Below, piece by piece: positions 1 to 64,000 of a stretch of 64,000 bases of DNA. Numbering within the stretch: position 1 is the stretch's first letter; each line of letters opens with the position of its first letter. The notes under the pieces are model-generated. The model was not told the origin of the DNA and searched no databases. It saw only the letters and a program-made list of their open reading frames with translations. Where the stretch lies: positions 1,178,001 through 1,242,000 of the forward strand of contig NZ_CP046244.1 in assembly GCF_009735625.1 (NCBI RefSeq), given 5' to 3'. The DNA comes from Moorella glycerini (GTDB lineage Bacteria > Bacillota > DSM-521 > Neomoorellales > Neomoorellaceae). Both the position numbers and the translations under genes were made by a program.

Positions 1-10
1 TCTACTCCTC

Positions 11-511
11 CTAGCCAATCAGCTCGGCCACAGTTTTGCCCCGGAGGCGGGCTACCTCTTCAGCCCTCTTCAGCCCCTTCAAACCTTCGATGGTGGCATA
101 AACGACGTTATTGGGGTTGGCCGATCCCAGGCTCTTGGTCAAGATATCCCTGATGCCGGCAGCCTCCAGGACCGCCCGTACCGGTCCCCCGGCAATGACT
201 CCGGTACCGGGGGCTGCAGGCTTGAGCAACACTTTCCCGGCGCCGAAATGGCCCATAACTTCGTGGGGAATGGTCGTGCCCACCATTGGTACTTTAATAA
301 GATTCTTTTTGGCATCTTCAATGCCTTTACGGATGGCTTCCGGTACTTCACTGGCCTTGCCTAAGCCAGCGCCCACATGGCCTTTACCGTCACCAATAAC
401 TACCAGGGCAGAAAAACTAAAGCGCCGGCCGCCCTTTACTACTTTAGCTACGCGGTTGATATGGACAACTTTTTCCGCCAGCTCCAGGTCCTTGGTTTCA
501 ATGCGCGCCAT
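11..511 (-). CDS. rpsE: 30S ribosomal protein S5
   Basis: Complete 166-residue S5, the small-subunit protein that contributes to decoding accuracy. The N-terminal double-stranded-RNA-binding-type domain includes the [19 protein letters not shown] segment; the C-terminal half carries [19 protein letters not shown]. The start is supported by a GGGAAGGAGGGG ribosome binding site just upstream. It is the last gene of the spc-type cluster visible here, 18 bp after rplR; the cluster presumably continues beyond the window. Length is normal for the family. Confidence 0.97.
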
Positions 512-529
512 TTTTCCCCTCCTTCCCTC

Positions 530-895
530 TTAAAAGTGCAGCCCTGCTTCCCGGGCGCCTTCAGCTACGGCAGCTATGCGACCATGGTAAATATTGCCAC
601 CCCGGTCGAAGACAACTTTCTTAATCCCTTTAGCCAGGGCCTTCTGGGCGACGAGTTCGCCAACTTTCCTGGCAGCAGCTATATTCCCGGTAGCTTCCAG
701 GTCTTTTAAAGCCGGGTCCAGGGTTGAGGCAGCCACCAGGGTAACACCCTGCGTATCGTCCACCACCTGGGCGTAAATATGGCGCAGGCTGCGGTAGACA
801 CTCAAACGGGGCCGTTCAGGAGTGCCCATTATACGCCGCCGCACCCGCAGGTGCTTCCGCTGCCGCGTGAGTTTGCAGTCTTTCCTTTTGAACAT
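530..895 (-). CDS. rplR: 50S ribosomal protein L18
   Basis: 121-residue L18, which binds 5S rRNA in the central protuberance together with L5. The basic N-terminus and the [18 protein letters not shown] core are typical, as is the AREAGLHF C-terminus. Preceded by a GGGGG-type ribosome binding site. It lies 11 bp after rplF and 18 bp before rpsE, in the conserved spc order. Confidence 0.97.
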
Positions 896-906
896 TCCTT
901 TACCCC

Positions 907-1470
907 CTATTTCTTACCGCCCTTGGCGCCACCCTTGGCGCCGGTCTTACCAACTTTGCGCCGGATATACTCATCTTCATACTTAATACCTTTACCCTTA
1001 TAAGGTTCCGGGCGGCGGACGTCGCGAATATTGGCCGCCAGGGCCCCTACCGCTTCTTTGTCAATGCCTTTAACGATTATTTTGTTGGGGGCCGGCACTT
1101 CAATCTCCAGCCCTTCCCCCGGTACTATTTCTACCGGGTGGGAATAACCTACCGTCAGCACCAGTTTGTTCCCCTGCTTGGCGGCCCGGTAGCCTACTCC
1201 TACCAGCTCCAGGCTTTTTTGAAAGCCTTTGGTGACGCCGTCAACCATATTCTGCAGCAGGGCCCGGGAAAGGCCATGCAGGGCGCGATGGGGCTTGGCA
1301 TCCGAGGGACGGCTGACCTCCAGTACATCCCCTTCCCGGCTAATGGTAATCTCGGCCGGGAACTGGCGGGTAAGTTTTCCCCTGGGCCCCTTTACCGTTA
1401 CCGTGTTGCCGTCAATGCTTACTTCTACCCCTGCCGGTACCTGCACCGGCTTTCTGCCTATACGTGACAC
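907..1470 (-). CDS. rplF: 50S ribosomal protein L6
   Basis: 187-residue L6 with two repeats of the L6 fold. It begins [17 protein letters not shown] and contains the conserved [27 protein letters not shown] stretch near the C-terminus (residues about 140-165). It binds 23S rRNA near the factor-binding centre. The last residues are a Gly/Lys-rich tail ([11 protein letters not shown]), slightly longer than in many species. It sits between rpsH and rplR. Confidence 0.97.
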
Positions 1471-1487
1471 CTGAACACCTCCCAGCC

Positions 1488-1883
1488 TTACCAGATATAA
1501 CAGATAACTTCACCGCCGACGCCTTCCCGGCGGGCCTGTTTATCCGTGAGTATCCCTTTGCTGGTAGAGATTACAGCCACCCCCAGCCCCCCCAGGACTT
1601 TGGGAATTTCTCCCTTCCTGGCATAGATCCTGAGCCCCGGGCGGCTGATCCGTTTTATGCCCGTAATAACCTTTTCCTTATTGGGACCATACTTGAGATA
1701 AAGTCTCAAGATACCCTGCTTGCCATCTTCGATGTACTCGTAGTTCTTGATATAACCTTCGTTCTTCAAGATTTCAGCTATCGCCCGCTTCATTTTGGAA
1801 GCCGGTACTTCCACCTTCTCCTGGTAGACCATGTTGGCGTTACGAATGCGGGTCAGGAAATCAGCAATGGGATCGGTCATCAC
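1488..1883 (-). CDS. rpsH: 30S ribosomal protein S8
   Basis: 131-residue S8, which binds helix 21 of 16S rRNA and in many bacteria represses the spc operon. It opens with [15 protein letters not shown] and ends GGEVICYIW, both family hallmarks. A second Met directly follows the first, so the start could be one codon later. It follows rpsN by 32 bp. Confidence 0.97.
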
Positions 1884-1915
1884 CTTGAACTACCCCCTTC
1901 CTTCTCGTCCCGCCC

Positions 1916-2101
1916 TTACCAGCTGGCTTTCACTATACCAGGAAGCTCTCCCCTGTAGGCCAGCTCGCGGAAACAAATACGGCACAGGCCGAACTTCCGC
2001 ATGTAAGCATGGGGACGGCCACAGCGCAGGCAACGGTTATATGCGCGTACCTTAAACTTCTGGGGACGCGCTTGTTTGATACGTAAAGATTTCTTAGCCA
2101 T
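1916..2101 (-). CDS. rpsN: 30S ribosomal protein S14, zinc-binding (type Z)
   Basis: 61-residue S14 of the short zinc-binding class: the motif [20 protein letters not shown] gives the CxxC...CxxC ligand set. The start at [10 protein letters not shown] is preferred over an in-frame Met six codons upstream because it has GGAGG at good distance and matches the usual family start. It sits between rplE and rpsH, 14 bp after rplE. Confidence 0.97.
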
Positions 2102-2115
2102 GGATTTCCTCCTTA

Positions 2116-2658
2116 TCACTGTTCCCGGAACGGCATACCGAAGCCGCGCAGGAGTTCCCGGGCTTCCTCATCGCTTTTTGCCGTCGTCACCATGGTTATT
2201 TCCAGGCCCCGGGTTTTGTCGATTTTGTCGTATTCAATCTCCGGGAAAATCAACTGTTCTTTCAGTCCCAGGGAGTAGTTGCCACGGCCGTCAAAGGAAT
2301 TGGGCGACACTCCCTGGAAATCCCTGACCCGGGGCAGGGCCACGTTGATCAGGCGGTCCAGAAACTCATACATCCTTTCACCCCGCAGGGTTACCTTGCA
2401 ACCGATACTGTTCCCCTGGCGAAGTTTAAAGGCGGCAATAGATTTTTTGGCCTTGGTAACAATGGGTTTTTGCCCGGTAATGGCCATCAGGTCCTGGACG
2501 GCACCCTCAATGGCTTTGGGATTCTGGGTAGCCTCGCCCACACCCATGTTCACGACGATTTTTTCCAGTTTGGGGATTTCCATGACATTTTTGTAGCCGA
2601 ATTTATCCTGCAAGAGTTTGCGAATCTCTGTCAGGTACTTTTCCTTCAGTCTGGCCAC
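2116..2658 (-). CDS. rplE: 50S ribosomal protein L5
   Basis: 180-residue L5, a 5S rRNA and P-site tRNA contact protein. Recognised by [20 protein letters not shown] (residues about 30-50), the [21 protein letters not shown] stretch and the C-terminal [18 protein letters not shown] region. Normal length and normal operon place between rplX and rpsN. Confidence 0.97.
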
Positions 2659-2681
2659 ATCCAGCCCTCCTTTACCTGGGC

Positions 2682-3008
2682 TTAATCAATTACTTCGCCA
2701 CACTTTTTACACACCCGGGTCTTGGTCCCGTCGGCCAGGAACTGTTTCCCGATTCTGGTGGGCCGGTTGCATTTGTTGCAGAACAGCATGACATTGCTGC
2801 TGGCCACCGGGGCCTCCTTTTCTATAATCCCGCCCTGGGGCGTCCTGGGGGTAGGACGGGTGTGCCGTTTGACAATATTTACCCCTTCCACAATGACCCG
2901 GCCTTTAGCTCGATCAACGCTTAAGACTTTACCTTTTTTACCGGCATCTTTACCGGTAATTACCATGACCAGGTCGCCCTTCTTGACGTGTACCTTTGAT
3001 GGGGGCAA
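2682..3008 (-). CDS. rplX: 50S ribosomal protein L24
   Basis: 108-residue L24 with an N-terminal KOW domain ([20 protein letters not shown]) that nucleates large-subunit assembly. The C-terminal part has two CxxC pairs (CNKC and CKKC), a possible zinc ribbon. The start is a TTG codon; an AAGGAGGTGG ribosome binding site at the right distance supports it. A 93-bp gap containing a long inverted repeat separates it from rplN. Confidence 0.96.
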
Positions 3009-3009
3009 T

Positions 3010-3101
3010 TTAATGCCACCTCCTTAAAAATAGCAGCGCACGGTTTCTTCTAACCACCTATACCTGCCCGCCGCCAAAATGGTACGGCTATTTTTCCCCT
3101 T
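3010..3101 (-). other. rplN-rplX spacer with long-range inverted repeat
   Basis: This is the longest spacer in the S10/spc part of the cluster. On the minus strand it starts and ends with complementary arms: AAAAATAGC just after the rplN stop and GCTATTTTT just before the rplX ribosome binding site. If paired they would enclose about 60 nt and place the rplX start next to a stable helix. No regulator binding site was recognised. Confidence 0.4.
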
Positions 3102-3470
3102 TTAAAGTACCTCAGGAGCAAGGGAAATGATCTTCATAAAATCTTTATCCCGCAGTTCCCTGGCTACCGGCCCGAAGATACGCGTACCCCGGGGGTTGTT
3201 TTGTTCGTTGATGATTACCGCCGCATTTTCATTAAAGCGGATATAGGAACCGTCTTCACGCTTTAAAGCCTTTGTCGTCCGTACCACTACCGCCCGGACG
3301 ACGTCGCCCTTCTTTACTACGCCCCCTGGCGTTGCCTCTTTAACGGAGGCAATAATCACATCACCCACACTGGCATAACGCCTTTTGGAACCGCCGAGGA
3401 CGCGAATGCACATCAATTTCCTGGCGCCGGTATTGTCGCCGACTTTGAGGATCGTCTGTTGCTGGATCAT
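3102..3470 (-). CDS. rplN: 50S ribosomal protein L14
   Basis: 122-residue L14, a beta-barrel protein at the subunit interface. Recognised by [27 protein letters not shown] at the N-terminus and [27 protein letters not shown] at the C-terminus. It follows rpsQ with a 29-bp gap that holds its ribosome binding site. Confidence 0.98.
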
Positions 3471-3499
3471 CCTTTACCTCCTTCCCGGCGGAAATAAGC

Positions 3500-3754
3500 C
3501 TATTTGGCTTTTTCCAGGATCTCCACTACCCGCCAACGTTTATCTTTGCTTAAAGGACGGGTTTCCATAATCTTGACTTTATCGCCGACGCGGCATTCAT
3601 TTTTTTCATCATGGGCCTTGAATTTCGTGGTTTTGCGGATAATTTTACCGAGTAACGGGTGACGTACCCGGTTTTCCACAGCCACCACCACGGTTTTGTC
3701 CATTTTATCGCTCACTACACTGCCGATCCGGGTTTTACGGTAGTTTCTTTCCAA
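3500..3754 (-). CDS. rpsQ: 30S ribosomal protein S17
   Basis: 84-residue S17, an OB-fold primary 16S rRNA binder. Recognised by [22 protein letters not shown] and [23 protein letters not shown]. The start codon is TTG, supported by AGGAAGGGGG upstream and the usual family length. It lies between rpmC and rplN. Confidence 0.97.
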
Positions 3755-3787
3755 AGGGCCTGCCCCCTTCCTGTACCATTATCGTCT

Positions 3788-3991
3788 TTATGCCCGTTCC
3801 CGTTGCAGTTCCCGTTCCCGCAGGATTGTCTTGGCCCGGGCGATACTGCGGCGGACTTCCCGCAGGCGCATGGGATTATCTATCTGCCCGGTGGCCAGCT
3901 GGAAACGCAGGTTAAACAGTTCCTGCTTCAGTTCGCCTACCTTTTGCAGCAGCTCTTCGGTGGTCAATTCGCGAATCTCTTTAGCTTTCAT
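3788..3991 (-). CDS. rpmC: 50S ribosomal protein L29
   Basis: 67-residue L29, a two-helix protein near the peptide exit tunnel that helps dock trigger factor and SRP. The start at [18 protein letters not shown] overlaps the rplP 3' end by 11 bp and has a GGTGAGGTC site; an in-frame GTG four codons upstream is less likely. [25 protein letters not shown] is the family core. Confidence 0.95.
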
Positions 3992-4415
3992 TGACCTCAC
4001 CACCCACTTCCGTCCGTTTTACGAACTTGGTTTTAATGGGCAGCTTGTGGGAGGCCAGGCGCATTGCCTCACGGGCTACCTCTTCGGTAACTCCGGCCAT
4101 TTCAAAAAGAATCCGCCCCGGTTTAACAACGGCCACCCAGTACTCTGGTGCCCCCTTGCCGCTGCCCATCCGGGTTTCAGCCGGTTTGGCCGTAATGGGG
4201 GTATCGGGAAAGATCTTGATCCACACCTTGCCGCCACGCTTAATATAGCGGGTCATGGCAATACGGGCAGCCTCAATCTGGCGGCTGGTGATCCAGGCCG
4301 GTTCCAGGGCCTGCAACCCGTAGTCCCCGAAGTGGATCTCATTCCCCCGGGTAGCCTTACCCCGGGTGCCTGGCCGGTGCGGTTTGCGGTATTTTACCCT
4401 TTTGGGCATTAACAT
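3981..4415 (-). CDS. rplP: 50S ribosomal protein L16
   Basis: 144-residue L16, which lines the A-site tRNA region of the large subunit. [19 protein letters not shown] at the start and [20 protein letters not shown] in the middle are diagnostic. Its ATG overlaps the rpsC stop (TAATG), suggesting translational coupling. Confidence 0.98.
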
Positions 4416-5074
4416 TATTTGCGGCCCCCTTCCTGGACCCTGGCCCGTTCAGGCAATACTTCTCCTTTATAAATCCATACCTTGACACCTATTTTACCAT
4501 AGGTGGTATTGGCCTCAGCAAAACCGTAGTCGATATCAGCCCTTAAGGTGTGCAGAGGTACCTTGCCCTCGCTGTACCACTCGGTGCGGGCGATTTCTGC
4601 CCCTGCCAGGCGGCCGCCACAGGCTATTTTTATACCTAATGCCCCCAGGCGCATGGCCCTGCTTACGGCCTGCTTCATGGCCCGCCGGAAAGCAATTCTT
4701 TTTTCCAGCTGGGCAGCAATATTTTCAGCCACTAGCTGGGCATTGAGCTCCGGTTTTTTAACCTCGACGATATTCAGGTTAACCTGTTTACCGGTTAAAC
4801 GCTCCAGTTCCTTCCGCAGGGCCTCAACTTCGGTACCACCGCGGCCGATGATAACCCCCGGCCTGGCAGTATTGATTATTACCTTGACGCGATTGGCTGC
4901 CCGTTCAATTTCTACACTGGCAATGCCCGCCTGGTAAAGGCGCTTTTTGATGAACTCGCGTATTTTCAGGTCTTCATGGAGCAAGGTTTTATACTCCTTG
5001 CCGGCATACCAGCGGGAGTCCCAATCGCGGATAATCCCAATACGCAATCCCTTGGGGTGAACTTTTTGACCCAC
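4415..5074 (-). CDS. rpsC: 30S ribosomal protein S3
   Basis: 219-residue S3, part of the mRNA entry channel. A KH domain contains the [18 protein letters not shown] signature. The GTG start ([13 protein letters not shown]) is chosen because AAGGAGG lies eight bases upstream and the family starts at GQKVHP; an ATG 24 bases further up lacks a ribosome binding site and would overlap rplV. Confidence 0.97.
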
Positions 5075-5078
5075 GAAA

Positions 5079-5417
5079 TCAGTCCTCCTTTTCCCCAACC
5101 ACCACAGTTATATGGCTGGTGCGTTTCCGCCGGATATTGGCCCGTCCCATGGCCCGCGGCTGGTAGCGTTTCAGGGTCGGCCCTTCGTCAACATAAGCGC
5201 GGGTGACAACCAGTTCGCCGGCATCCAGGTCGTAATTATGCTCGGCATTGGCGACGGCCGATTTTAAAACCTTGGCAACGGCCCGGGCCCCCCTTTTGGG
5301 CGTGACCATGAGGATGGCCTCTGCTTCCCGCACTCCTTTGCCGCGAATTAAATCAACTACCTGGCGGACGCGCCGCGGGGAAATCCGGATATATTTAGCT
5401 ACCGCTTTTGCTTCCAT
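5079..5417 (-). CDS. rplV: 50S ribosomal protein L22
   Basis: 112-residue L22, whose beta-hairpin reaches into the exit tunnel and is a macrolide-resistance locus in other bacteria. Recognised by [23 protein letters not shown] and by [29 protein letters not shown]. No insertion or deletion is visible in the hairpin. Confidence 0.97.
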
Positions 5418-5429
5418 CCTGTTTACCCC

Positions 5430-5714
5430 CTACTTCAGCGCTGTGGAACGCTCCGTGTGGGCGCCGTGCCCCCGGAAGATACGGGTGGGAGCAAATTCGC
5501 CCAGCTTGTGACCGACCATATCTTCGGTAATGTAAATTGGCACGTGCTTGCGGCCGTCATGGACGGCAATGGTATGGCCCACCATCTCCGGAAAGATAGT
5601 TGAACGGCGGGACCAGGTTTTAATCACCCGTTTAGTGCCCTTCTCGTTCATTTCAATAATTTTCTTGAGGAGCTTTTCATCACAATATGGCCCTTTTTTC
5701 AGGGAGCGGCCCAT
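5430..5714 (-). CDS. rpsS: 30S ribosomal protein S19
   Basis: 94-residue S19, in the head of the small subunit with S13. [19 protein letters not shown] at the start and [19 protein letters not shown] near the end are diagnostic. It follows rplB with a 24-bp gap and its own AAGGAGG site. Confidence 0.98.
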
Positions 5715-5738
5715 GAAAAGGAACCTCCTTCCACCCCT

Positions 5739-6569
5739 TTATTTGTTCCGGCGCTTGACAATAAGTTTGTCGCTAGGCTTCCGCTTTTTACGGGTTTTAA
5801 CGCCCAGGGCCGGTTTACCCCACGGTGTTACCGGGTGCTTGCGGCCTACCGGAGCTTTTCCTTCGCCGCCACCATGGGGGTGATCCACCGGATTCATGAC
5901 CACACCGCGCACCGTTGGCCGGATACCCAACCAGCGACTGCGCCCGGCTTTACCAAAGGTGATGTTTTCCCAGTCCAGGTTGCCCACCTGGCCAATAGTA
6001 GCCCGGCATTCTTCCTGCACCTTACGTAATTCTCCCGAAGGTAACCGCAGGAGGGCATAACCGTTTTCTTTGGCCATGAGCTGGGCACTGGCCCCGGCCG
6101 CCCGGACCATCTGGCCACCCTTGCCGGGTTTAAGCTCGATGTTGTGGACTATGGTGCCGACCGGTATCTGGCTTAAAGGTAGCGCGTTACCGGTTTTTAT
6201 ATCCGCCCCGGGACCGCTGATGATCTTATCGCCGACCTGCAGGTTTTCCGGGGCCAGGATATAGCGCTTTTCCCCATCGGCATAATTAATCAGGGCGATA
6301 TTGGCCGAACGGTTGGGATCGTACTCAATGGTTGCCACGCGGCCGGGAATGCCATCTTTATCACGTTTGAAATCGATTATCCGGTAAAGGCGCTTGTGTC
6401 CCCCGCCCCGGTGCCGGACGGTGAGCCGTCCCTGGTTATTGCGCCCGCCGGTTTTCTTCAAAGGGGCCACCAGGGGTTTGTAGGGTTCCGTTGCCGTAAT
6501 CTCGGCAAAGGTAGATACCGTCATCTGCCGCCGGCCGGGTGATGTCGGTTTAAACTTCTTAATGGCCAT
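5739..6569 (-). CDS. rplB: 50S ribosomal protein L2
   Basis: 276-residue L2, required for subunit joining and peptidyl transferase activity. Family landmarks are [19 protein letters not shown] (about residues 41-59) and [15 protein letters not shown] near the C-terminus, including the conserved His of the HPHGGGEG loop. Normal length; it sits between rplW and rpsS. Confidence 0.98.
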
Positions 6570-6593
6570 CTTACTTCTCCCCTTAATTTTAAG

Positions 6594-6884
6594 CTACTCC
6601 AGCCCTTCAAAGACCTTGATTTTATCGCCGGGTTTCAGGGTGACAATGGCTTTTTTCCGGTCGGGTTGCCGCCCCTGGAAACGACCTACCCGGCGCATTT
6701 TACCGCGGTCCATGAGGGTATTGACCTTTAATACTTTGACGTTGAAGAGTTTCTCGATGGCATGCTTGATTTCAATCTTATTGGCCCCGGGATCTACTAA
6801 AAAAGTATATTTATTTTCCGCCATCAGGCCGGTGGATTTTTCCGTTACCAGGGGTTGAATGATAATTTCTTCGGGAGCCCGCAT
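6594..6884 (-). CDS. rplW: 50S ribosomal protein L23
   Basis: 96-residue L23 at the tunnel exit, docking site for trigger factor and SRP. Recognised by [27 protein letters not shown] at the N-terminus and the [14 protein letters not shown] stretch. Its start overlaps the last base of the rplD stop, implying coupled translation. Confidence 0.97.
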
Positions 6885-7507
6885 TAAGCCAGCACCTCCT
6901 GTACCCGGGCCACGGCATCTTTGGTAATAACCAGTTTGTCATGGGCCAGGAGATCATAAACGTTTAGCCCCGCCGAGGTTAAACAAGTTACTCCCGGTAG
7001 ATTGCGGGCCGATAGCTCGACATTGGGATCTTTGCCTGCCGTAACTACCAGGGCTTTATCCTCTACATCCAGGGCCTTGAGAATAGTAACCATATCCTTT
7101 GTCCGGGGTTTGGCCAGCTTTAACTCATCCAGGACAATGATGTTGCCTTCGCGCACCTTGTTCGCCAGGGCCGAACGTAGAGCTAAACGGCGCACTTTTT
7201 TGGGCAACTTGTAACCATAATCCCGGGGCTGGGGACCAAAAATTACCGCCCCGCCACGCCACAGGGGTGAGCGAATACTGCCCGCCCGGGCCCGGCCGGT
7301 TCCCTTTTGCCGCCAGGGTTTGCGGCCACCGCCGCTGACTTCGGCCCAACCGCGAGTTGCTGCCGTGCCCCGGCGCCGGCTGGCCAGCTGCATGACCACA
7401 GCCTGGTGGAGGACAGCTTCGTTAACCTCGCCGCCGAAGATGCGGTCATCAAGGTCAATTTCCCCTACTTGCTGGCCCTGGATATTGTACACGGCTACTC
7501 TGGGCAT
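6884..7507 (-). CDS. rplD: 50S ribosomal protein L4
   Basis: 207-residue L4, which lines the exit tunnel and represses the S10 operon in gamma-proteobacteria. The conserved loop [19 protein letters not shown] (about residues 59-77) followed by [12 protein letters not shown] is present. It lies seven bases after rplC. No S10-type leader was recognised upstream, as expected where the S10 genes are cotranscribed with the str genes. Confidence 0.97.
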
Positions 7508-7513
7508 TGCCTG

Positions 7514-8143
7514 TTAGCCTCCCTTTACCGAATTCTTAATTACCAGCAGCCCCTGGCGCGGGCCCGGGACGGAACCCTTGATCAACAGGAGATTACGCTC
7601 GGGATCATTCTTGATAACCTCCAGGCCCAGCACAGTGACCCTTTCGGCGCCCATGTGCCCGGGCAGGCGACGCCCCTTAAAGACCCGGGCCGGTCCTTTG
7701 GCCGCCAGGGACCCGGGACGGCGGTGATACTTGGAACCGTGCTCCATGGGGCCACGGTGAAAGCCGTGACGTTTAATGCCGCCGGCAAAACCTTTACCCT
7801 TGGATATACCTGTAACATCAACCTTTTCGCCGGGGCTAAAAATATCGGCTTTAATTTCCTGCCCCACTTGATAATCCTTAATATCTTCTAACCGGAGTTC
7901 CCGGACATAACGGAAAGGGGTTACCCCGGCCTTGCTAAAATGTCCCCGCAAGGGTTTATTGACCCTTTTTTCTTTAACTGGTTCAAAACCTACCTGCAGG
8001 GCTTCATAACCATCGGTAGCTACGGTTTTTTTCTGGATGACGATACAGGGCCCGGCCTGGACTACCGTTACCGGAATGGTCCGGCCGGCCTCATCAAAGA
8101 TCTGGGTCATGCCTATCTTTTTTCCTAAAATACCCTTGCGCAC
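7514..8143 (-). CDS. rplC: 50S ribosomal protein L3
   Basis: 209-residue L3, an early-assembly protein near the peptidyl transferase centre. Starts [18 protein letters not shown]; the [20 protein letters not shown] loop (about residues 124-143) is the extension that reaches the catalytic centre. The start is a GTG codon preceded by a GGGGG ribosome binding site. Confidence 0.97.
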
Positions 8144-8156
8144 CTGCTCTTACCCC

Positions 8157-8465
8157 CTACAGCTTGATCTCAATGTCAACCCCTGCCGGGAGATCCAGGC
8201 GCATTAATGCGTCTACCGTCTTGGGCGTTGGCTCGTGAATGTCGATTAAACGCTTGTGGGTCCGCATTTCAAACTGCTCCCGGGAATCTTTATTTACATG
8301 GGGTGAGCGTAAGATCGTAAAGATATTCTTCTCCGTCGGCAGCGGGATAGGTCCGGATACTACCGCCCCGGTGCGCCTGGCAGTCTCGACAATCTTTTGG
8401 GATGACTGGTCTAACAGGCGGTGATCAAAGGCCTTTAAGCGAATGCGGATCTTCTGCCTGGCCAT
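8157..8465 (-). CDS. rpsJ: 30S ribosomal protein S10
   Basis: 102-residue S10, a head protein of the 30S subunit that also acts as NusE in transcription antitermination. [21 protein letters not shown] is diagnostic. This start is chosen over one seven codons upstream because GAAGGAGGG sits at the right distance and the upstream codons cover that ribosome binding site. It is the first S10-cluster gene, directly after tuf1 and a hairpin. Confidence 0.97.
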
Positions 8466-8491
8466 GGGATATTTACCCTCCTTCATGGCAC

Positions 8492-8516
8492 GGGATCAGG
8501 CATAAAGCCTGATCCC
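8492..8516 (-). other. tuf1-rpsJ intergenic hairpin
   Basis: A perfect 10-bp inverted repeat (GGGATCAGGC / GCCTGATCCC) with a five-base loop lies between the tuf1 stop and the rpsJ ribosome binding site. No T-run follows, so it is more likely an mRNA-stabilising or processing stem that separates the str and S10 parts of the transcript than an intrinsic terminator. Confidence 0.6.
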
Positions 8517-8527
8517 TGGCCTGGTAA

Positions 8528-9730
8528 TTACTCGATAATCCCGGTCACGACGCCGGCGCCCACGGTGCGGCCGCCTTCACGGATGGCAAACCGTAAGCCT
8601 TCTTCAATGGCTATGGGGGTAATGAGCTCGATGGTCATGCGGATGTTGTCCCCGGGCATCACCATCTCTACCCCTTCGGGCAGTTTCACTACCCCGGTCA
8701 CGTCCGTCGTCCGGAAGTAAAACTGCGGCCGGTAACCGTTGAAAAAGGGTGTATGCCGCCCACCTTCTTCTTTGGTCAGCACGTATACTTCCGCGTTAAA
8801 TTTGGTGTGGGGTTTGATGGACCCCGGCTTGGCCAGCACCATCCCCCGTTCTACTTCTTTGCGCTCTACACCCCTGAGAAGCGTACCGATGTTGTCCCCG
8901 GCTACCGCTTCGTCCAGGATCTTCCTGAACATCTCTACCCCCGTCACTACCGTCTTCCGTACCTGGTCCCTTAAGCCTATAATCTCTACTTCATCCCCTA
9001 CCTTCACTTTGCCCCGCTCTACCCTGCCGGTGGTCACCGTGCCCCGGCCGGTAATGGTGAACACGTCTTCGATGGGCATCAGGAAGGGTTTGTCGACGTC
9101 CCGTTCGGGGGTTGGCACGTAGCTGTCTACCGCGTCCATCAGTTCCCAGATCTTGCTGCACCATTCGCATTCCCGCTTGCCGCAGCCGCATTCCATGGCT
9201 TTCAGCGCGCTGCCTTTGATGATGGGTATCTCGTCACCCGGGAATTCGTATTCGCTTAACAGTTCCCGCACTTCCATCTCTACCAGCTCTAACAGCTCGG
9301 GGTCGTCTACCTGGTCCACTTTGTTCATGAAAACGACAATGTAAGGTACCCCTACCTGCCGCGCTAAAAGTATATGTTCCCGCGTCTGGGGCATGGGGCC
9401 GTCGGCTGCCGATACTACCAGGATGGCCCCGTCCATCTGGGCCGCACCGGTGATCATGTTCTTGACATAGTCGGCATGCCCCGGGCAGTCGACGTGGGCG
9501 TAATGCCGCTTTTCTGTCTCGTACTCCACGTGGGCCGTGGCTATGGTGATGCCTCGTTCCCGCTCTTCCGGTGCCTTGTCGATCTGGTCGTAGGCCGTGG
9601 GTACGGCCCCCCCGGCTTTGGCCAGGCAGAAGGTGATGGCTGCCGTCAGCGTCGTCTTGCCGTGGTCAACGTGACCGATGGTTCCCACGTTGACGTGGGG
9701 TTTCTTGCGTTCAAATTTTTGTTTGGCCAT
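8528..9730 (-). CDS. tuf: Elongation factor Tu (copy 1)
   Basis: 400-residue EF-Tu, the GTPase that brings aminoacyl-tRNA to the ribosome. G1 is GHVDHGKTT (residues about 18-26), G3 DCPGH, G4 NKVD, and the effector region is [14 protein letters not shown]. The G domain holds an unusual Cys-rich segment, [11 protein letters not shown], where most EF-Tu have a plain acidic stretch. It lies 43 bp after fusA in the str order. The protein is identical to tuf copy 2 at 24020-25222; the genes differ only at a few silent sites. Confidence 0.98.
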
Positions 9731-9773
9731 GGGTGGTTTTGCCTCCTCCATTATTGAGAAAAATTTTCTTCCC

Positions 9774-11852
9774 CTATGCTCCCTGGCGTATGCTGATAAT
9801 CTCGGCGGCGATATTCTGGGGTACCTCTTCATAATGATCAAACTGCATGACGTAGGTACCCCGGCCCTGGGTCCGGGACCGCAGGTCGGTGGCATAACCG
9901 AACATCTCGGCCAGAGGAACAAGGGCGCGGATGACCTGGGCGCCGGACCGGGGCTCCATACCTTCCACCCGGCCGCGGCGGGCATTCAGGTCGCCAATCA
10001 CATCGCCCATATATTCTTCCGGCACCACAACCTCGACCTTCATGACCGGTTCCAGGAGAACCGGCTGGGCCTTTTTGGCGGCATCCTTGAAGGCCAGGGA
10101 ACCGGCAATCTTAAAGGCCATTTCCGAAGAGTCGACCTCGTGGTAAGAACCGTCCACCAGGGACACCCGCACATCTACTACCGGGTAACCGGCCAGGACG
10201 CCGTTGGCCATGGCTTCCTGGACGCCGGCGTCAACTGCCGGGACATACTCTTTGGGTACAACCCCGCCGACGATCTTATTAACAAACTCATAACCCTTCC
10301 CGTGCTCCTGGGGTTCTACTTCAATAATCACGTGGCCGTACTGGCCGCGGCCACCCGTCTGGCGGATAAACTTGCCTTCGGCCTTGACCGGCCGGCGAAT
10401 GGTCTCTTTGTAGGCCACCTGGGGCCGGCCGACCTTGGCCCCCACCTTAAACTCCCGCAGCAGGCGATCGACGATAATCTCCAGGTGTAGTTCGCCCATG
10501 CCGGAGATAATGGTCTGCCCGGTTTCGGGGTCGGTATGCATCTTAAAGGTCGGGTCTTCCTCGGCCAGTTTCTGGAGGGCCAGGCTCATCTTTTCCTGGT
10601 CGGCTTTAGTTTTGGGCTCAATGGCTACGGAAATAACCGGCTCGGGAAATTCCATGGCCTCCAGAACAATGGGATGTTGCTCGTCGCACAGGGTATCGCC
10701 GGTGGTCGTTTCCTTCAAGCCCACCGCTGCCGCGATATCGCCGGCGTAGGCCTCGTCAACTTCCTCCCGGTGGTTGGCGTGCATGCGTAAGATACGGCCG
10801 ATCCGCTCCCGGCGGCCCTTGGTGGAATTATAAACATAAGAGCCAGATTTGATGGTCCCGGAATAAACCCGGAAAAAGGTTAACTTGCCCACATAAGGAT
10901 CGGCCATGATTTTAAAGGCCAGGGCGGCAAAGGGCTCGTTATCGCTGGAATGGCGCTCGTCCTCGGAGCCTGTTTCCGGGTCAATGCCCTGGATGGCCGG
11001 CACGTCGGTGGGCGCAGGTAAGAAATCTACCACCGCATCCAGCAGGGGCTGAACACCTTTGTTCTTAAACGAAGATCCGCAGAGAACCGGCACCATCTTG
11101 ACGGCAATGGTTGCCTTGCGAATACCGGCCTTAATCTCCTCTTCGGTCAGCTCTTCCCCTTCCAGGTACTTGAGCATTAATTCTTCATCGCTTTCGGCCA
11201 CAGCCTCCAGCAATTTCTCCCGGTATTCACGCACCAGGTCTTCCATGTCGGCCGGCACAGGCCCTTCCTCAATGGCGGTCCCTAAATCGTCAGTGTAGTA
11301 AATGGCCTTCAGCCGGATCAAATCTACCAGGCCGCGGAAATTTTCTTCAGCACCGATGGGCAACTGGATGGGCACCGGATTGGCTCCCAGGCGGTCGGCA
11401 ATCATCCTGACGCCCCGGTAAAAATCAGCCCCGATCCGGTCCATTTTATTGATATAGGCAATCCTGGGTACGCCGTATTTATCCGCCTGGCGCCAGACAG
11501 TCTCCGACTGGGGTTCGACCCCGCCTACAGAACAGAAGACAGCTATGGCCCCATCCAGGACGCGCAAAGAGCGTTCTACTTCCACGGTAAAATCCACGTG
11601 GCCTGGCGTGTCGATAATGTTAATACGATGGTCCCGCCAGAAGCAGGTAGTAGCAGCCGAGGTAATGGTGATACCTCGTTCCTGTTCCTGGACCATCCAG
11701 TCCATAGTTGCATTGCCTTCATGCACTTCGCCCATACGGTGCACGCGGCCGGTATAGAAAAGTATCCTCTCGGTGGTAGTAGTCTTACCGGCATCAATAT
11801 GGGCCATGATGCCGATATTCCTCGTTTTTTCCAGTGGGTATTCTCTAGCCAT
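9774..11852 (-). CDS. fusA: Elongation factor G
   Basis: 692-residue EF-G, the translocation GTPase. Five domains can be followed: G domain with [13 protein letters not shown] (G1), DTPGHVDF (G3) and [10 protein letters not shown] (G4), domain II, and domains III-V ending in the [16 protein letters not shown] region. Domain IV contains [12 protein letters not shown]. Full length with no frameshift. It is the third gene of the str operon after rpsL and rpsG. Confidence 0.98.
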
Positions 11853-11942
11853 AAAGTTTCATCCCTTCTTGTAATCAGGTTTCAGGTACCGGAGGCCGCT
11901 GTGAGGTGAGACCTCCAGTTCCTGGGCCCCTGACCCCCACAC

Positions 11943-12416
<474 letters not shown>

Positions 12417-12432
12417 TTATCCCCCCTTACCA

Positions 12433-12807
12433 CTACTTTTTGGGCCGTTTGGCCCCGTACTTGGAACGGCCCTGGTTACGGTTCTGGACGCCGGCAGAAT
12501 CGAGGGTACCTCTGATAATATGATACCTGACGCCCGGCAGGTCCTTCACCCTGCCCCCCCTTACCAGGACCACCGAGTGTTCCTGCAAATTATGACCAAT
12601 ACCGGGGATGTAGGCGGTTACCTCAATGCCATTGGTCAGGCGTACCCGGGCTACCTTGCGCAGGGCCGAATTGGGCTTTTTGGGTGTAGTTGTATAAACA
12701 CGGGTGCAGACACCCCGCTTCTGGGGACATTCCTTTAAGGCAGGTGCCGTCGACTTTTTGACTACCTTTTCCCTTGCCTCACGTACCAGTTGCTGGATTG
12801 TCGGCAT
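12433..12807 (-). CDS. rpsL: 30S ribosomal protein S12
   Basis: 124-residue S12, at the decoding centre. [19 protein letters not shown] and the [18 protein letters not shown] and [13 protein letters not shown] loops, where streptomycin-resistance mutations occur in other bacteria, all look wild type. The start at MPTIQQL is chosen over one three codons upstream because it matches the family and has GGAGGTGG upstream. Confidence 0.98.
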
Positions 12808-12828
12808 TCCTTCCACCTCCTTCCCCGG

Positions 12829-13080
12829 CTATTCTTCCAGGATGACGGCTGAGGCTGAACCTACTTCGATACCGCAGGCCCGCCCCAGCTCTTTCATTGA
12901 GTCTACCTCGACTATTTCTACACCCCGCTCGCGGCAAAGCTGAATTAACGGCCCGGTTACATGGGGTTCGGCATCCCTGGCTACATAGACCACCCGGGCT
13001 GTCCCCTTCATTACCGCTTTGGTGACCTGTTTGGTGCCTACCACTCGTTTTTTGGCCACCTGCAAACGTTCGTAGGACAT
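12829..13080 (-). CDS. L7Ae/L30e-type RNA-binding protein (YbxF/RplGB family)
   Basis: 83-residue protein of the L7Ae/L30e/Gadd45 fold, whose Bacillus relative YbxF binds kink-turn RNA. TKQVTKAVMKGTARVVYVARDAEPHV is the recognisable RNA-contact region. It sits between rpoC and rpsL, the standard Firmicute position. Its role in ribosome biology is not settled, and some genomes label it ribosomal protein L7Ae. Confidence 0.9.
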   Translation of the reverse strand: MSYERLQVAKKRVVGTKQVTKAVMKGTARVVYVARDAEPHVTGPLIQLCRERGVEIVEVDSMKELGRACGIEVGSASAVILEE

Positions 13081-13119
13081 AATTCAACCTCCCCTGGGCA
13101 GTCGCACTTTCTTATACTA

Positions 13120-16617
<3,498 letters not shown>

Positions 16618-16640
16618 TATTCCTGCCCCCCTTGAAGACC

Positions 16641-19600
16641 TTAAATTTCTTCTTCGTCATATTTGCCGCCCGGGACTACCCTGGCCCGCGGTTTTATCAC
16701 TGTAAAATCACTGTCAAAATCATCTCCTTCAACCTCCAGTTCCAGTTCGCCGGGATCAAGGTCGGCAGGATCAAAGTCCAGGTCTTCTTCTTCGGTTTCA
16801 TCGACAGCCTCTCCCGGCTCTGCTTCAGGCTGGCCCTGGATGTCCAGGCCCAGATCCTGGGCCGCTTCGACACCATCATCATCGTCTTCTTTAATCTCGA
16901 TTTCTTCGTTTTCCTCCGAGAGGACTTTGACATCCAGCCCCAGGCTCTGGAGCTCTTTAATTAATACCTTAAAGGATTCCGGTACCCCGGGTTCCGGGAC
17001 ATTTTCCCCTTTCACAACGGCCTCGTAGGTCTTGACCCGGCCGACGACGTCATCGGATTTTACCGTCAGGATCTCCTGGAGGGTATAGGCCGCACCGTAA
17101 GCTTCCAGGGCCCAGACCTCCATTTCCCCAAAACGCTGGCCGCCAAACTGGGCTTTACCGCCCAGGGGCTGCTGGGTAACCAGGGAATAGGGGCCGGTGG
17201 ACCGGGCATGGATCTTGTCATCCACCAGGTGGGCCAGTTTCAGCATATACATATAGCCTACGGTAATGGGACGGTCAAAAGGCTCGCCGGTACGGCCGTC
17301 ATAAAGGATGGTCTTGCCGTCTTCAGGCAGGCCGGCTTCCCTTAGTTTAGCCTTAATCTCCTCTTCCGAAGCACCATCAAAAACCGGGGTGGCTACATTA
17401 ATCCCCAGGGTTTTAGCCGCCCAGCCCAGGTGGGTTTCCAGGATCTGGCCTAAATTCATCCGGGAGGGCACGCCCAGGGGATTTAACACAATTTCAATGG
17501 GCGTACCGTCGGGGAGGAAGGGCATATCCTCTTCCGGCATGATGCGGGAGATAACGCCCTTATTCCCGTGGCGGCCGGCCATCTTGTCACCTACGGAAAT
17601 CTTCCGTTTCTGGGCGACGTAAACCCGGACCAGTTCATTAACCCCGGGGGCCAGCTCATCACCGTTCTCCCGGGAAAAGACCTTGACATCGACGACAATA
17701 CCCGACTCCCCGTGGGGTACCCTCAAGGAGGTATCTCGCACTTCCCGGGCTTTTTCGCCAAAAATGGCCCTGAGCAAACGCTCTTCGGCGGTCAGCTCCG
17801 TCTCGCCCTTGGGAGTAACTTTACCTACCAGGATGTCACCCGGGCGTACCTCGGCACCGATACGGATGATGCCCCGCTCGTCCAGGTCCTTTAAAACGTC
17901 TTCGCTGACGTTGGGAATATCGCGGGTGATCTCTTCCGGTCCCAGCTTGGTATCCCGGGCGTCACATTCATATTCTTCAATGTGAATAGAAGTAAAAATG
18001 TCTTCCTTAACCAGCTTCTCGCTAATGAGGATGGCGTCCTCATAGTTGTATCCTTCCCAGGTCATGAAGGCCACCAGGATATTGCGGCCCAGGGCCAGTT
18101 CGCCCTCACTTGTGGAAGGGCCGTCGGCGATGGGCTGCCCGGCCGTTACCCGCTCCCCTTTGCGGACAGTGGGCTTCTGGTTAATGCAGGTTCCCTGGTT
18201 GGAACGGACGAACTTTTGCAGGCGGTAGGTATCCAGGGTTCCGGCATCGGTGCGGATGACAATCTCGCCGGCCGTAACCCTTTCCACCATGCCGCTGTTT
18301 CTCGCCAGGACGACCACCCCGGAATCATGGGCCGCCCGCCATTCCATACCAGTGCCTATTACGGGCGCTTCGGTCCTTAAGAGGGGTACGGCCTGGCGCT
18401 GCATGTTGGCTCCCATGAGGGCCCGGTTGGCGTCGTCATGCTCCAGGAAGGGGATCAGGGCCGTGGCCACACTGACCATCTGCTTGGGGGAGACGTCCAT
18501 GTAATCAACCCGGTCGGCAGGCACGACTACAATTTCCCCGGCATGACGGGCGTTAACCCGCTTCTCTAAGAAATGGCCTTCTTCATCCAGGGGAGCATTG
18601 GCCTGGGCAATGACGTACTTGTCCTCTTCATCGGCAGTCAAGTAATCAATTTCGTTGGTGACGACGCCCTTTTCTTTATCTACCCGCCGGTAGGGGGTTT
18701 CAATAAAACCAAACTCATTGATGCGGGCATAGGTACTTAAAGAACCAATCAGGCCAATGTTCGGGCCTTCCGGGGTCTCAATGGGACACATGCGGCCGTA
18801 GTGGGAGGTATGCACGTCCCGCACTTCAAAACCGGCCCGTTCCCGGGACAGGCCGCCGGGCCCCAGGGCCGAGAGGCGCCGTTTATGGGTTAACTCGGCC
18901 AGGGGGTTAGTCTGGTCCATAAACTGGGACAGCTGGCTGGAACCAAAGAATTCCTTGATGGCCGCCACTACCGGCCGGATGTTAATCAGCACCTGGGGAG
19001 TAATGACATCTACATCCTGGATGGTCATCCGCTCCCGCACTACCCGCTCCATGCGGGCCAGGCCAATACGGAACTGGTTCTGGAGGAGTTCGCCGACGGA
19101 ACGCAGGCGGCGGTTACCCAGGTGATCGATATCATCGGGTTTAACTTCGCCATCCATAAGGCGCAGGAGGTATTTGATGGCGTAGATAATATCTTCTTTT
19201 GTAAGGCAGCGAATATACTCCTGCCGGCCGTTAACTTCCTGAGTCAAAACGCCATGACCCAGCTTTTTGTTCAGCTTGTAGCGACCGACGTTGCCCAGAT
19301 CGTAGCGCTTGGGATCAAAGAAAAGGGATTCCAGCAGGTTCCTGGCACTCTCGACAGTCGGGGGCTCACCAGGACGCAGGCGTTTATAGATCTCTACCAG
19401 GGCTTCCTCCTCGGAATCGGTGTTATCCTTTTCCAGGGTATTCTGGATACGCGGGTCAAAGTCAAAGAGTTCCAGGATACGGGCATTAGTCGCATAGCCC
19501 AGGGCGCGCAGGAGGACGGTGGCCGGGATCTTCCGCGTCCGGTCAATACGGACGTAGATGCTTTCGGTATTGTCGGTTTCGAACTCCAGCCAGGCACCCC

Positions 19601-20093
19601 GGTTGGGGATAAGGGTGGCGCCGTATACATTTGTCCCGCTAGCATCTTTACTTTCCGTATAATAGGCCCCCGGTGAACGGACCAGCTGGCTGACAATAAC
19701 CCTTTCAGCACCGTTAATGATAAAGGTGCCCTTTTCCGTCATGAGGGGGAAATCCCCCATAAAGACTTCCTGCTCTTTAACCTCGCCGGTTTCTTTATTA
19801 ATAAGACGAACCTTGACCCGCAGGGGGGCAGCATAGGTCATATCCCGCTCTTTGCATTCTTCCTGGGAGTACTTGGGCTCGCCCAGGGAATAATCAACAA
19901 ATTCCAGGACCAGGTTGCCGGTAAAATCCTGGATTGGCGAAATATCCCGCAAAATTTCCCGCAAACCTTCATCAATGAACCACTGGTAGGAGTTACGCTG
20001 GATTTCAATCAGGTTTGGTAACTCCAGGGTTTCCTTGATTTTAGCAAAGCTCCACCGTTCCCTGGTCCCAACCTTGACCGGATAAGCCAACAT
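16641..20093 (-). CDS. rpoB: DNA-directed RNA polymerase subunit beta
   Basis: 1150-residue beta subunit. The rifampicin-binding region ([20 protein letters not shown], then [11 protein letters not shown]) has the wild-type residues at the positions usually mutated for resistance. The C-terminus bears an acidic tail of roughly 80 residues rich in Asp and Glu ([13 protein letters not shown] onward), longer than in E. coli. Its own consensus promoter and a structured leader lie upstream. Confidence 0.98.
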
Positions 20094-20219
20094 GGGTCCC
20101 CCCTACAAGAAATTCAAAAGCAAGGTATTGAAAACCTCGCTTTTGACCTCTAAAGTTCCTGCTACCTATTATTGCCGTCCCAGGAAATACTTAATCATGC
20201 GACGGCAAATTAATGGCAT
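20094..20219 (-). promoter_or_regulatory. rpoB 5' leader with two stable hairpins
   Basis: Between the predicted start of transcription and the rpoB ATG, the transcript has two strong inverted repeats. The first pairs 20201-20208 with 20172-20179 (8 bp, perfect). The second, at 20114-20146, has a stem of about 13 bp with one G.U pair and lies just before the GGGGGG ribosome binding site. There is no clear T-run, so attenuation or protein-mediated control are both possible. The function is inferred only from structure. Confidence 0.5.
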
Positions 20220-20225
20220 TTTGTT

Positions 20226-20254
20226 ATGATAGCATAAAGGGCGACTAATGTCAA
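20226..20254 (-). promoter_or_regulatory. rpoBC promoter (sigma-A type)
   Basis: On the minus strand TTGACA (20254-20249) is followed after exactly 17 bases by TATCAT (20231-20226). This is a near-consensus vegetative promoter, placed after the rplL terminator and about 130 bp before the rpoB start. Confidence 0.85.
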
Positions 20255-20255
20255 G

Positions 20256-20291
20256 GACAAAATTATAGCCGGGGAGTGTTAGTTCCCCGGC
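20256..20291 (-). terminator. Intrinsic terminator after rplL
   Basis: A GC-rich 8-bp stem (GCCGGGGA / TCCCCGGC, 20268-20291) is followed on the minus strand by TATAATTTTGTCC. It lies about 20 bp beyond the rplL stop and immediately before the rpoBC promoter, so it probably partly separates rplJL from rpoBC transcription. Confidence 0.75.
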
Positions 20292-20307
20292 TTCTGGCAG
20301 CAGGCAA

Positions 20308-20688
20308 CTATTTGATTTCCACAGTGGCGCCGGCTTCTTCCAGCTTGGCCTTGATGCTTTCGGCTTCCTCTTTGCTGATCTTTTCTTTAACCGGCTTGGG
20401 AGCGTTGTCTACCAGTTCTTTGGCTTCTTTGAGGCCCAGGGCGGTAATTTCGCGGACCACCTTGATGACGTTAATCTTCTTGTCGCCGGCGGACTTCAGG
20501 ATGACGTCAAATTCAGTCTGCTCCTCAGCCGGGGCTTCAGCCGGGGCTGCTGCTCCCGGGGCTACGGCCATGGCTACCGGCGCGGCAGCGCTGACGCCAA
20601 ATTCTTCTTCCAGGGCCTTAACCAGTTCGGCGAGTTCCAGGACCGTCAAACCTTTGACGGCTTCGATAATTTCTTGAACTTTGCTCAT
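20308..20688 (-). CDS. rplL: 50S ribosomal protein L7/L12
   Basis: 126-residue L12, the flexible stalk protein present in several copies per ribosome that recruits translation GTPases. An N-terminal dimerisation helix, an Ala/Pro-rich hinge (about residues 36-56) and a C-terminal domain with EKTEFDV-like and [21 protein letters not shown] sequence are visible. It is separated from rplJ by 299 bp that carry a dispersed structured repeat. Confidence 0.98.
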
Positions 20689-20745
20689 GATTGAGAGTCA
20701 CTCCTCCTCTGAAAATCATTCTACCCTGAAAATAACTTCGTTCCA

Positions 20746-20956
20746 GGCTGGCATTGTTTTTGCTCGCTCCCTGGTCCTCGCGGATCAGCCTACGGCTCAG
20801 CCAGGGCTTAAGGCGGGGTTCCCGGCCTATTCGGCATCCTTGCCTTTAGAAGCCGGCCGAAGGCCTCGCTGTCCTCGGCCCCGCCCTCGCTCCTCGGCTT
20901 CGCCAAGGCTGCTTAACCGCTTGGACCAAGTCGCTCGCTTCAAACAAATGCCAGCC
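20746..20956. repeat. Dispersed structured repeat, copy A (rplJ-rplL spacer)
   Basis: A 211-bp element bounded by terminal inverted repeats GGCTGGCATT (20746-20755) and AATGCCAGCC (20947-20956). A second copy is at 58603-58815, with long identical stretches in the middle. Internal palindromes include AGCCTACGGCT, a GGCC-TA-TTCGGC / GCCGAAGGCC stem and an outer GCGGGG/CCCCGC stem. No open reading frame or transposase is present. It could be a MITE-like element or a mobile structured RNA; the remaining rplJ-rplL spacer shows nothing else. Confidence 0.85.
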
Positions 20957-20987
20957 CTTTGGGTACCGTGTTAGCGGTATGAGGGTC

Positions 20988-21518
20988 TCAAGCTGCTTCT
21001 TCCTTCTTTTTACGAATGGCCTCGAGGACGTAAGTCAGGTTGCGGATATTGCCGGCCAGGACGTTGACCAGCCCGGCCAGGGGAGCCTGGAAGCCGCCCA
21101 CCACTTTAGCCAGGAGCTGTTCGCGGGAGGGCAGGTCGGCCAGGGCCTTGATTTCATCCAGGCCAATAACCCTGCCCTGCAAAACGCCCGCCTTAATCTG
21201 GAAGGTCTTGCTGTTGCGCATTACTTCCGATAAGATTTTGGCCGGTACCGCCGGATCGTTTAAGCTGAAGGCCGCGGCAGTTGGGCCTTCCAGGAAAGGT
21301 TCAAGGGTATCCAGGCCCAATTCCTGCGCGGCCCTGCGCGTGAGGGTATTTTTCACCACTTTAAATTCTACTCCGGCTTCCCGTAACTGCCGGCGTAGCC
21401 TGGTCATTTCAGCTACATTCATTCCCCGGTAGTCGGCCAGGATGGTTACGATGGAATTGCCCATCTTTTCCTTTATTTCGGCGACTGCCGCCACCTTGGC
21501 TTCCCTCTGTTTGTTCAT
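20988..21518 (-). CDS. rplJ: 50S ribosomal protein L10
   Basis: 176-residue L10, the stalk base that anchors L12 dimers and autoregulates its own mRNA. Recognised by [20 protein letters not shown] and the [17 protein letters not shown] stretch. The start at MNKQREAKV has a GGAGGTGGGG site; upstream in-frame codons fall in the leader's attenuator. An L10 leader lies directly before it. Confidence 0.97.
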
Positions 21519-21537
21519 TTCCCCACCTCCGTTCTGC

Positions 21538-21665
21538 CAAAAATAAAAGCCCCCGCAGACAAACGAGGGCAAAAGATAATTATAATTAACCTTAACCTGG
21601 AAGGTTAATTTTTAACTACCTCGGCAGGATATTAAGCCTCCCTGGCACCTGCTGTCTACGGTAAA
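21538..21665 (-). ncRNA. L10 leader (ribosomal protein autoregulatory RNA)
   Basis: Upstream of rplJ the minus strand shows the L10-leader pattern: AGACAGCAGGTGCCAGGG, then TTAATATCCTGCCGAGG, then an attenuator stem GCCCTC...GGGGGC followed by TTTTATTTTT. In Firmicutes this RNA binds the L10/L12 complex and lowers rplJL expression when the protein is in excess. The boundaries are approximate. Confidence 0.8.
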
Positions 21666-21700
21666 TACCGGTATGAAGTTTTAACTGTAATTTTAGCCCT

Positions 21701-22396
21701 TTACCTTACGGCCCGCAGGGGGTTAACTTTGATACCCGGTCCCATGGTCGAAGAAATACTGATGCTCTTTAAATACTGGCCTTTAGCCGCTGCCGGTTTG
21801 GCCCTTACCAGGGCTTCTATCAGGGCCTGGAAATTTTCTTTCAGCTTATCTTCCGCAAAACTGGCTTTGCCGATAGGAGCATGGACAATGGCCGTCTTAT
21901 CTACCCGGAATTCTATTTTACCGGCCTTGACTTCTTTAATGGCCCGGTCCAGGTCCATGGTTACCGTGCCCGCCTTGGGATTGGGCATCAGCCCCCGGGG
22001 ACCTAAAATACGGCCCAGTTTACCGACCATACCCATCATATCAGGGGTAGCAATAGCCACATCAAAGTCGAGCCAGCCGCCCTGGATTTTTTCTACCAGG
22101 TCTTCGGCGCCCACAAAATCGGCCCCGGCTTCCTCAGCTTCCCTGGTCTTTTCGCCCTTGGCAAAGACCAGCACCCGCCGGGTTTTACCGGTACCGTTGG
22201 GCAGGACTACCGTCCCCCGGACCTGCTGGTCGGCATGACGGGGGTCGACACCAAGTTTTACCGCTACCTCAATGGTTTCATCAAATTTGGCGCTAGCCGT
22301 TTTCCTGGCCAGGGCTATAGCTTCGCCGGGTTCGTAAAGTTGCTGCCTGTCTATCAGTTTACTAACCTCGCGGTACCTTTTACCATGCTTAGGCAT
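21701..22396 (-). CDS. rplA: 50S ribosomal protein L1
   Basis: 231-residue L1, the mobile stalk protein contacting E-site tRNA and translational repressor of the L11 operon in E. coli. [23 protein letters not shown] and the [18 protein letters not shown] motif are diagnostic. It is 53 bp after rplK; the L10 leader separates it from rplJ. Confidence 0.98.
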
Positions 22397-22449
22397 TTGG
22401 GCATTCCTCCTCGTGGTTCTAGCGGATTACTCCTCCCACCAGCCTCTAT

Positions 22450-22884
22450 TCAAGCCTCTACTTCCACACCCATGCTGCGGGCAGTACCCTCGATCATGCG
22501 CATGGCTGCTTCAATACTGGCGGCATTGAGATCCTTCATCTTGAGTTCGGCAATCTCCCGGATCTTTTCCCGGGAAACCTTGCCGACTTTCTTGCGGTTG
22601 GGCTCCCCGGAAGCCGTCTCAATACCCAGGGCTTTTTTCAGCAAAACGGCTGCCGGTGGCGTTTTGGTAATAAAGGTAAAGGAACGATCTTCGTAAACAG
22701 TTATCTCCACCGGGATAATCAGGCCAGCCTGGTTGGCTGTCCGGTCGTTAAACTCTTTGACAAAGGCCATAATGTTAACCCCGTGCTGGCCCAAGGCCGG
22801 ACCTACCGGCGGTGCCGGCGTAGCCTTGCCTGCCGGTACCTGGAGTTTAACCACTGCCATTACTTTCTTAGCTTTGGGTGGCAT
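22450..22884 (-). CDS. rplK: 50S ribosomal protein L11
   Basis: 144-residue L11 at the GTPase-associated centre. The family core [27 protein letters not shown] is intact. The start at [12 protein letters not shown] is chosen because AAAGGAGGTG lies eight bases upstream; the ATG at MAVVKLQV eight codons later is an alternative. It is 15 bp after nusG. Confidence 0.97.
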
Positions 22885-22898
22885 TTTTAACACCTCCT

Positions 22899-23426
22899 TT
22901 AAACGATTTTCTCGATCTGGTTGATATCCAGCTCAATGGGAGTTTCCCGACCGAACATGGAAACCAGGACCTTTATTTTACCCTTATCGGGCTGGATCTC
23001 TTCTATCGAACCAATAAAGTTTTCAAAGGGACCACTGGTAACGCGTACATTTTCCCCCACGGCTACATCGATCCGCGGCCGTGGTTCGTCGACACCCATC
23101 TGTTGCAGGATTTGCTGGGCCTCTTCCTCCCGGAGGGGTATGGGCTTATTACCCGTACCCACAAAACCGGTTACCCCTGGTGTATTGCGCACTACGTACC
23201 AGGAGGCATCGGTTAAAATCATTTCCACCAGCACATAACCAGGGTATATTTTCCGTTTGACGATTTTACGCTTGCCGTCCTTAACCTGGATCTCGTCTTC
23301 CATGGGCACTACTACCCGGAAGATTTTATCGCCCATGTTCATGGACTCGACGCGCTTTTCCAGGTTGGCTTTAACTTTATTTTCGTAACCAGAATAAGTG
23401 TGGATGACAAACCAGGCCTTTTCCAT
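22899..23426 (-). CDS. nusG: Transcription termination/antitermination factor NusG
   Basis: 175-residue NusG, which binds RNA polymerase and couples elongation to ribosomes. The NGN domain starts [19 protein letters not shown]; the C-terminal KOW domain has [21 protein letters not shown]. It lies 9 bp after secE in the usual secE-nusG-rplKA order. Confidence 0.98.
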
Positions 23427-23434
23427 GTTAACCT

Positions 23435-23668
23435 CTACCGCAAGATCAATTTGCCCAGAAGGAAACTAAAGACAGAGTCAAAAACCCATAATAAGGCCGC
23501 CACAATGAGTACTGAAACCAGTACCACGGAAGTATAGGTTACCAGTTCTTTACGGGACGGCCAGTGGACCTTTTTTAACTCAGCCCAGGACCCCCGGAAA
23601 AATTTGGTGGCCTGCTCTTTAAAACTGGTTTTGTTGTTAACTGTTCTGGCCATGGTCTTGGTTACCAT
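23435..23668 (-). CDS. secE: Preprotein translocase subunit SecE
   Basis: 77-residue single-spanning SecE, which clamps the SecY channel. A charged amphipathic region with FFRGSWAELKKVHWPSRKELV precedes one membrane segment (VVLVSVLIVAALLWVFDSVF). Several Met codons lie near the N-terminus, so the exact start is uncertain. It sits between rpmG and nusG; no tRNA-Trp gene is present here. Confidence 0.95.
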   Translation of the reverse strand: MVTKTMARTVNNKTSFKEQATKFFRGSWAELKKVHWPSRKELVTYTSVVLVSVLIVAALLWVFDSVFSFLLGKLILR

Positions 23669-23683
23669 TTAAAAACCCCTATC

Positions 23684-23833
23684 CTATTTCGTTTCCTTGT
23701 GCACAGTGTGCCTGCCGCAGTAGCTGCAGTACTTTTTCAGTTCCAGGCGATCGGGGTCATTCTTTTTATTTTTACTGGAAGTATAATTACGGCGCTTGCA
23801 TTCGGTACATGCCAGGGTAATCCCTACCCGCAC
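23684..23833 (-). CDS. rpmG: 50S ribosomal protein L33, zinc-binding
   Basis: 49-residue L33 with both CxxC pairs (CTECKRRNY near the N-terminus, CSYCRRH near the C-terminus), the zinc-containing form. The start is GTG ([13 protein letters not shown]), preceded by a GGAGGTGG ribosome binding site. An upstream CCACCTCC can pair perfectly with that site. It is 16 bp before secE in the transcript. Confidence 0.95.
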
Positions 23834-23839
23834 TGCCAG

Positions 23840-23894
23840 CCACCTCCATTATAATAGAAGTGGGGAGGTGGAAAATTGCCCGGGGAGGCAATTT
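23840..23894 (-). promoter_or_regulatory. rpmG leader with a sequestered ribosome binding site
   Basis: On the minus strand CCACCTCC (23871-23864) is perfectly complementary to GGAGGTGG (23847-23840), the rpmG ribosome binding site, with a 16-base loop. Just upstream another stem, AAATTGCC / GGCAATTT (23894-23873), is present. The arrangement would hide the rpmG start and suggests translational control, perhaps by a ribosomal protein. This is inferred from pairing alone. Confidence 0.55.
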
Positions 23895-23940
23895 CACTTC
23901 CCGCTTCATTTAAATTTCCCTGCTAGAAAACTCTTCTCCA

Positions 23941-23968
23941 CCGCCCCAGGGTTTTTACCCCGGGGCGG
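23941..23968 (-). terminator. Strong hairpin between tuf2 and rpmG
   Basis: CCGCCCC / GGGGCGG plus GGGT / ACCC form a stem of about 11 pairs with one mismatch, roughly 50 bp after the tuf2 stop. No T-run follows on either strand, so it may be a weak or factor-assisted terminator or an mRNA 3' stabiliser rather than a classic intrinsic terminator. A TTGACA at 24012-24007 lies upstream, but its -10 is poor. Confidence 0.45.
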
Positions 23969-24019
23969 CTAAACACTCTTATTAGTTTGCCATAAATATA
24001 AAACCCTGTCAATATTTAT

Positions 24020-25222
24020 TTACTCGATAATCCCGGTCACGACGCCGGCGCCCACGGTGCGGCCGCCTTCACGGATGGCAAACCGTAAGCCTTCTTCAAT
24101 GGCTATGGGGGTAATGAGCTCGATGGTCATGCGGATGTTGTCCCCGGGCATCACCATCTCTACCCCTTCGGGCAGTTTCACTACCCCGGTCACGTCCGTC
24201 GTCCGGAAGTAGAACTGCGGCCGGTAACCGTTGAAAAAGGGTGTATGCCGCCCGCCTTCTTCTTTGGTCAGTACGTATACTTCCGCGTTAAATTTGGTGT
24301 GGGGTTTGATGGACCCCGGCTTGGCCAGCACCATCCCCCGTTCTACTTCTTTGCGCTCTACACCCCTGAGAAGCGTGCCGATGTTGTCCCCGGCTACCGC
24401 TTCGTCCAGGATCTTCCTGAACATCTCTACCCCCGTCACTACCGTCTTCCGTACCTGGTCCCTTAAGCCTATAATCTCTACTTCATCCCCTACCTTCACT
24501 TTGCCCCGCTCTACCCTGCCGGTGGTCACCGTGCCCCGGCCGGTAATGGTGAACACGTCTTCGATGGGCATCAGGAAGGGTTTGTCGACGTCCCGTTCGG
24601 GGGTTGGCACGTAGCTGTCTACCGCGTCCATCAGTTCCCAGATCTTGCTGCACCATTCGCATTCCCGCTTGCCGCAGCCGCATTCCATGGCTTTCAGCGC
24701 GCTGCCTTTGATGATGGGTATCTCGTCACCCGGGAATTCGTATTCGCTTAACAGTTCCCGCACTTCCATCTCTACCAGCTCTAACAGCTCGGGGTCGTCT
24801 ACCTGGTCCACTTTGTTCATGAAAACGACAATGTAAGGTACCCCTACCTGCCGCGCTAAAAGTATATGTTCCCGCGTCTGGGGCATGGGGCCGTCGGCTG
24901 CCGATACTACCAGGATGGCCCCGTCCATCTGGGCCGCACCGGTGATCATGTTCTTGACATAGTCGGCATGCCCCGGGCAGTCGACGTGGGCGTAATGCCG
25001 CTTTTCTGTCTCGTACTCCACGTGGGCCGTGGCTATGGTGATGCCTCGTTCCCGCTCTTCCGGTGCCTTGTCGATCTGGTCGTAGGCCGTGGGTACGGCC
25101 CCCCCGGCTTTGGCCAGGCAGAAGGTGATGGCTGCCGTCAGCGTCGTCTTGCCGTGGTCAACGTGACCGATGGTTCCTACGTTGACGTGGGGTTTCTTGC
25201 GTTCAAATTTTTGTTTGGCCAT
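24020..25222 (-). CDS. tuf: Elongation factor Tu (copy 2)
   Basis: 400-residue EF-Tu, identical in protein sequence to copy 1 at 8528-9730; about five silent base differences were counted by eye. The same [11 protein letters not shown] insert is present in the G domain. Identity with copy 1 extends only about 20 bp upstream (over the ribosome binding site) and ends at the stop codon, a sign of gene conversion. It heads the tuf2-rpmG-secE-nusG segment. Confidence 0.98.
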
Positions 25223-25243
25223 GGGTGGTTTTGCCTCCTCCTA

Positions 25244-25380
25244 GAATAGCATTACTATTCGCTTTCCTTGCGCCGCGCCTCTTTCACGTAGCCGGGCGTA
25301 GCTATCCGCAAGAGATATTTCTACATTGGTTAGCCTTTTCCTGCTTGTACTCTGTATATTATTACCCTGGTACTGTAAAA
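25244..25380 (-). promoter_or_regulatory. tuf2 upstream region (weak promoter call)
   Basis: A hairpin GAATAG-TAATG-CTATTC (25244-25260) sits directly before the tuf2 ribosome binding site AGGAGGAGG. A possible promoter is TTTTAC (25380-25375), 16 bases, TATACA (25358-25353); the -35 match is modest. The region is shared with the divergent EamA-like gene. Confidence 0.35.
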
Positions 25381-25396
25381 TAATTCCGGTAACAGG

Positions 25397-25424
25397 TTGC
25401 TTTTGCCAGAAGAAAGGATATGAT
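25397..25424 (+). promoter_or_regulatory. Promoter of the EamA-like transporter gene
   Basis: TTGCTT, 16 bases, TATGAT, about 45 bp before the chosen start at 25470. A GGGGAGAAGG ribosome binding site follows. This supports transcription away from tuf2. Confidence 0.55.
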
Positions 25425-25469
25425 AGACTTACATATGACTTCCATATTATGAGGGGAGAAGGCCTGTCC

Positions 25470-25823
25470 ATGCCCGTTCTTGTATTAATCCTTTTGTCCG
25501 TCTTCCTGGGGGCCGGCGCCCAGGTATTATTTAAAGTAGGCGTCCTGCAGCTGGATAGCCTCAAGTTTAATATTCCGGGGATTACCGGCTTACTTTTCAG
25601 CCCTTACATCCTGGGAGGCCTGGTAGCCTTTGCCGCCAGTTTCCTCCTCTGGCTAAAAGTCCTGGCCGAAGTCCCTTTAAGTTATGCCTATCCCATGGTT
25701 AGCCTGGGTTATGTATTCGTCTTTTTGCTTTCCTGGCTGTACCTGGGAGAAACCTTGCCGGCCTTACGGGTCGTGGGGCTGGCCTTGATTATCGCCGGCA
25801 TCTTCCTTATTGCCCGGAGCTAA
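25470..25823 (+). CDS. Small EamA/SMR-type membrane transporter (4 TM)
   Basis: 117-residue integral membrane protein with four hydrophobic helices, starting MPVLVLILLSVFLGAGAQVLFKVGV. The pattern LAEVPLSYAYPMVSLGYVFVFLLSW and the C-terminal RVVGLALIIAGIFLIAR match half-size EamA proteins such as ArnE/ArnF and distant SMR transporters. The start was placed at the Met with a GGGGAGAAGG site; upstream codons would include the promoter. The substrate is unknown: a lipid-linked sugar or small amphiphile is possible. It stands alone, 84 bp before the Nudix gene. Confidence 0.8.
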   Translation: MPVLVLILLSVFLGAGAQVLFKVGVLQLDSLKFNIPGITGLLFSPYILGGLVAFAASFLLWLKVLAEVPLSYAYPMVSLGYVFVFLLSWLYLGETLPALRVVGLALIIAGIFLIARS

Positions 25824-25907
25824 TTTTCCCGGTTTTAAGGGTAAAGCCCTGTCCCAGGGCTTTGCGGCCCACCGGCATAAAGAAAGAACAGGCAGGTGAT
25901 ACTCAAA

Positions 25908-26552
25908 ATGCCGGATTTGTATTATGAAAATTGCCCTTATAAAATTGAAGATATAAAAGCAAAGGTTCAACAGCATAAAAGCGGGCTCCTGGATGCCCGC
26001 CTGTATGCCCAGTCCGCCGTCCTTATACCCATTTTAAAGGGAGACGACGGCCTCCTCTCGTTACTTTTTGAAGTCCGTTCCCGGAACTTGAAGGCCCAGC
26101 CGGGCGAGATTTGTTTCCCCGGCGGGCGCCTTCAACCCGGCGACAATAGCGTGAAAGAAGCAGCCTTAAGGGAAACCTGTGAGGAACTGGGGCTTAAGCC
26201 GGATGCTGTTGAAATCTGGGGTGGCCTGGACATCCTGGTTACCCCCTTCCAGCAGGTCATCTACCCCTTTGTCGGCCTCTTGCTAGAGCCCCAAAGCATC
26301 AGGCCCAACCCCCTGGAGGTGGAGGAAGTCTTTACTGCACCGCTGGACCGGCTCCTCAGCCTTACCCCTGAATATCATGAAATTACCCTACAGGTGCAAC
26401 CGCCCGAAGATTTTCCCTTCCATAAAATTCCCCATGGCCGGCAATACCCCTGGCGCCGGGCCATCTGGCCTGAGCTATTCTACGAGTTTGAAGGGCGTAT
26501 TATCTGGGGTTTAACGGCACGGTTGCTACAACATTTTTTAGCAATATTGTAA
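25908..26552 (+). CDS. NUDIX hydrolase, CoA pyrophosphatase-like (NudL family)
   Basis: 214-residue Nudix protein. It combines the NudL-type signature around LLFEVRSRNLKAQPGEI and CFPGGRL with a Nudix helix AALRETCEELGL. Relatives hydrolyse CoA and acyl-CoA to 3',5'-ADP and phosphopantetheines. The start at MPDLYYENCPYK has AGGTGAT seven bases upstream; an in-frame GTG four codons earlier is less likely. An enzyme that turns over CoA is interesting beside a CoA-thioester locus, but no shared regulation is seen. Confidence 0.85.
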   Translation: MPDLYYENCPYKIEDIKAKVQQHKSGLLDARLYAQSAVLIPILKGDDGLLSLLFEVRSRNLKAQPGEICFPGGRLQPGDNSVKEAALRETCEELGLKPDAVEIWGGLDILVTPFQQVIYPFVGLLLEPQSIRPNPLEVEEVFTAPLDRLLSLTPEYHEITLQVQPPEDFPFHKIPHGRQYPWRRAIWPELFYEFEGRIIWGLTARLLQHFLAIL

Positions 26553-26624
26553 GAAGTGATAGGTAGGGTTCATATAATCGGATTATACTCTTATTTCATT
26601 CTTCCCGATAGGAAAAATTATCCC

Positions 26625-26662
26625 CATAAAGAAGGGCGGGCATCCAATCCTTGCCCACCCTT
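26625..26662 (-). terminator. Terminator after the secreted esterase
   Basis: An 11-bp stem with one mismatch (AAGGGTGGGCA / TGCCCGCCCTT) lies about 20 bp beyond the esterase stop on the minus strand and is followed by TCTTTATGG, only moderately T-rich. It could also end the convergent Nudix transcript. Confidence 0.55.
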
Positions 26663-26679
26663 CGCTACTCCGCTCCGCT

Positions 26680-28083
26680 CTATTCGGCCAGCTTTTGCTC
26701 AATCCACTGCAAGGCCGGGGTTTCCCGGGCGATATCCAGGTGATTATAGTTCATCCCAACCTTGGCCTTTAACGGCGCACCTCTCCTGGTAACCCCCGAG
26801 GTATAAGTGGCGCTGGCCACAAAGAGTAAACCGTCGCTAGCATCAGCTTTTTCCCCGATAGGATATCCCCACCAGGTATAGTCCCAGACCTGATTGTAAC
26901 CATAAAGGACATACAGGTTGATGCCGGGATCTAATCCTTTGTTATTTAACTTGGCAATAAAGTTACTGGTCCCCAAGCTGCCATTGGGATTGGCAATGGC
27001 CTGGTTAATACCTTCCGAAGTAATGTAAGCGCTTTGCCCACCATAGTACAGATCATACATGGTTTCATTTCCATCAGCTGATGTCCAGCTCTCGGAATTA
27101 AAGGGGATAGGATGCTCGGGATCATCAACCCAGTTGTGCAATAACTGGGTCTGCCCCTGGAAATAATTCCCGTTATACGTATCAGTCATATCCCAGCGCT
27201 TATAATAACGGTATACATAATAAATATATGCTTCCCAGAAGGCTACGGGGCTGTTAAGGTTATTTTGGATGACATTCGTGTTTGCCGTATAGTACCGGAA
27301 CATGGTATCGAGGCCCTTAAAAGGAGCGGCAACAGCAATGTATTTCCTCACATCGCCACGGTAATCGGTCATCCAGGAAGTATCTGTCCATTCGTTGTTT
27401 AAAGAACTCATATAGGCGATAGCCGGCAGGTTCCCTTTGCTATGAGCCACTACATCCACTTTGCTGGCCCCGGTTTTTTGTTTTATTATTTCAATAGCAT
27501 CAGCAATAAGTTCCGCTTGTATCAGGTTATTCCCATGGGTGTGGGGGAAAGAAATGGCAAAGACAGCGTAGCCGCGGTTGGCCAGGTACTGCATCAGGCC
27601 AGGATTGGTAATACTGCCTGGTGTCTGATAATCCCAGGGATGGGCCCAGGCACGGTTCATATCATCCCGCGCTCCATGAACAAGGAGCACCGGGTACGGT
27701 TTTGTTGCATTCTGCCAGTTAGGCCCGTAACCTAAAAGGAAATAACGATTGCTCTTAAGGTGGCCGTAACTGCCAAAGTTATAGTCGTTATAGGTGGAAC
27801 TGTACCCGTCGTGCACGTAAATATCCGCCGGGAACCAGGAGCGCACCTTGTCATTCCTGGGCAGGCTAAATTTAACAATCTTCTCCTGCCCGTTTATCAT
27901 CTGGCTGCTGCTGTCTCCCCATAACTCAACCCGCTCCCAGGGATACGGGTCTGTCGCGGTGGCAATAAGAACAGGTGAGGCGGCTCTGGCCTCAGGGGGT
28001 GGAAAAACTGCTCCTGCTACCAAATTTACCAGTAAAAAGAATACTGCTACTAAACCAATAAACCCTCTCCTAATCCTTTTCAT
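26680..28083 (-). CDS. Secreted alpha/beta-hydrolase, lipase/polyester-depolymerase-like
   Basis: 467-residue secreted serine hydrolase. A signal peptide (basic MKRIRRG, a hydrophobic stretch, cleavage near EARA-ASP) is clear. Catalytic elements: VLLVHGARDD oxyanion region, nucleophile elbow VVAHSKGNL (AHSxG type, as in lipases of Bacillus LipA and PhaZ7 type), a likely Asp in ADASDGLLF and His in YNHLDIAR near the C-terminus. VRKYIAVAAPFKGL after the elbow recalls the extracellular PHB depolymerase PhaZ7, from memory only. The start at MKRIRRGF has AGGAGG six bases upstream. It lies downstream of a LytTR gene and probably supplies substrate for the catabolic locus upstream. Confidence 0.8.
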   Translation of the reverse strand: MKRIRRGFIGLVAVFFLLVNLVAGAVFPPPEARAASPVLIATATDPYPWERVELWGDSSSQMINGQEKIVKFSLPRNDKVRSWFPADIYVHDGYSSTYNDYNFGSYGHLKSNRYFLLGYGPNWQNATKPYPVLLVHGARDDMNRAWAHPWDYQTPGSITNPGLMQYLANRGYAVFAISFPHTHGNNLIQAELIADAIEIIKQKTGASKVDVVAHSKGNLPAIAYMSSLNNEWTDTSWMTDYRGDVRKYIAVAAPFKGLDTMFRYYTANTNVIQNNLNSPVAFWEAYIYYVYRYYKRWDMTDTYNGNYFQGQTQLLHNWVDDPEHPIPFNSESWTSADGNETMYDLYYGGQSAYITSEGINQAIANPNGSLGTSNFIAKLNNKGLDPGINLYVLYGYNQVWDYTWWGYPIGEKADASDGLLFVASATYTSGVTRRGAPLKAKVGMNYNHLDIARETPALQWIEQKLAE

Positions 28084-28149
28084 AAACTTCCTCCTTATCA
28101 AGATTAAATTATGAGTTATTCGTTTAATTACTATTTTAGGCGAGGTACA

Positions 28150-28200
28150 GCTTTGTACAATTTCTTTTGTATAAATGGATATTTTTTTGTAATAAAATGT
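28150..28200 (-). promoter_or_regulatory. Upstream region of the esterase gene with TACAAA repeats
   Basis: Between the LytTR stop and the esterase start the minus strand has three direct TACAAA repeats (28157-28152, 28071-type copies at 28171-28166 and 28191-28186), spaced 20 and 14 bp. A possible promoter TTGTAC-16-TAAAAT overlaps the last copy. LytTR proteins bind pairs of short direct repeats about 21 bp apart, so these are candidate sites for the neighbouring regulator. Confidence 0.4.
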
Positions 28201-28203
28201 TAT

Positions 28204-28749
28204 TCAAAATGCTTCTTCGAGCAATTTTGTTAGAGTTTTGATCTTCGACCTGCTAACCCAGGCAGGAATTTCATAATTGTCAAAGATAACTTTGTAAACT
28301 CCCCCGCCACAGTGTATTAACCGCTCTATCCTTTTCAAGTTAACTATATAGGACTGGTGCGTCCTTACAAAACAGAAATACTTCTTCAGTTCTTCTTCTA
28401 CTTCCTTCAGGCTTTTGTAGCAGAAGCGCCTGCCTCTGGTGGTATGAAAGCAGGAATACCGGCCAAGCCAGGTTTCGATAAAAAAAATATCGTAAATGTT
28501 GACAAAAGTTACCTCCTGTCCGCTTTTCCCCTTTAAAGGGTATAAAGGTGCCGCCTTAAAAACATCATCATTTCCAATCCTGACGGTAAAGCCTATGAAG
28601 GCCTTAAAAAATAACGCCACGTCTTGAAAATCTTTAAACTTGTAAATCCTACCGCTCCGTGTTTCTTGTACCAGTATCTCCCTGGAATTCGCCTCATTTT
28701 TCTGGTTATATATCTGTAAAATGAATGAAGCGCAACTCTTTTTCTCCAT
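28204..28749 (-). CDS. LytTR-family DNA-binding regulator with an unusual N-terminal domain
   Basis: 181-residue protein. The C-terminal half (about residues 75-180) is a LytTR DNA-binding domain: VNIYDIFFIETWLGRYSCFHT, then LKEVEEELKKYFCFVRTHQSYIVNLKRI. There is no receiver domain. Instead the N-terminal 70 residues carry ASFILQIY and RSGRIYKFKDF, which resemble the whole N-terminus of the 92-residue protein at 36410-36688. It is followed by the secreted esterase, its likely target. Ribosome binding site GAGGGGAGAGAGGGG supports the start. The signal it senses is unknown. Confidence 0.85.
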   Translation of the reverse strand: MEKKSCASFILQIYNQKNEANSREILVQETRSGRIYKFKDFQDVALFFKAFIGFTVRIGNDDVFKAAPLYPLKGKSGQEVTFVNIYDIFFIETWLGRYSCFHTTRGRRFCYKSLKEVEEELKKYFCFVRTHQSYIVNLKRIERLIHCGGGVYKVIFDNYEIPAWVSRSKIKTLTKLLEEAF

Positions 28750-28790
28750 CCCCTCTCTCCCCTCATCTCGGTGGATTACCTATATATACA

Positions 28791-29609
28791 CTATCCCCGC
28801 AGGCTTATAGCTAATTTCACCAGGTCTTCACCGGTCCCGGTTATCTCCTCCAGGGCGGCAGCTAAAGCTTCTGTCCCCGCTGTTTGATTGGTAACCTGGA
28901 ATTGTATCTCCTGCAGCCCCTCCTGCAGGCGTTTAACAGCTGCTAGAATATGGCAATATAGTTCTTCTGTAACCTTAACTTGTTCGGCAACTCGTTCGGC
29001 CAGCTGCCGTACCTCCCTGGCCACAACTTCGAAGCCTGCTCCCATGCGTCCTAACCTGGCAGCTTCAATGCCGGCATTGAGGCCTAAAATTTTGGTCTGG
29101 TAAGCCATTCTTTCAATGAAGTTGACTATCTCCCTGGCGCGGGCAGCTTCCCTTTCTACTGCGGCAGCCAGTTCTTCGATTTTCCTTACCTGGGCGGCGA
29201 TTTCTTCGGCTGCTGCCGCCAGTTCCTGCCCGCCGGCCATGGCATCCTGCATACTCCCGTTAATATTTTGGGCCATGGCCATTAACTGCTCTTCCCTTTC
29301 TATTCCCTCCGACACGCTGATACCGCCAACTACCAGCCCACCCTCTCTCACAGGTATAGCCCTGGCCACATATGGCACCCCTAGCACTTCCGGCCCTACC
29401 CGTTCAACTATGCGTTTCCCTTCTGCTATACAGCGCCCTACAACCGAAGCCGGGAGGAGAGGGTCTCCCTGCTTTACAGGGTGTCTGATTTTCTCTCCAG
29501 GGACGTATACCAATACCTTCTCTAGATCGCAAACAGATACGGCACAGTCTGCGGCGAATAATCCCGCAAGGCAGGGGGCCACCTCTACAAAAGCTGCCAG
29601 TAATCCCAT
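28791..29609 (-). CDS. Soluble methyl-accepting chemotaxis-like protein
   Basis: 272-residue protein without membrane segments. Residues about 1-100 form a small sensor-like domain ([21 protein letters not shown], then [20 protein letters not shown]). The rest is a coiled-coil MCP signalling domain with [18 protein letters not shown] and [19 protein letters not shown], which normally contacts CheA and CheW. The hairpin is short and ends soon after, so coupling to chemotaxis is uncertain. Its place between the hydrolase and LytTR genes suggests sensing of a metabolite linked to this locus. Confidence 0.85.
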
Positions 29610-29642
29610 GCTGCTTTCCCCCTTCCCTGAAGAACGCTTCTT

Positions 29643-30455
29643 CTACCTGGCTTTGCTTAAAGCCAGAAATCCTAATATGGCTGTATGAAATTCTTCTTTT
29701 TTCTCATAAAAGGAAGCATGACCGGCTTCCGGAATGGTAATATACAACGAACCCTTTATAGCCCGGTGGATCTTTATCATTTCTTCCAGGGGAGTAACCA
29801 TGTCTTTTTCAGCACCGATTAAAAACGTCGGCACATTTATTTTTCCTAATCTTTCTAGTATGTCAAAACCACCGTGACTGGAGGACAACCTGAGATAGGC
29901 GGCGAACCAGTCACTGGTCAGCACTTCACCGCAATTCTTTTCCCTGGCCTTTAACCATTGGTAATGGGCTTCATAAAAAGCAGATGAATAGATGAAGGGC
30001 ATGGCCAGTTGGAAAAACTTCTGGCCCGAGTTAAGTTTTGCCGCTTCGTCCCAGGCCTCACCAATGGCCTTCAGGTGATTGGTAAGCCGCGCGGACGTAT
30101 TGGCTAAAATAAGGGTTTTTAGCATATAACCGTATTTAAGGGCAAAAAGTAAAGCGACCTGGCCCCCGTATGAGGTCCCCACCAGGTGCACCCGGGGCAA
30201 CCCGAGATGAACAAACAGGTCCCGGAGATCCTCCCCATGCTGGCCTATTTCATATTGCTCATTACATTTGTCCGATTGACCCTGATCGCGAAAATCTACC
30301 CTCAAGAGCCGGTAGCCGTTGCGGGTGTAAAAGTCTACGCCATCCACCCAGCTGGCGGTGCTCATCATAATGCCGTTGAGTAATACTACCGTTTCCTCTC
30401 CCGTGCCGTCCAGCTCGTAATAGATCCCTACACCATTAATCTCTACTTTCGGCAT
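29643..30455 (-). CDS. Cytoplasmic alpha/beta hydrolase
   Basis: 270-residue alpha/beta hydrolase. The likely catalytic triad is Ser in LVGTSYGGQVAL, Asp in IGAEKDMVTP and His in IPEAGHASF; VVLLNGIMMSTASW is the oxyanion strand. There is no signal peptide. The start at MPKVEINGVGIYYE has GGAGGGGAGAAG upstream; a longer reading frame upstream overlaps a terminator and is rejected. It may hydrolyse an imported ester or oligomer before CoA activation; the substrate cannot be told from sequence. Confidence 0.8.
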   Translation of the reverse strand: MPKVEINGVGIYYELDGTGEETVVLLNGIMMSTASWVDGVDFYTRNGYRLLRVDFRDQGQSDKCNEQYEIGQHGEDLRDLFVHLGLPRVHLVGTSYGGQVALLFALKYGYMLKTLILANTSARLTNHLKAIGEAWDEAAKLNSGQKFFQLAMPFIYSSAFYEAHYQWLKAREKNCGEVLTSDWFAAYLRLSSSHGGFDILERLGKINVPTFLIGAEKDMVTPLEEMIKIHRAIKGSLYITIPEAGHASFYEKKEEFHTAILGFLALSKAR

Positions 30456-30505
30456 ACTTCTCCCCTCCGTTAACGTTATTGCAGGCATTGTTCCCTGACA
30501 AAATT

Positions 30506-30533
30506 CTAAAAATAACCCCCAGCATCCTGGGGG
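30506..30533 (-). terminator. Intrinsic terminator after livM
   Basis: Stem CCCCCAG / CTGGGGG followed on the minus strand by TTATTTTTAG. It lies about 35 bp beyond the livM stop and ends the CoA-transferase-livGFHM transcription unit before the alpha/beta hydrolase gene. Confidence 0.85.
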
Positions 30534-30567
30534 ATAAATTATTGACAAAACAAAAACAGAATGCTGG

Positions 30568-31593
30568 CTAGCAGCTGGATTCTTTTTCCTTGACATTTAC
30601 CACTTCTGAGGATAACGCAACTCCAGTGCTGATACGGGTGTCTTTTCGCCAGCGCCGGCCCAGGCTGCTAAAAGCTCGGACCAGTCCTCCCGGGAAAAAT
30701 AGCACTACTACAATATAAACAACACCGAAAATGATCAACCAGCGTTCAAAAATTGGGTGCACACTCCCCAGGCTGCTGAACCATTCATGGACTATAGTTA
30801 CCAGGGCCGAGCCGACGATAGCCCCATAAAGGGTGCCGCTACCTCCAATGATAGTCATCAGCAAAGCATCCAGGGTCTTATCCACAGCCAGTACGGAGGT
30901 GCTGACAAAACGCTCCTGCAGGCCATAGAGGGCTCCAGCCAGGCTGGCCGTGATGCCTGCTACCACGGTAGAGAATAATTTGTACCGGAAGACATCATAG
31001 CCGATGGCCTGGGCCCGGCGTTCGTTTTCCCGTATGGCCTGCAAAACCCTGCCGGTGGGTGATGAAATGAACAAGCTGAGCAGGTAGAACACCAGAATAA
31101 GAAAAAGGAGGGCAAGGTAATAGAAAACAACCCGGTCCTGCAGCATTTCCGGTACCCGGAAGCTAAAACCATCTTCGCCGCCGGTCAGGCCCCGCAGTTT
31201 GAAAGCTGCTATAAAGAACAGCTCTCCCAGGGCAAGGGTCATCATGGCAAAGTAGGTATCGCGTACCCGCAGGGATATAGTACCGATTAAGAAAGCCACC
31301 ACGAGGCCTAACAGCATGGCCATAACTAATCCGAGGAGGGCAATCTCCAGCCCCCGGCCCAGGTTTTTCAAAAGGAGGCCTATGGTATAGGCGCCGCTAC
31401 CGAAAAAAAGGGCATGGCCAAAGCTTATTATACCGGTATAGCCGAGCAAAATATCATAGCTCATGGCAAAGATGGCGATGATGAATATATGGGTTAAAAG
31501 GTTAATAGTGGCCCGGGATTCGGTAAACAGAGGTACTGCTGCCACCAGGAGCAGCAATATGAGCAGTAATATATGAAACCTTCTTCTCTTCAC
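30568..31593 (-). CDS. livM: Branched-chain amino acid-type ABC transporter permease LivM
   Basis: 341-residue inner-membrane permease with about nine hydrophobic helices. The motif YDILLGYTGIISFGHALFFGSGAY and the EAA-like region ENERRAQAIGYDVFRYKLF identify the LivM family, which pairs with LivH. The GTG start directly follows the livH stop. This transporter class carries leucine-type amino acids but also urea, amides and many carboxylates; the neighbouring CoA enzymes favour a carboxylate here. Confidence 0.9.
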   Translation of the reverse strand: MKRRRFHILLLILLLLVAAVPLFTESRATINLLTHIFIIAIFAMSYDILLGYTGIISFGHALFFGSGAYTIGLLLKNLGRGLEIALLGLVMAMLLGLVVAFLIGTISLRVRDTYFAMMTLALGELFFIAAFKLRGLTGGEDGFSFRVPEMLQDRVVFYYLALLFLILVFYLLSLFISSPTGRVLQAIRENERRAQAIGYDVFRYKLFSTVVAGITASLAGALYGLQERFVSTSVLAVDKTLDALLMTIIGGSGTLYGAIVGSALVTIVHEWFSSLGSVHPIFERWLIIFGVVYIVVVLFFPGGLVRAFSSLGRRWRKDTRISTGVALSSEVVNVKEKESSC

Positions 31594-32457
31594 TTAAATA
31601 TTACCTCCTCCGAACAAACCGGTAGGCTTGACCAGCAGCACCAGCGCCATCAAGAGGACGTTTACCGCCAGGGCCGCCTCCGGTACAAACCATGATACAG
31701 CCGCCCCTATCAGTCCTACCAGCAGGGCGCCGACGAGGGAACCGACAAAACTTCCCAGCCCACCGGTGACTACTACAATAAAAGCCAGTAGCTGGTTATC
31801 CAGCCCCATGGTCGGGCTGATGGAACCACCCAGGGGCCCCATAATAGCCCCGCCCAGGGCCGCCAACCCCGCTCCCAGGGCAAACACCATGGTAAATACT
31901 TTCCTGATGTCAATACCCAGGGCCTGCACCATTTCCGGGTTCTCTACCCCGGCCCGGACAATGATGCCCAAGCGGGTCCGGGTAAGCAAAATATATACTG
32001 CCAGTGCAACCACTAATCCCACCACGATGGTAAACAGGCGATACTTAATGAGCACAATCCCGCCAAATTCCCAGCTTCCCTCCAAAAAACCAGGGGGCGG
32101 GCTGGTCAGCATATTGGGCCCCCAGACCACCTTGACCAGTTCTCCCAGGACGAGCATTAAGCCCATGGTGAGCAGGATCTGGGATAAATGATTACCGAAT
32201 ACCCTGCTGATGGTTGTCCGCTCCAGGATGACGCCTAGCAAAGCGCCGGCGAGAATAGCGCTTGCCAGGGCCAGGAAAAAACTCTGGGTACGCCCAAAGA
32301 CCCAAGTTCCGACATAAGCTCCCCAGAGGAAGAAGGCCCCGTGGGCAAAATTGAGGATACCCATTAACCCAAAGATAATGGAAAGACCTACAGCCAGGAG
32401 AAAAATGGCCATGCCGGTGGCGATGCCATTGGTAAATAGATTGATAAAAGTATCCAT
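31594..32457 (-). CDS. livH: Branched-chain amino acid-type ABC transporter permease LivH
   Basis: 287-residue permease, partner of LivM. Recognised by LLAVGLSIIFGLMGILNFAHGAFFLWGAY and the ENPEMVQALGIDIRKVFTM region. The start at MDTFINLF has a GGGGGTG site; eleven extra in-frame codons upstream are less likely. It lies between livF and livM with no gap to livM. Confidence 0.92.
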   Translation of the reverse strand: MDTFINLFTNGIATGMAIFLLAVGLSIIFGLMGILNFAHGAFFLWGAYVGTWVFGRTQSFFLALASAILAGALLGVILERTTISRVFGNHLSQILLTMGLMLVLGELVKVVWGPNMLTSPPPGFLEGSWEFGGIVLIKYRLFTIVVGLVVALAVYILLTRTRLGIIVRAGVENPEMVQALGIDIRKVFTMVFALGAGLAALGGAIMGPLGGSISPTMGLDNQLLAFIVVVTGGLGSFVGSLVGALLVGLIGAAVSWFVPEAALAVNVLLMALVLLVKPTGLFGGGNI

Positions 32458-32486
32458 ACATGCACCCCCATCATCAATCGCGTGCT

Positions 32487-33194
32487 TCAATGCGGGCTCA
32501 GGCTAATGCCCAGGTAACGCTGCTGCAGGGAAGTATCCGCTGCCAGGTCTGCCATCGTACCGCTATGCACTGTCCGGCCATCGTCGAGGATATAATACCG
32601 GTCCCCCACCGCCCGGGCCAGGTTAAAATTTTGTTCTACCAGAACCACGGTTGTTTCTTTTTTGATCTGTTTGATGGCTTCCGCCAGCTTTTCAACTACC
32701 ACCGGAGCCAGCCCCTTGCTGGGTTCGTCGATCAGGAGCAGGCGGCTGTTGGTGACCAGGCCACGCCCCATGGCCAGCATTTGTTTCTGACCGCCGCTAA
32801 GGCTCCCCGCTTTCTTCCGCCAGGCCGCCTTCAGGTCAGGAAAGATAGAGACTACTTTTTCTAGCAGGCCCTCCCCATTTTTGCTCCTCATTGCTATCTT
32901 TAAATTCTCTTCCACAGTGAGCCCGCTGAAAATAGCCTGGTCTTCAGGCACATAGCCTAAACCTTTTCGCGCCACCTGATGGGCCGGCAGGCCCGTGATA
33001 CCCTGGCCTTCAAACTCAATCTTGCCCTGCCTGGGTTTTAAAAAGCCCATAATAGTACGCAAGGTGGTTGTCTTGCCGGCGCCATTACGCCCCAGGAGTA
33101 CCGTCACTTTCCCGGCAGGCACCTGCAGGTAGACACCCTGCAGAATGTGAAATTCGCCAATATACGTTTGCAGGCCCTCGACATTCAATATCAT
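32487..33194 (-). CDS. livF: ABC transporter ATP-binding protein LivF
   Basis: 235-residue ATPase. Walker A is LGRNGAGKTT, the signature LSGGQKQMLAMGRGL, Walker B LLLIDEP followed by SKGLAP, typical of LivF. The start overlaps the livG stop by four bases (ATGA), so translation is coupled. It powers import through LivHM. Confidence 0.95.
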   Translation of the reverse strand: MILNVEGLQTYIGEFHILQGVYLQVPAGKVTVLLGRNGAGKTTTLRTIMGFLKPRQGKIEFEGQGITGLPAHQVARKGLGYVPEDQAIFSGLTVEENLKIAMRSKNGEGLLEKVVSIFPDLKAAWRKKAGSLSGGQKQMLAMGRGLVTNSRLLLIDEPSKGLAPVVVEKLAEAIKQIKKETTVVLVEQNFNLARAVGDRYYILDDGRTVHSGTMADLAADTSLQQRYLGISLSPH

Positions 33195-33949
33195 GCCATT
33201 CCCCCTCCCAAGTAGGCTGTCTGGACGCGCTCATCCCGGATAATTTGTTCGGGAGCTCCCGAAGCCAGTACGCACCCGTTGAACAACACTACAACCTCGT
33301 CCGAAAGGGACAGGACCATATTCATCTTATGTTCCACCAGGATGATGGTCCGGTCCCGCTTCTCCCGCAGGTGCTGCAACAGCTCGATCATGGCCGGCAC
33401 CTCCTCCAGGGAGATGCCCGCTGTAGGTTCATCTAGTAACATTACCTCGGGTTCCATGGCGAGGACAATAGCGATCTCCAGCTTGCGCTTCTCCCCGTGG
33501 GTCAGGGTGCTGGCCAGGGACCCCGCCTTTTTCCTTAAGCCAACTGTATCCAGCACTCCCAGGGCTTTGTCTTGCAGTTCTTTAAAGTGCACTACTGGCG
33601 TCAACGGGCGAAAACCGGTACCTGCACTGGCCTGTACTGCCAGCCTCACATTTTCTAATACCGTTAATTTTGGAAACACGTTAGTTATCTGGAAACATCT
33701 CCCAAGCCCGCGCCTTGCCCTCTCATGGACAGGAAATCTGGTAATATCTTCTCCTTTAAAAAAGATCCTGCCTCTGGTGGGCACCAGTTGCCCGCTGACC
33801 AGGTTAAAGAAGGTTGTTTTCCCGGCACCATTGGGACCGATAATTGACGTAAAGCTACAGGGCTTAAAAGACACATTAACCCCGTTTACCGCAAAGTGGC
33901 CCCCGAAAGCCATGGTTAAATCTTCCGTCCACAGGATAGCATCCGTCAC
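33191..33949 (-). CDS. livG: ABC transporter ATP-binding protein LivG
   Basis: 252-residue ATPase. Walker A GPNGAGKTTFFNL, signature LTHGEKRKLEIAI, Walker B VMLLDEPTAGIS, and the C-terminal extension usual for LivG. The start codon is GTG with GGAGGTGG upstream. It follows the CoA-transferase gene by 15 bp, so transport and CoA activation are likely coexpressed. Confidence 0.95.
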   Translation of the reverse strand: MTDAILWTEDLTMAFGGHFAVNGVNVSFKPCSFTSIIGPNGAGKTTFFNLVSGQLVPTRGRIFFKGEDITRFPVHERARRGLGRCFQITNVFPKLTVLENVRLAVQASAGTGFRPLTPVVHFKELQDKALGVLDTVGLRKKAGSLASTLTHGEKRKLEIAIVLAMEPEVMLLDEPTAGISLEEVPAMIELLQHLREKRDRTIILVEHKMNMVLSLSDEVVVLFNGCVLASGAPEQIIRDERVQTAYLGGGMA

Positions 33950-33964
33950 TTCATTTCCACCTCC

Positions 33965-35260
33965 TCACTCCAGTTTAAGCCTTCTGGCCTCGTGACGCAA
34001 TTCCTCTCTAAAGTTGGGATGGGCTATAGCAATGAGCCGGTTAACGCGTTCTTTCAGGCTCCGAGCCTTCAGATGGGCCACACCGTATTCGGTCACTACA
34101 TAGTCAACATCAGCCCGCAGCAAAGTTACTTTAGCCCCTTCCGGGAGGAAGGGTACAATGGTCGATATGGTACCATTTTTGGCCGTAGATCTTAAGGCGA
34201 TAATAGACTTGCCGTCCCGGGACAGCTGGGCACCCACAGCCGTGTCTGTCTGTCCGCCGGTACCGCTGTACTGCAGGTGGCCAAGGCTTTCCGATACCAC
34301 CTGCCCGGTCAGGTCGATTTGTAAGGCTGTATTAACACTAACCATTTTATAATTTTTGGCAATTACACGCGGATCATTCGTAACTCTTCCTGGCTGGAAC
34401 TCTATAGCCAGGTTTTCATTAAGAAAATTATACAGTTTCCGCGTTCCCAGGGCAAAGTTGCCTACCATTTTGCCGGGCCAGAGGGTCTTGCAACGACCCG
34501 TAATAACCCCGGCCTCGGCGAGGTCCACCATACCGTCGGTAAACATTTCGGTATGGACGCCGAGATCCTTTTTGTTCTTTAGAAAGGTTGCTATAGCATT
34601 AGGTATACCTCCGATGCCCAGCTGGATGGTCGATCCGTCTTCAATCAGCTCGGCTATAAAAGCGCCGATGGCCTGCTCTTCTGTACTGGGCTCTATAGGG
34701 GGCAGCTCATAGAGAGGTGCTTCGTTTTCAACGATATAGTCAACCTGGCTGATATGGACCTGGGTATCCCCATAAGTACGGGGCAGATTAGGATTAATTT
34801 CCAAAACTACGGTTTTGGCTACAGCCAGGAGATCCTTCTCATAGCCGACACCCAGGGACAAAGAAAAATAGCCGTGCCGGTCCATGGGACAGGCTGTACC
34901 CCAGAAGAAATCAGGTGGGTCGAAACGGGCCTTGCGAATGCCCCAGTCACGGCCGTGGGAAGGAATGAGGGATACGGTCCCAAGTTCGTGGCCCCGGCGT
35001 TCCCCGGCACCATAAAACCAGCTTTCCAGGAGGAAGTGCCCCTTCATGCTGGGGTCAAGGAAAAAATCGTACTCCCGCAGGAGCAGGGCAGAGAAGACAC
35101 GCACGTTTTCCACTTCATCCCGCCGCCTTCCCAGGGCGCCCAGGAGCCCCGGAGGGGCCGAGGCAGCCATGGCGGCGGCAATGCTGCAGCCTGAAGTAAC
35201 CATACCCACGGCTTCATCTATACTGATACATTTACGACGGTATTCCTCATGCATGTTCAT
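33965..35260 (-). CDS. Acetyl-CoA hydrolase/transferase-family CoA-transferase
   Basis: 431-residue family I CoA-transferase, of the type that includes 4-hydroxybutyrate and butyrate:acetyl-CoA transferases. The conserved GIGGIPNAIATFL strand, HTEMFTDGMVDLAEAG with the likely catalytic Glu of TEMF, and GHLQYSGTGGQTD are present. It would exchange CoA from acetyl-CoA onto an incoming carboxylate. It is cotranscribed with livGFHM. The exact acid cannot be predicted. AGGAGG ten bases upstream supports the start. Confidence 0.88.
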   Translation of the reverse strand: MNMHEEYRRKCISIDEAVGMVTSGCSIAAAMAASAPPGLLGALGRRRDEVENVRVFSALLLREYDFFLDPSMKGHFLLESWFYGAGERRGHELGTVSLIPSHGRDWGIRKARFDPPDFFWGTACPMDRHGYFSLSLGVGYEKDLLAVAKTVVLEINPNLPRTYGDTQVHISQVDYIVENEAPLYELPPIEPSTEEQAIGAFIAELIEDGSTIQLGIGGIPNAIATFLKNKKDLGVHTEMFTDGMVDLAEAGVITGRCKTLWPGKMVGNFALGTRKLYNFLNENLAIEFQPGRVTNDPRVIAKNYKMVSVNTALQIDLTGQVVSESLGHLQYSGTGGQTDTAVGAQLSRDGKSIIALRSTAKNGTISTIVPFLPEGAKVTLLRADVDYVVTEYGVAHLKARSLKERVNRLIAIAHPNFREELRHEARRLKLE

Positions 35261-35306
35261 ACGATCTGTTCCTCCTTACTGTTCATCCCGGCCTCACAGG
35301 CAGGCA

Positions 35307-36332
35307 TCACCCGGCGCACGGTCCCCATTTAATGGCGGTAGCAGCCCAGGCATATCCGACCCCGGCGCTAACCATGACCACAAGGTCCCCGTCCTTCACA
35401 CGCCCCTGCTCCAGGGCCAGTTCCAGGGAAAGCACCTGGTCTAGCTGGCCAATATGCCCGTAATCTTCAAGATAAATGGACTGTTCGGGTTTCAGTCCTA
35501 ATTCAGAAAGGATATAATCATGGGCCGAACGCTTCATATGCAGCAGGCATAAATAACCTATATCCTGCACCGTATAACCGCTGGCCATCACTGCTTCCTG
35601 AATGACCTGCAGGAAGTTAGGCATAGAAACTTCTTCCAGGCGATTCTTCATCCCCTCAGGATCGAAAACGTCCAACGTATATAGCCCCTGCGCCAAAGCT
35701 TCAGGAGTCATAGGCACTTTAGTGCCCCCAGCAGTAACCCCTACCGCATCGGCCAGGGAAGGATCCGTTATAATTTTGCTGGCCAGCACTTCGTTGCGCC
35801 CCAGATTTTTCTGCAGCACAATGGCCGCGCCCCCTGCGCCCAGGTTATACATAAAGCGCACGCGGGGATTCTTGTAATCGATAAAATCCACGTTACGATA
35901 ACCGCCGGCCAGGAGGACGGTATTCAGGTTTTCGTCGGCCAGCATCATATCCCGGGCAACCTTCAGGGCCATAACCGTTGTACCGCAGCGCAACTGGACG
36001 TCAAATCCCCAGGCACGGCCGGCACCGATTCCCCCCTGTAATTTTATCGCTCCCGTCTGCAGGGGATGCTCTTTGTACTCTTCTCCCACATAAATGATCA
36101 GGTCGATTTCTTCCGGGTCAATATGGCCCTTCTCCAAAGCCCGGCGGGCAGCCCTGATGCCCATTTCAATGGTATGGTCCTCTGAGCCGGGTACCGGCTT
36201 GCGACGAAATCCCAGCTTTTTTTCCACCACCTCCTGAGGTATCCCACTTTCCCTGGCGACATCGGCACTGGTCATATACCTGTCTGGCAGGTATACCCCG
36301 GTGCTGCGGATACCAATATTTACTGTGGCCAT
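35307..36332 (-). CDS. KAS III-like thiolase-fold condensing enzyme
   Basis: 341-residue protein of the FabH/HMG-CoA-synthase superfamily. The acyl-accepting Cys116 is in FDVQLRCGTTVMAL; a candidate His lies in LCLLHMKRSAHDYI. The usual FabH Asn motif (YGNTSAAS) is replaced by DYGHIGQLDQVL, and Glu84-Glu85 in IIYVGEEYKEH fall 31-32 residues before the Cys, as the catalytic Glu does in HMG-CoA synthase. It is therefore probably not a housekeeping FabH. It lies upstream of the CoA-transferase gene and may condense acyl-CoAs. Confidence 0.8.
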   Translation of the reverse strand: MATVNIGIRSTGVYLPDRYMTSADVARESGIPQEVVEKKLGFRRKPVPGSEDHTIEMGIRAARRALEKGHIDPEEIDLIIYVGEEYKEHPLQTGAIKLQGGIGAGRAWGFDVQLRCGTTVMALKVARDMMLADENLNTVLLAGGYRNVDFIDYKNPRVRFMYNLGAGGAAIVLQKNLGRNEVLASKIITDPSLADAVGVTAGGTKVPMTPEALAQGLYTLDVFDPEGMKNRLEEVSMPNFLQVIQEAVMASGYTVQDIGYLCLLHMKRSAHDYILSELGLKPEQSIYLEDYGHIGQLDQVLSLELALEQGRVKDGDLVVMVSAGVGYAWAATAIKWGPCAG

Positions 36333-36409
36333 GTGTCTCTTTCCCCTTTCTCTTTAAGGTAATATCCAAACAAGGACAGGCCCGCAACTACGGCTCATTG
36401 TCCTCACTT

Positions 36410-36688
36410 TTAGAAATCGCCGCCGTCAGGGCATCTTCGTTTGGGCACACCTTCTAAAATTGAGTTCTTCACTACTTTGGCCGTTTCTAACGGGATGAAC
36501 CTGGCGTCCTCCGGCCAGTTTTCTGCCTCAACAATCTCTGCCAGCAGGGAACTTACTTCCTTGAGATCGGCCAGGCGGTAGACCCGGCCGCTTTGCACAT
36601 GCTGGATGGTAATGCTCCATGGTATCTGTTCGTTACCCGGCTCATGAACCACTCGAACAATAAAAGAAGCTACAACTCGTTTTGGCAA
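36410..36688 (-). CDS. Small protein sharing the N-terminal domain of the LytTR regulator
   Basis: 92-residue protein of unknown function. Its first 50 residues (ASFIVRVVHE, SGRVYRLADLKEVSSLL) resemble the N-terminus of the LytTR regulator at 28204-28749, with the ASFI and SGR-[IV]-Y motifs in the same order. There is no DNA-binding domain. The start is TTG with GGGAGTAAAAGG upstream. It lies after the terminator of the MalT/SARP gene and before the KAS III-like gene. It could be a stand-alone sensor or partner of the regulators. Confidence 0.75.
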   Translation of the reverse strand: MPKRVVASFIVRVVHEPGNEQIPWSITIQHVQSGRVYRLADLKEVSSLLAEIVEAENWPEDARFIPLETAKVVKNSILEGVPKRRCPDGGDF

Positions 36689-36712
36689 TGCCTTTTACTC
36701 CCCTCAAAACAA

Positions 36713-36752
36713 AAGCCCGCTATCATCCTTCCAATAGGATGATAGCAGGCTC
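36713..36752 (-). terminator. Intrinsic terminator after the MalT/SARP regulator gene
   Basis: A stem of about 14 pairs with one mismatch (AGCCTGCTATCATCC / GGATGATAGCGGGCT) is followed by TTTTGTTTTG on the minus strand. It is 15-20 bp beyond the regulator stop, so the regulator forms its own unit or is only partly read through. Confidence 0.88.
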
Positions 36753-36766
36753 AAGTTGCCTTCAAG

Positions 36767-39700
36767 TTACATGGCGGCAGAAACCTGCAGTATCTTTTTA
36801 TAAAGCTTAACCGTCTTAAGGGAAGGAGCTACGCCCATCTCTTCCCTTAACACTTGCAGGCATCGCTGGTAAACCCGTACTACCATAGCCTTGTTGTTCA
36901 ATTTGCCATAGGAGTATATTTTTAAGCGATAGGCTTCTTCCCAGCAATTATCCTTTTTCAGTATCCTGTCCGCCCATTCAATGCAGCCCTGGTAATCTCC
37001 CCGCCCGGCCAGCAGGCGGGCCAGGATTTCCGCCGCGTGGATGTACATCACCACCAGGCGTTCCCGTTCCTCCAGGCACCATTCATCCTGGTTTACTCCC
37101 TGCAGGTACTCGCCCTCATAGAGTTCCAGGGCTCTATTAAGCAGGATCTCCGCTTGCTCCGGCCGTTCATTGACCACTTCCTCTGCCCGCCGGACCAGGC
37201 CCTCAAATTCTTCCACATCCAGCCAGAATCCTGAAGCCAGATTAAAAAAATAGGCCGTACCTTCACGCTGAATGAAAAAGGAGGGACTGCGCGGCTGCCT
37301 CTCCGGTTCCAGCACGCTTAGCAGGGTGTTCAGGGCTACTTTGAAGTCCCGGCCGGCAGCCTCGGGATCTGCTTCCGGCCATAAATAAGCCATTATTTCT
37401 TCTTTATGCAATAAGACGCGCCTTTTAGTGATCAGGAGCTGGAACAGCCGCCTGGCGCTCTCCCGGCGCCACTCGTGGCAACCGATCTCTTCTTCGCCGC
37501 GCCAGACGCGGAATTTGCCCAGGGTTTGAATGCGCAGGGTATAGCCGATGCAGGGAAACTCCGTATTTACCCCCATTTTTTGCAGCTGCCAGTCAACATA
37601 GGGCTGGCAGATATCCTGGCGCCTGGCCTCGTGTAAAAGGGGTACGGAAGCCCGGCCGTCACGGGCACCCAGAAGGGTCCCACGCTGGAGAAGAAAATCA
37701 TACCCCCTGCTTTCACACAGCTCCAGTAGCTGGATGAGCCTGGAACGCAATTCCTCACCCGGCCCTGCCTTAAATGCCAGATAGGCCAGCCACCAGGCGG
37801 CCGTTGCCTTGCCAAAACTATCCCCGCAGCGGCAAAAAAGGTCATGGCCCCGCGCCAGGTACACCCTGGCTTCGGCGAGTTGCTGGCAGGTGGCCGCCGC
37901 CACTCCCAGGCAGTTATAAAGGACGGCTGTAAACCACCGGTCCCGTACCTGCTCGGTAACCCGTACCCCTTCCAGGCCGGAGCTTCTGGCGGCCAGCCAG
38001 TCTCCCTCCAGGCCATGGATCAGGCACTGGCCCATCATTACCTCCGTGCGGCCGCGGATTATCCCCAGGTTGTCGTTCAGTTCCAGCGCGCGCTGGTAGG
38101 CCTCCCGGCAGGCGCCGGTGGGCCAGCCTTTAAGGACCAGCAGGGCATGGCCCAGGCGTACATATCCCATGGCTTCCACAAAGGGCGATCGCAGTTTCTG
38201 TCCCAGGCGGATGCCCTCTTCCGCGGCGATGACGGCTTTTTCCCCCTCGCCAATCATAGAGTAACAGAGGGATAAAAGTAGTGGGGTTTCGCGAAAAGAA
38301 AGGGGGGGATGGTAGGAGCCTTTTTCTTGCGACGCCGAGCTTTCCAGCAACTGAATGGCTGCCTGCAACCTGCCGGTCCGCAGCAGGAGGCGGGCTTCAA
38401 AATTACCCCGGGTGGTGAGATGGAGCATCTCTTTGGCCAGTTGCCGGTAGCGATGGGCATGACGAGGTTTGCCCTGATTGATCATGTTTTCAGCCATCAG
38501 GCCCAGGATCTCTGCTTTTTCTTCCGTATCCGCCTCGCCCAGAGCTTTATAAGCGCGCCGCAAGAAATCCTCGGCCAGGGCGGGCTGGGCTGTATCTACA
38601 TAGGTTTCACCCAGCCCCTTCAAGGCCCTGCTCAGGCCTTTTCTGTCGCTGCTGTTCTTGCATTTTTCTGCCGCCCGCCTGTAGAGGGCCAGTGCTCCCT
38701 GGTAATTGGAGGCCAGTCTTTCCGCATCCCCCAGGGCCAGTAAAAACTCTACTTGCTCCTGGAATCGGGGCGGGAGCTGCTGCAGATAATGGCGCAAGAG
38801 GTGACCCCGGCCACTGCGGGCCAATTCAGAAGAAAGACGGGCCAGGACCTCAGCCGCATCAGCCCACTGGCGCCCTTCCAGCAAATGCTGGAAAGCCTGC
38901 TCCTCCTGGCCTTCCTTAAGATAAAAATATCCGGCCCGGCAATGGAGCAGCTCATAATCGGGCAGCCTTTTGCGGGCTTCCCGGCGGAGAAAATCCCGGA
39001 AGAGGTTATGATAGCGAAAAAGGCCGTTCCCCAGTTCAGACAGGAAAAGACCCTTCTTGCTGGCGCGAGATAGTAAACGGGGTGTAAATTCACCCCCCAT
39101 TACCACCGTACAAGCGTGGAGGCTTAAATAATCCAGAATGGAAGTTTTGAGCAAGAATGATAATAAACTGCTATCCTGCCGCTCCAGTACATCCAGGATA
39201 AGAAATTCAAAAAGGCTGTCCAGGCTGTTATCCAGGGTATTACTAAGGGGCAACCGGACCGTCCCTTCTTTAATTCCCCTGCCGATAAGTTTGAGGGTCA
39301 TAATCCAGCCTTCGCTGTAATCGTAAATCCACCGGGCGTCTTCCCGGGTGAGACGGGGCGAGAATTCCCGCGATAAATATTCATAAACTTCCTCAGGGTT
39401 CAAGGCCAGATCCTTCTCGTCGATCAGCAACCTCTGTCCCCTGGCCGCCTGGCGGTAAACTTCAGGAATTTCTACCTTTTCCCGGGAAAGAAGGGCTACC
39501 CGCAACCACCGGGGCTTACAGGCCAGAAAACGATCCAGGAACAGGGAAACCTCTTTTTCCTCCCCCACCAGGTGCCAGTCGTCGATGATTAAAATTCCTT
39601 CTACCCCGGTATATTCTTCCAGGCTATGCAGCAGGACATTTAATACACTGTCCCAGTTTAATGCCTCATATTTTTTTAGCTCTTCTGGTAATTTATCCCT

Positions 39701-39985
39701 GATGCCGGGTGCCAGCTTCTCCAGGGCTCCTGCCAGGTAGCTGGCAAAAACAAAACTACTGGCATCCTCCGGCCCCGGGCTGTACCACCCGTAAGGCACC
39801 TCCAGCAGGGCAAGAGCCTGGACAATAGCGGTTGTTTTCCCGTAACCGGCCGGGGCGCTAATGACAGTAAGGGAATAATCCATAAGCCGTTGCAATTTAT
39901 TTTTTAACTCAGGCCTTAACCATATATCTGCTTCCGGCCTGGGAGCAACCAGCTTGCTTTCCACCAGGGCCAGCGACTTTAGCAT
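36767..39985 (-). CDS. MalT-type ATPase regulator with a SARP/BTAD output domain
   Basis: 1072-residue regulator. The N-terminal STAND/MalT-like NTPase has Walker A SAPAGYGKTT (about residues 43-52) and Walker B ILIIDDWH (about 131-138). A long TPR-like superhelix follows (about 330-800). In place of the LuxR domain of MalT, the C-terminus holds an OmpR-type winged helix (LGKFRVWRGEEEI, RRLFQLLITKRR) followed by a BTAD domain ending in EEMGVAPSLKTVKLY. The start at MLKSLALVESK has GGAGG upstream. It is flanked by livK and the catabolic genes and is the likely activator of the GTAAC-repeat promoters. Confidence 0.9.
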   Translation of the reverse strand: MLKSLALVESKLVAPRPEADIWLRPELKNKLQRLMDYSLTVISAPAGYGKTTAIVQALALLEVPYGWYSPGPEDASSFVFASYLAGALEKLAPGIRDKLPEELKKYEALNWDSVLNVLLHSLEEYTGVEGILIIDDWHLVGEEKEVSLFLDRFLACKPRWLRVALLSREKVEIPEVYRQAARGQRLLIDEKDLALNPEEVYEYLSREFSPRLTREDARWIYDYSEGWIMTLKLIGRGIKEGTVRLPLSNTLDNSLDSLFEFLILDVLERQDSSLLSFLLKTSILDYLSLHACTVVMGGEFTPRLLSRASKKGLFLSELGNGLFRYHNLFRDFLRREARKRLPDYELLHCRAGYFYLKEGQEEQAFQHLLEGRQWADAAEVLARLSSELARSGRGHLLRHYLQQLPPRFQEQVEFLLALGDAERLASNYQGALALYRRAAEKCKNSSDRKGLSRALKGLGETYVDTAQPALAEDFLRRAYKALGEADTEEKAEILGLMAENMINQGKPRHAHRYRQLAKEMLHLTTRGNFEARLLLRTGRLQAAIQLLESSASQEKGSYHPPLSFRETPLLLSLCYSMIGEGEKAVIAAEEGIRLGQKLRSPFVEAMGYVRLGHALLVLKGWPTGACREAYQRALELNDNLGIIRGRTEVMMGQCLIHGLEGDWLAARSSGLEGVRVTEQVRDRWFTAVLYNCLGVAAATCQQLAEARVYLARGHDLFCRCGDSFGKATAAWWLAYLAFKAGPGEELRSRLIQLLELCESRGYDFLLQRGTLLGARDGRASVPLLHEARRQDICQPYVDWQLQKMGVNTEFPCIGYTLRIQTLGKFRVWRGEEEIGCHEWRRESARRLFQLLITKRRVLLHKEEIMAYLWPEADPEAAGRDFKVALNTLLSVLEPERQPRSPSFFIQREGTAYFFNLASGFWLDVEEFEGLVRRAEEVVNERPEQAEILLNRALELYEGEYLQGVNQDEWCLEERERLVVMYIHAAEILARLLAGRGDYQGCIEWADRILKKDNCWEEAYRLKIYSYGKLNNKAMVVRVYQRCLQVLREEMGVAPSLKTVKLYKKILQVSAAM

Positions 39986-40133
39986 ATCCCGGCCTCCCCT
40001 CCCGGTATTAATAAGCCCAGGGGACTGCATATATTATTGGGATATTTCAAGCAAAAAGGCATGCCTGTAGTATTTAGACAACCGACCTGCCGGTCACAAA
40101 GAGGTGGCTTAACTTAATTTTAACATACTTTTA

Positions 40134-40162
40134 GTTGCATACAAGTTACAATTTGTAGTAAC
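40134..40162 (-). promoter_or_regulatory. GTAAC direct-repeat site, MalT/SARP gene promoter
   Basis: On the minus strand GTAAC-TTGTAT-GCAAC (40149-40134) has the 11-bp period shared with three other promoters here. A further GTTAC (40162-40158) faces it just upstream. TTGTAT between the repeats followed after 16 bases by TAAAAT is a possible promoter. It suggests autoregulation. Confidence 0.6.
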
Positions 40163-40230
40163 CCGGGTTCCCCTCAAAAAAGACGCCACGAGCTGTCGCC
40201 CGCGGTCGTCATGATTGAAAACAGGTAAAA

Positions 40231-41463
40231 TTAGTAACGCTTGTTTGTAATTGGAGGCACGGTTTCATCCGGCTTTATTTCCCGGATCAGAGTCGGTACC
40301 GGGTAATCAAAGCCTTCCTTTTGCTCAAATTTAATATGATAGAAGCTCTGCAGGGCCTGGTGATCCTCTTTGCGGAAGGTCATGGCACCCTTGGGTGTTT
40401 CAAAGCTCATGCCTTCCATTGCTGCGATGAGCTTATCGGCGCCGGTATCGCCACCGGTTTTTTCCACGGCCTGCAGGATAGCCGCTGCTACGGCAAAGCC
40501 ACCGCAGGTAAAGAGATCAGGGGGCTGCCCATTAAAGCGTTTTTTATGTTCTTCCACCAGCCAGTCATTGAGCTTGTTTTTCGGCAGGCCGTAGTAATAG
40601 ATAGAGAAGCCTTCCTGCCCTTCCAGGCCCTTCATGGCCTTCATGACGGCAATCTCCGGTGTCTGGGTGATGAGCTTAATGCCTTTATCCGCTACCTTCA
40701 TATCCATAATCTGTTTCCAGGGCGTATTGGCAGTCCCGGCCCAGATAACATAAAGATAGTCGGGGCTGGCATTAATAATCCGCTGGATGTGGACGGTAAA
40801 GTCCGTGGCGTTCATGGGGACAAATTCCTGGATGGAGGTCTTGAGGCCTTTCTCTCCCGCTGCTTTCACAAAGGCGGTAGCACCATCGCGACCAAAGGAG
40901 TAATCCTGGGCCAGGATAGCAACGCTCGCTCCCGGTTTCGCGCTGGCAATGGCAGCCGCCGCGGCCAGGGCATCCTGGGTGGAGTTCCTCCCCGTCCGGA
41001 AGATGTACCTGTTCCACTGGGCCCCGGTAATGCTATCCGCCACCGCCGGCTCCACAATCATTACCCTTTTGTACTCCTGGGCCAGGGGGAGGATGGCCAG
41101 GGCGTCGGCAGAGCTGGCGCTCCCCACCAGGATGTCAACTTTCTCTTCTTCTAAAAGCTTCAAGGCTTTTTGTTTGGCTACGTCAGGCTTGGTAGTAGTG
41201 TCCTCGACCACTATCTTGATGGGCCGGCCGGCCACTTCTCGTTTGCCCTGGGTAAGGTAGTCCAGCCCGAGTTCCAGGCCATTGATGGTCATCTTGCCAT
41301 AAGTCTCCAGCGCGCCGGTAAGGGATGTAACTACTCCGATTTTGATCGGTTTCCCCGCCTCACTTGCTTTCCCTTTTTCCTTTTCCCCACCACCACCGCC
41401 ACAGGCGGTCATAAAAGCAAGCAAGGCTATTGCCGTAAAAATCACAATTAGTTTTTTCCTCAA
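40231..41463 (-). CDS. Liv-type ABC transporter substrate-binding lipoprotein (copy 1, intact)
   Basis: 410-residue periplasmic-binding-type lipoprotein. The lipobox ends at Cys21 (FMTAC), followed by a Gly-rich linker. The mature part begins PIKIGVVTSLTGALETYGK, the standard LivK/Peripla_BP_6 opening. It is very similar to the broken copy 2 just upstream. It would deliver substrate to LivHM; the ligand is unknown. A GTAAC direct-repeat site and a -10-like TATATA lie about 115 bp upstream of its start. No ribosome binding problem seen. Confidence 0.9.
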   Translation of the reverse strand: MRKKLIVIFTAIALLAFMTACGGGGGEKEKGKASEAGKPIKIGVVTSLTGALETYGKMTINGLELGLDYLTQGKREVAGRPIKIVVEDTTTKPDVAKQKALKLLEEEKVDILVGSASSADALAILPLAQEYKRVMIVEPAVADSITGAQWNRYIFRTGRNSTQDALAAAAAIASAKPGASVAILAQDYSFGRDGATAFVKAAGEKGLKTSIQEFVPMNATDFTVHIQRIINASPDYLYVIWAGTANTPWKQIMDMKVADKGIKLITQTPEIAVMKAMKGLEGQEGFSIYYYGLPKNKLNDWLVEEHKKRFNGQPPDLFTCGGFAVAAAILQAVEKTGGDTGADKLIAAMEGMSFETPKGAMTFRKEDHQALQSFYHIKFEQKEGFDYPVPTLIREIKPDETVPPITNKRY

Positions 41464-41574
41464 TACTTTTTCCTCCTTCCCTTATTATCCAGGCATGAAT
41501 TCTACAATAAAAGTACTTTTCCCTGTCACCTCCCGCGCCTTTTTTAATCATTTGTTTTATCATTATTTTACGGT

Positions 41575-41596
41575 TATATAGTTACACGACAGTTAC
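41575..41596 (-). promoter_or_regulatory. GTAAC direct-repeat site, livK copy 1 promoter
   Basis: Minus strand GTAAC-TGTCGT-GTAAC (41596-41581), directly followed by TATATA (41580-41575), a possible -10 element. The layout is the same as at the maoC promoter (47182-47204). Confidence 0.65.
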
Positions 41597-41695
41597 CAGG
41601 TAAAAACTGCTTATACCTCCTACCGGCGCCTGAAATGTCGCTGTAAAATTTCTGCTGCCTACGGCGGCACCAGTCCTTCACTCCTGAAGCCAAAA

Positions 41696-41722
41696 ATGCC
41701 GGGGATTATTATTCCCCGGCAT
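41696..41722 (-). terminator. Intrinsic terminator after livK copy 2
   Basis: Perfect stem ATGCCGGGGA.. / ..TCCCCGGCAT followed by TTTTGG on the minus strand, about 20 bp beyond the end of the broken livK. It ends the thiolase-fabG-livK2 unit. Confidence 0.88.
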
Positions 41723-41739
41723 ATTATAATTATAAAAAT

Positions 41740-42718
41740 TTAACGCTTGTTCATAATAGACGGCACGGTTTCCTCCGGCTTTATTTCCCGGATCAGATTC
41801 GGTACCGGGTAATCAAAGCCTTCCTTCTGCTCGAATTTAATATGGTAGAGCGTCTGCAGGGCCTGATGGTCCTCTTTACGGAAGGTCATAGGACCCTTGG
41901 GGGTCTCAAAACTCATGCCTTCCATAACCTCGATAAGCTTCTCGGCGTTGGTATCACCGCCGGTTTTCTCCAGGGCCTGAACTATGGCCACGGCAGCCGC
42001 AAAGCCGCCAGGGGTAAAGAGGTCGGGGGGCTGCCCGTTAAAGCGTTTTTTGTGCTCCTGAACCAGCCAGTCATTGGCTTTGTTTTTGGGCAGGCCGTAA
42101 TAGTATACGGAATAACCCTCCTGCCCCACCAGGTTCATCATGGCTTTCATGGCAGCGATCTCCGGCGTGCCCGTTATGATCTTGATACCCTTTTCCGGCA
42201 CCCTCATATCCGTGATCTGTTTCCAGGGAGTATTGGCGCTACCGGCCCAGATGACAAATAGATAATCGGGTTTAGCATTGATAATGCGCTGGATGTTGGC
42301 CGTAAAGTCGGTGGCGTTCATAGGGGCGAATTCCTGGAGAATTACCTTCAGGCCTTTCTGTTCCCCGGCTTTTACGAAGGCGGCGGCACCCTCGCGACCG
42401 AAAGAATAATCCTGGGCCAGGATGGCTACCGAGGCGCCGGGTTTGGCTCCGGCAATTGCTGCCGCCACGGCCAGGGCATCCTGGGAAGAGTTGCGAGCCG
42501 TCCGGAAGATGTATTTATTCCACTGGGTGCCGGTAATGCTGTCGGCCACTGCCGGCTCGACCACCATAATGCGCTGATACTCCTGGGCCAAGGGCAGGAT
42601 GGCCAGGGCATCGGCGGAACTGGCGCTGCCCACCAGGATATCCACTTTTTCCTCTTCCAGCAGCTTCAAGGCTTTTTGCTTAGCTACATCAGGCTTGGTG
42701 GTAGTGTCCTCAGTTAAT
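41740..42718 (-). pseudogene. livK copy 2, C-terminal fragment (cut by IS1634-type element)
   Basis: The frame from EDTTTKPDVAKQKALKLLEEEKV to the stop is a close paralogue of intact livK copy 1. It lacks the signal peptide and the first ~75 residues, which lie beyond the insertion at 44656-44911. Removing the IS and one 5-bp target copy (ATTAA) rejoins the two parts in frame as RPVAILTEDTTTKPD. The gene was therefore intact until a recent insertion. This fragment is not expected to make a lipoprotein. Confidence 0.93.
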
Positions 42719-42805
42719 CCCAAGTTCGACAGTTGCTAGGTGAATAATAAGCGCAACAGCTTGTCGCGCAAGGGTTTCAGGGTTCGGCTTTTGGGGCGCG
42801 TGTTA

Positions 42806-44488
42806 CTAGGGACCCTTTCTGGCCTTTGTTTCGACCGCGATTATTTGCGGCGGTTCCTTTATCCCAAGGGTCTTGAAGATATGCTGCTGTGGCGGGGTTG
42901 TTTCCGTCCTTTGGAGTATCCTGCCCTCAGGACCAACAAATTCGCCCAGGTGCATGCGTTCCAGGGTCTGGCGGATGTTCCGCCAGCTATCCTGCACTTT
43001 CGTTTCAGCTACCCGGATTAGGAGCAGTCCCAGCCAGCACAGGAGGACATGGGCATGGATGCGGTCGCTCAGGCGATGATAAATAGGCCGCAGCTCTAAG
43101 GACTGTTTCATGGTACGGAAGGCGTCTTCTACTTCGAGAAGCTGCTTGTAGCCGAGGGCCACGTCTTCCGGGCTTAAAGTATCGTCCGAGGTCCGTAACA
43201 GGTATTTGCCGTCCAGCTTTTCTTCGGCTTTCACCTTGGCCATATCGATATACGGTTGCCCTTTCTTGTCGGTCTTGAGATAGCGGCCATAGGTGGGATG
43301 GGCGATAAGCTGGCAGCAGGCTTTGGTATGGGGTTCGCCTTTAAGGTCGCCGATGGCTTTTAGTTCTTCCTTGAGGCGGGTCAATATTTTCTCCCGCTCA
43401 AGTCTGTCTTTTTCTGCTTCTTTGGGGTTGCGGACCAGGATATAGCGTACCCTTTTTTCACCGTCGCCGACGATAACTTCTTTGACTTCAAGGTTATCTT
43501 TGACGGTTTTGTAGCGGCCCGGTCTGGTCAGGGCTTCTTCTACGGTTTCTTTGCCGCTGCGCATCTTTTCGCCGGCAATATAGTGGCCACCGGCACGCTG
43601 GAGGTAGCGAAGGTTATCTTCCGAAGCAAAGCCGCGGTCGACAACGGTGATGACCCGGCCCAGTTGCCAGCCCACCAGGTCCTTTTTGACTTGCTCGATT
43701 ACCGCCATATCGGCGGTGTTCCCGGGCCAGACCCAGCAGCGTACTGGGAGGCCTTCCCTGGTGACCGCCAGGCCGATTACAGCCTGCGGTAAATCCGGCC
43801 GGTGGTCCTTGGAGTTGCCTTTACGCCGAAGGTGCTGCTTATGGTCCTCCGGATTATCCTCCTCTTCCACTTCAAAGTAGGTGGAGGTGGTATCGAAGTA
43901 CAGGAGATCTACTTCCAGGTTAAAGAGGTGGGCCACGGCGAAGAAGATATCCTTTTGTATCTCTTCCGCAGCCTCCAGTAAGAAGTCCATGGCCCGGTAA
44001 AGGTGTTGCACCGGTACCTCCGGGAGGCCGGGAATGAAAACGTCGTGGCTGACCCAATCCTCGGTCTTAAGTTTACTGGCCGGGTGCAAAGCCCGGTTGG
44101 CTACCATGGCGAAGATGGCCCGTTCGACCGGATTCTGGAACTTACGTTTGGCCAGCAACCTGACTAAAACGTCGCTAATACCCAGCCGGTTCCACAGTTC
44201 GTTTAATACCCAGGCGCCGCCCATAGGCCGGCTGGAGACAAATTTCAGGGGAGTGCTGCCGTTTAACTCTCCTTGGGTGCGCAAAACCTCTTCCGGTCCC
44301 AAAAAACGCGTAATACTCTTTACCAGGCGGACCAGGGCTTCCCGGTCTACATCCTCTTCGCGGCCGAAGTTGAATAGTACTTTGGCTTTCGGATAGCCGG
44401 CTTGGGGGTCCCAGACGTTGTGGGCAAGCTGGATATAACGGACAACAGAGCCGTCCTTGTTTTTGCGGGAAATAGTTCTTATGTACAT
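42806..44488 (-). CDS. IS1634-family transposase
   Basis: 560-residue DDE transposase. The N-terminus MYIRTISRKNKDGSVVRYIQL, the central YFDTTSTYFEVEE strand with a likely catalytic Asp, VVDRGFASEDNLRYLQ with another, and LSPEDVALGYKQLLEVEDAFRTMK containing the YREK-like region are typical of IS1634/IS1549 elements. An upstream in-frame ATG lies within the promoter, so the start is put at 44488. No ribosome binding site is seen; the promoter is so close that the mRNA may be leaderless. Confidence 0.93.
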   Translation of the reverse strand: MYIRTISRKNKDGSVVRYIQLAHNVWDPQAGYPKAKVLFNFGREEDVDREALVRLVKSITRFLGPEEVLRTQGELNGSTPLKFVSSRPMGGAWVLNELWNRLGISDVLVRLLAKRKFQNPVERAIFAMVANRALHPASKLKTEDWVSHDVFIPGLPEVPVQHLYRAMDFLLEAAEEIQKDIFFAVAHLFNLEVDLLYFDTTSTYFEVEEEDNPEDHKQHLRRKGNSKDHRPDLPQAVIGLAVTREGLPVRCWVWPGNTADMAVIEQVKKDLVGWQLGRVITVVDRGFASEDNLRYLQRAGGHYIAGEKMRSGKETVEEALTRPGRYKTVKDNLEVKEVIVGDGEKRVRYILVRNPKEAEKDRLEREKILTRLKEELKAIGDLKGEPHTKACCQLIAHPTYGRYLKTDKKGQPYIDMAKVKAEEKLDGKYLLRTSDDTLSPEDVALGYKQLLEVEDAFRTMKQSLELRPIYHRLSDRIHAHVLLCWLGLLLIRVAETKVQDSWRNIRQTLERMHLGEFVGPEGRILQRTETTPPQQHIFKTLGIKEPPQIIAVETKARKGP

Positions 44489-44494
44489 GTCTAT

Positions 44495-44524
44495 ATTATA
44501 GCGCATGTACTACATAGCCATCAA
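44495..44524 (-). promoter_or_regulatory. Transposase promoter, predicted leaderless start
   Basis: Minus strand TTGATG (44524-44519), 18 bases, perfect TATAAT (44500-44495). The base seven after the -10 is the A of the transposase ATG at 44488, so transcription probably starts at the start codon itself. Confidence 0.65.
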
Positions 44525-44655
44525 GCTCTAATTCCGGAATCGTGTGCCTATGTGATTTTTGATTTTTGAGCTCTCCCAAGAGCGGGAAACGTTGATTTAT
44601 AAGGTTTCTTCATCTGAAAAGCAGCCATTTTTGCCTAGCAACTGTCGAACTCGGG

Positions 44656-44911
44656 TTAATATTGCTACAGGTCGCCCGGCAACTTCTTTCTTCCCCTGGG
44701 TAGCATACTCCAGCCCCAGTTCAAAACCATTTATAGTTGCTTTACCATAAGTCTCCAGGGCTCCGGTGAGGGAGGTAACTATCCCTACTTTAATCGGCTT
44801 TTGGGCAACAGGTGCCCTTCTCCCGTCTTTGCTCCCACTACAACCTGATAACAACAGCATTAAAAATAATAATGCAATTAACGACAGAGTACCTTTTTGC
44901 TTCAGCTTCAA
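44656..44911 (-). pseudogene. livK copy 2, N-terminal fragment
   Basis: N-terminal 80-odd codons of a LivK lipoprotein: TTG start with AGGAGGAAAACCA upstream, hydrophobic signal, lipobox LLSGC (Cys24), then PIKVGIVTSLTGALETYGK. The frame is native up to RPVAILT and then runs into the IS end, stopping about 20 codons later. A truncated exported peptide could be made but would not bind ligand. It is the third gene of the thiolase-fabG-livK2 unit. Confidence 0.93.
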
Positions 44912-44979
44912 TGGTTTTCCTCCTTCTTGCTAATCTCAATTGCCGTTGGCTACAAAAAGGGTAGTCCAGGTGCCTGCTT

Positions 44980-45720
44980 CTAGATCATCAGGCCACCGTC
45001 TACACCCAGCACCTGGCCGTTAATATATGACGCTTCATCAGAAGCCAGGAACAGGTAAGCCGCCGCCACATCCTTGGGTACCCCCAGGCGTCCCAATGGT
45101 GTCCTGGATTGCATCAGTTCCAGGACCTTTTCCGGTACTTTGGCCGTCATATCGGTAATGATAAAGCCCGGCGCGATGGCATTGACGCGTATCCCTTTTT
45201 TGCCAAGTTCTTTGGCCCAGGACTTCGTCATGCCGATCACCCCGGCCTTGGTAGCAGCATAGTTGGTCTGGCCTACATTCCCGTAAACCCCCACTACCGA
45301 AGAGGCGTTGAGAATTACACCCGAACCCTGTTCCATCATAATGGGCACCACGGCCTGGGTGCAGTTGAATACGCCTTTCAGGTTAACAGCAATGACTTTA
45401 TCCCATTGTTCTTCAGTCATTTTGGTCAAGAAGGCGTCGGCTGTGATGCCGGCATTGTTAATTAAAATATCGATCCGGCCGAACTCCCCTTTTGTGGCAT
45501 CTACCATGTTTTGTACGCTGGCCCTGTCGGTGACATCTACCTTGAAGAAAAGAGCCCGGGCTCCTGTAGACTTGAGTTCTGCGAGAGTTTGTTCCCCCGC
45601 CGCCGCATCAAAATCGCCAATTACCACCATGGCCCCTTCACGGGCAAAAAGAAGGGCCGTTTCCTTGCCGATGCCCCTGGCTCCTCCGGTAATGATGGCT
45701 ACTTTATCCTTTATACGCAT
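44980..45720 (-). CDS. 3-oxoacyl-(ACP/CoA) reductase, FabG/PhaB-like SDR
   Basis: 246-residue classical short-chain dehydrogenase. The cofactor motif is TGGARGIG, NNAG lies at about residue 88, and the catalytic Ser-Tyr-Lys is in NASSVVG and YAATK. It ends INGQVLGVDGGLMI. The family reduces 3-oxoacyl-ACP or, as PhaB, acetoacetyl-CoA to the (R)-3-hydroxy form. Next to thiolase and an (R)-hydratase it more likely works on CoA thioesters, in either direction. It is 51 bp after the thiolase. Confidence 0.88.
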   Translation of the reverse strand: MRIKDKVAIITGGARGIGKETALLFAREGAMVVIGDFDAAAGEQTLAELKSTGARALFFKVDVTDRASVQNMVDATKGEFGRIDILINNAGITADAFLTKMTEEQWDKVIAVNLKGVFNCTQAVVPIMMEQGSGVILNASSVVGVYGNVGQTNYAATKAGVIGMTKSWAKELGKKGIRVNAIAPGFIITDMTAKVPEKVLELMQSRTPLGRLGVPKDVAAAYLFLASDEASYINGQVLGVDGGLMI

Positions 45721-45771
45721 GAGTTCTCCTCCTCGAAATATTTTTTGATATAATTTTATTAACCTTCCTTT

Positions 45772-46953
45772 TCAGGCCCTCTCTACAATCGTAGCTACTC
45801 CCATGCCACCGCCCACACACAGGGTTGCCAGACCATACCGGCTCTGGCGCTTTTGCATTTCATGCACCAAAGTAACCAAAATTCTGGCACCGCTGGCGCC
45901 AATGGGATGCCCCAGGGCTATAGCACCACCGTTCACGTTGGTCTTAGTTAAATCCAGTTCCAGTTCTTTAGCTACCGCCAGGGATTGGGCAGCAAAGGCT
46001 TCGTTGGCTTCGATCAGGTCCAGGTCGGCAATGGTAAGACCGGTCCGCTTCAGCGCTTTACGAGTGGCCTCCACCGGCCCGATGCCCATGATGCTGGGGT
46101 CTACCCCGGCCGTACTCCAGCTGCGAATAGAGGCCACAGGCTTCAGACCCAGGGTTTCGGCTTTCCAGGCCGAAGTTAGCACCACTGCTGCTGCTCCATC
46201 GTTAATCCCCGAAGCATTACCGGCCGTAACCGTCCCATCCCTTTTGAAGGCAGGTTTCAATTTGGCCAGGGCCTCCGCAGTAGTGCCAAAACGGGGGAAC
46301 TCATCCTGGACAAACACGACAGGCTCTCCTTTACGCTGGGGTACTTGTACCGGGACAATCTCATCCCGGAAACGCCCTTCCTTAACAGCCTTTTCTGCCC
46401 GCCTCTGGCTCTCCAGGGCAAAACAATCCTGCTCTTCCCGGGTAATATGGTAACGTTCGGCCAGGTTTTCGGCAGTAATGCCCATGTGGTAGTTATAGAA
46501 AGCATCCCAGAGACCATCTTTAAGCATCACATCTATTACCTGGTCATCTCCCATACGGCTACCCCAGCGAGCTCCAGGCAGGGCGTAAGGTGCCCGGGAC
46601 ATATTCTCTACGCCTCCGGCCACAATAACATCCGCCTCCCCTGCCTCAATAAGGCGGGCGGCCAGGTTGATGGCCCGCAGGCCCGAGCCGCAGACCATAT
46701 TGATCGTTATAGCCGGGACTTCCACGGGAAGGCCGGCCTTGATGGCTGCCTGGCGTGCCGGGTTCTGTCCCAGTCCTGCCTGGAGTACATTACCCAGGAT
46801 TACTTCATCCACCTGGCCGGGTTCTATCCCGGCTCTGTGCAGGGCTTCTTTTATCACGATGGCCCCCAATTCTACTGCCGGAATGTCCTTTAAGGTTCCC
46901 CCAAAACTGCCGATGGCCGTGCGCACTGCACTGAGAATAACCACATTGTCCAC
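45772..46953 (-). CDS. Acetyl-CoA acyltransferase (thiolase)
   Basis: 393-residue thiolase. The acyl-accepting Cys is in [14 protein letters not shown], the His in [11 protein letters not shown] and the second Cys in [11 protein letters not shown]. Length matches PhaA/AtoB-type enzymes. The start is put at GTG 46953 ([16 protein letters not shown]) since GGAGG is nine bases upstream; an ATG three codons earlier directly abuts that site. It would cleave or form 3-oxoacyl-CoA. First gene of its operon; a GTAAC repeat lies upstream. Confidence 0.92.
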
Positions 46954-47103
46954 GCCCGTCATCCTCCATTTTGTTTTAACAATACCTCTGTTTCATTAAC
47001 TCGCATTTATATAATTATTTAATTAAGATTCTTACTCAGGTCATTCGAACTCACCTTCCCTGCTTAAACTTCTTCACTTCATCACATATACTAGGGCAAC
47101 CTG

Positions 47104-47119
47104 GTTACTGTTAGGTTAC
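47104..47119 (-). promoter_or_regulatory. GTAAC direct-repeat site, thiolase operon
   Basis: Minus strand GTAAC-CTAACA-GTAAC (47119-47104) followed by CAGG. TATATG occurs 13 bases further on. It lies about 150 bp before the thiolase start. Confidence 0.6.
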
Positions 47120-47181
47120 ACTTTTACTTGCTGCCCGGGCTCCACTTTAACCCGTCTTTTCCCGCACCCCTACGGGCTTTC

Positions 47182-47204
47182 GTAACCCCCCAGTAACTTA
47201 TACT
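47182..47204 (+). promoter_or_regulatory. GTAAC direct-repeat site and -10, maoC operon
   Basis: Plus strand GTAAC-CCCCCA-GTAAC (47182-47197) with TATACT at 47199-47204. There is no good -35 hexamer, which fits an activator-dependent promoter whose -35 region is replaced by the repeats. Confidence 0.65.
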
Positions 47205-47251
47205 GTCTATATTACAATCGCTAAAGTTTTTAAGCCCAGGGAGTGACTGAT

Positions 47252-47674
47252 ATGGATCAAAGCCTTGAATTCGATGCCATCCAGATCGGTCAGAAGGCCA
47301 GCCTGACCAAAACTATTACAGAATGCGACATCTATACCTTTGCCGGTATCACGGGGGATTTCAATCCGGTTCACATTGATGCCGAGTTCGCCAGGAAAAG
47401 CATCTTTAAAGAAAGAATTGCCCATGGGATGCTAACTGCCGGTCTCATCTCTGCTGTCCTGGGTACGAAACTGCCAGGCATAAATACCGTTTACCTCAAG
47501 CAGGAACTGGAGTTTACATCTCCGGTACGCATTGGCGATACCATTACTGCCCAGGTGGAAGTCCTGGAAAAGAAGCCGGAAAAGAAGATCATCCGCCTCA
47601 AGACCATCGCCACCAACCAGGAGGGAAAGCTGGTCCTCAAAGGAGAAGCCGTAGTCATAAAGCCGGTTTCGTGA
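47252..47674 (+). CDS. MaoC-type (R)-specific enoyl-CoA hydratase
   Basis: 140-residue single hot-dog protein. The catalytic dyad is in FAGITGDFNPVHIDAEFA (Asp and His of the GDxNPxH motif); RIAHGMLTAGLISAVLG is the family helix. These enzymes (PhaJ-like) interconvert trans-2-enoyl-CoA and (R)-3-hydroxyacyl-CoA. The ATG at 47252 has GGGAG eight bases upstream; a GTG three codons earlier overlaps it. First gene of maoC-acd-etfB-etfA. Confidence 0.9.
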   Translation: MDQSLEFDAIQIGQKASLTKTITECDIYTFAGITGDFNPVHIDAEFARKSIFKERIAHGMLTAGLISAVLGTKLPGINTVYLKQELEFTSPVRIGDTITAQVEVLEKKPEKKIIRLKTIATNQEGKLVLKGEAVVIKPVS

Positions 47675-47737
47675 ATGTGCCCACTAATATTTCATGGCTT
47701 GCTTGATATGTTTATTTGTAACCGGAGGTGCTTAAAG

Positions 47738-48877
47738 ATGGAATTCAATCTCAACAAAACGCAGGAAATGATTCGCCAGATGGTACGGGAATTTGCCCGG
47801 AAGGAAGTAGCTCCTGGAGCTGCCGAACGGGATGCCAGCGGTACCTTTCCCTGGGAAATCGTCCACCAGATGGCTGATTATAACCTGCTGGGCATCCCTT
47901 TCCCAGAAGAATACGGCGGGGCGGGGGCCGATACTTTAAGCTACATCATCGCCATCGAAGAACTGGCACGGGTTTGCGCTGCTACAGCCGTTATTGTCTC
48001 GGCCCACACTTCCCTGGGGGCCCACCCCATCTACCAGTTTGGTACCGAGGAACAGAAGCAGCGCTTTCTTGTACCCCTGGCCCAGGGAAAAAAACTGGGA
48101 GCTTTCGCGTTGACCGAACCCAATGCCGGGACCGATGCCGGTTCCCTCCGGGCTACTGCCATCCAGGAAGGAGATCATTATATCCTTAATGGCAATAAAG
48201 TTTTCATCACCAATGGCGGTGTGGCGGATGTCTATATTGTCTTTGCCAGGACTGGCCCGGGCAAGGGAAGCCACGGTTTAACGGCCTTCATAGTTGAAAA
48301 AGGTACGCCCGGCTTTTCCTTTGGAAAAAAAGAAGACAAACTCGGTATCCGCGCCTCCAGTACGACCGAACTCATTTTCCGGGATTGTCCTGTCCCTGTG
48401 GAAAACCGCCTGGGCGAAGAAGGAGATGGTTTTAAAATTGCCATGCAGACCCTGGACGGGGGGCGCATCGGTATTGCTGCCCAGGCTCTCGGTATAGCCC
48501 AGGCCTGCCTGGACGCTTCCATACGCTATGCCAGAGAGCGAGAGCAGTTCGGCAGGCCCATTGGTTCTTTCCAGGCCATCCAGTGGATGCTGGCCGATAT
48601 GGCCACCCAGATCGAAGCAGCTCGCCTGCTGACTTACCGGGCAGCGTGGCTTAAAGACAGGAAACGCCCGTTCTCACGGGAAGCGGCCATGGCCAAGCTT
48701 TTTGCCTCGGAGACGGCCATGCAGCAGGCCATCAAAGCCGTCCAGATCCATGGCGGGTACGGTTACATGAAGGATTATCCCGTAGAACGATTCTTCCGTG
48801 ATGCCAAAATAACCGAGATATATGAGGGTACATCTGAAGTCCAGCGTCTGGTCATCTCGGCCAGCATGTTACGATAG
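47738..48877 (+). CDS. Acyl-CoA dehydrogenase (short-chain type)
   Basis: 379-residue FAD flavoprotein oxidising acyl-CoA to trans-2-enoyl-CoA. Family signatures: [16 protein letters not shown] for flavin/substrate, [20 protein letters not shown], and the catalytic Glu in [12 protein letters not shown]. Length and spacing match butyryl-CoA dehydrogenases. CGGAGGTG upstream of MEFNLNKTQ fixes the start. It is followed 12 bp later by etfBA, its electron acceptor. Confidence 0.93.
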
Positions 48878-48889
48878 GAGGAAGAGCCC

Positions 48890-49690
48890 ATGCGCATAAT
48901 CGTCTGCATCAAGCAAGTGCCCGATACCACGGAAGTGCGCATCGACCCGCGTACCGGTACCCTGATCCGTACAGGCGTACCCAGTATCATCAACCCCGAA
49001 GATCTTCACGCCCTGGAGGCGGCCCTGGCTATTAAGGATCAGCAGGGGGCGGAAGTTATTGCCCTGTCCATGGGACCGCCCCAGGCTCAGGATGCCCTGC
49101 TGGAAGCCCTGGCCATGGGGGTCGACCGGGCCATTCTCTTAAGCGATCGTAATTTTGCCGGCGCTGACACAGCAGCCACTTCTTATACCCTGGCCCGGGC
49201 TATCAAGAAAATAGGTTCTTTTGATCTGGTGCTGACCGGCCGCCAGGCCATTGACGGTGATACAGCCCAGGTGGGCCCCCAATTGGCCGAACTGCTGGAT
49301 ATACCCCAGGTAACCTACGTGCAGCAGTTAAGCCTGGCGCCCGACGGTACCTGTCGCTTACAACGGGCTCTGGAGAATGGCTACGAAGTAGTGGAGACCA
49401 GGCTGCCGGCCCTCTTTACAGTAGTCAAAGAACTGAACACCCCGCGCTATCCCTCTATCCGTGGCATTGTCCGCGCTTGCCGGCAGGGCGTCACTGCCTG
49501 GACGAGTGCAGACATAGCGGCCGTTGCCGCTCTCACAGGACTTAACGGGTCGCCCACCCGGGTACGCCGGACTTTTATACCGGAGCATAAAAAAAGCTGC
49601 ACCATCCTTAACAGCTCTCCCCAGGAGAGTTGCCGGACCCTCCTGCAACATCTTAAAGAACGCCGGATCTTGAAATTTGAACAATTATAG
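48890..49690 (+). CDS. etfB: Electron transfer flavoprotein subunit beta
   Basis: 266-residue EtfB. MRIIVCIKQVPDTTEVRIDP and GTLIRTGVPSIINPED open the protein; GRQAIDGDTAQVGPQLAELL and KELNTPRYPS are further family motifs, the latter seen in Etfs of anaerobes that bifurcate electrons (family knowledge, not proof here). It pairs with EtfA and the acyl-CoA dehydrogenase. Confidence 0.93.
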   Translation: MRIIVCIKQVPDTTEVRIDPRTGTLIRTGVPSIINPEDLHALEAALAIKDQQGAEVIALSMGPPQAQDALLEALAMGVDRAILLSDRNFAGADTAATSYTLARAIKKIGSFDLVLTGRQAIDGDTAQVGPQLAELLDIPQVTYVQQLSLAPDGTCRLQRALENGYEVVETRLPALFTVVKELNTPRYPSIRGIVRACRQGVTAWTSADIAAVAALTGLNGSPTRVRRTFIPEHKKSCTILNSSPQESCRTLLQHLKERRILKFEQL

Positions 49691-49711
49691 AAGGAGGTCC
49701 TGGTTAAAACC

Positions 49712-50908
49712 ATGCGTATAAATAGTGACCTCTGCACGGGTTGCCGCCTGTGCGTGCGCCACTGCCCCTTTGACGCTATAGAAGTAGTTGATAAACTGGC
49801 CCGTTTCAAAGATAACTGTAATAGCTGCGGAGCCTGCATAGAAGTTTGTAAATTCCAGGCTATCACTCCAGATGAGGTCCCAGGAAAGAGTACTGGAAGG
49901 GCTGAGGAAGGGCCCGTAACTTATGCAGGCATCTGGGTCTTTGCCGAGCAGCGGCAAGGGCGCCTGGCCGGGGTAGTACTGGAACTCCTGGGCGTCGCCC
50001 GGGAACTCGCATCCCAATGTAATACTGAGGTAACTGCCGTACTGTTAGGCCAGGGCGTTGCCGGCCTTGCCAGCCAGCTCATCGCCTGCGGCGCTGATCG
50101 TGTTTACCTGGTGGAACACCAGGAGCTGGCCAGTTACCGCACTGAGCCTTATACTTATATTCTCAGCAAGCTGGTGCAGGAATACCGGCCGGAAATCCTC
50201 CTCCTTGGTGCTACCCATATCGGCCGTGACCTGGCCCCGCGCCTGGCCCGGCGCCTGAATACCGGCCTGACGGCCGATTGCACTGGTTTAGCCATTGACC
50301 CTGAAGAAAAAATTCTCCTCCAGACCCGGCCGGCCTTTGGTGGTAATCTCATGGCCACTATTGCCTGCCCCCACCGGCGGCCCCAGATGGCCACGGTGCG
50401 CCCGGGGGTGATAGTGAAATTAGAGCCGGATTACACCCGCAAGGGCGAGGTCATCAGGCATTCTTATACTATTCCCCCCGAAGTTCTGCGAACCACAGTA
50501 CTGGAAATTGTACAAACAACTGCAACTACAGTAAACCTGGAAGAAGCGGAAATAATTATTGCCGGCGGGCGTGGTTTGGATGGACCGGAAGGCTTCCGGG
50601 AGCTAGAAAAAATCGCGGCCCTCCTGGGGGCTACTGTAGGTGCTTCCCGGGGAGCTGTGGAGGCCGGCTGGATTGGCCGCGAGCATCAGGTGGGTCAGAC
50701 AGGTAAAACTGTGCAGCCCAAACTGTATATAGCTTGCGGCATCTCCGGAGCCATTCAGCACCTTGCCGGCATGCAGCGTTCGGGCTGTATAGTAGCCATT
50801 AATACTGACGCCAGCGCTCCTATCTTCAGGGTTGCCGATTACGGCATTGTAGGCGATGTTCATCAGATTCTACCTGTACTGGCCCGAGAAATGCAGACCT
50901 TAAAGTAA
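49712..50908 (+). CDS. etfA: Electron transfer flavoprotein subunit alpha with N-terminal 2[4Fe-4S] ferredoxin domain
   Basis: 398-residue EtfA fused to a ferredoxin. Residues about 8-60 hold CTGCRLCVRHCP and CNSCGACIEVCK, two full four-cysteine cluster motifs. The rest is EtfA with the C-terminal FAD domain: GRGLDGPEGFREL, GASRGAVEAGWI, GQTGKTVQPKLYIACGISG, INTDASAPIFRVADYGIVGD. The iron-sulfur domain would let the Etf exchange electrons with ferredoxin-level carriers. AAGGAGG supports the start. Last gene of the operon, before a bidirectional terminator. Confidence 0.94.
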   Translation: MRINSDLCTGCRLCVRHCPFDAIEVVDKLARFKDNCNSCGACIEVCKFQAITPDEVPGKSTGRAEEGPVTYAGIWVFAEQRQGRLAGVVLELLGVARELASQCNTEVTAVLLGQGVAGLASQLIACGADRVYLVEHQELASYRTEPYTYILSKLVQEYRPEILLLGATHIGRDLAPRLARRLNTGLTADCTGLAIDPEEKILLQTRPAFGGNLMATIACPHRRPQMATVRPGVIVKLEPDYTRKGEVIRHSYTIPPEVLRTTVLEIVQTTATTVNLEEAEIIIAGGRGLDGPEGFRELEKIAALLGATVGASRGAVEAGWIGREHQVGQTGKTVQPKLYIACGISGAIQHLAGMQRSGCIVAINTDASAPIFRVADYGIVGDVHQILPVLAREMQTLK

Positions 50909-50938
50909 ATGCGATAAATACCCTGTATATAGAATGGC

Positions 50939-50963
50939 AAAAGGGCGCCACGTAGCGCCCTTT
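50939..50963. terminator. Bidirectional terminator between etfA and the YjcZ-like genes
   Basis: Stem AAAGGGCGC / GCGCCCTTT with a six-base loop, 30 bp after the etfA stop and 12 bp beyond the last small minus-strand gene. A- and T-runs flank both sides, so it can serve both converging transcripts. Confidence 0.85.
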
Positions 50964-50974
50964 CAGTTTAGCTG

Positions 50975-51061
50975 CTAGTTGCCGAAGAAGAGCAGGATAA
51001 GAACCAGGAACAGGATCAAGGCCCAGCTGCCGGAGAAACCTGGTCCGAAGAAGCCGCCCAT
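50975..51061 (-). CDS. YjcZ-like small membrane peptide 1
   Basis: 28-residue peptide, MGGFFGPGFSGSWALILFLV then LILLFFGN. It has a Gly/Phe/Pro-rich head and one hydrophobic segment, like the YjcZ family of spore-associated peptides. GGAGG sits upstream. It is nearly identical to peptide 2. No biochemical role is known. Confidence 0.8.
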   Translation of the reverse strand: MGGFFGPGFSGSWALILFLVLILLFFGN

Positions 51062-51095
51062 GATTATTCCTCCTTTCTATAATACCTAACCAGGA

Positions 51096-51182
51096 TTAGT
51101 TGCCAAAGAAGAGCAGGATGAGGATCAGGAACAGGATTAAGGCCCAGCTGCCAAATGGACCTGGTCCGAAGAAGCCGCCCAT
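51096..51182 (-). CDS. YjcZ-like small membrane peptide 2
   Basis: 28-residue peptide, MGGFFGPGPFGSWALILFLI then LILLFFGN, a tandem duplicate of peptide 1 with only a few changes. A GGGGGAATAACC sequence precedes the start. The pair is separated by 34 bp. Confidence 0.8.
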   Translation of the reverse strand: MGGFFGPGPFGSWALILFLILILLFFGN

Positions 51183-51216
51183 GGTTATTCCCCCTTTCTC
51201 CGGTAGTTAGCGGCGG

Positions 51217-51291
51217 TTAATTACCGAAGAACAGTAGAATCAGTACCAGGAAGAGGATAAAAGCCCAGTTGCCGAAAATGCTGTCTGCCAT
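51217..51291 (-). CDS. YjcZ-like small membrane peptide 3
   Basis: 24-residue peptide MADSIFGNWAFILFLVLILL-FFGN. The head differs (no GGFFGP) but the hydrophobic part matches peptides 1 and 2. GGAGGGGGGCC lies upstream. It may be the older form from which the GGFFGP versions arose, or the reverse. Confidence 0.78.
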   Translation of the reverse strand: MADSIFGNWAFILFLVLILLFFGN

Positions 51292-51390
51292 CTTGTGGCC
51301 CCCCTCCAATTTCTCCAGATTTTACTTTAACTTATGCCATTGCCTGCCAGGAGGTTACACTCCTGGAAAAACGCCCGGCAGGTTACCGGG

Positions 51391-51501
51391 CTAAACGAAG
51401 ATAAATAAAGCGATCAACAGGAACAGGAAAAGGAATACCAGGCCGCCATCGGCCAGGATGTCCCGTACCTGGGCTTCAGGCTGGATCTGGACTTCAGCCA
51501 T
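51391..51501 (-). CDS. Small single-pass membrane peptide 4
   Basis: 36-residue peptide beginning MAEVQIQPEAQVRDILADGG, then a hydrophobic stretch LVFLFLFLLIALFIFV. It has a polar head unlike the YjcZ peptides but sits in the same row of tiny membrane genes, 100 bp upstream of peptide 3. GAGGGGGTGG supports the start. Function unknown. Confidence 0.72.
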   Translation of the reverse strand: MAEVQIQPEAQVRDILADGGLVFLFLFLLIALFIFV

Positions 51502-51621
51502 GATGCCACCCCCTCTGAAAATAGATACTGGCCGCCAGATGCCACTCCAGGCTGCGGGCCTTTTACCCCCTGCTTTTTAATCCCTCCAGGTATTTTATGT
51601 ATCTCCTGCACCGGTGGTTAC

Positions 51622-51650
51622 CAAATAAAAAATCCCCCGTATGGGGGATT
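51622..51650 (-). terminator. Intrinsic terminator after ychF
   Basis: Perfect stem AATCCCCC / GGGGGATT followed by TTTTTTATTT on the minus strand, about 18 bp beyond the ychF stop. A classic terminator. Confidence 0.92.
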
Positions 51651-51667
51651 TGGCTGGGTAATTATCA

Positions 51668-52741
51668 TTAAACATTAAAGCGAAAGTTGATAATATCGCC
51701 ATCCTGGACGATATAATCTTTGCCCTCCAGGCGGGCCAGGCCTTTCTCCTTCACTTTATTCATGTCACCCAGCCGGGCCAGGTCACTAAAGTTCACCACT
51801 TCGGCGCGGATGAAGCCCCGCTCGATATCGCTGTGGATCTTGCCGGCCGCGGCCCGGGCATTGGTGCCCTCTTTAATGGTCCAGGCGCGGACCTCATCTT
51901 CCCCGGCCGTGAGGAAGGAGATTAACCCCAGGCGGCGGTAGATGGCCCGGGCCAGGCGGTCAATACCCGGTTCGGTAATGCCCATTTCTTGCAGGAAGAC
52001 TTCCCGGTCGGCGGGTTCCAGGCGCGCTATTTCAGCTTCCAGTGCCGCACAAAGGTTTAAAACCGGGATGCCCCGGGCGGTAGCGTAGGCCTCAATCTCT
52101 TCCTGGCCTTCATAATGACCTGCCCGTAACTGCTCCTCGTCAATATTGACCACAATGATCATGGGCTTGGTGGTTAAAAACCCCATATGCCGTAAAACCT
52201 GCCATTCTTCGGCCGTAAGACCGGCTTCCAATAAAGGCTTTTCCGCCTCCAGGGCTTCCTGGCAACGGCGCAAGGCGCTTTGTTCGGCCAGCAGGTCGCC
52301 CTTAATCTTCTTGCTGGCGGCAATGCGTTCCAGCCTGGTTTCCACCAGTTGCAGGTCGGCCAGCAGGATTTCGGCATTGATCATCTCCAGGTCGCGTACC
52401 GGATTGAGGCTTCCCTCAACATGAGGCACGTCCTCACGGCAAAAGGCCCGGACGACATGCAGCAGGGCATCTACCTCCCGGACGGCAGCCAGGAAGGCTG
52501 CCCCGGCGCCGCGGGTCAATCCCGGTACATCAATAATCTCCAGGGTGGCCGGGGTTACTTTACGCGGGTGGTAAAGGGAAGCCAGGAAATCGAGGCGGGG
52601 GTCGGGAATGGGCGCGGTCCGGATATTGGTTTTCGTCCGGCCGGCAAAGGCCGAGGTTTCTGCCCCAGCTTGGGTTAAAAGGTTGAATAACGTGGTTTTG
52701 CCTACCAGGGGCAGGCCAATGATACCGCAGGTCAGGGCCAA
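51668..52741 (-). CDS. ychF: YchF/OLA1-type P-loop NTPase
   Basis: 357-residue Obg-family NTPase that favours ATP in studied relatives and associates with ribosomes. P-loop GLPLVGKTTLFN, G3 region IIDVPGLTRGAG, the NVDEE motif in place of NKxD, and the C-terminal TGS-like domain ending KGLARLEGKDYIVQDGDIINFRFNV are present. The start codon is TTG, with GAGGTGA upstream. Single-gene unit. Confidence 0.93.
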   Translation of the reverse strand: MALTCGIIGLPLVGKTTLFNLLTQAGAETSAFAGRTKTNIRTAPIPDPRLDFLASLYHPRKVTPATLEIIDVPGLTRGAGAAFLAAVREVDALLHVVRAFCREDVPHVEGSLNPVRDLEMINAEILLADLQLVETRLERIAASKKIKGDLLAEQSALRRCQEALEAEKPLLEAGLTAEEWQVLRHMGFLTTKPMIIVVNIDEEQLRAGHYEGQEEIEAYATARGIPVLNLCAALEAEIARLEPADREVFLQEMGITEPGIDRLARAIYRRLGLISFLTAGEDEVRAWTIKEGTNARAAAGKIHSDIERGFIRAEVVNFSDLARLGDMNKVKEKGLARLEGKDYIVQDGDIINFRFNV

Positions 52742-52900
52742 CTCTCTTCACCTCAAGTAGATATCACAAATCGCCCGGGGTATTGTCACGGTGACGGCGT
52801 CAGGACAGACTTCAGGCATCGAAAAACGTCTGCGGGCATGCGTCAGCGCCGGCGTCAGGAAAAGCTGGCATCCTGCGCGGCAGGGGGGAGGGAATAAAAG

Positions 52901-53350
52901 CTAGGGTAAGCGGACCAGGATAGCCAGGAGGGAAGCGATAACTCCCCCCAGGCCGACAATGACCGCGGCAATTGCTCCCTTGGACCAGCGCATGGTTTCA
53001 TGGATCTCTACATGCAGGGCCTGGATCTCCTGCTTTGTTTCCTCGCGATATCCCTGCATTTCGCCGCGCAGGGCCTGCATCTCCTGCTTCATTTCCCCAC
53101 GGAAACCATGAATCTCCTGCTTCATTTCCCCACGGAGACCCTGGATTTCCTGCTTCATTTCCTCACGGAGACCCTGGATCTCCTGCTTCATTTCTTCGCG
53201 GACGCCTTTGATTTCCTGGCGGAGATTTCCTTCCATATTATCCATTCGTTGTAATAAGTATCCCAAAAAATCCAGCGGGCGCTGGTTGCGGATTAATTCT
53301 TCCTCCAAACCGGCTGCGATTTCCTTTCTCACTTCCTCCGGCATGACCAT
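52901..53350 (-). CDS. Coiled-coil protein with C-terminal membrane anchor
   Basis: 149-residue protein of unknown function. The middle (about residues 45-115) is a run of 11-residue repeats of the type IQGLREEMKQE, predicting a right-handed hendecad coiled coil. A C-terminal hydrophobic segment GAIAAVIVGLGGVIASLLAI anchors it. The underlying DNA is a 33-bp tandem repeat (about 53085-53215), so repeat number may vary between strains. The start at MVMPEEVRKE has GGAGG eight bases upstream. Confidence 0.75.
   Translation of the reverse strand: MVMPEEVRKEIAAGLEEELIRNQRPLDFLGYLLQRMDNMEGNLRQEIKGVREEMKQEIQGLREEMKQEIQGLRGEMKQEIHGFRGEMKQEMQALRGEMQGYREETKQEIQALHVEIHETMRWSKGAIAAVIVGLGGVIASLLAILVRLP
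53085..53215. repeat. 33-bp tandem coding repeat
   Basis: About four diverged copies of a 33-bp unit containing CTCCTGCTTCATTTCC on the plus strand, encoding the 11-residue repeat of the coiled-coil protein. Confidence 0.75.
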
Positions 53351-53391
53351 CCCGCCTCCCTCCTCACCTATCATATTACCATACTATGGAC

Positions 53392-53420
53392 AAAAAATAA
53401 AACCCTGGTTTATGCCAGGG
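53392..53420 (-). terminator. Terminator after the tRNA cluster
   Basis: Stem CCCTGG / CCAGGG with a six-base loop followed by TTTTATTTTTTG, just beyond tRNA-Thr on the minus strand. Confidence 0.88.
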
Positions 53421-53427
53421 AAAATAC

Positions 53428-53503
53428 TGGAGCCCATAACCGGGATTGAACCGGTGACCTCCGCCTTACCAAGGCGACGCTCTACCGACTGAGCTATATG
53501 GGC
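53428..53503 (-). tRNA. tRNA-Thr (GGT anticodon)
   Basis: 76-nt cloverleaf with encoded CCA. Acceptor GCCCATA/TATGGGC, T-stem ACCGG/CCGGT, anticodon loop TTGGTAA giving GGT. Third in the Tyr-fMet-Thr array. Confidence 0.96.
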
Positions 53504-53504
53504 A

Positions 53505-53580
<76 letters not shown>

Positions 53581-53594
53581 ACATTATTATTATT

Positions 53595-53680
53595 TGGTGG
53601 AGGGGGCTGGATTTGAACCAGCGAAGGCTGCGCCAGCAGATTTACAGTCTGCCCCCTTTGGCCAACTCGGGAACCCCTCC
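53595..53680 (-). tRNA. tRNA-Tyr (GTA anticodon)
   Basis: 86 nt with encoded CCA and the long variable arm of class II tRNAs. Acceptor GGAGGGG/CCCCTCC; anticodon stem-loop GCAGACTGTAAATCTGC. First tRNA after sigH. Confidence 0.96.
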
Positions 53681-53752
53681 ATATTTCCTTTTCAGACGCA
53701 AAAATAATTATAACATCCTGCCCTGTTGGCGTCAAGCCCTTTTTGCCGGCAA

Positions 53753-54403
53753 TTACTGGTTATTATCCCGCCGTTCCAAGTAACGCTCCAGCTTGCGCTT
53801 TACGCGCTGGAGGGCGTTATCGATGGATTTAACATGGCGTTTCAGGTCAACGGCAATCTCCTGGTAAGACTTGCCTTCCAGGTAAGACATTAAAACTTTC
53901 CACTCCAGGGAACTTAAAATCTCGCCCATTTTTTCTTCGATGTCAACGAATTCTTCCTGGCTGATGATTAGTTCTTCCGGGTCGGTAATCTTGGAACCAG
54001 AAATAATGTCCAGCAGGGTGCGATCGGAGTCTTCGTCATAAATGGGCTTATTGAGAGAGACATAAGAGTTCAGGGGAATGTGCTTTTGCCGGGTGGCTGT
54101 TTTAATGGCCGTGATAATCTGCCGGGTAATGCACAGCTCGGCAAAGGCCCGGAAGGAGGACAACTTGTCGCCGCGGAAATCGCGAATGGCCTTGTAAAGG
54201 CCAATCATCCCTTCCTGGACAATATCCTCCCGGTCAGCGCCAATGAGGAAATAGGAACGCGCTTTCGCCCGGACAAAATTGCGGTACTTATTAATCAAAT
54301 ATTCCTGGGCTACTTCATCACCCTCCTGGGCCAGGTAAACAATGTCCTCATCCCCAAGAACTTCATAGGGTTGCCACGTTTCCTGCTGTACATTGACGCT
54401 CAT
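53753..54403 (-). CDS. sigH: RNA polymerase sigma-H factor (sporulation)
   Basis: 216-residue sigma-70 family factor. Region 2 has EYLINKYRNFVRAKARSYFLIGADREDIVQEGMIGLYKAIRDF; region 4 has LEWKVLMSYLEGKSYQEIAVDLKRHVKSIDNALQRVKRKLE. It directs transition-phase and early sporulation genes in Bacillus and Clostridia. The start at MSVNVQQETW has GGAGGCG upstream. It follows yacP, and tRNA genes follow it. Confidence 0.94.
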   Translation of the reverse strand: MSVNVQQETWQPYEVLGDEDIVYLAQEGDEVAQEYLINKYRNFVRAKARSYFLIGADREDIVQEGMIGLYKAIRDFRGDKLSSFRAFAELCITRQIITAIKTATRQKHIPLNSYVSLNKPIYDEDSDRTLLDIISGSKITDPEELIISQEEFVDIEEKMGEILSSLEWKVLMSYLEGKSYQEIAVDLKRHVKSIDNALQRVKRKLERYLERRDNNQ

Positions 54404-54523
54404 GCCAACGCCTCCACCCTGGATTTCCAAGAACCATAGTAATAAAAGGAGGCCCTCTATCTTGTCCAATAACATCAATAATTATACAAGAAACCCCTTC
54501 TAACCGCAAGAGTTAACTACTGC

Positions 54524-55048
54524 CTACTGGCGGCGCCAGTTTTCCAGAACTTTAAGGGTTTCCCCTTGGAGTCGCCCATCCAGGGAGTTTTTGTGGGGGG
54601 CCTTCTGGCCCTCCCTGGCCATCTCCCGGTGGGCGTTTTCAATGTAAGCCTTTAACTCGGCTACCGGTAGACGGAGGGCCCCGCCTCCCAGGATCATGCA
54701 CTGCTCGGCCGCGTCGGAAGTGGCTACGTAAACCTGGCCCCGGGTATTAAGGTTCCTTACCAGTTTCTCGATGACGGCATCAGCCGTTTCCCCCTCCCGG
54801 CTGTAAATAATCTCCACGCCGCCGATCTTTTCCTTCTTTTCCACTGCCCCGGCAACCTTATGGGCATCAAAGACAATTATTACCTGTCCACCCCAGTAAG
54901 CCTGGTAATTAATCAACTCTGCTATTAGTTTATCACGGGCATGGGCAAAACTTGACTCTTCTTTTAGCTTAACTAATTCCGGCCAGCTATATAAAAAGTT
55001 ATAGCCGTCAACAATGAGCACATCAGGCACAGGTTCACCCCGCTTCAT
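54524..55048 (-). CDS. NYN-domain ribonuclease YacP/Rae1-like
   Basis: 174-residue PIN-like NYN-domain protein: VLIVDGYNFLYSWPEL at the N-terminus, IIVFDAHKVAGAVE, YSREGETADAVIEKLV and YVATSDAAEQ supply the conserved acidic residues. Its Bacillus relative YacP (Rae1) cleaves mRNA at the ribosomal A site. The start is uncertain: TTG 55060, ATG 55048 and a GTG nearby are possible. The chosen ATG just overlaps the rlmB stop. Confidence 0.88.
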   Translation of the reverse strand: MKRGEPVPDVLIVDGYNFLYSWPELVKLKEESSFAHARDKLIAELINYQAYWGGQVIIVFDAHKVAGAVEKKEKIGGVEIIYSREGETADAVIEKLVRNLNTRGQVYVATSDAAEQCMILGGGALRLPVAELKAYIENAHREMAREGQKAPHKNSLDGRLQGETLKVLENWRRQ

Positions 55049-55785
55049 ACCGGGCAGCAATACCTCTGGCGGATGACCTCATACATTAAAACCGCAGCCG
55101 CGGCAGCAACATTTAAAGAATTAATTCTCCCGCGCAGGGGCAGTCGCACGGTAAAATCACAGTGGGACCTGACCAGGGGGGAAAGCCCCCGGCCCTCGCT
55201 CCCCAAGACCAGGACCAGGGGTATGGTAAAATCGGTAGCAAAGGCTTCCCTGGTGCCATCGCCCTCAGCACCAATGACCCAGATCCCTTCAGTCTTTAGC
55301 CTGGCGATGGCCTGGGACAGGTTGGTCACCCTGGCTACAGGGACATACTCCAGGGCTCCGGCAGCAGCCCGGGCCACGGCTGTGGTTAACCCCGCCGTGC
55401 GCCGCCGGGGGATAATAAGGCCGTGGGCGCCGGCGGCTTCTGCCGAGCGTAAAATGGCCCCCAGGTTATGGGGATCCTCCACCTGGTCCAGCATGATTAA
55501 AAAGGGGTGCTCCTGTTTTTCCCGCGCCAGGGATAGGAGGTCCTCAAGTTCGGCATAACTCCTGGCCGCCGCCAGGGCTACCACGCCCTGGTGCCGGGAA
55601 CCTGCCATTTTATCCAGGACCGGCCTGTCCACCCTCTGGACAGGAATTCCCTGGCTACGGGCCAGGGCGAGGATCTCGCCAATTACCCTGCCTTCCAGCC
55701 GGGGGGCCATTAAAATTTTATGCAAGGGCCGGCCGGCCCGCAGGGCTTCCCGGACCGGATTGCGGCCGGCAACAATATCGTCCAT
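55045..55785 (-). CDS. rlmB: 23S rRNA (guanosine-2'-O)-methyltransferase RlmB/TrmH family
   Basis: 246-residue SPOUT methyltransferase. An N-terminal L30e-like substrate domain (AGRNPVREALRAGRPLHKIL) is followed by the knotted domain with LDQVEDPHNLGAILRSAEAAG, VLGSEGRGLSPLVRSHCD and LPLRGRINSLNVAAAAAV. The start at MDDIVAGRNPV overlaps the thyX stop (TAATG) and has GGGAGG upstream. Confidence 0.93.
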   Translation of the reverse strand: MDDIVAGRNPVREALRAGRPLHKILMAPRLEGRVIGEILALARSQGIPVQRVDRPVLDKMAGSRHQGVVALAAARSYAELEDLLSLAREKQEHPFLIMLDQVEDPHNLGAILRSAEAAGAHGLIIPRRRTAGLTTAVARAAAGALEYVPVARVTNLSQAIARLKTEGIWVIGAEGDGTREAFATDFTIPLVLVLGSEGRGLSPLVRSHCDFTVRLPLRGRINSLNVAAAAAVLMYEVIRQRYCCPV

Positions 55786-56468
55786 TAACTTTCCTCCCTG
55801 GCACGGACAACCGGCGCCCGGCCACAACTCCGGGCGCCTTCGTGGCAGACGCCCTCCGTCTCGCAGGTAGGCCCGGCGTGGCTAAAAATGAGGGGAGCTA
55901 CCTTTCTCACCTGCTCCCTCATTTTTAAGGCCAGCTCCCGGATTTCCCACTGGGCCTGGTTACAGCAACGCAGGCGAAAAAAATTAAACAAACTGCGAGC
56001 ATTAAAGGTACAGACCAGTTTGGTCTCGCAGGCATTGGGTAACAGGTAGCGGGCATCTTCCCGGGGGACCAGCTCCTGTATTTCATGATATGCCTTTTGT
56101 AAGGCCCGCATACATTCCTGGTAGCGGGCCAGGGCTGCCGGCACGGCGGCGATGCTGGGGGGGATAATGTAGGTGAAGTTGTCTTCGTTGACGTAACGCT
56201 GGGATTTCTGGGAATAGGAAGCTATGCGGTGCCTGACCAGCTGGTGGGAAAGGACGCGGCTGACCCCTTCTATGGCAAAGGTAAAGGTAATATGCTCCAG
56301 GGGGGATTCATGGCCCAGGGATAAAAGCAGGCGCAGCAGCCTTTCTATTTCCTCCCTATCCATTGCGGCCAGGAGCCTGGTTGCCCCCCGGGGCGAATAA
56401 CAGAGGCGGGCCGCCGCGGCCACCAGGCGCTCCGGCTCCGGGGTATGGCTGATGAGTTCGACTTGCAT
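55785..56468 (-). CDS. thyX: Flavin-dependent thymidylate synthase
   Basis: 227-residue ThyX, making dTMP from dUMP with FAD and methylenetetrahydrofolate. The ThyX motif is RHRIASYSQKSQRYV (about residues 75-89); ESPLEHITFTFAIEGVSRVLSHQLVRHR precedes it. GGGAGAGG supports the start at MQVELISHTPEP. The cysteine-containing C-terminal end after the core is slightly extended. It lies in the conserved mrnC-thyX-rlmB order. Confidence 0.95.
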   Translation of the reverse strand: MQVELISHTPEPERLVAAAARLCYSPRGATRLLAAMDREEIERLLRLLLSLGHESPLEHITFTFAIEGVSRVLSHQLVRHRIASYSQKSQRYVNEDNFTYIIPPSIAAVPAALARYQECMRALQKAYHEIQELVPREDARYLLPNACETKLVCTFNARSLFNFFRLRCCNQAQWEIRELALKMREQVRKVAPLIFSHAGPTCETEGVCHEGARSCGRAPVVRAREES

Positions 56469-56484
56469 TTTAATCCTCTCCCTG

Positions 56485-56865
56485 TTATACTTCCGCCAGC
56501 TCAAAAATGAGCCGGGCAAGCTCGTCCAGCCTTTGCCACTCGCCCTTGAGGTACAGGTAACCGAAGAGGCTTTCCAGGGCCGTGCTGGAGTGGTACTCCT
56601 CCGGGACGGCGCTGCGGGGCAGGTGACCCGGCCGGGCGTTACGGCCCCGGCGCAGGATATCCTTTTCCGCAGCCGTTAAGTGGGCCTCCAGGGCCGGTAC
56701 TAACCTGGCCTGGCCGGCGGCCCGGACGAAACGCACGGCTTCCCGGTGCAATTGCTCCGGCCTGGCCGGACCCCGGCGCACCAGGTGGGCGCGGACCAGC
56801 AGTTCGTAAACGGCGTCTCCGACATAAGCGAGAACCAGGGGCGAAAGGCCGGCAACAGGATCCAC
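56485..56865 (-). CDS. mrnC: Mini-ribonuclease III
   Basis: 126-residue Mini-III, an RNase III catalytic domain without a dsRNA-binding domain, which matures 23S rRNA in Bacillus. [23 protein letters not shown] has the catalytic Asp; the second acidic site lies in [14 protein letters not shown]. The start is GTG with GGAGGAG upstream. Its normal neighbour cysS is now about 2 kb away because of the IS110 element. Confidence 0.93.
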
Positions 56866-57046
56866 TGTCGCTCCTCCGAAATCACTAAGGCTTACAGTTC
56901 AGCCCATATTTCACTTTAGTGGAAATAATTAGTGTGCGTTATTGCTGTATAAACTTTACTCTGGCGGTATAGCTATACTAAAATGTGTCTTTTTACCATT
57001 GCATGCTTGCACCTAGCATTTATCTTTCCTTTGGCTTTTTTTAAAA

Positions 57047-58285
57047 CTAGGCAACAGAAGGCTTTTCTTCTAGAGTTACTGTGTAACCTTGGGCTTCTAT
57101 TTGCTTTACTAACCGCCTTATTCGGCGTTCTCGTTCTTCTTTGGTATAGTAGTTTGGTCCTGGATCCTGGTAATGGGCTTTATCTTTTAGGAGATGGTAG
57201 ATAATTTTTATCAGACTATGGGCGATGGCTAGCAGGGCTTTTTTCTTGCCTAGTCGTGGCGCTAATCGACGATATTTCGCGGAGAGATAGCTGTCTTTTG
57301 TTCGTATTGCGGCCCAGGAACATTGGACTAATATTGCTCTTAAGTGTTGATTTCCTTTACGGGTTTTCCCACTCTTTCGTTTACCGGCACTTTCGTTGTT
57401 ACCGGGACAGACCCCTGCCCATGAGGCTAAATGGTCAGCATCAGGAAAGGGGGTCATGTCGACGCCTATTTCGGCAATTATATCCTGGGCTGCTTCTTTT
57501 TTTATGCCGTTTACTTCAGCTAGTCTCCCCGCTTCTTCGAAAAAAGGCTCCATCCTTTTTTCGATTTCGGCATTTAGTTCTTCGATTTGTTGCTCTAAAA
57601 ACTCCAGGTGCTCTAGTTGTTGTTTCAACAATAGCCGGGTATGTTCTTCTATTTTCCCCTCCAGGGCTTTTTCTAGTTCTGGTATCTTCTTGCGTAATTT
57701 CCCCCTGGCCATTTGCGCTAGTTCTTTTGGATCTTCGTTCCCGTTAAGCATCGCTTTTAGTATCTCTCGCCCTGATACGCCCATGATATCTGTGGCTACT
57801 GAACTTAATTTGATATTGCTGTTTTCTAGCTGCTTTTGGACCCTTTGCACCTCGCGGCTGTGTTCTGCTACCAAAGCCGCCCTATACCTGGTTAACTCCC
57901 TTAATTCCCTTATTTCTTTCGGCGGGATAAAGCTTCCTGCTAGCAGGCCATGCCTTAAAAGTTCGGCTAGCCACACCGCGTCTTTGCAGTCGGTTTTCTT
58001 CCCCTTTAAGGCTTTAAAGTGTTCGGGGTTGATCAATATTAATTCTGGTATTTGGCCTTCTAAAATGTTGTATATCGGTTTCCAATATACTCCGGTGCTT
58101 TCCATGGCTACGGCAGTAACTCCGTTTTCTAAAAGCCATCCCCGTAACCCTTCTAAGTCTTCGGTCATGGTGCCAAAGGTTCTTATTTCTTGTTTTAGTT
58201 GTTTTTCTCCTGGCGTGATCAGACACGCCACTACCTTTTTCTTGTGGACATCTAGCCCACAGCAGCGTTCATACACTACTTCCAT
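57047..58285 (-). CDS. IS110-family DEDD transposase/recombinase
   Basis: 412-residue recombinase. RuvC-like N-terminal domain: CCGLDVHKKKVVACLI (first Asp), VAMESTGVYWKPIYNIL (Glu) and GKKTDCKDAVWLAELL (Asp pair). A coiled-coil linker (about residues 170-240) leads to the C-terminal Tnp2 domain with NGIKKEAAQDIIAEIG and SWAGVCPGNNESAGKRKSG, holding the active Ser region. Full length, no frameshift. Confidence 0.95.
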   Translation of the reverse strand: MEVVYERCCGLDVHKKKVVACLITPGEKQLKQEIRTFGTMTEDLEGLRGWLLENGVTAVAMESTGVYWKPIYNILEGQIPELILINPEHFKALKGKKTDCKDAVWLAELLRHGLLAGSFIPPKEIRELRELTRYRAALVAEHSREVQRVQKQLENSNIKLSSVATDIMGVSGREILKAMLNGNEDPKELAQMARGKLRKKIPELEKALEGKIEEHTRLLLKQQLEHLEFLEQQIEELNAEIEKRMEPFFEEAGRLAEVNGIKKEAAQDIIAEIGVDMTPFPDADHLASWAGVCPGNNESAGKRKSGKTRKGNQHLRAILVQCSWAAIRTKDSYLSAKYRRLAPRLGKKKALLAIAHSLIKIIYHLLKDKAHYQDPGPNYYTKEERERRIRRLVKQIEAQGYTVTLEEKPSVA

Positions 58286-58299
58286 TTCGTGGTTTCTTG

Positions 58300-58550
58300 C
58301 TTTCCCCTCTTTCTTTTTTATTTTTTATTTAACTACTGCCAAGAGACACCTCCATGGTCTAAGAATCTCCTCCACGTGCTCAGCCTTCCAAGGCGGGTAC
58401 TTTACCTTGTTGAGGCCTGCTTTACAGTTCGTGGTTCCTAAAGGTGTCTGGATCAGACTCCTCCTCGGGCTCCTTGTCCGGCACCAGAGCGAAATCGATC
58501 CTTTTCATGGCAGTGTTTTAACTTATACTATCACCTATTTCATGTGTCGT
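58300..58550 (-). ncRNA. Candidate bridge RNA region in the IS110 left end
   Basis: The non-coding left end has internal stem-loops of the expected kind: a stem with internal loops at 58383-58416 (GCCT..AAGG / CCTT..AGGC) and a simple hairpin GTCTG-ATC-CAGAC near 58446-58458. In characterised IS110 elements such an RNA pairs by its internal loops with donor and target DNA. Its limits and guide sequences are not determined here. Confidence 0.45.
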
Positions 58551-58602
58551 GGAGGGGGCGCCAGCCCCCATGGGGGGCTCCTCCGAAAATAACTCTATTG
58601 CA

Positions 58603-58815
58603 GGCTGGCATTGTCGCGCTCGCTCCCTGGCCCTTGTGGAGCGGCCTAAGGCTCAGCCTCGGGCTTAAGGCGGGGTTCCCGGCCTATTCGGCATCCTTGC
58701 CTTTAGAATCCGGCCGAAGGCCTCGCTGTCCTCGGCCCCGCTTATCATCCCTCAGCTTCGCCCGGGCCGCTTCGCCACTCGGTAGAAGCTCGCTCGCTTC
58801 CGACAAATGCCAGCC
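58603..58815. repeat. Dispersed structured repeat, copy B (next to cysS)
   Basis: 213-bp copy of the element at 20746-20956, with the same terminal inverted repeats (GGCTGGCATT at 58603-58612, AATGCCAGCC at 58806-58815). Next to the ends, both arms changed together relative to copy A: GTTT/AAAC in A, GTCG/CGAC in B. It lies 50 bp beyond the cysS stop and about 40 bp from the presumed IS110 end. Confidence 0.85.
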
Positions 58816-58864
58816 AGGATTTTCATGCCCTCGCTGGTGGCGGCGTGCTGCCATGAGGGAGTCC

Positions 58865-60301
58865 TCAGCTTTTCTTCCAGCGGGACCCGTGGGGGGTATC
58901 CTCCAGGATTATCCCCAGGGCTTTGAGACGGTCGCGGATGGCATCGGCCGTGGCCCAGTCTTTGCGCTGCCGGGCTTCCTGGCGGATACTTAAAATGATG
59001 TCCATGAGGCCTTCCAGGAGGGCATCATCCAGCTGCTGCTGGGGCCGGCCAAAGAGGCCCAGGACGTTTTCGCCCAGTTCCTCAAAAACCGTAGCTGCCC
59101 TATTAACAACCCCGGCCTCCGGCCGGGCCGTCCCGCCAAGGTAGCTATTGATCTCCCGGGCCAGGTCGTAAAGGGCCGCCAGAGCCCGCGCCGTATTGAA
59201 GTCATCATCCAGGGCAGCCGTAAACTCCCGGCGCAGTTCTTCAACCCGCCCGGCCAGGGTAGCACCCTCTTCGCTGCTGGCAGTTGACCCACCGGCACCC
59301 CCCAGGTGGCAGCGGGCCTCGTTCAAAAGGCGGCGGGTATTTTCCAGGCGTTCCAGGCCCTTCTCGGCGGCCAGGAGCCCGGCGTCATCAAAGTCAATGG
59401 GGCTGCGGTAATGGGTAGCAAGTAAAAACAGGCGCACGGCCAGGGGCCGGAAACGGCTGGCGATGTCCCTTACCAGGAAAAAATTGCCTCTAGACTTGGA
59501 CATCTTTTCCTGGTTGACGGTGATAAAACCGTTATGCAGCCAGAAACGGGCAAAAGGGCAGCCTGTCTGGGCTTCTGCCTGGGCAATTTCGTTTTCATGG
59601 TGGGGGAAAATGAGATCGGCGCCGCCGCCGTGGATATCGAACCCTGCCCCCAGGTATTTCAAGGCCATGGTGGAGCACTCGATATGCCAGCCCGGCCGGC
59701 CCGGCCCCCAGGGGCTATCCCAGGCCGGTTCCCCGGGGCAGGCGGCCTTCCAGAGGGCAAAATCCAGGGGATTACGCTTGGCGGTATTGACTTCCACCCT
59801 GGCGCCGGCCCGCATTTCCCCGGGGCTACGCCTGGACAGGCGGCCGTAGGCGGGGAACTTTTCTACTTCAAAGTAAACATCGCCGCCGGCTTCATAGGCA
59901 AAACCGCGCCTCATAAGCTCCTCGATGGCGGCGATAATATCTCCTATATGCTGGCTGACCCGGGGATAAAGGGAGGCCCGCTTCACATTTAAGGCATCGG
60001 CGTCGCGGAAAAACTCTTCAATATAACGTTCAGCTATACTTAAAGCCGGTACTCCTTCTTCCCGGGCCCTGTTGATGACCTTGTCGTCGATGTCAGTGAA
60101 ATTCTGGACATAAAGGACGTCATAATTCCGGTATTCCAGGTAACGGCGTAAGGCGTCAAAGACCACCAGGGGCCGGGCGTTGCCCAGGTGGATATAGTTA
60201 TAAGTGGTCGGACCGCAGACATACATCCGCACCCGGCCCGGCTCAGCCGGAGTGAACTCTTCCTTTCGTCCCGTCAGCGTATTGTACAGGTAAATGCTCA
60301 T
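58865..60301 (-). CDS. cysS: Cysteinyl-tRNA synthetase
   Basis: 478-residue class I synthetase. The zinc/cysteine site begins [18 protein letters not shown] (HIGH-like HLGN), [20 protein letters not shown] holds zinc ligands, and the KMSKS motif is [12 protein letters not shown]. The start at [16 protein letters not shown] has GGAGGCC upstream; the gene begins 59 bp inside the cysE 3' end. The pair is controlled by a Cys T-box. Confidence 0.95.
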
Positions 60302-60959
60302 CCTTGCTGGCCTCCAGTTCTTCGATCCTTTGTTCCAACCGCTGGATCTGGCGTTGCAGGCAGAGGAGCATTTCAGCCACCGGATCCGGCAGTTCGTCGT
60401 GGCGGAGGTCGATTTCGCTGACTTCGGCATCGGCAATTTTGCGCCCGTTACGGACGACCACCTTGCCCGGAACACCTACCACCGTGCAGTTGGCCGGCAC
60501 ATCACGTAAAACAACGGAACCGGCGCCTATTTTGACATTGTCGCCTATAGTAATATTCCCCAGGACCCTGGCCCCGGCACTGATGACGACATTGTTGCCA
60601 ATGGTGGGGTGACGCTTTCCCTTTTCCTTGCCGGTACCCCCCAGGGTAACTCCCTGGTACAGGGTAACGTTATTACCTACTTCTGCCGTCTCGCCGATGA
60701 CCACTCCCATGCCGTGGTCGATGAAAACGCCTTCACCCAGTTTAGCCCCGGGATGGATTTCAATCCCGGTCAGGAAGCGGTTGAACTGGGAAATGAGCCT
60801 TGCCAGGAGAATCAGGCCGTGGCAGTAAAAGAAATGGGCGATACGGTGGAGGAGCAGGGCATGAAAACCGGGATAACAGAGGATGACCTCCAGCAGGCTC
60901 CTGGCTGCCGGGTCGCGCTGGAAAATAACTTCAATATCCCTTTTTAACTGCCGCCACAA
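60243..60959 (-). CDS. cysE: Serine O-acetyltransferase
   Basis: 238-residue CysE, making O-acetylserine for cysteine synthesis. Left-handed beta-helix hexapeptide repeats run from [28 protein letters not shown] through [22 protein letters not shown]-terminal coiled-coil tail ([17 protein letters not shown]) extends beyond the usual end. The TTG start ([20 protein letters not shown]) is preferred because AGGAGG is nine bases upstream and upstream codons lie inside the T-box terminator. Confidence 0.9.
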
Positions 60960-60980
60960 AGCTATCAACCTCCTCCCGAT

Positions 60981-61249
60981 AAGATAAAAGCCTTTCATCC
61001 CGTCAGGGACGAAAGGCCGCGGTTCCACCCTGTTTGGAGATTGCTCTCCCCCTCAGCGGGCAATATACTGCCCCGGCCAATAACGGGGCCCGCCGGCAGG
61101 GCCTACTTCACTTTCAGCCCTGCAGCTCCCAGGGGCACTTCAACGCCCGGTATCCGGGACCACTTCCAGCCACCGGTGATCCCTCTCTGGTGACCCTTGG
61201 TGCGCCTACTCTCCCTGCTCATAGCCGTTAGCGTTATAAACCTTCAATC
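60981..61249 (-). ncRNA. T-box leader (Cys) controlling cysE-cysS
   Basis: A full T-box: the 14-base T-box AGGGTGGAACCGCG is at 61031-61018, stem I elements (AGGGAGAGTAG, GGTGGCTGGAAG) precede it, and the terminator stem (60990-61017) is followed by TTTTATCTT. The likely specifier is TGC (Cys) at 61137-61135 in GAAGTGCCCC. Uncharged tRNA-Cys would favour the antiterminator and raise cysES transcription. Confidence 0.93.
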
Positions 61250-61255
61250 AGAAAC

Positions 61256-61285
61256 ATTATAAACCGGGGCGTTCATCACTGTCAA
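61256..61285 (-). promoter_or_regulatory. cysES promoter (consensus sigma-A)
   Basis: Minus strand TTGACA (61285-61280), 18 bases, TATAAT (61261-61256), both perfect hexamers. The promoter lies inside the 3' end of ispF and overlaps its stop codon. Confidence 0.88.
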
Positions 61286-61748
61286 GCAACAAGACGCTGG
61301 CCTGGGCGGCAATACCCTCACCCCGCCCGGTAAAGCCCAGGCCCTCGGTGGTGGTGGCCTTGATGCTGATCTGGTCCTTATCAACCTCCAGGGCCCGGGC
61401 TATCCTCTCCCGCATGCTGTCAATAAAGGGCGCGAGCTTGGGCTGCTCGGCAATGATAATGCTATCGGCATTGCCCAGGCGGTAGCCCGCCTGCCTGACC
61501 ATCCGGTAAACCTCCTGCAGCAGGACCAGGCTATCGGCGTCTTGATACCGGGGATCCCCGGGGGGAAAATGCCTGCCGATATCCCCCAGGGCGGCCGCCC
61601 CCAGCAGGGCATCGGCCAGGGCGTGAAGCAAAACATCAGCATCAGAATGGCCGGCCAGGCCGAGGGAACAGGGGATTTCAACCCCGCCCAGGACCAGGCG
61701 CCGGCCCGGGACCAGGCGGTGGACATCAAAACCGCAGCCGGTACGCAT
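61257..61748 (-). CDS. ispF: 2-C-methyl-D-erythritol 2,4-cyclodiphosphate synthase
   Basis: 163-residue IspF of the MEP isoprenoid pathway. Zinc ligands are in GFDVHRLV and [19 protein letters not shown]; the [19 protein letters not shown] and [19 protein letters not shown] motifs are intact. Its ATG overlaps the ispD stop (TAATG). Its 3' end contains the cysES promoter. Confidence 0.96.
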
Positions 61749-62437
61749 TAACTATCACCTGCCACAATGGCCCGGGCCAGGACCAGGTCGCCCGGGGTGG
61801 TAATTTTAATATTTACTTCTTCTCCTGGAACTAGTTTCACCGGGTAACCCGCCCTTTCCACCAGGGCCGCATCATCGGTAGCCTGCCAGCCGTTAATTTC
61901 GGCCTCCCGGTAGGCCGCTGCCAGCCAGTCCCGGCGGAAAACTTGCGGCGTCTGTACCGCCCAGAGGCCCCGGCGTTCCAGGGTGGCAGTAACCATATCG
62001 TCGGTATTCCCCTTCTTAATGGTTTCTTTGACCGGCAGGGCGGCAACGGCCGCCCCGGTATCCCGGGCCGCGGCAATCACCCGCTCCAGCAGGGCCGGAC
62101 TCAAAAAAGGCCGTGCACCATCGTGCACGGCCACCCATTCTGCCCCCGGCGCTACGGCCTTAAGGCCGGCCGCAATGGAATCCTGCCTCTCCCTTCCACC
62201 AGCGACTATTTGCCTCACCTTCCGGTAAGGCCCACCTGTAACCACCTGGTGGCACAGGGGGATATTTTCGGGCCGGGTAACGACGATGACTTCATCTACC
62301 AGGGGGGAAGCCTCGGCTACCGCCAGGGTGTGGGCCAGGATGGGTTTATCTCCCAGGGGTAAAAAAACCTTATTGCCGCCGGCCCCCAGCCGCCGGCCCT
62401 GGCCGGCGGCGGCCACGATCAGGCTTAAGAAAGGCAC
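61748..62437 (-). CDS. ispD: 2-C-methyl-D-erythritol 4-phosphate cytidylyltransferase
   Basis: 229-residue IspD. The nucleotide-binding start [29 protein letters not shown] and [20 protein letters not shown] are diagnostic. The GTG start lies within the last codons of the PIN/TRAM gene (13-bp overlap), so translation is coupled. Together with ispF it makes two consecutive steps (with IspE between) of the MEP pathway. Confidence 0.96.
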
Positions 62438-63576
62438 TGGTACTCACCCCGCTCCAGGGCCTGGTGGTTGGAACCTATTTTACGTTCCGGCCCTTTGGGC
62501 CGGGCAAAAATCATCCGGCCGGCTGCCGTTTGCAGGACGCTTGTTACCAGGACGGCAATGGTCTGGCCTATGTAGCGGCGGCCATTTTCGACCACAATCA
62601 TGGTGCCGTCATCCAGGTAAGCCACCCCCTGGCCAATCTCCTTGCCATCCTTGATGACCTGGACAGTCATTTCTTCACCCGGCAGGACAACGGGTTTGAC
62701 AGCATTGGCCAGCTCATTGATGTTCAGTACCCGCACGCCCTGGAGTTCAGCCACCTTATTCAGGTTGTAATCATTGGTCAGGATGGGGGCGGCCAGCTTC
62801 TGGGCCAGGCGAACTAATTTGCTATCCACCTCCGTCAGGTCTTCAAAATCAACTTCCAGAACCTTGACGTTCACAGCCATTTCCTTGCGAATTTTATTGA
62901 GGATATCCAGGCCCCGCCGGCCGCGGTTACGTTTTAACAGGTCAGAGGAATCAGCTATGTGCCGTAATTCTTCCAGAACAAAGGAGGGTATCACCACCGT
63001 GCCTTCAATAAAGCCGCTTTTAATAATATCGGCTATGCGGCCGTCAATGATAACGCTGGTATCCAGGATTTTGGCTACCGGTTTCCCGCCTTCACCCTTG
63101 CCTTTTTCCCGGTCCTTGCCACCCCAGCGGGGAATGAGATTAAACAGTCCCCAGACTTCGTCCTTGCGCTTGGTGCCCAGGCTCCAGCCCAGGTAGCCAA
63201 AGAAGAGGCTGCCGGCCATAGGAATGTAGGGTCCCACCAGGGGCAGGTGAAAGAAAGAGGCCCCCAATAAATTAGCGATGATAAGTCCAAAAATAAGTCC
63301 TAAGGAACCGCTGATTATTTCCTGGGCCGGTGTGCGCTGCAACCTCCCTTCCAGCCAGCGCGTCGATTGGGTGATGAAATTAATCAGGCGCTGGGCCAGG
63401 CTATAGCCAGTTAAGGCCGCAATCAAGGTCACCAGGGCCAGCAGGGTCCAGCGCAGGCCCGGTAGAGGCCTGGTGCCCCAGCTCTGCTGCCAGATGGCCA
63501 GTCCCATTTGGGCAGCATAAAAGCCCGTCGCTGCCGCCACCAGGGCTATGGCACCCCGTAAAATCCGGTACAACAT
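62425..63576 (-). CDS. Membrane-anchored PIN/TRAM-domain protein (YacL-like)
   Basis: 383-residue protein. Four hydrophobic segments lie in the first 135 residues; a PIN nuclease-type domain follows with [34 protein letters not shown] and [15 protein letters not shown] supplying acidic residues; a C-terminal TRAM domain has [27 protein letters not shown]. It corresponds to Bacillus YacL. It is found next to carD and ispD in many Firmicutes. Function is unproven, likely RNA-related at the membrane. Confidence 0.92.
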
Positions 63577-63646
63577 CCCTTCACCTTCTTTACTTCCTTT
63601 CTTTCAATTCTTCCTCACCCGGCCCCATCTTATACCATGGGAACCA

Positions 63647-64000
63647 TCAGGCTAAAAGTTTTTCCAGCATGGTTTCTACCTGCTTTTTTTCATAGTTACG
63701 GGCCAGGGCCAGTTCACTGATTAAAATCTGGCGGGCATTTTCCAGCATTTTGCGCTCGCCGGTGGACAGCCCCTTATCGTGCTCCCGCCTGGCCAGGATA
63801 CTGACTACCTCGGCTATCTGGTAAATATTACCGCTGCGCAGCTTCTCCAGGTTGGCCCGGTAGCGATGGTTCCAGTTGGTGCCAGAACTGCCGGTAACTT
63901 TTTTCTCTTTGAGAATCTTTATTACTTGTTCAACGCCTTCTTCGTCTACCACTTCCCTTAAACCCACCACCTGCTCGCTTTCCAGGGGCAGCATCACCTT
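63647..64000 (-). CDS. CarD/CdnL-family transcription regulator (5' part outside window)
   Basis: The last 118 codons of a CarD-like protein. KVMLPLESEQVVGLREVVDEE is the end of the RNA-polymerase-interacting domain; the C-terminal helical domain contains NWNHRYRANLEKLRSGNIYQIAEVVSIL and GERKMLENARQILISELALA. The frame is open to the window edge, so about 40 residues are missing. CarD stabilises open promoter complexes, especially at rRNA promoters. Confidence 0.92.
   Translation of the reverse strand, partial: KVMLPLESEQVVGLREVVDEEGVEQVIKILKEKKVTGSSGTNWNHRYRANLEKLRSGNIYQIAEVVSILARREHDKGLSTGERKMLENARQILISELALARNYEKKQVETMLEKLLA

Follow-up and report, generated by a model that had tools for sequence, protein, structure and literature searches.

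A dispersed MITE-like element with a TwoAYGGAY-type RNA tip and predicted CsrA-binding hairpins in the rplJ–rplL spacer of Moorella glycerini

The rplJ–rplL spacer of Moorella glycerini holds a palindromic element that we read, with a probability of roughly 0.55, as a non-autonomous, MITE-like mobile element whose payload would be a TwoAYGGAY-type RNA with a predicted CsrA-binding hairpin. Its copies are dispersed, their sites are empty in relatives, their tip is a covarying three-way junction and the tip loops match the CsrA/RsmE consensus. The element is mobile on the scale of species and one of its strands is preferred. Positions given below are those of the window, i.e. the whole stretch of 64,000 nucleotides that was analysed; G000 denotes the source genome, other G numbers the sampled genomes and L numbers individual element loci.

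Results

The inserted unit between rplJ and rplL

The unit was placed by comparing a filled allele (G002) with the empty alleles of G003, G001, G004, G010, G005 and G006. It is 263 bp long, belongs to subtype A1 and occupies 20723–20985 on the minus strand, with its canonical 5′ end at 20985; the same ends are found in other A1 copies. The closest empty allele (G003) reads GCAGCCTAAGAATTATTTTCAAAGGAG and the filled allele GCAGCTTGAGA/CCCTCATACC...TTTTCAGGGT/AGAATGATTTTCAGAGGAG, which places the insertion at 20723–20985. AGA is single in the empty allele (...CTAAGAATT) and double in the filled one, where it appears on the forward strand as TCT at 20720–20722 and again at 20986–20988, the second repeat taking in the final base of the rplJ stop codon. 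Other A1 copies, too, have AGA at their flanks.

The 211-bp element that the initial annotation had described (20746–20956, minus strand) is real and forms the main rod hairpin, as judged by arm match and fold, with arms GGCTGGCATTTGTTT and AAAACAATGCCAGCC (20746–20760 and 20942–20956; 87% complementary). The inserted unit is larger, however, having a 5′ and a 3′ module outside these 211 bp. The 5′ module is a small hairpin, TACCGCTAACACGGTA (20964–20979, minus), that recurs in A1 and A2 copies; the 3′ module, GTTATTTTC (20728–20736, minus), pairs with GAAAATAAC in other copies. The conserved tip, a three-way junction with a TwoAYGGAY-like core (20801–20901, minus), scores 106.9 bits with our covariance model R1, a score obtained for a sequence that is itself in the R1 training alignment. 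It includes the hairpin GGC-AAGGAU-GCC (20833–20844, minus), whose sequence has a C-ANGGAN-G loop of the CsrA/RsmE type.

Folding of the minus strand gives a single long rod at −129.2 kcal/mol, compared with −86 ± 4.6 for dinucleotide shuffles (z = −9.3); the opposite strand gives −107.1 kcal/mol (z = −5.1). The large hairpin previously proposed from the internal palindromes is borne out, and the strand that carries this structure is the one read as sense in the rpl operon. Downstream lies rplL (L7/L12; 20308–20688, minus) and upstream rplJ (L10; 20988–21572, minus, with a predicted start codon from the listed open reading frame). The operon's normal autoregulatory site, the L10 leader RNA (RF00557; 21533–21679, minus), is separate from the insertion, and a reading of the element as an L10 leader was rejected on that ground. 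The closest L10 in a scan of named genomes, which did not include the window's close relatives, is that of Moorella thermoacetica DSM 21394 (76%). The window also has a T-box leader (RF00230; 61002–61231, minus; 98.2 bits).

A second copy in the window, of subtype A2, lies at 58586–58859 (minus; ends approximate), with its core at 58658–58759 and its loop hairpin at 58690–58701. The terminal repeats and core that had been seen to be shared with this copy, at 58603, are present in both, at 84% identity. The covariation near the ends (GTTT/AAAC versus GTCG/CGAC) is likewise real; it corresponds to the distinction between subtypes A1 and A2 and recurs across many copies. Adjoining the second copy, at 58540–58585, is a further palindromic module (CCCCCCATGGGGGCTGGCGCCCCC) that also stands beside copy L019 and resembles the 5′ hairpin of the G009 element described below.

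The rplJ–rplL spacer could be read in nine other congeners, and both filled and empty alleles were found. It is ~299 nt in G000 and G002, and 22–40 nt in the six genomes with the empty alleles listed above. In the remaining two the spacer is filled otherwise or differs: G007 has another spacer, of 214 nt, and G009 has an unlike element of ~370 nt with a similar 5′ hairpin module. The latter (L096) is a different, independent structured insertion with CTATTTTCAAAGGAG at both ends. The G002 ortholog of our insertion is 92.4% identical, versus 97.1% for rplL and 96.2% for rplJ, and strong constraint on the insertion is thus not apparent. Judged from these alignments, its absence from six of nine congeners and its lower conservation give no reason to think that a particular role in this spacer is strongly selected.

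Copies, subtypes and mobility

The possibility that there would be no copies beyond those in the window did not hold: 19 cores in the genome are matched by a covariance model built on the tip, a DNA search there gives 35 matches to the element, and about 6 additional short copies have a rod of only 40 nt. Short deletion derivatives are ~130 nt long, and the genus as a whole has dozens of copies. Three subtypes can be told apart. A1 copies are flanked by AGA (...GAAAATAACG-GGCTGGCATTTGTTTGG); A2 copies (...TTTGTCGG) often stand just after AGGAG, with GTTATTTTCGGAGGAG at their 3′ side, followed closely by a start codon; subtype B copies (GGCTGGCTTTAG...) are without modules.

Terminal inverted repeats, multiple copies and the lack of a transposase gene are all features of a MITE, and precise empty sites with target duplication are seen at rplJ–rplL (AGA/AGA) and at the L004 site. 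The latter is empty in G001, G002 and G003, and the filled allele has CGGAGGAG on the left and CGGGGGAG on the right, flanks whose sequence is consistent with a duplication of the Shine–Dalgarno region. The length of the flanking repeat varies by subtype, and AGA may itself belong to the preferred target. Elsewhere, filled orthologous copies differ by block replacements and by nested insertions of another repeat. In some copies this other repeat, also palindromic (CCAGCACTCAC...GTGAGTGCTGG, with AACCAGTTCTTCGGTTTATGCAGTCGCAC), lies within the element or takes the place of its core, as at L020/L018 (G000, near 953.8 kb) and in the G002 orthologs of L005, L012 and L013.

Within the scope of a pattern scan of the genome for terminal inverted repeats, which gave only short-range pairs, we found no transposase with matching ends. 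The phage records searched held no element copies. One plasmid record has an R1 match (L278:3041–3139, 87.8 bits; NZ_CP061968.1, Klebsiella pneumoniae plasmid unnamed3). It falls within an extended inverted repeat of this 27-kb record, which is unannotated; contamination, an assembly fold-back and real transfer are all possible sources of this match.

An RNA structure conserved across the phylum

R1 was built from 34 sequences and applied at E ≤ 1e-4 to a sample of 398 genomes from 267 genera of the phylum. Matches were found in 61 genomes and 44 genera, mostly as several copies and often as at least 10 matches per genome. The model was trained without f67 sequences and finds f67 members at about 1e-16.

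For covariation, 24 diverse tips were aligned by sequence only and the structure was predicted with RNAalifold. It comprises 30 pairs, 26 of which have changed on both sides and are still paired. Pairing is kept in 93.2% of cells, compared with at most 45% in slid controls, and there are 150 double-change cells versus 39 in shuffles and 15–29 when slid. Covariation thus extends far past the two copies of the window, as the initial annotation had left to be decided. In this structure a long stem leads to a three-way junction from which two hairpins project, and in both of them the loop sequence is kept while the stems change. In the second tip hairpin the loop C-ANGGAN-G is found in 24 of 26 distinct tips across the phylum and is intact in 50 of 53 cores of the genus; in the first, C-ANGGAN-G or C-AGGAN-G is found in most tips, and the GGA loop is kept in 29 of 53 genus copies (lost in about 45%). 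The window copies have one clear loop (AAGGAU), the other hairpin reading ACAGCGAGGCC, without ANGGA.

For 26 of 28 members, it is the canonical strand that has the more stable fold. Selection or bias is thereby shown to be strand-specific, which would hold for single-stranded DNA as well as for RNA, and the preference does not separate the two. Cores can also stand in tandem, ~280–300 bp apart with direct repeats between them, as in G024 (G024:C15:4781 and 5068), G172, G142 (family f6) and L208/L045.

Both halves of the initial proposal, a MITE-like or structured-RNA repeat family, are supported: the first by insertion polymorphism, terminal repeats and a lack of coding content in most copies, the second by the phylum-wide covarying structure and by homology to the Rfam family TwoAYGGAY.

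Loop match to CsrA sites and co-occurrence with csrA

The tip loops match the C-ANGGAN-G apical hexaloop of the CsrA/RsmE consensus, with one such loop in the window copy. CsrA and RsmE bind with high affinity to apical hexaloops of the type CANGGANG, and within polycistrons CsrA can also bind in between genes (PMC4894983). The source genome encodes CsrA (G000:C1:2214964-2215116, E 4.3e-20). Across the sample, CsrA is present in 58 of 61 carriers versus 226 of 337 non-carriers (Fisher p about 1e-6; p about 7e-5 at genus level), an association that is confounded by phylogeny, since relatedness inflates it, and that concerns a protein common to 71% of the sample. The carriers lacking a CsrA match are G021, G155 and G323.

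Orientation and inversion in place

The orientation of each copy relative to its downstream gene was judged by codon usage, with a score for which the window served as training sequence. Of the copies bearing end modules, 32 of the 34 that could be scored run sense to that gene; of the module-free ones, 9 of 18 do so, i.e. without bias; an earlier class rule gave 28 of 28 and 13 of 24 for the same kind of count, and in both the cases are partly orthologous, so that not all are independent, and gene direction follows replication in G000. Amongst orthologous insertions, module copies retain their orientation. A module-free copy is inverted in place at hemW (G000, G002 and G007 versus G003, G004 and G010), and inversion is also seen at the L009/L124 locus and, in another family, in genus g91, where L198 is inverted relative to L199 and L202. 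These last three are each the sole copy detected in their genome and occupy the same locus in three species. The lack of orientation preference in module-free copies and their inversion in place at three loci fit poorly with a strict cis-RNA role.

Upstream of hemW (L116 in G002, L036 and L007, versus L117 in G003 and L131), the module-free copy stands directly before the HIPFC motif of HemW. In either orientation the reading frame stays open across the element and on into HemW, and an ATG lies at or near the junction in 4 of the 5 genomes read; from the reading frame, the element at this locus may encode an N-terminal extension of ~70 residues. The earlier statement that the element has no open reading frame accordingly stands for most copies, which are without coding content, and not for the hemW copies of these related genomes.

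Discussion

We propose that a transposase would move the element as palindromic DNA, and that a sense copy within an operon, such as that between rplJ and rplL, would be transcribed with the mRNA and fold into the long rod. The tip of this rod could bind CsrA, in which case copies could titrate CsrA or recruit it to mRNAs, and the rod itself may also serve as an intercistronic processing or stability element. With one clear CsrA-type loop of two, the rplJ–rplL copy probably has a mild effect on rplJ and rplL.

Another reading is a transposable element acting purely at the DNA level, in which the tip and its GGA loops would be the site of a single-stranded-DNA transposase (IS200/IS605 or REP/RAYT-like) and the RNA would be functionless. 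The terminal and subterminal palindromes, the mobility, the ~130-nt deletion derivatives and the inversions in place all agree with this, as does the direction of nearly all end-module copies of G000 along replication from dnaA at 1.282 Mb. However, the direction of genes in G000 can hardly be separated from that of replication, and the G010 copies L049 and L110 oppose the replication trend, so we do not claim replication-strand specificity, striking as it is in G000. Moreover, no Y1_Tnp match was found in nine carriers (G010, G005, G009, G002, G003, G004, G016, G019 and G021) and G000 has only fragments of Y1 transposases; mobilisation by a Y1/RAYT (IS200/IS605-type) enzyme is not supported. 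The loop also matches a known CsrA site and the element co-occurs with csrA. On balance we regard an exclusively DNA-level element as unlikely, though worth keeping in view.

An intercistronic processing or stability element of the ERIC or Correia kind, at which RNase III cleavage or a block to exonucleases would shift cistron yields without CsrA, agrees with the very stable rod (−129 to −139 kcal/mol) and with sense placement adjoining Shine–Dalgarno sequences. It leaves the phylum-wide conservation of loop sequence and three-way junction unexplained, and such a role is compatible with the mobile, CsrA-binding element proposed here rather than exclusive of it; as the sole explanation we find it improbable. 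A domesticated cis-regulator of rplJ–rplL that sets the L12:L10 ratio, as the sense placement in a stoichiometry-sensitive operon and retention in two species (G000 and G002) might invite, is very improbable given an element that is missing from six congeners (G001, G003, G004, G005, G006 and G010), replaced by another insertion in G009, less conserved than its flanking genes and placed in an operon that already has an L10 leader.

Beyond the reading of the element as a mobile carrier of a TwoAYGGAY-type RNA, a wider and decidedly tentative possibility is a phylum-wide transposable family carrying CsrA-binding hairpins, through which the CsrA regulon and titre would evolve by transposition. 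If this is true, every transposition would provide an operon with one more portable site for CsrA and the cell with one more CsrA sink; and if CsrA binding is real, transposition would here be spreading an RNA site that binds a protein, which is rare. TwoAYGGAY has been an orphan RNA class from a bioinformatic screen, for which we found a CsrA hypothesis and no further biology. Comparison of close species, in which filled sites can be matched to empty ones, shows relatives of this class to be mobile, present in many copies and polymorphic for insertion. The question thereby shifts to whether these are selfish elements, sponges or portable regulatory sites, for which rplJ–rplL with and without the element offers a natural experiment.

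Comparison with known systems

TwoAYGGAY (RF01731, clan CL00106) resembles the element in its long rod with tandem G-A steps, in its three-way junction and in its range within the Clostridia; its two hairpins with A-N-GGA loops recur in most tips of the family found here, the window copies keeping one clear loop. Several members found here match RF01731: L206 at 48.3 bits, above the gathering cut-off of 43 bits, and, below it, L198 (42.7), L202 (40.6), L208 (40.0), L199 (39.2), L204 (35.6) and L209 (35.4). The window and genus copies fall below RF01731: against Rfam the window copies gave no TwoAYGGAY match at gathering, nor did 20600–21100 at E ≤ 5, and with misses at all thresholds used they are relatives through a chain of homology rather than scored members. 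They differ, too, in that the structure here forms the centre of elements that are dispersed and insertion-polymorphic and whose outer stems are specific to the genus. The 2010 screen from which TwoAYGGAY comes lists it as a probable RNA that probably has no cis-regulatory role (Weinberg et al. 2010; PMC2864571); it is typed as cis-regulatory in Rfam. A passage of later work proposes that it binds CsrA and notes the tandem G-A steps in its stem (PMC4333381). Mobility is not mentioned in the passages of these two papers (PMC2864571, PMC4333381), and an earlier report may exist elsewhere.

The reverse complement of Bacillaceae-1 RNA (RF01690) has also been proposed, in a passage of the same source, to carry CsrA sites (PMC4333381). 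Near-cut-off RF01690 matches lie at L208:1227–1287 and L045:1170–1230, on the strand opposite to the TwoAYGGAY match, at 31.2 bits (cut-off 35); a single motif, read from opposite strands, may underlie both families, although the Bacillaceae-1 model is only 67 nt long and its score here is below cut-off.

REP/RAYT and IS200/IS605 elements have hairpin ends and strand asymmetry in common with ours, but most tested carriers here are without a Y1 transposase. ERIC, BOX, Correia and RUP are likewise short palindromic intergenic repeats of transcribed regions, without an open reading frame, with polymorphic insertion and with short forms arisen by internal deletion. To our knowledge, these and other bacterial MITEs are confined to narrow lineages; in the element described here the tip structure is conserved phylum-wide, whilst the ends differ by genus. 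The hemW copy, inside an open reading frame, recalls the Rickettsia palindromic elements in its position, a likeness limited by the intercistronic placement of most copies here. We know of no CsrA sponge RNA established in Gram-positive bacteria. The sponge RNAs CsrB, CsrC and RsmX/Y/Z have GGA hairpin loops of the same CsrA-binding type; theirs are the product of a dedicated sRNA gene, whereas here two loops are carried by copies dispersed in operons.
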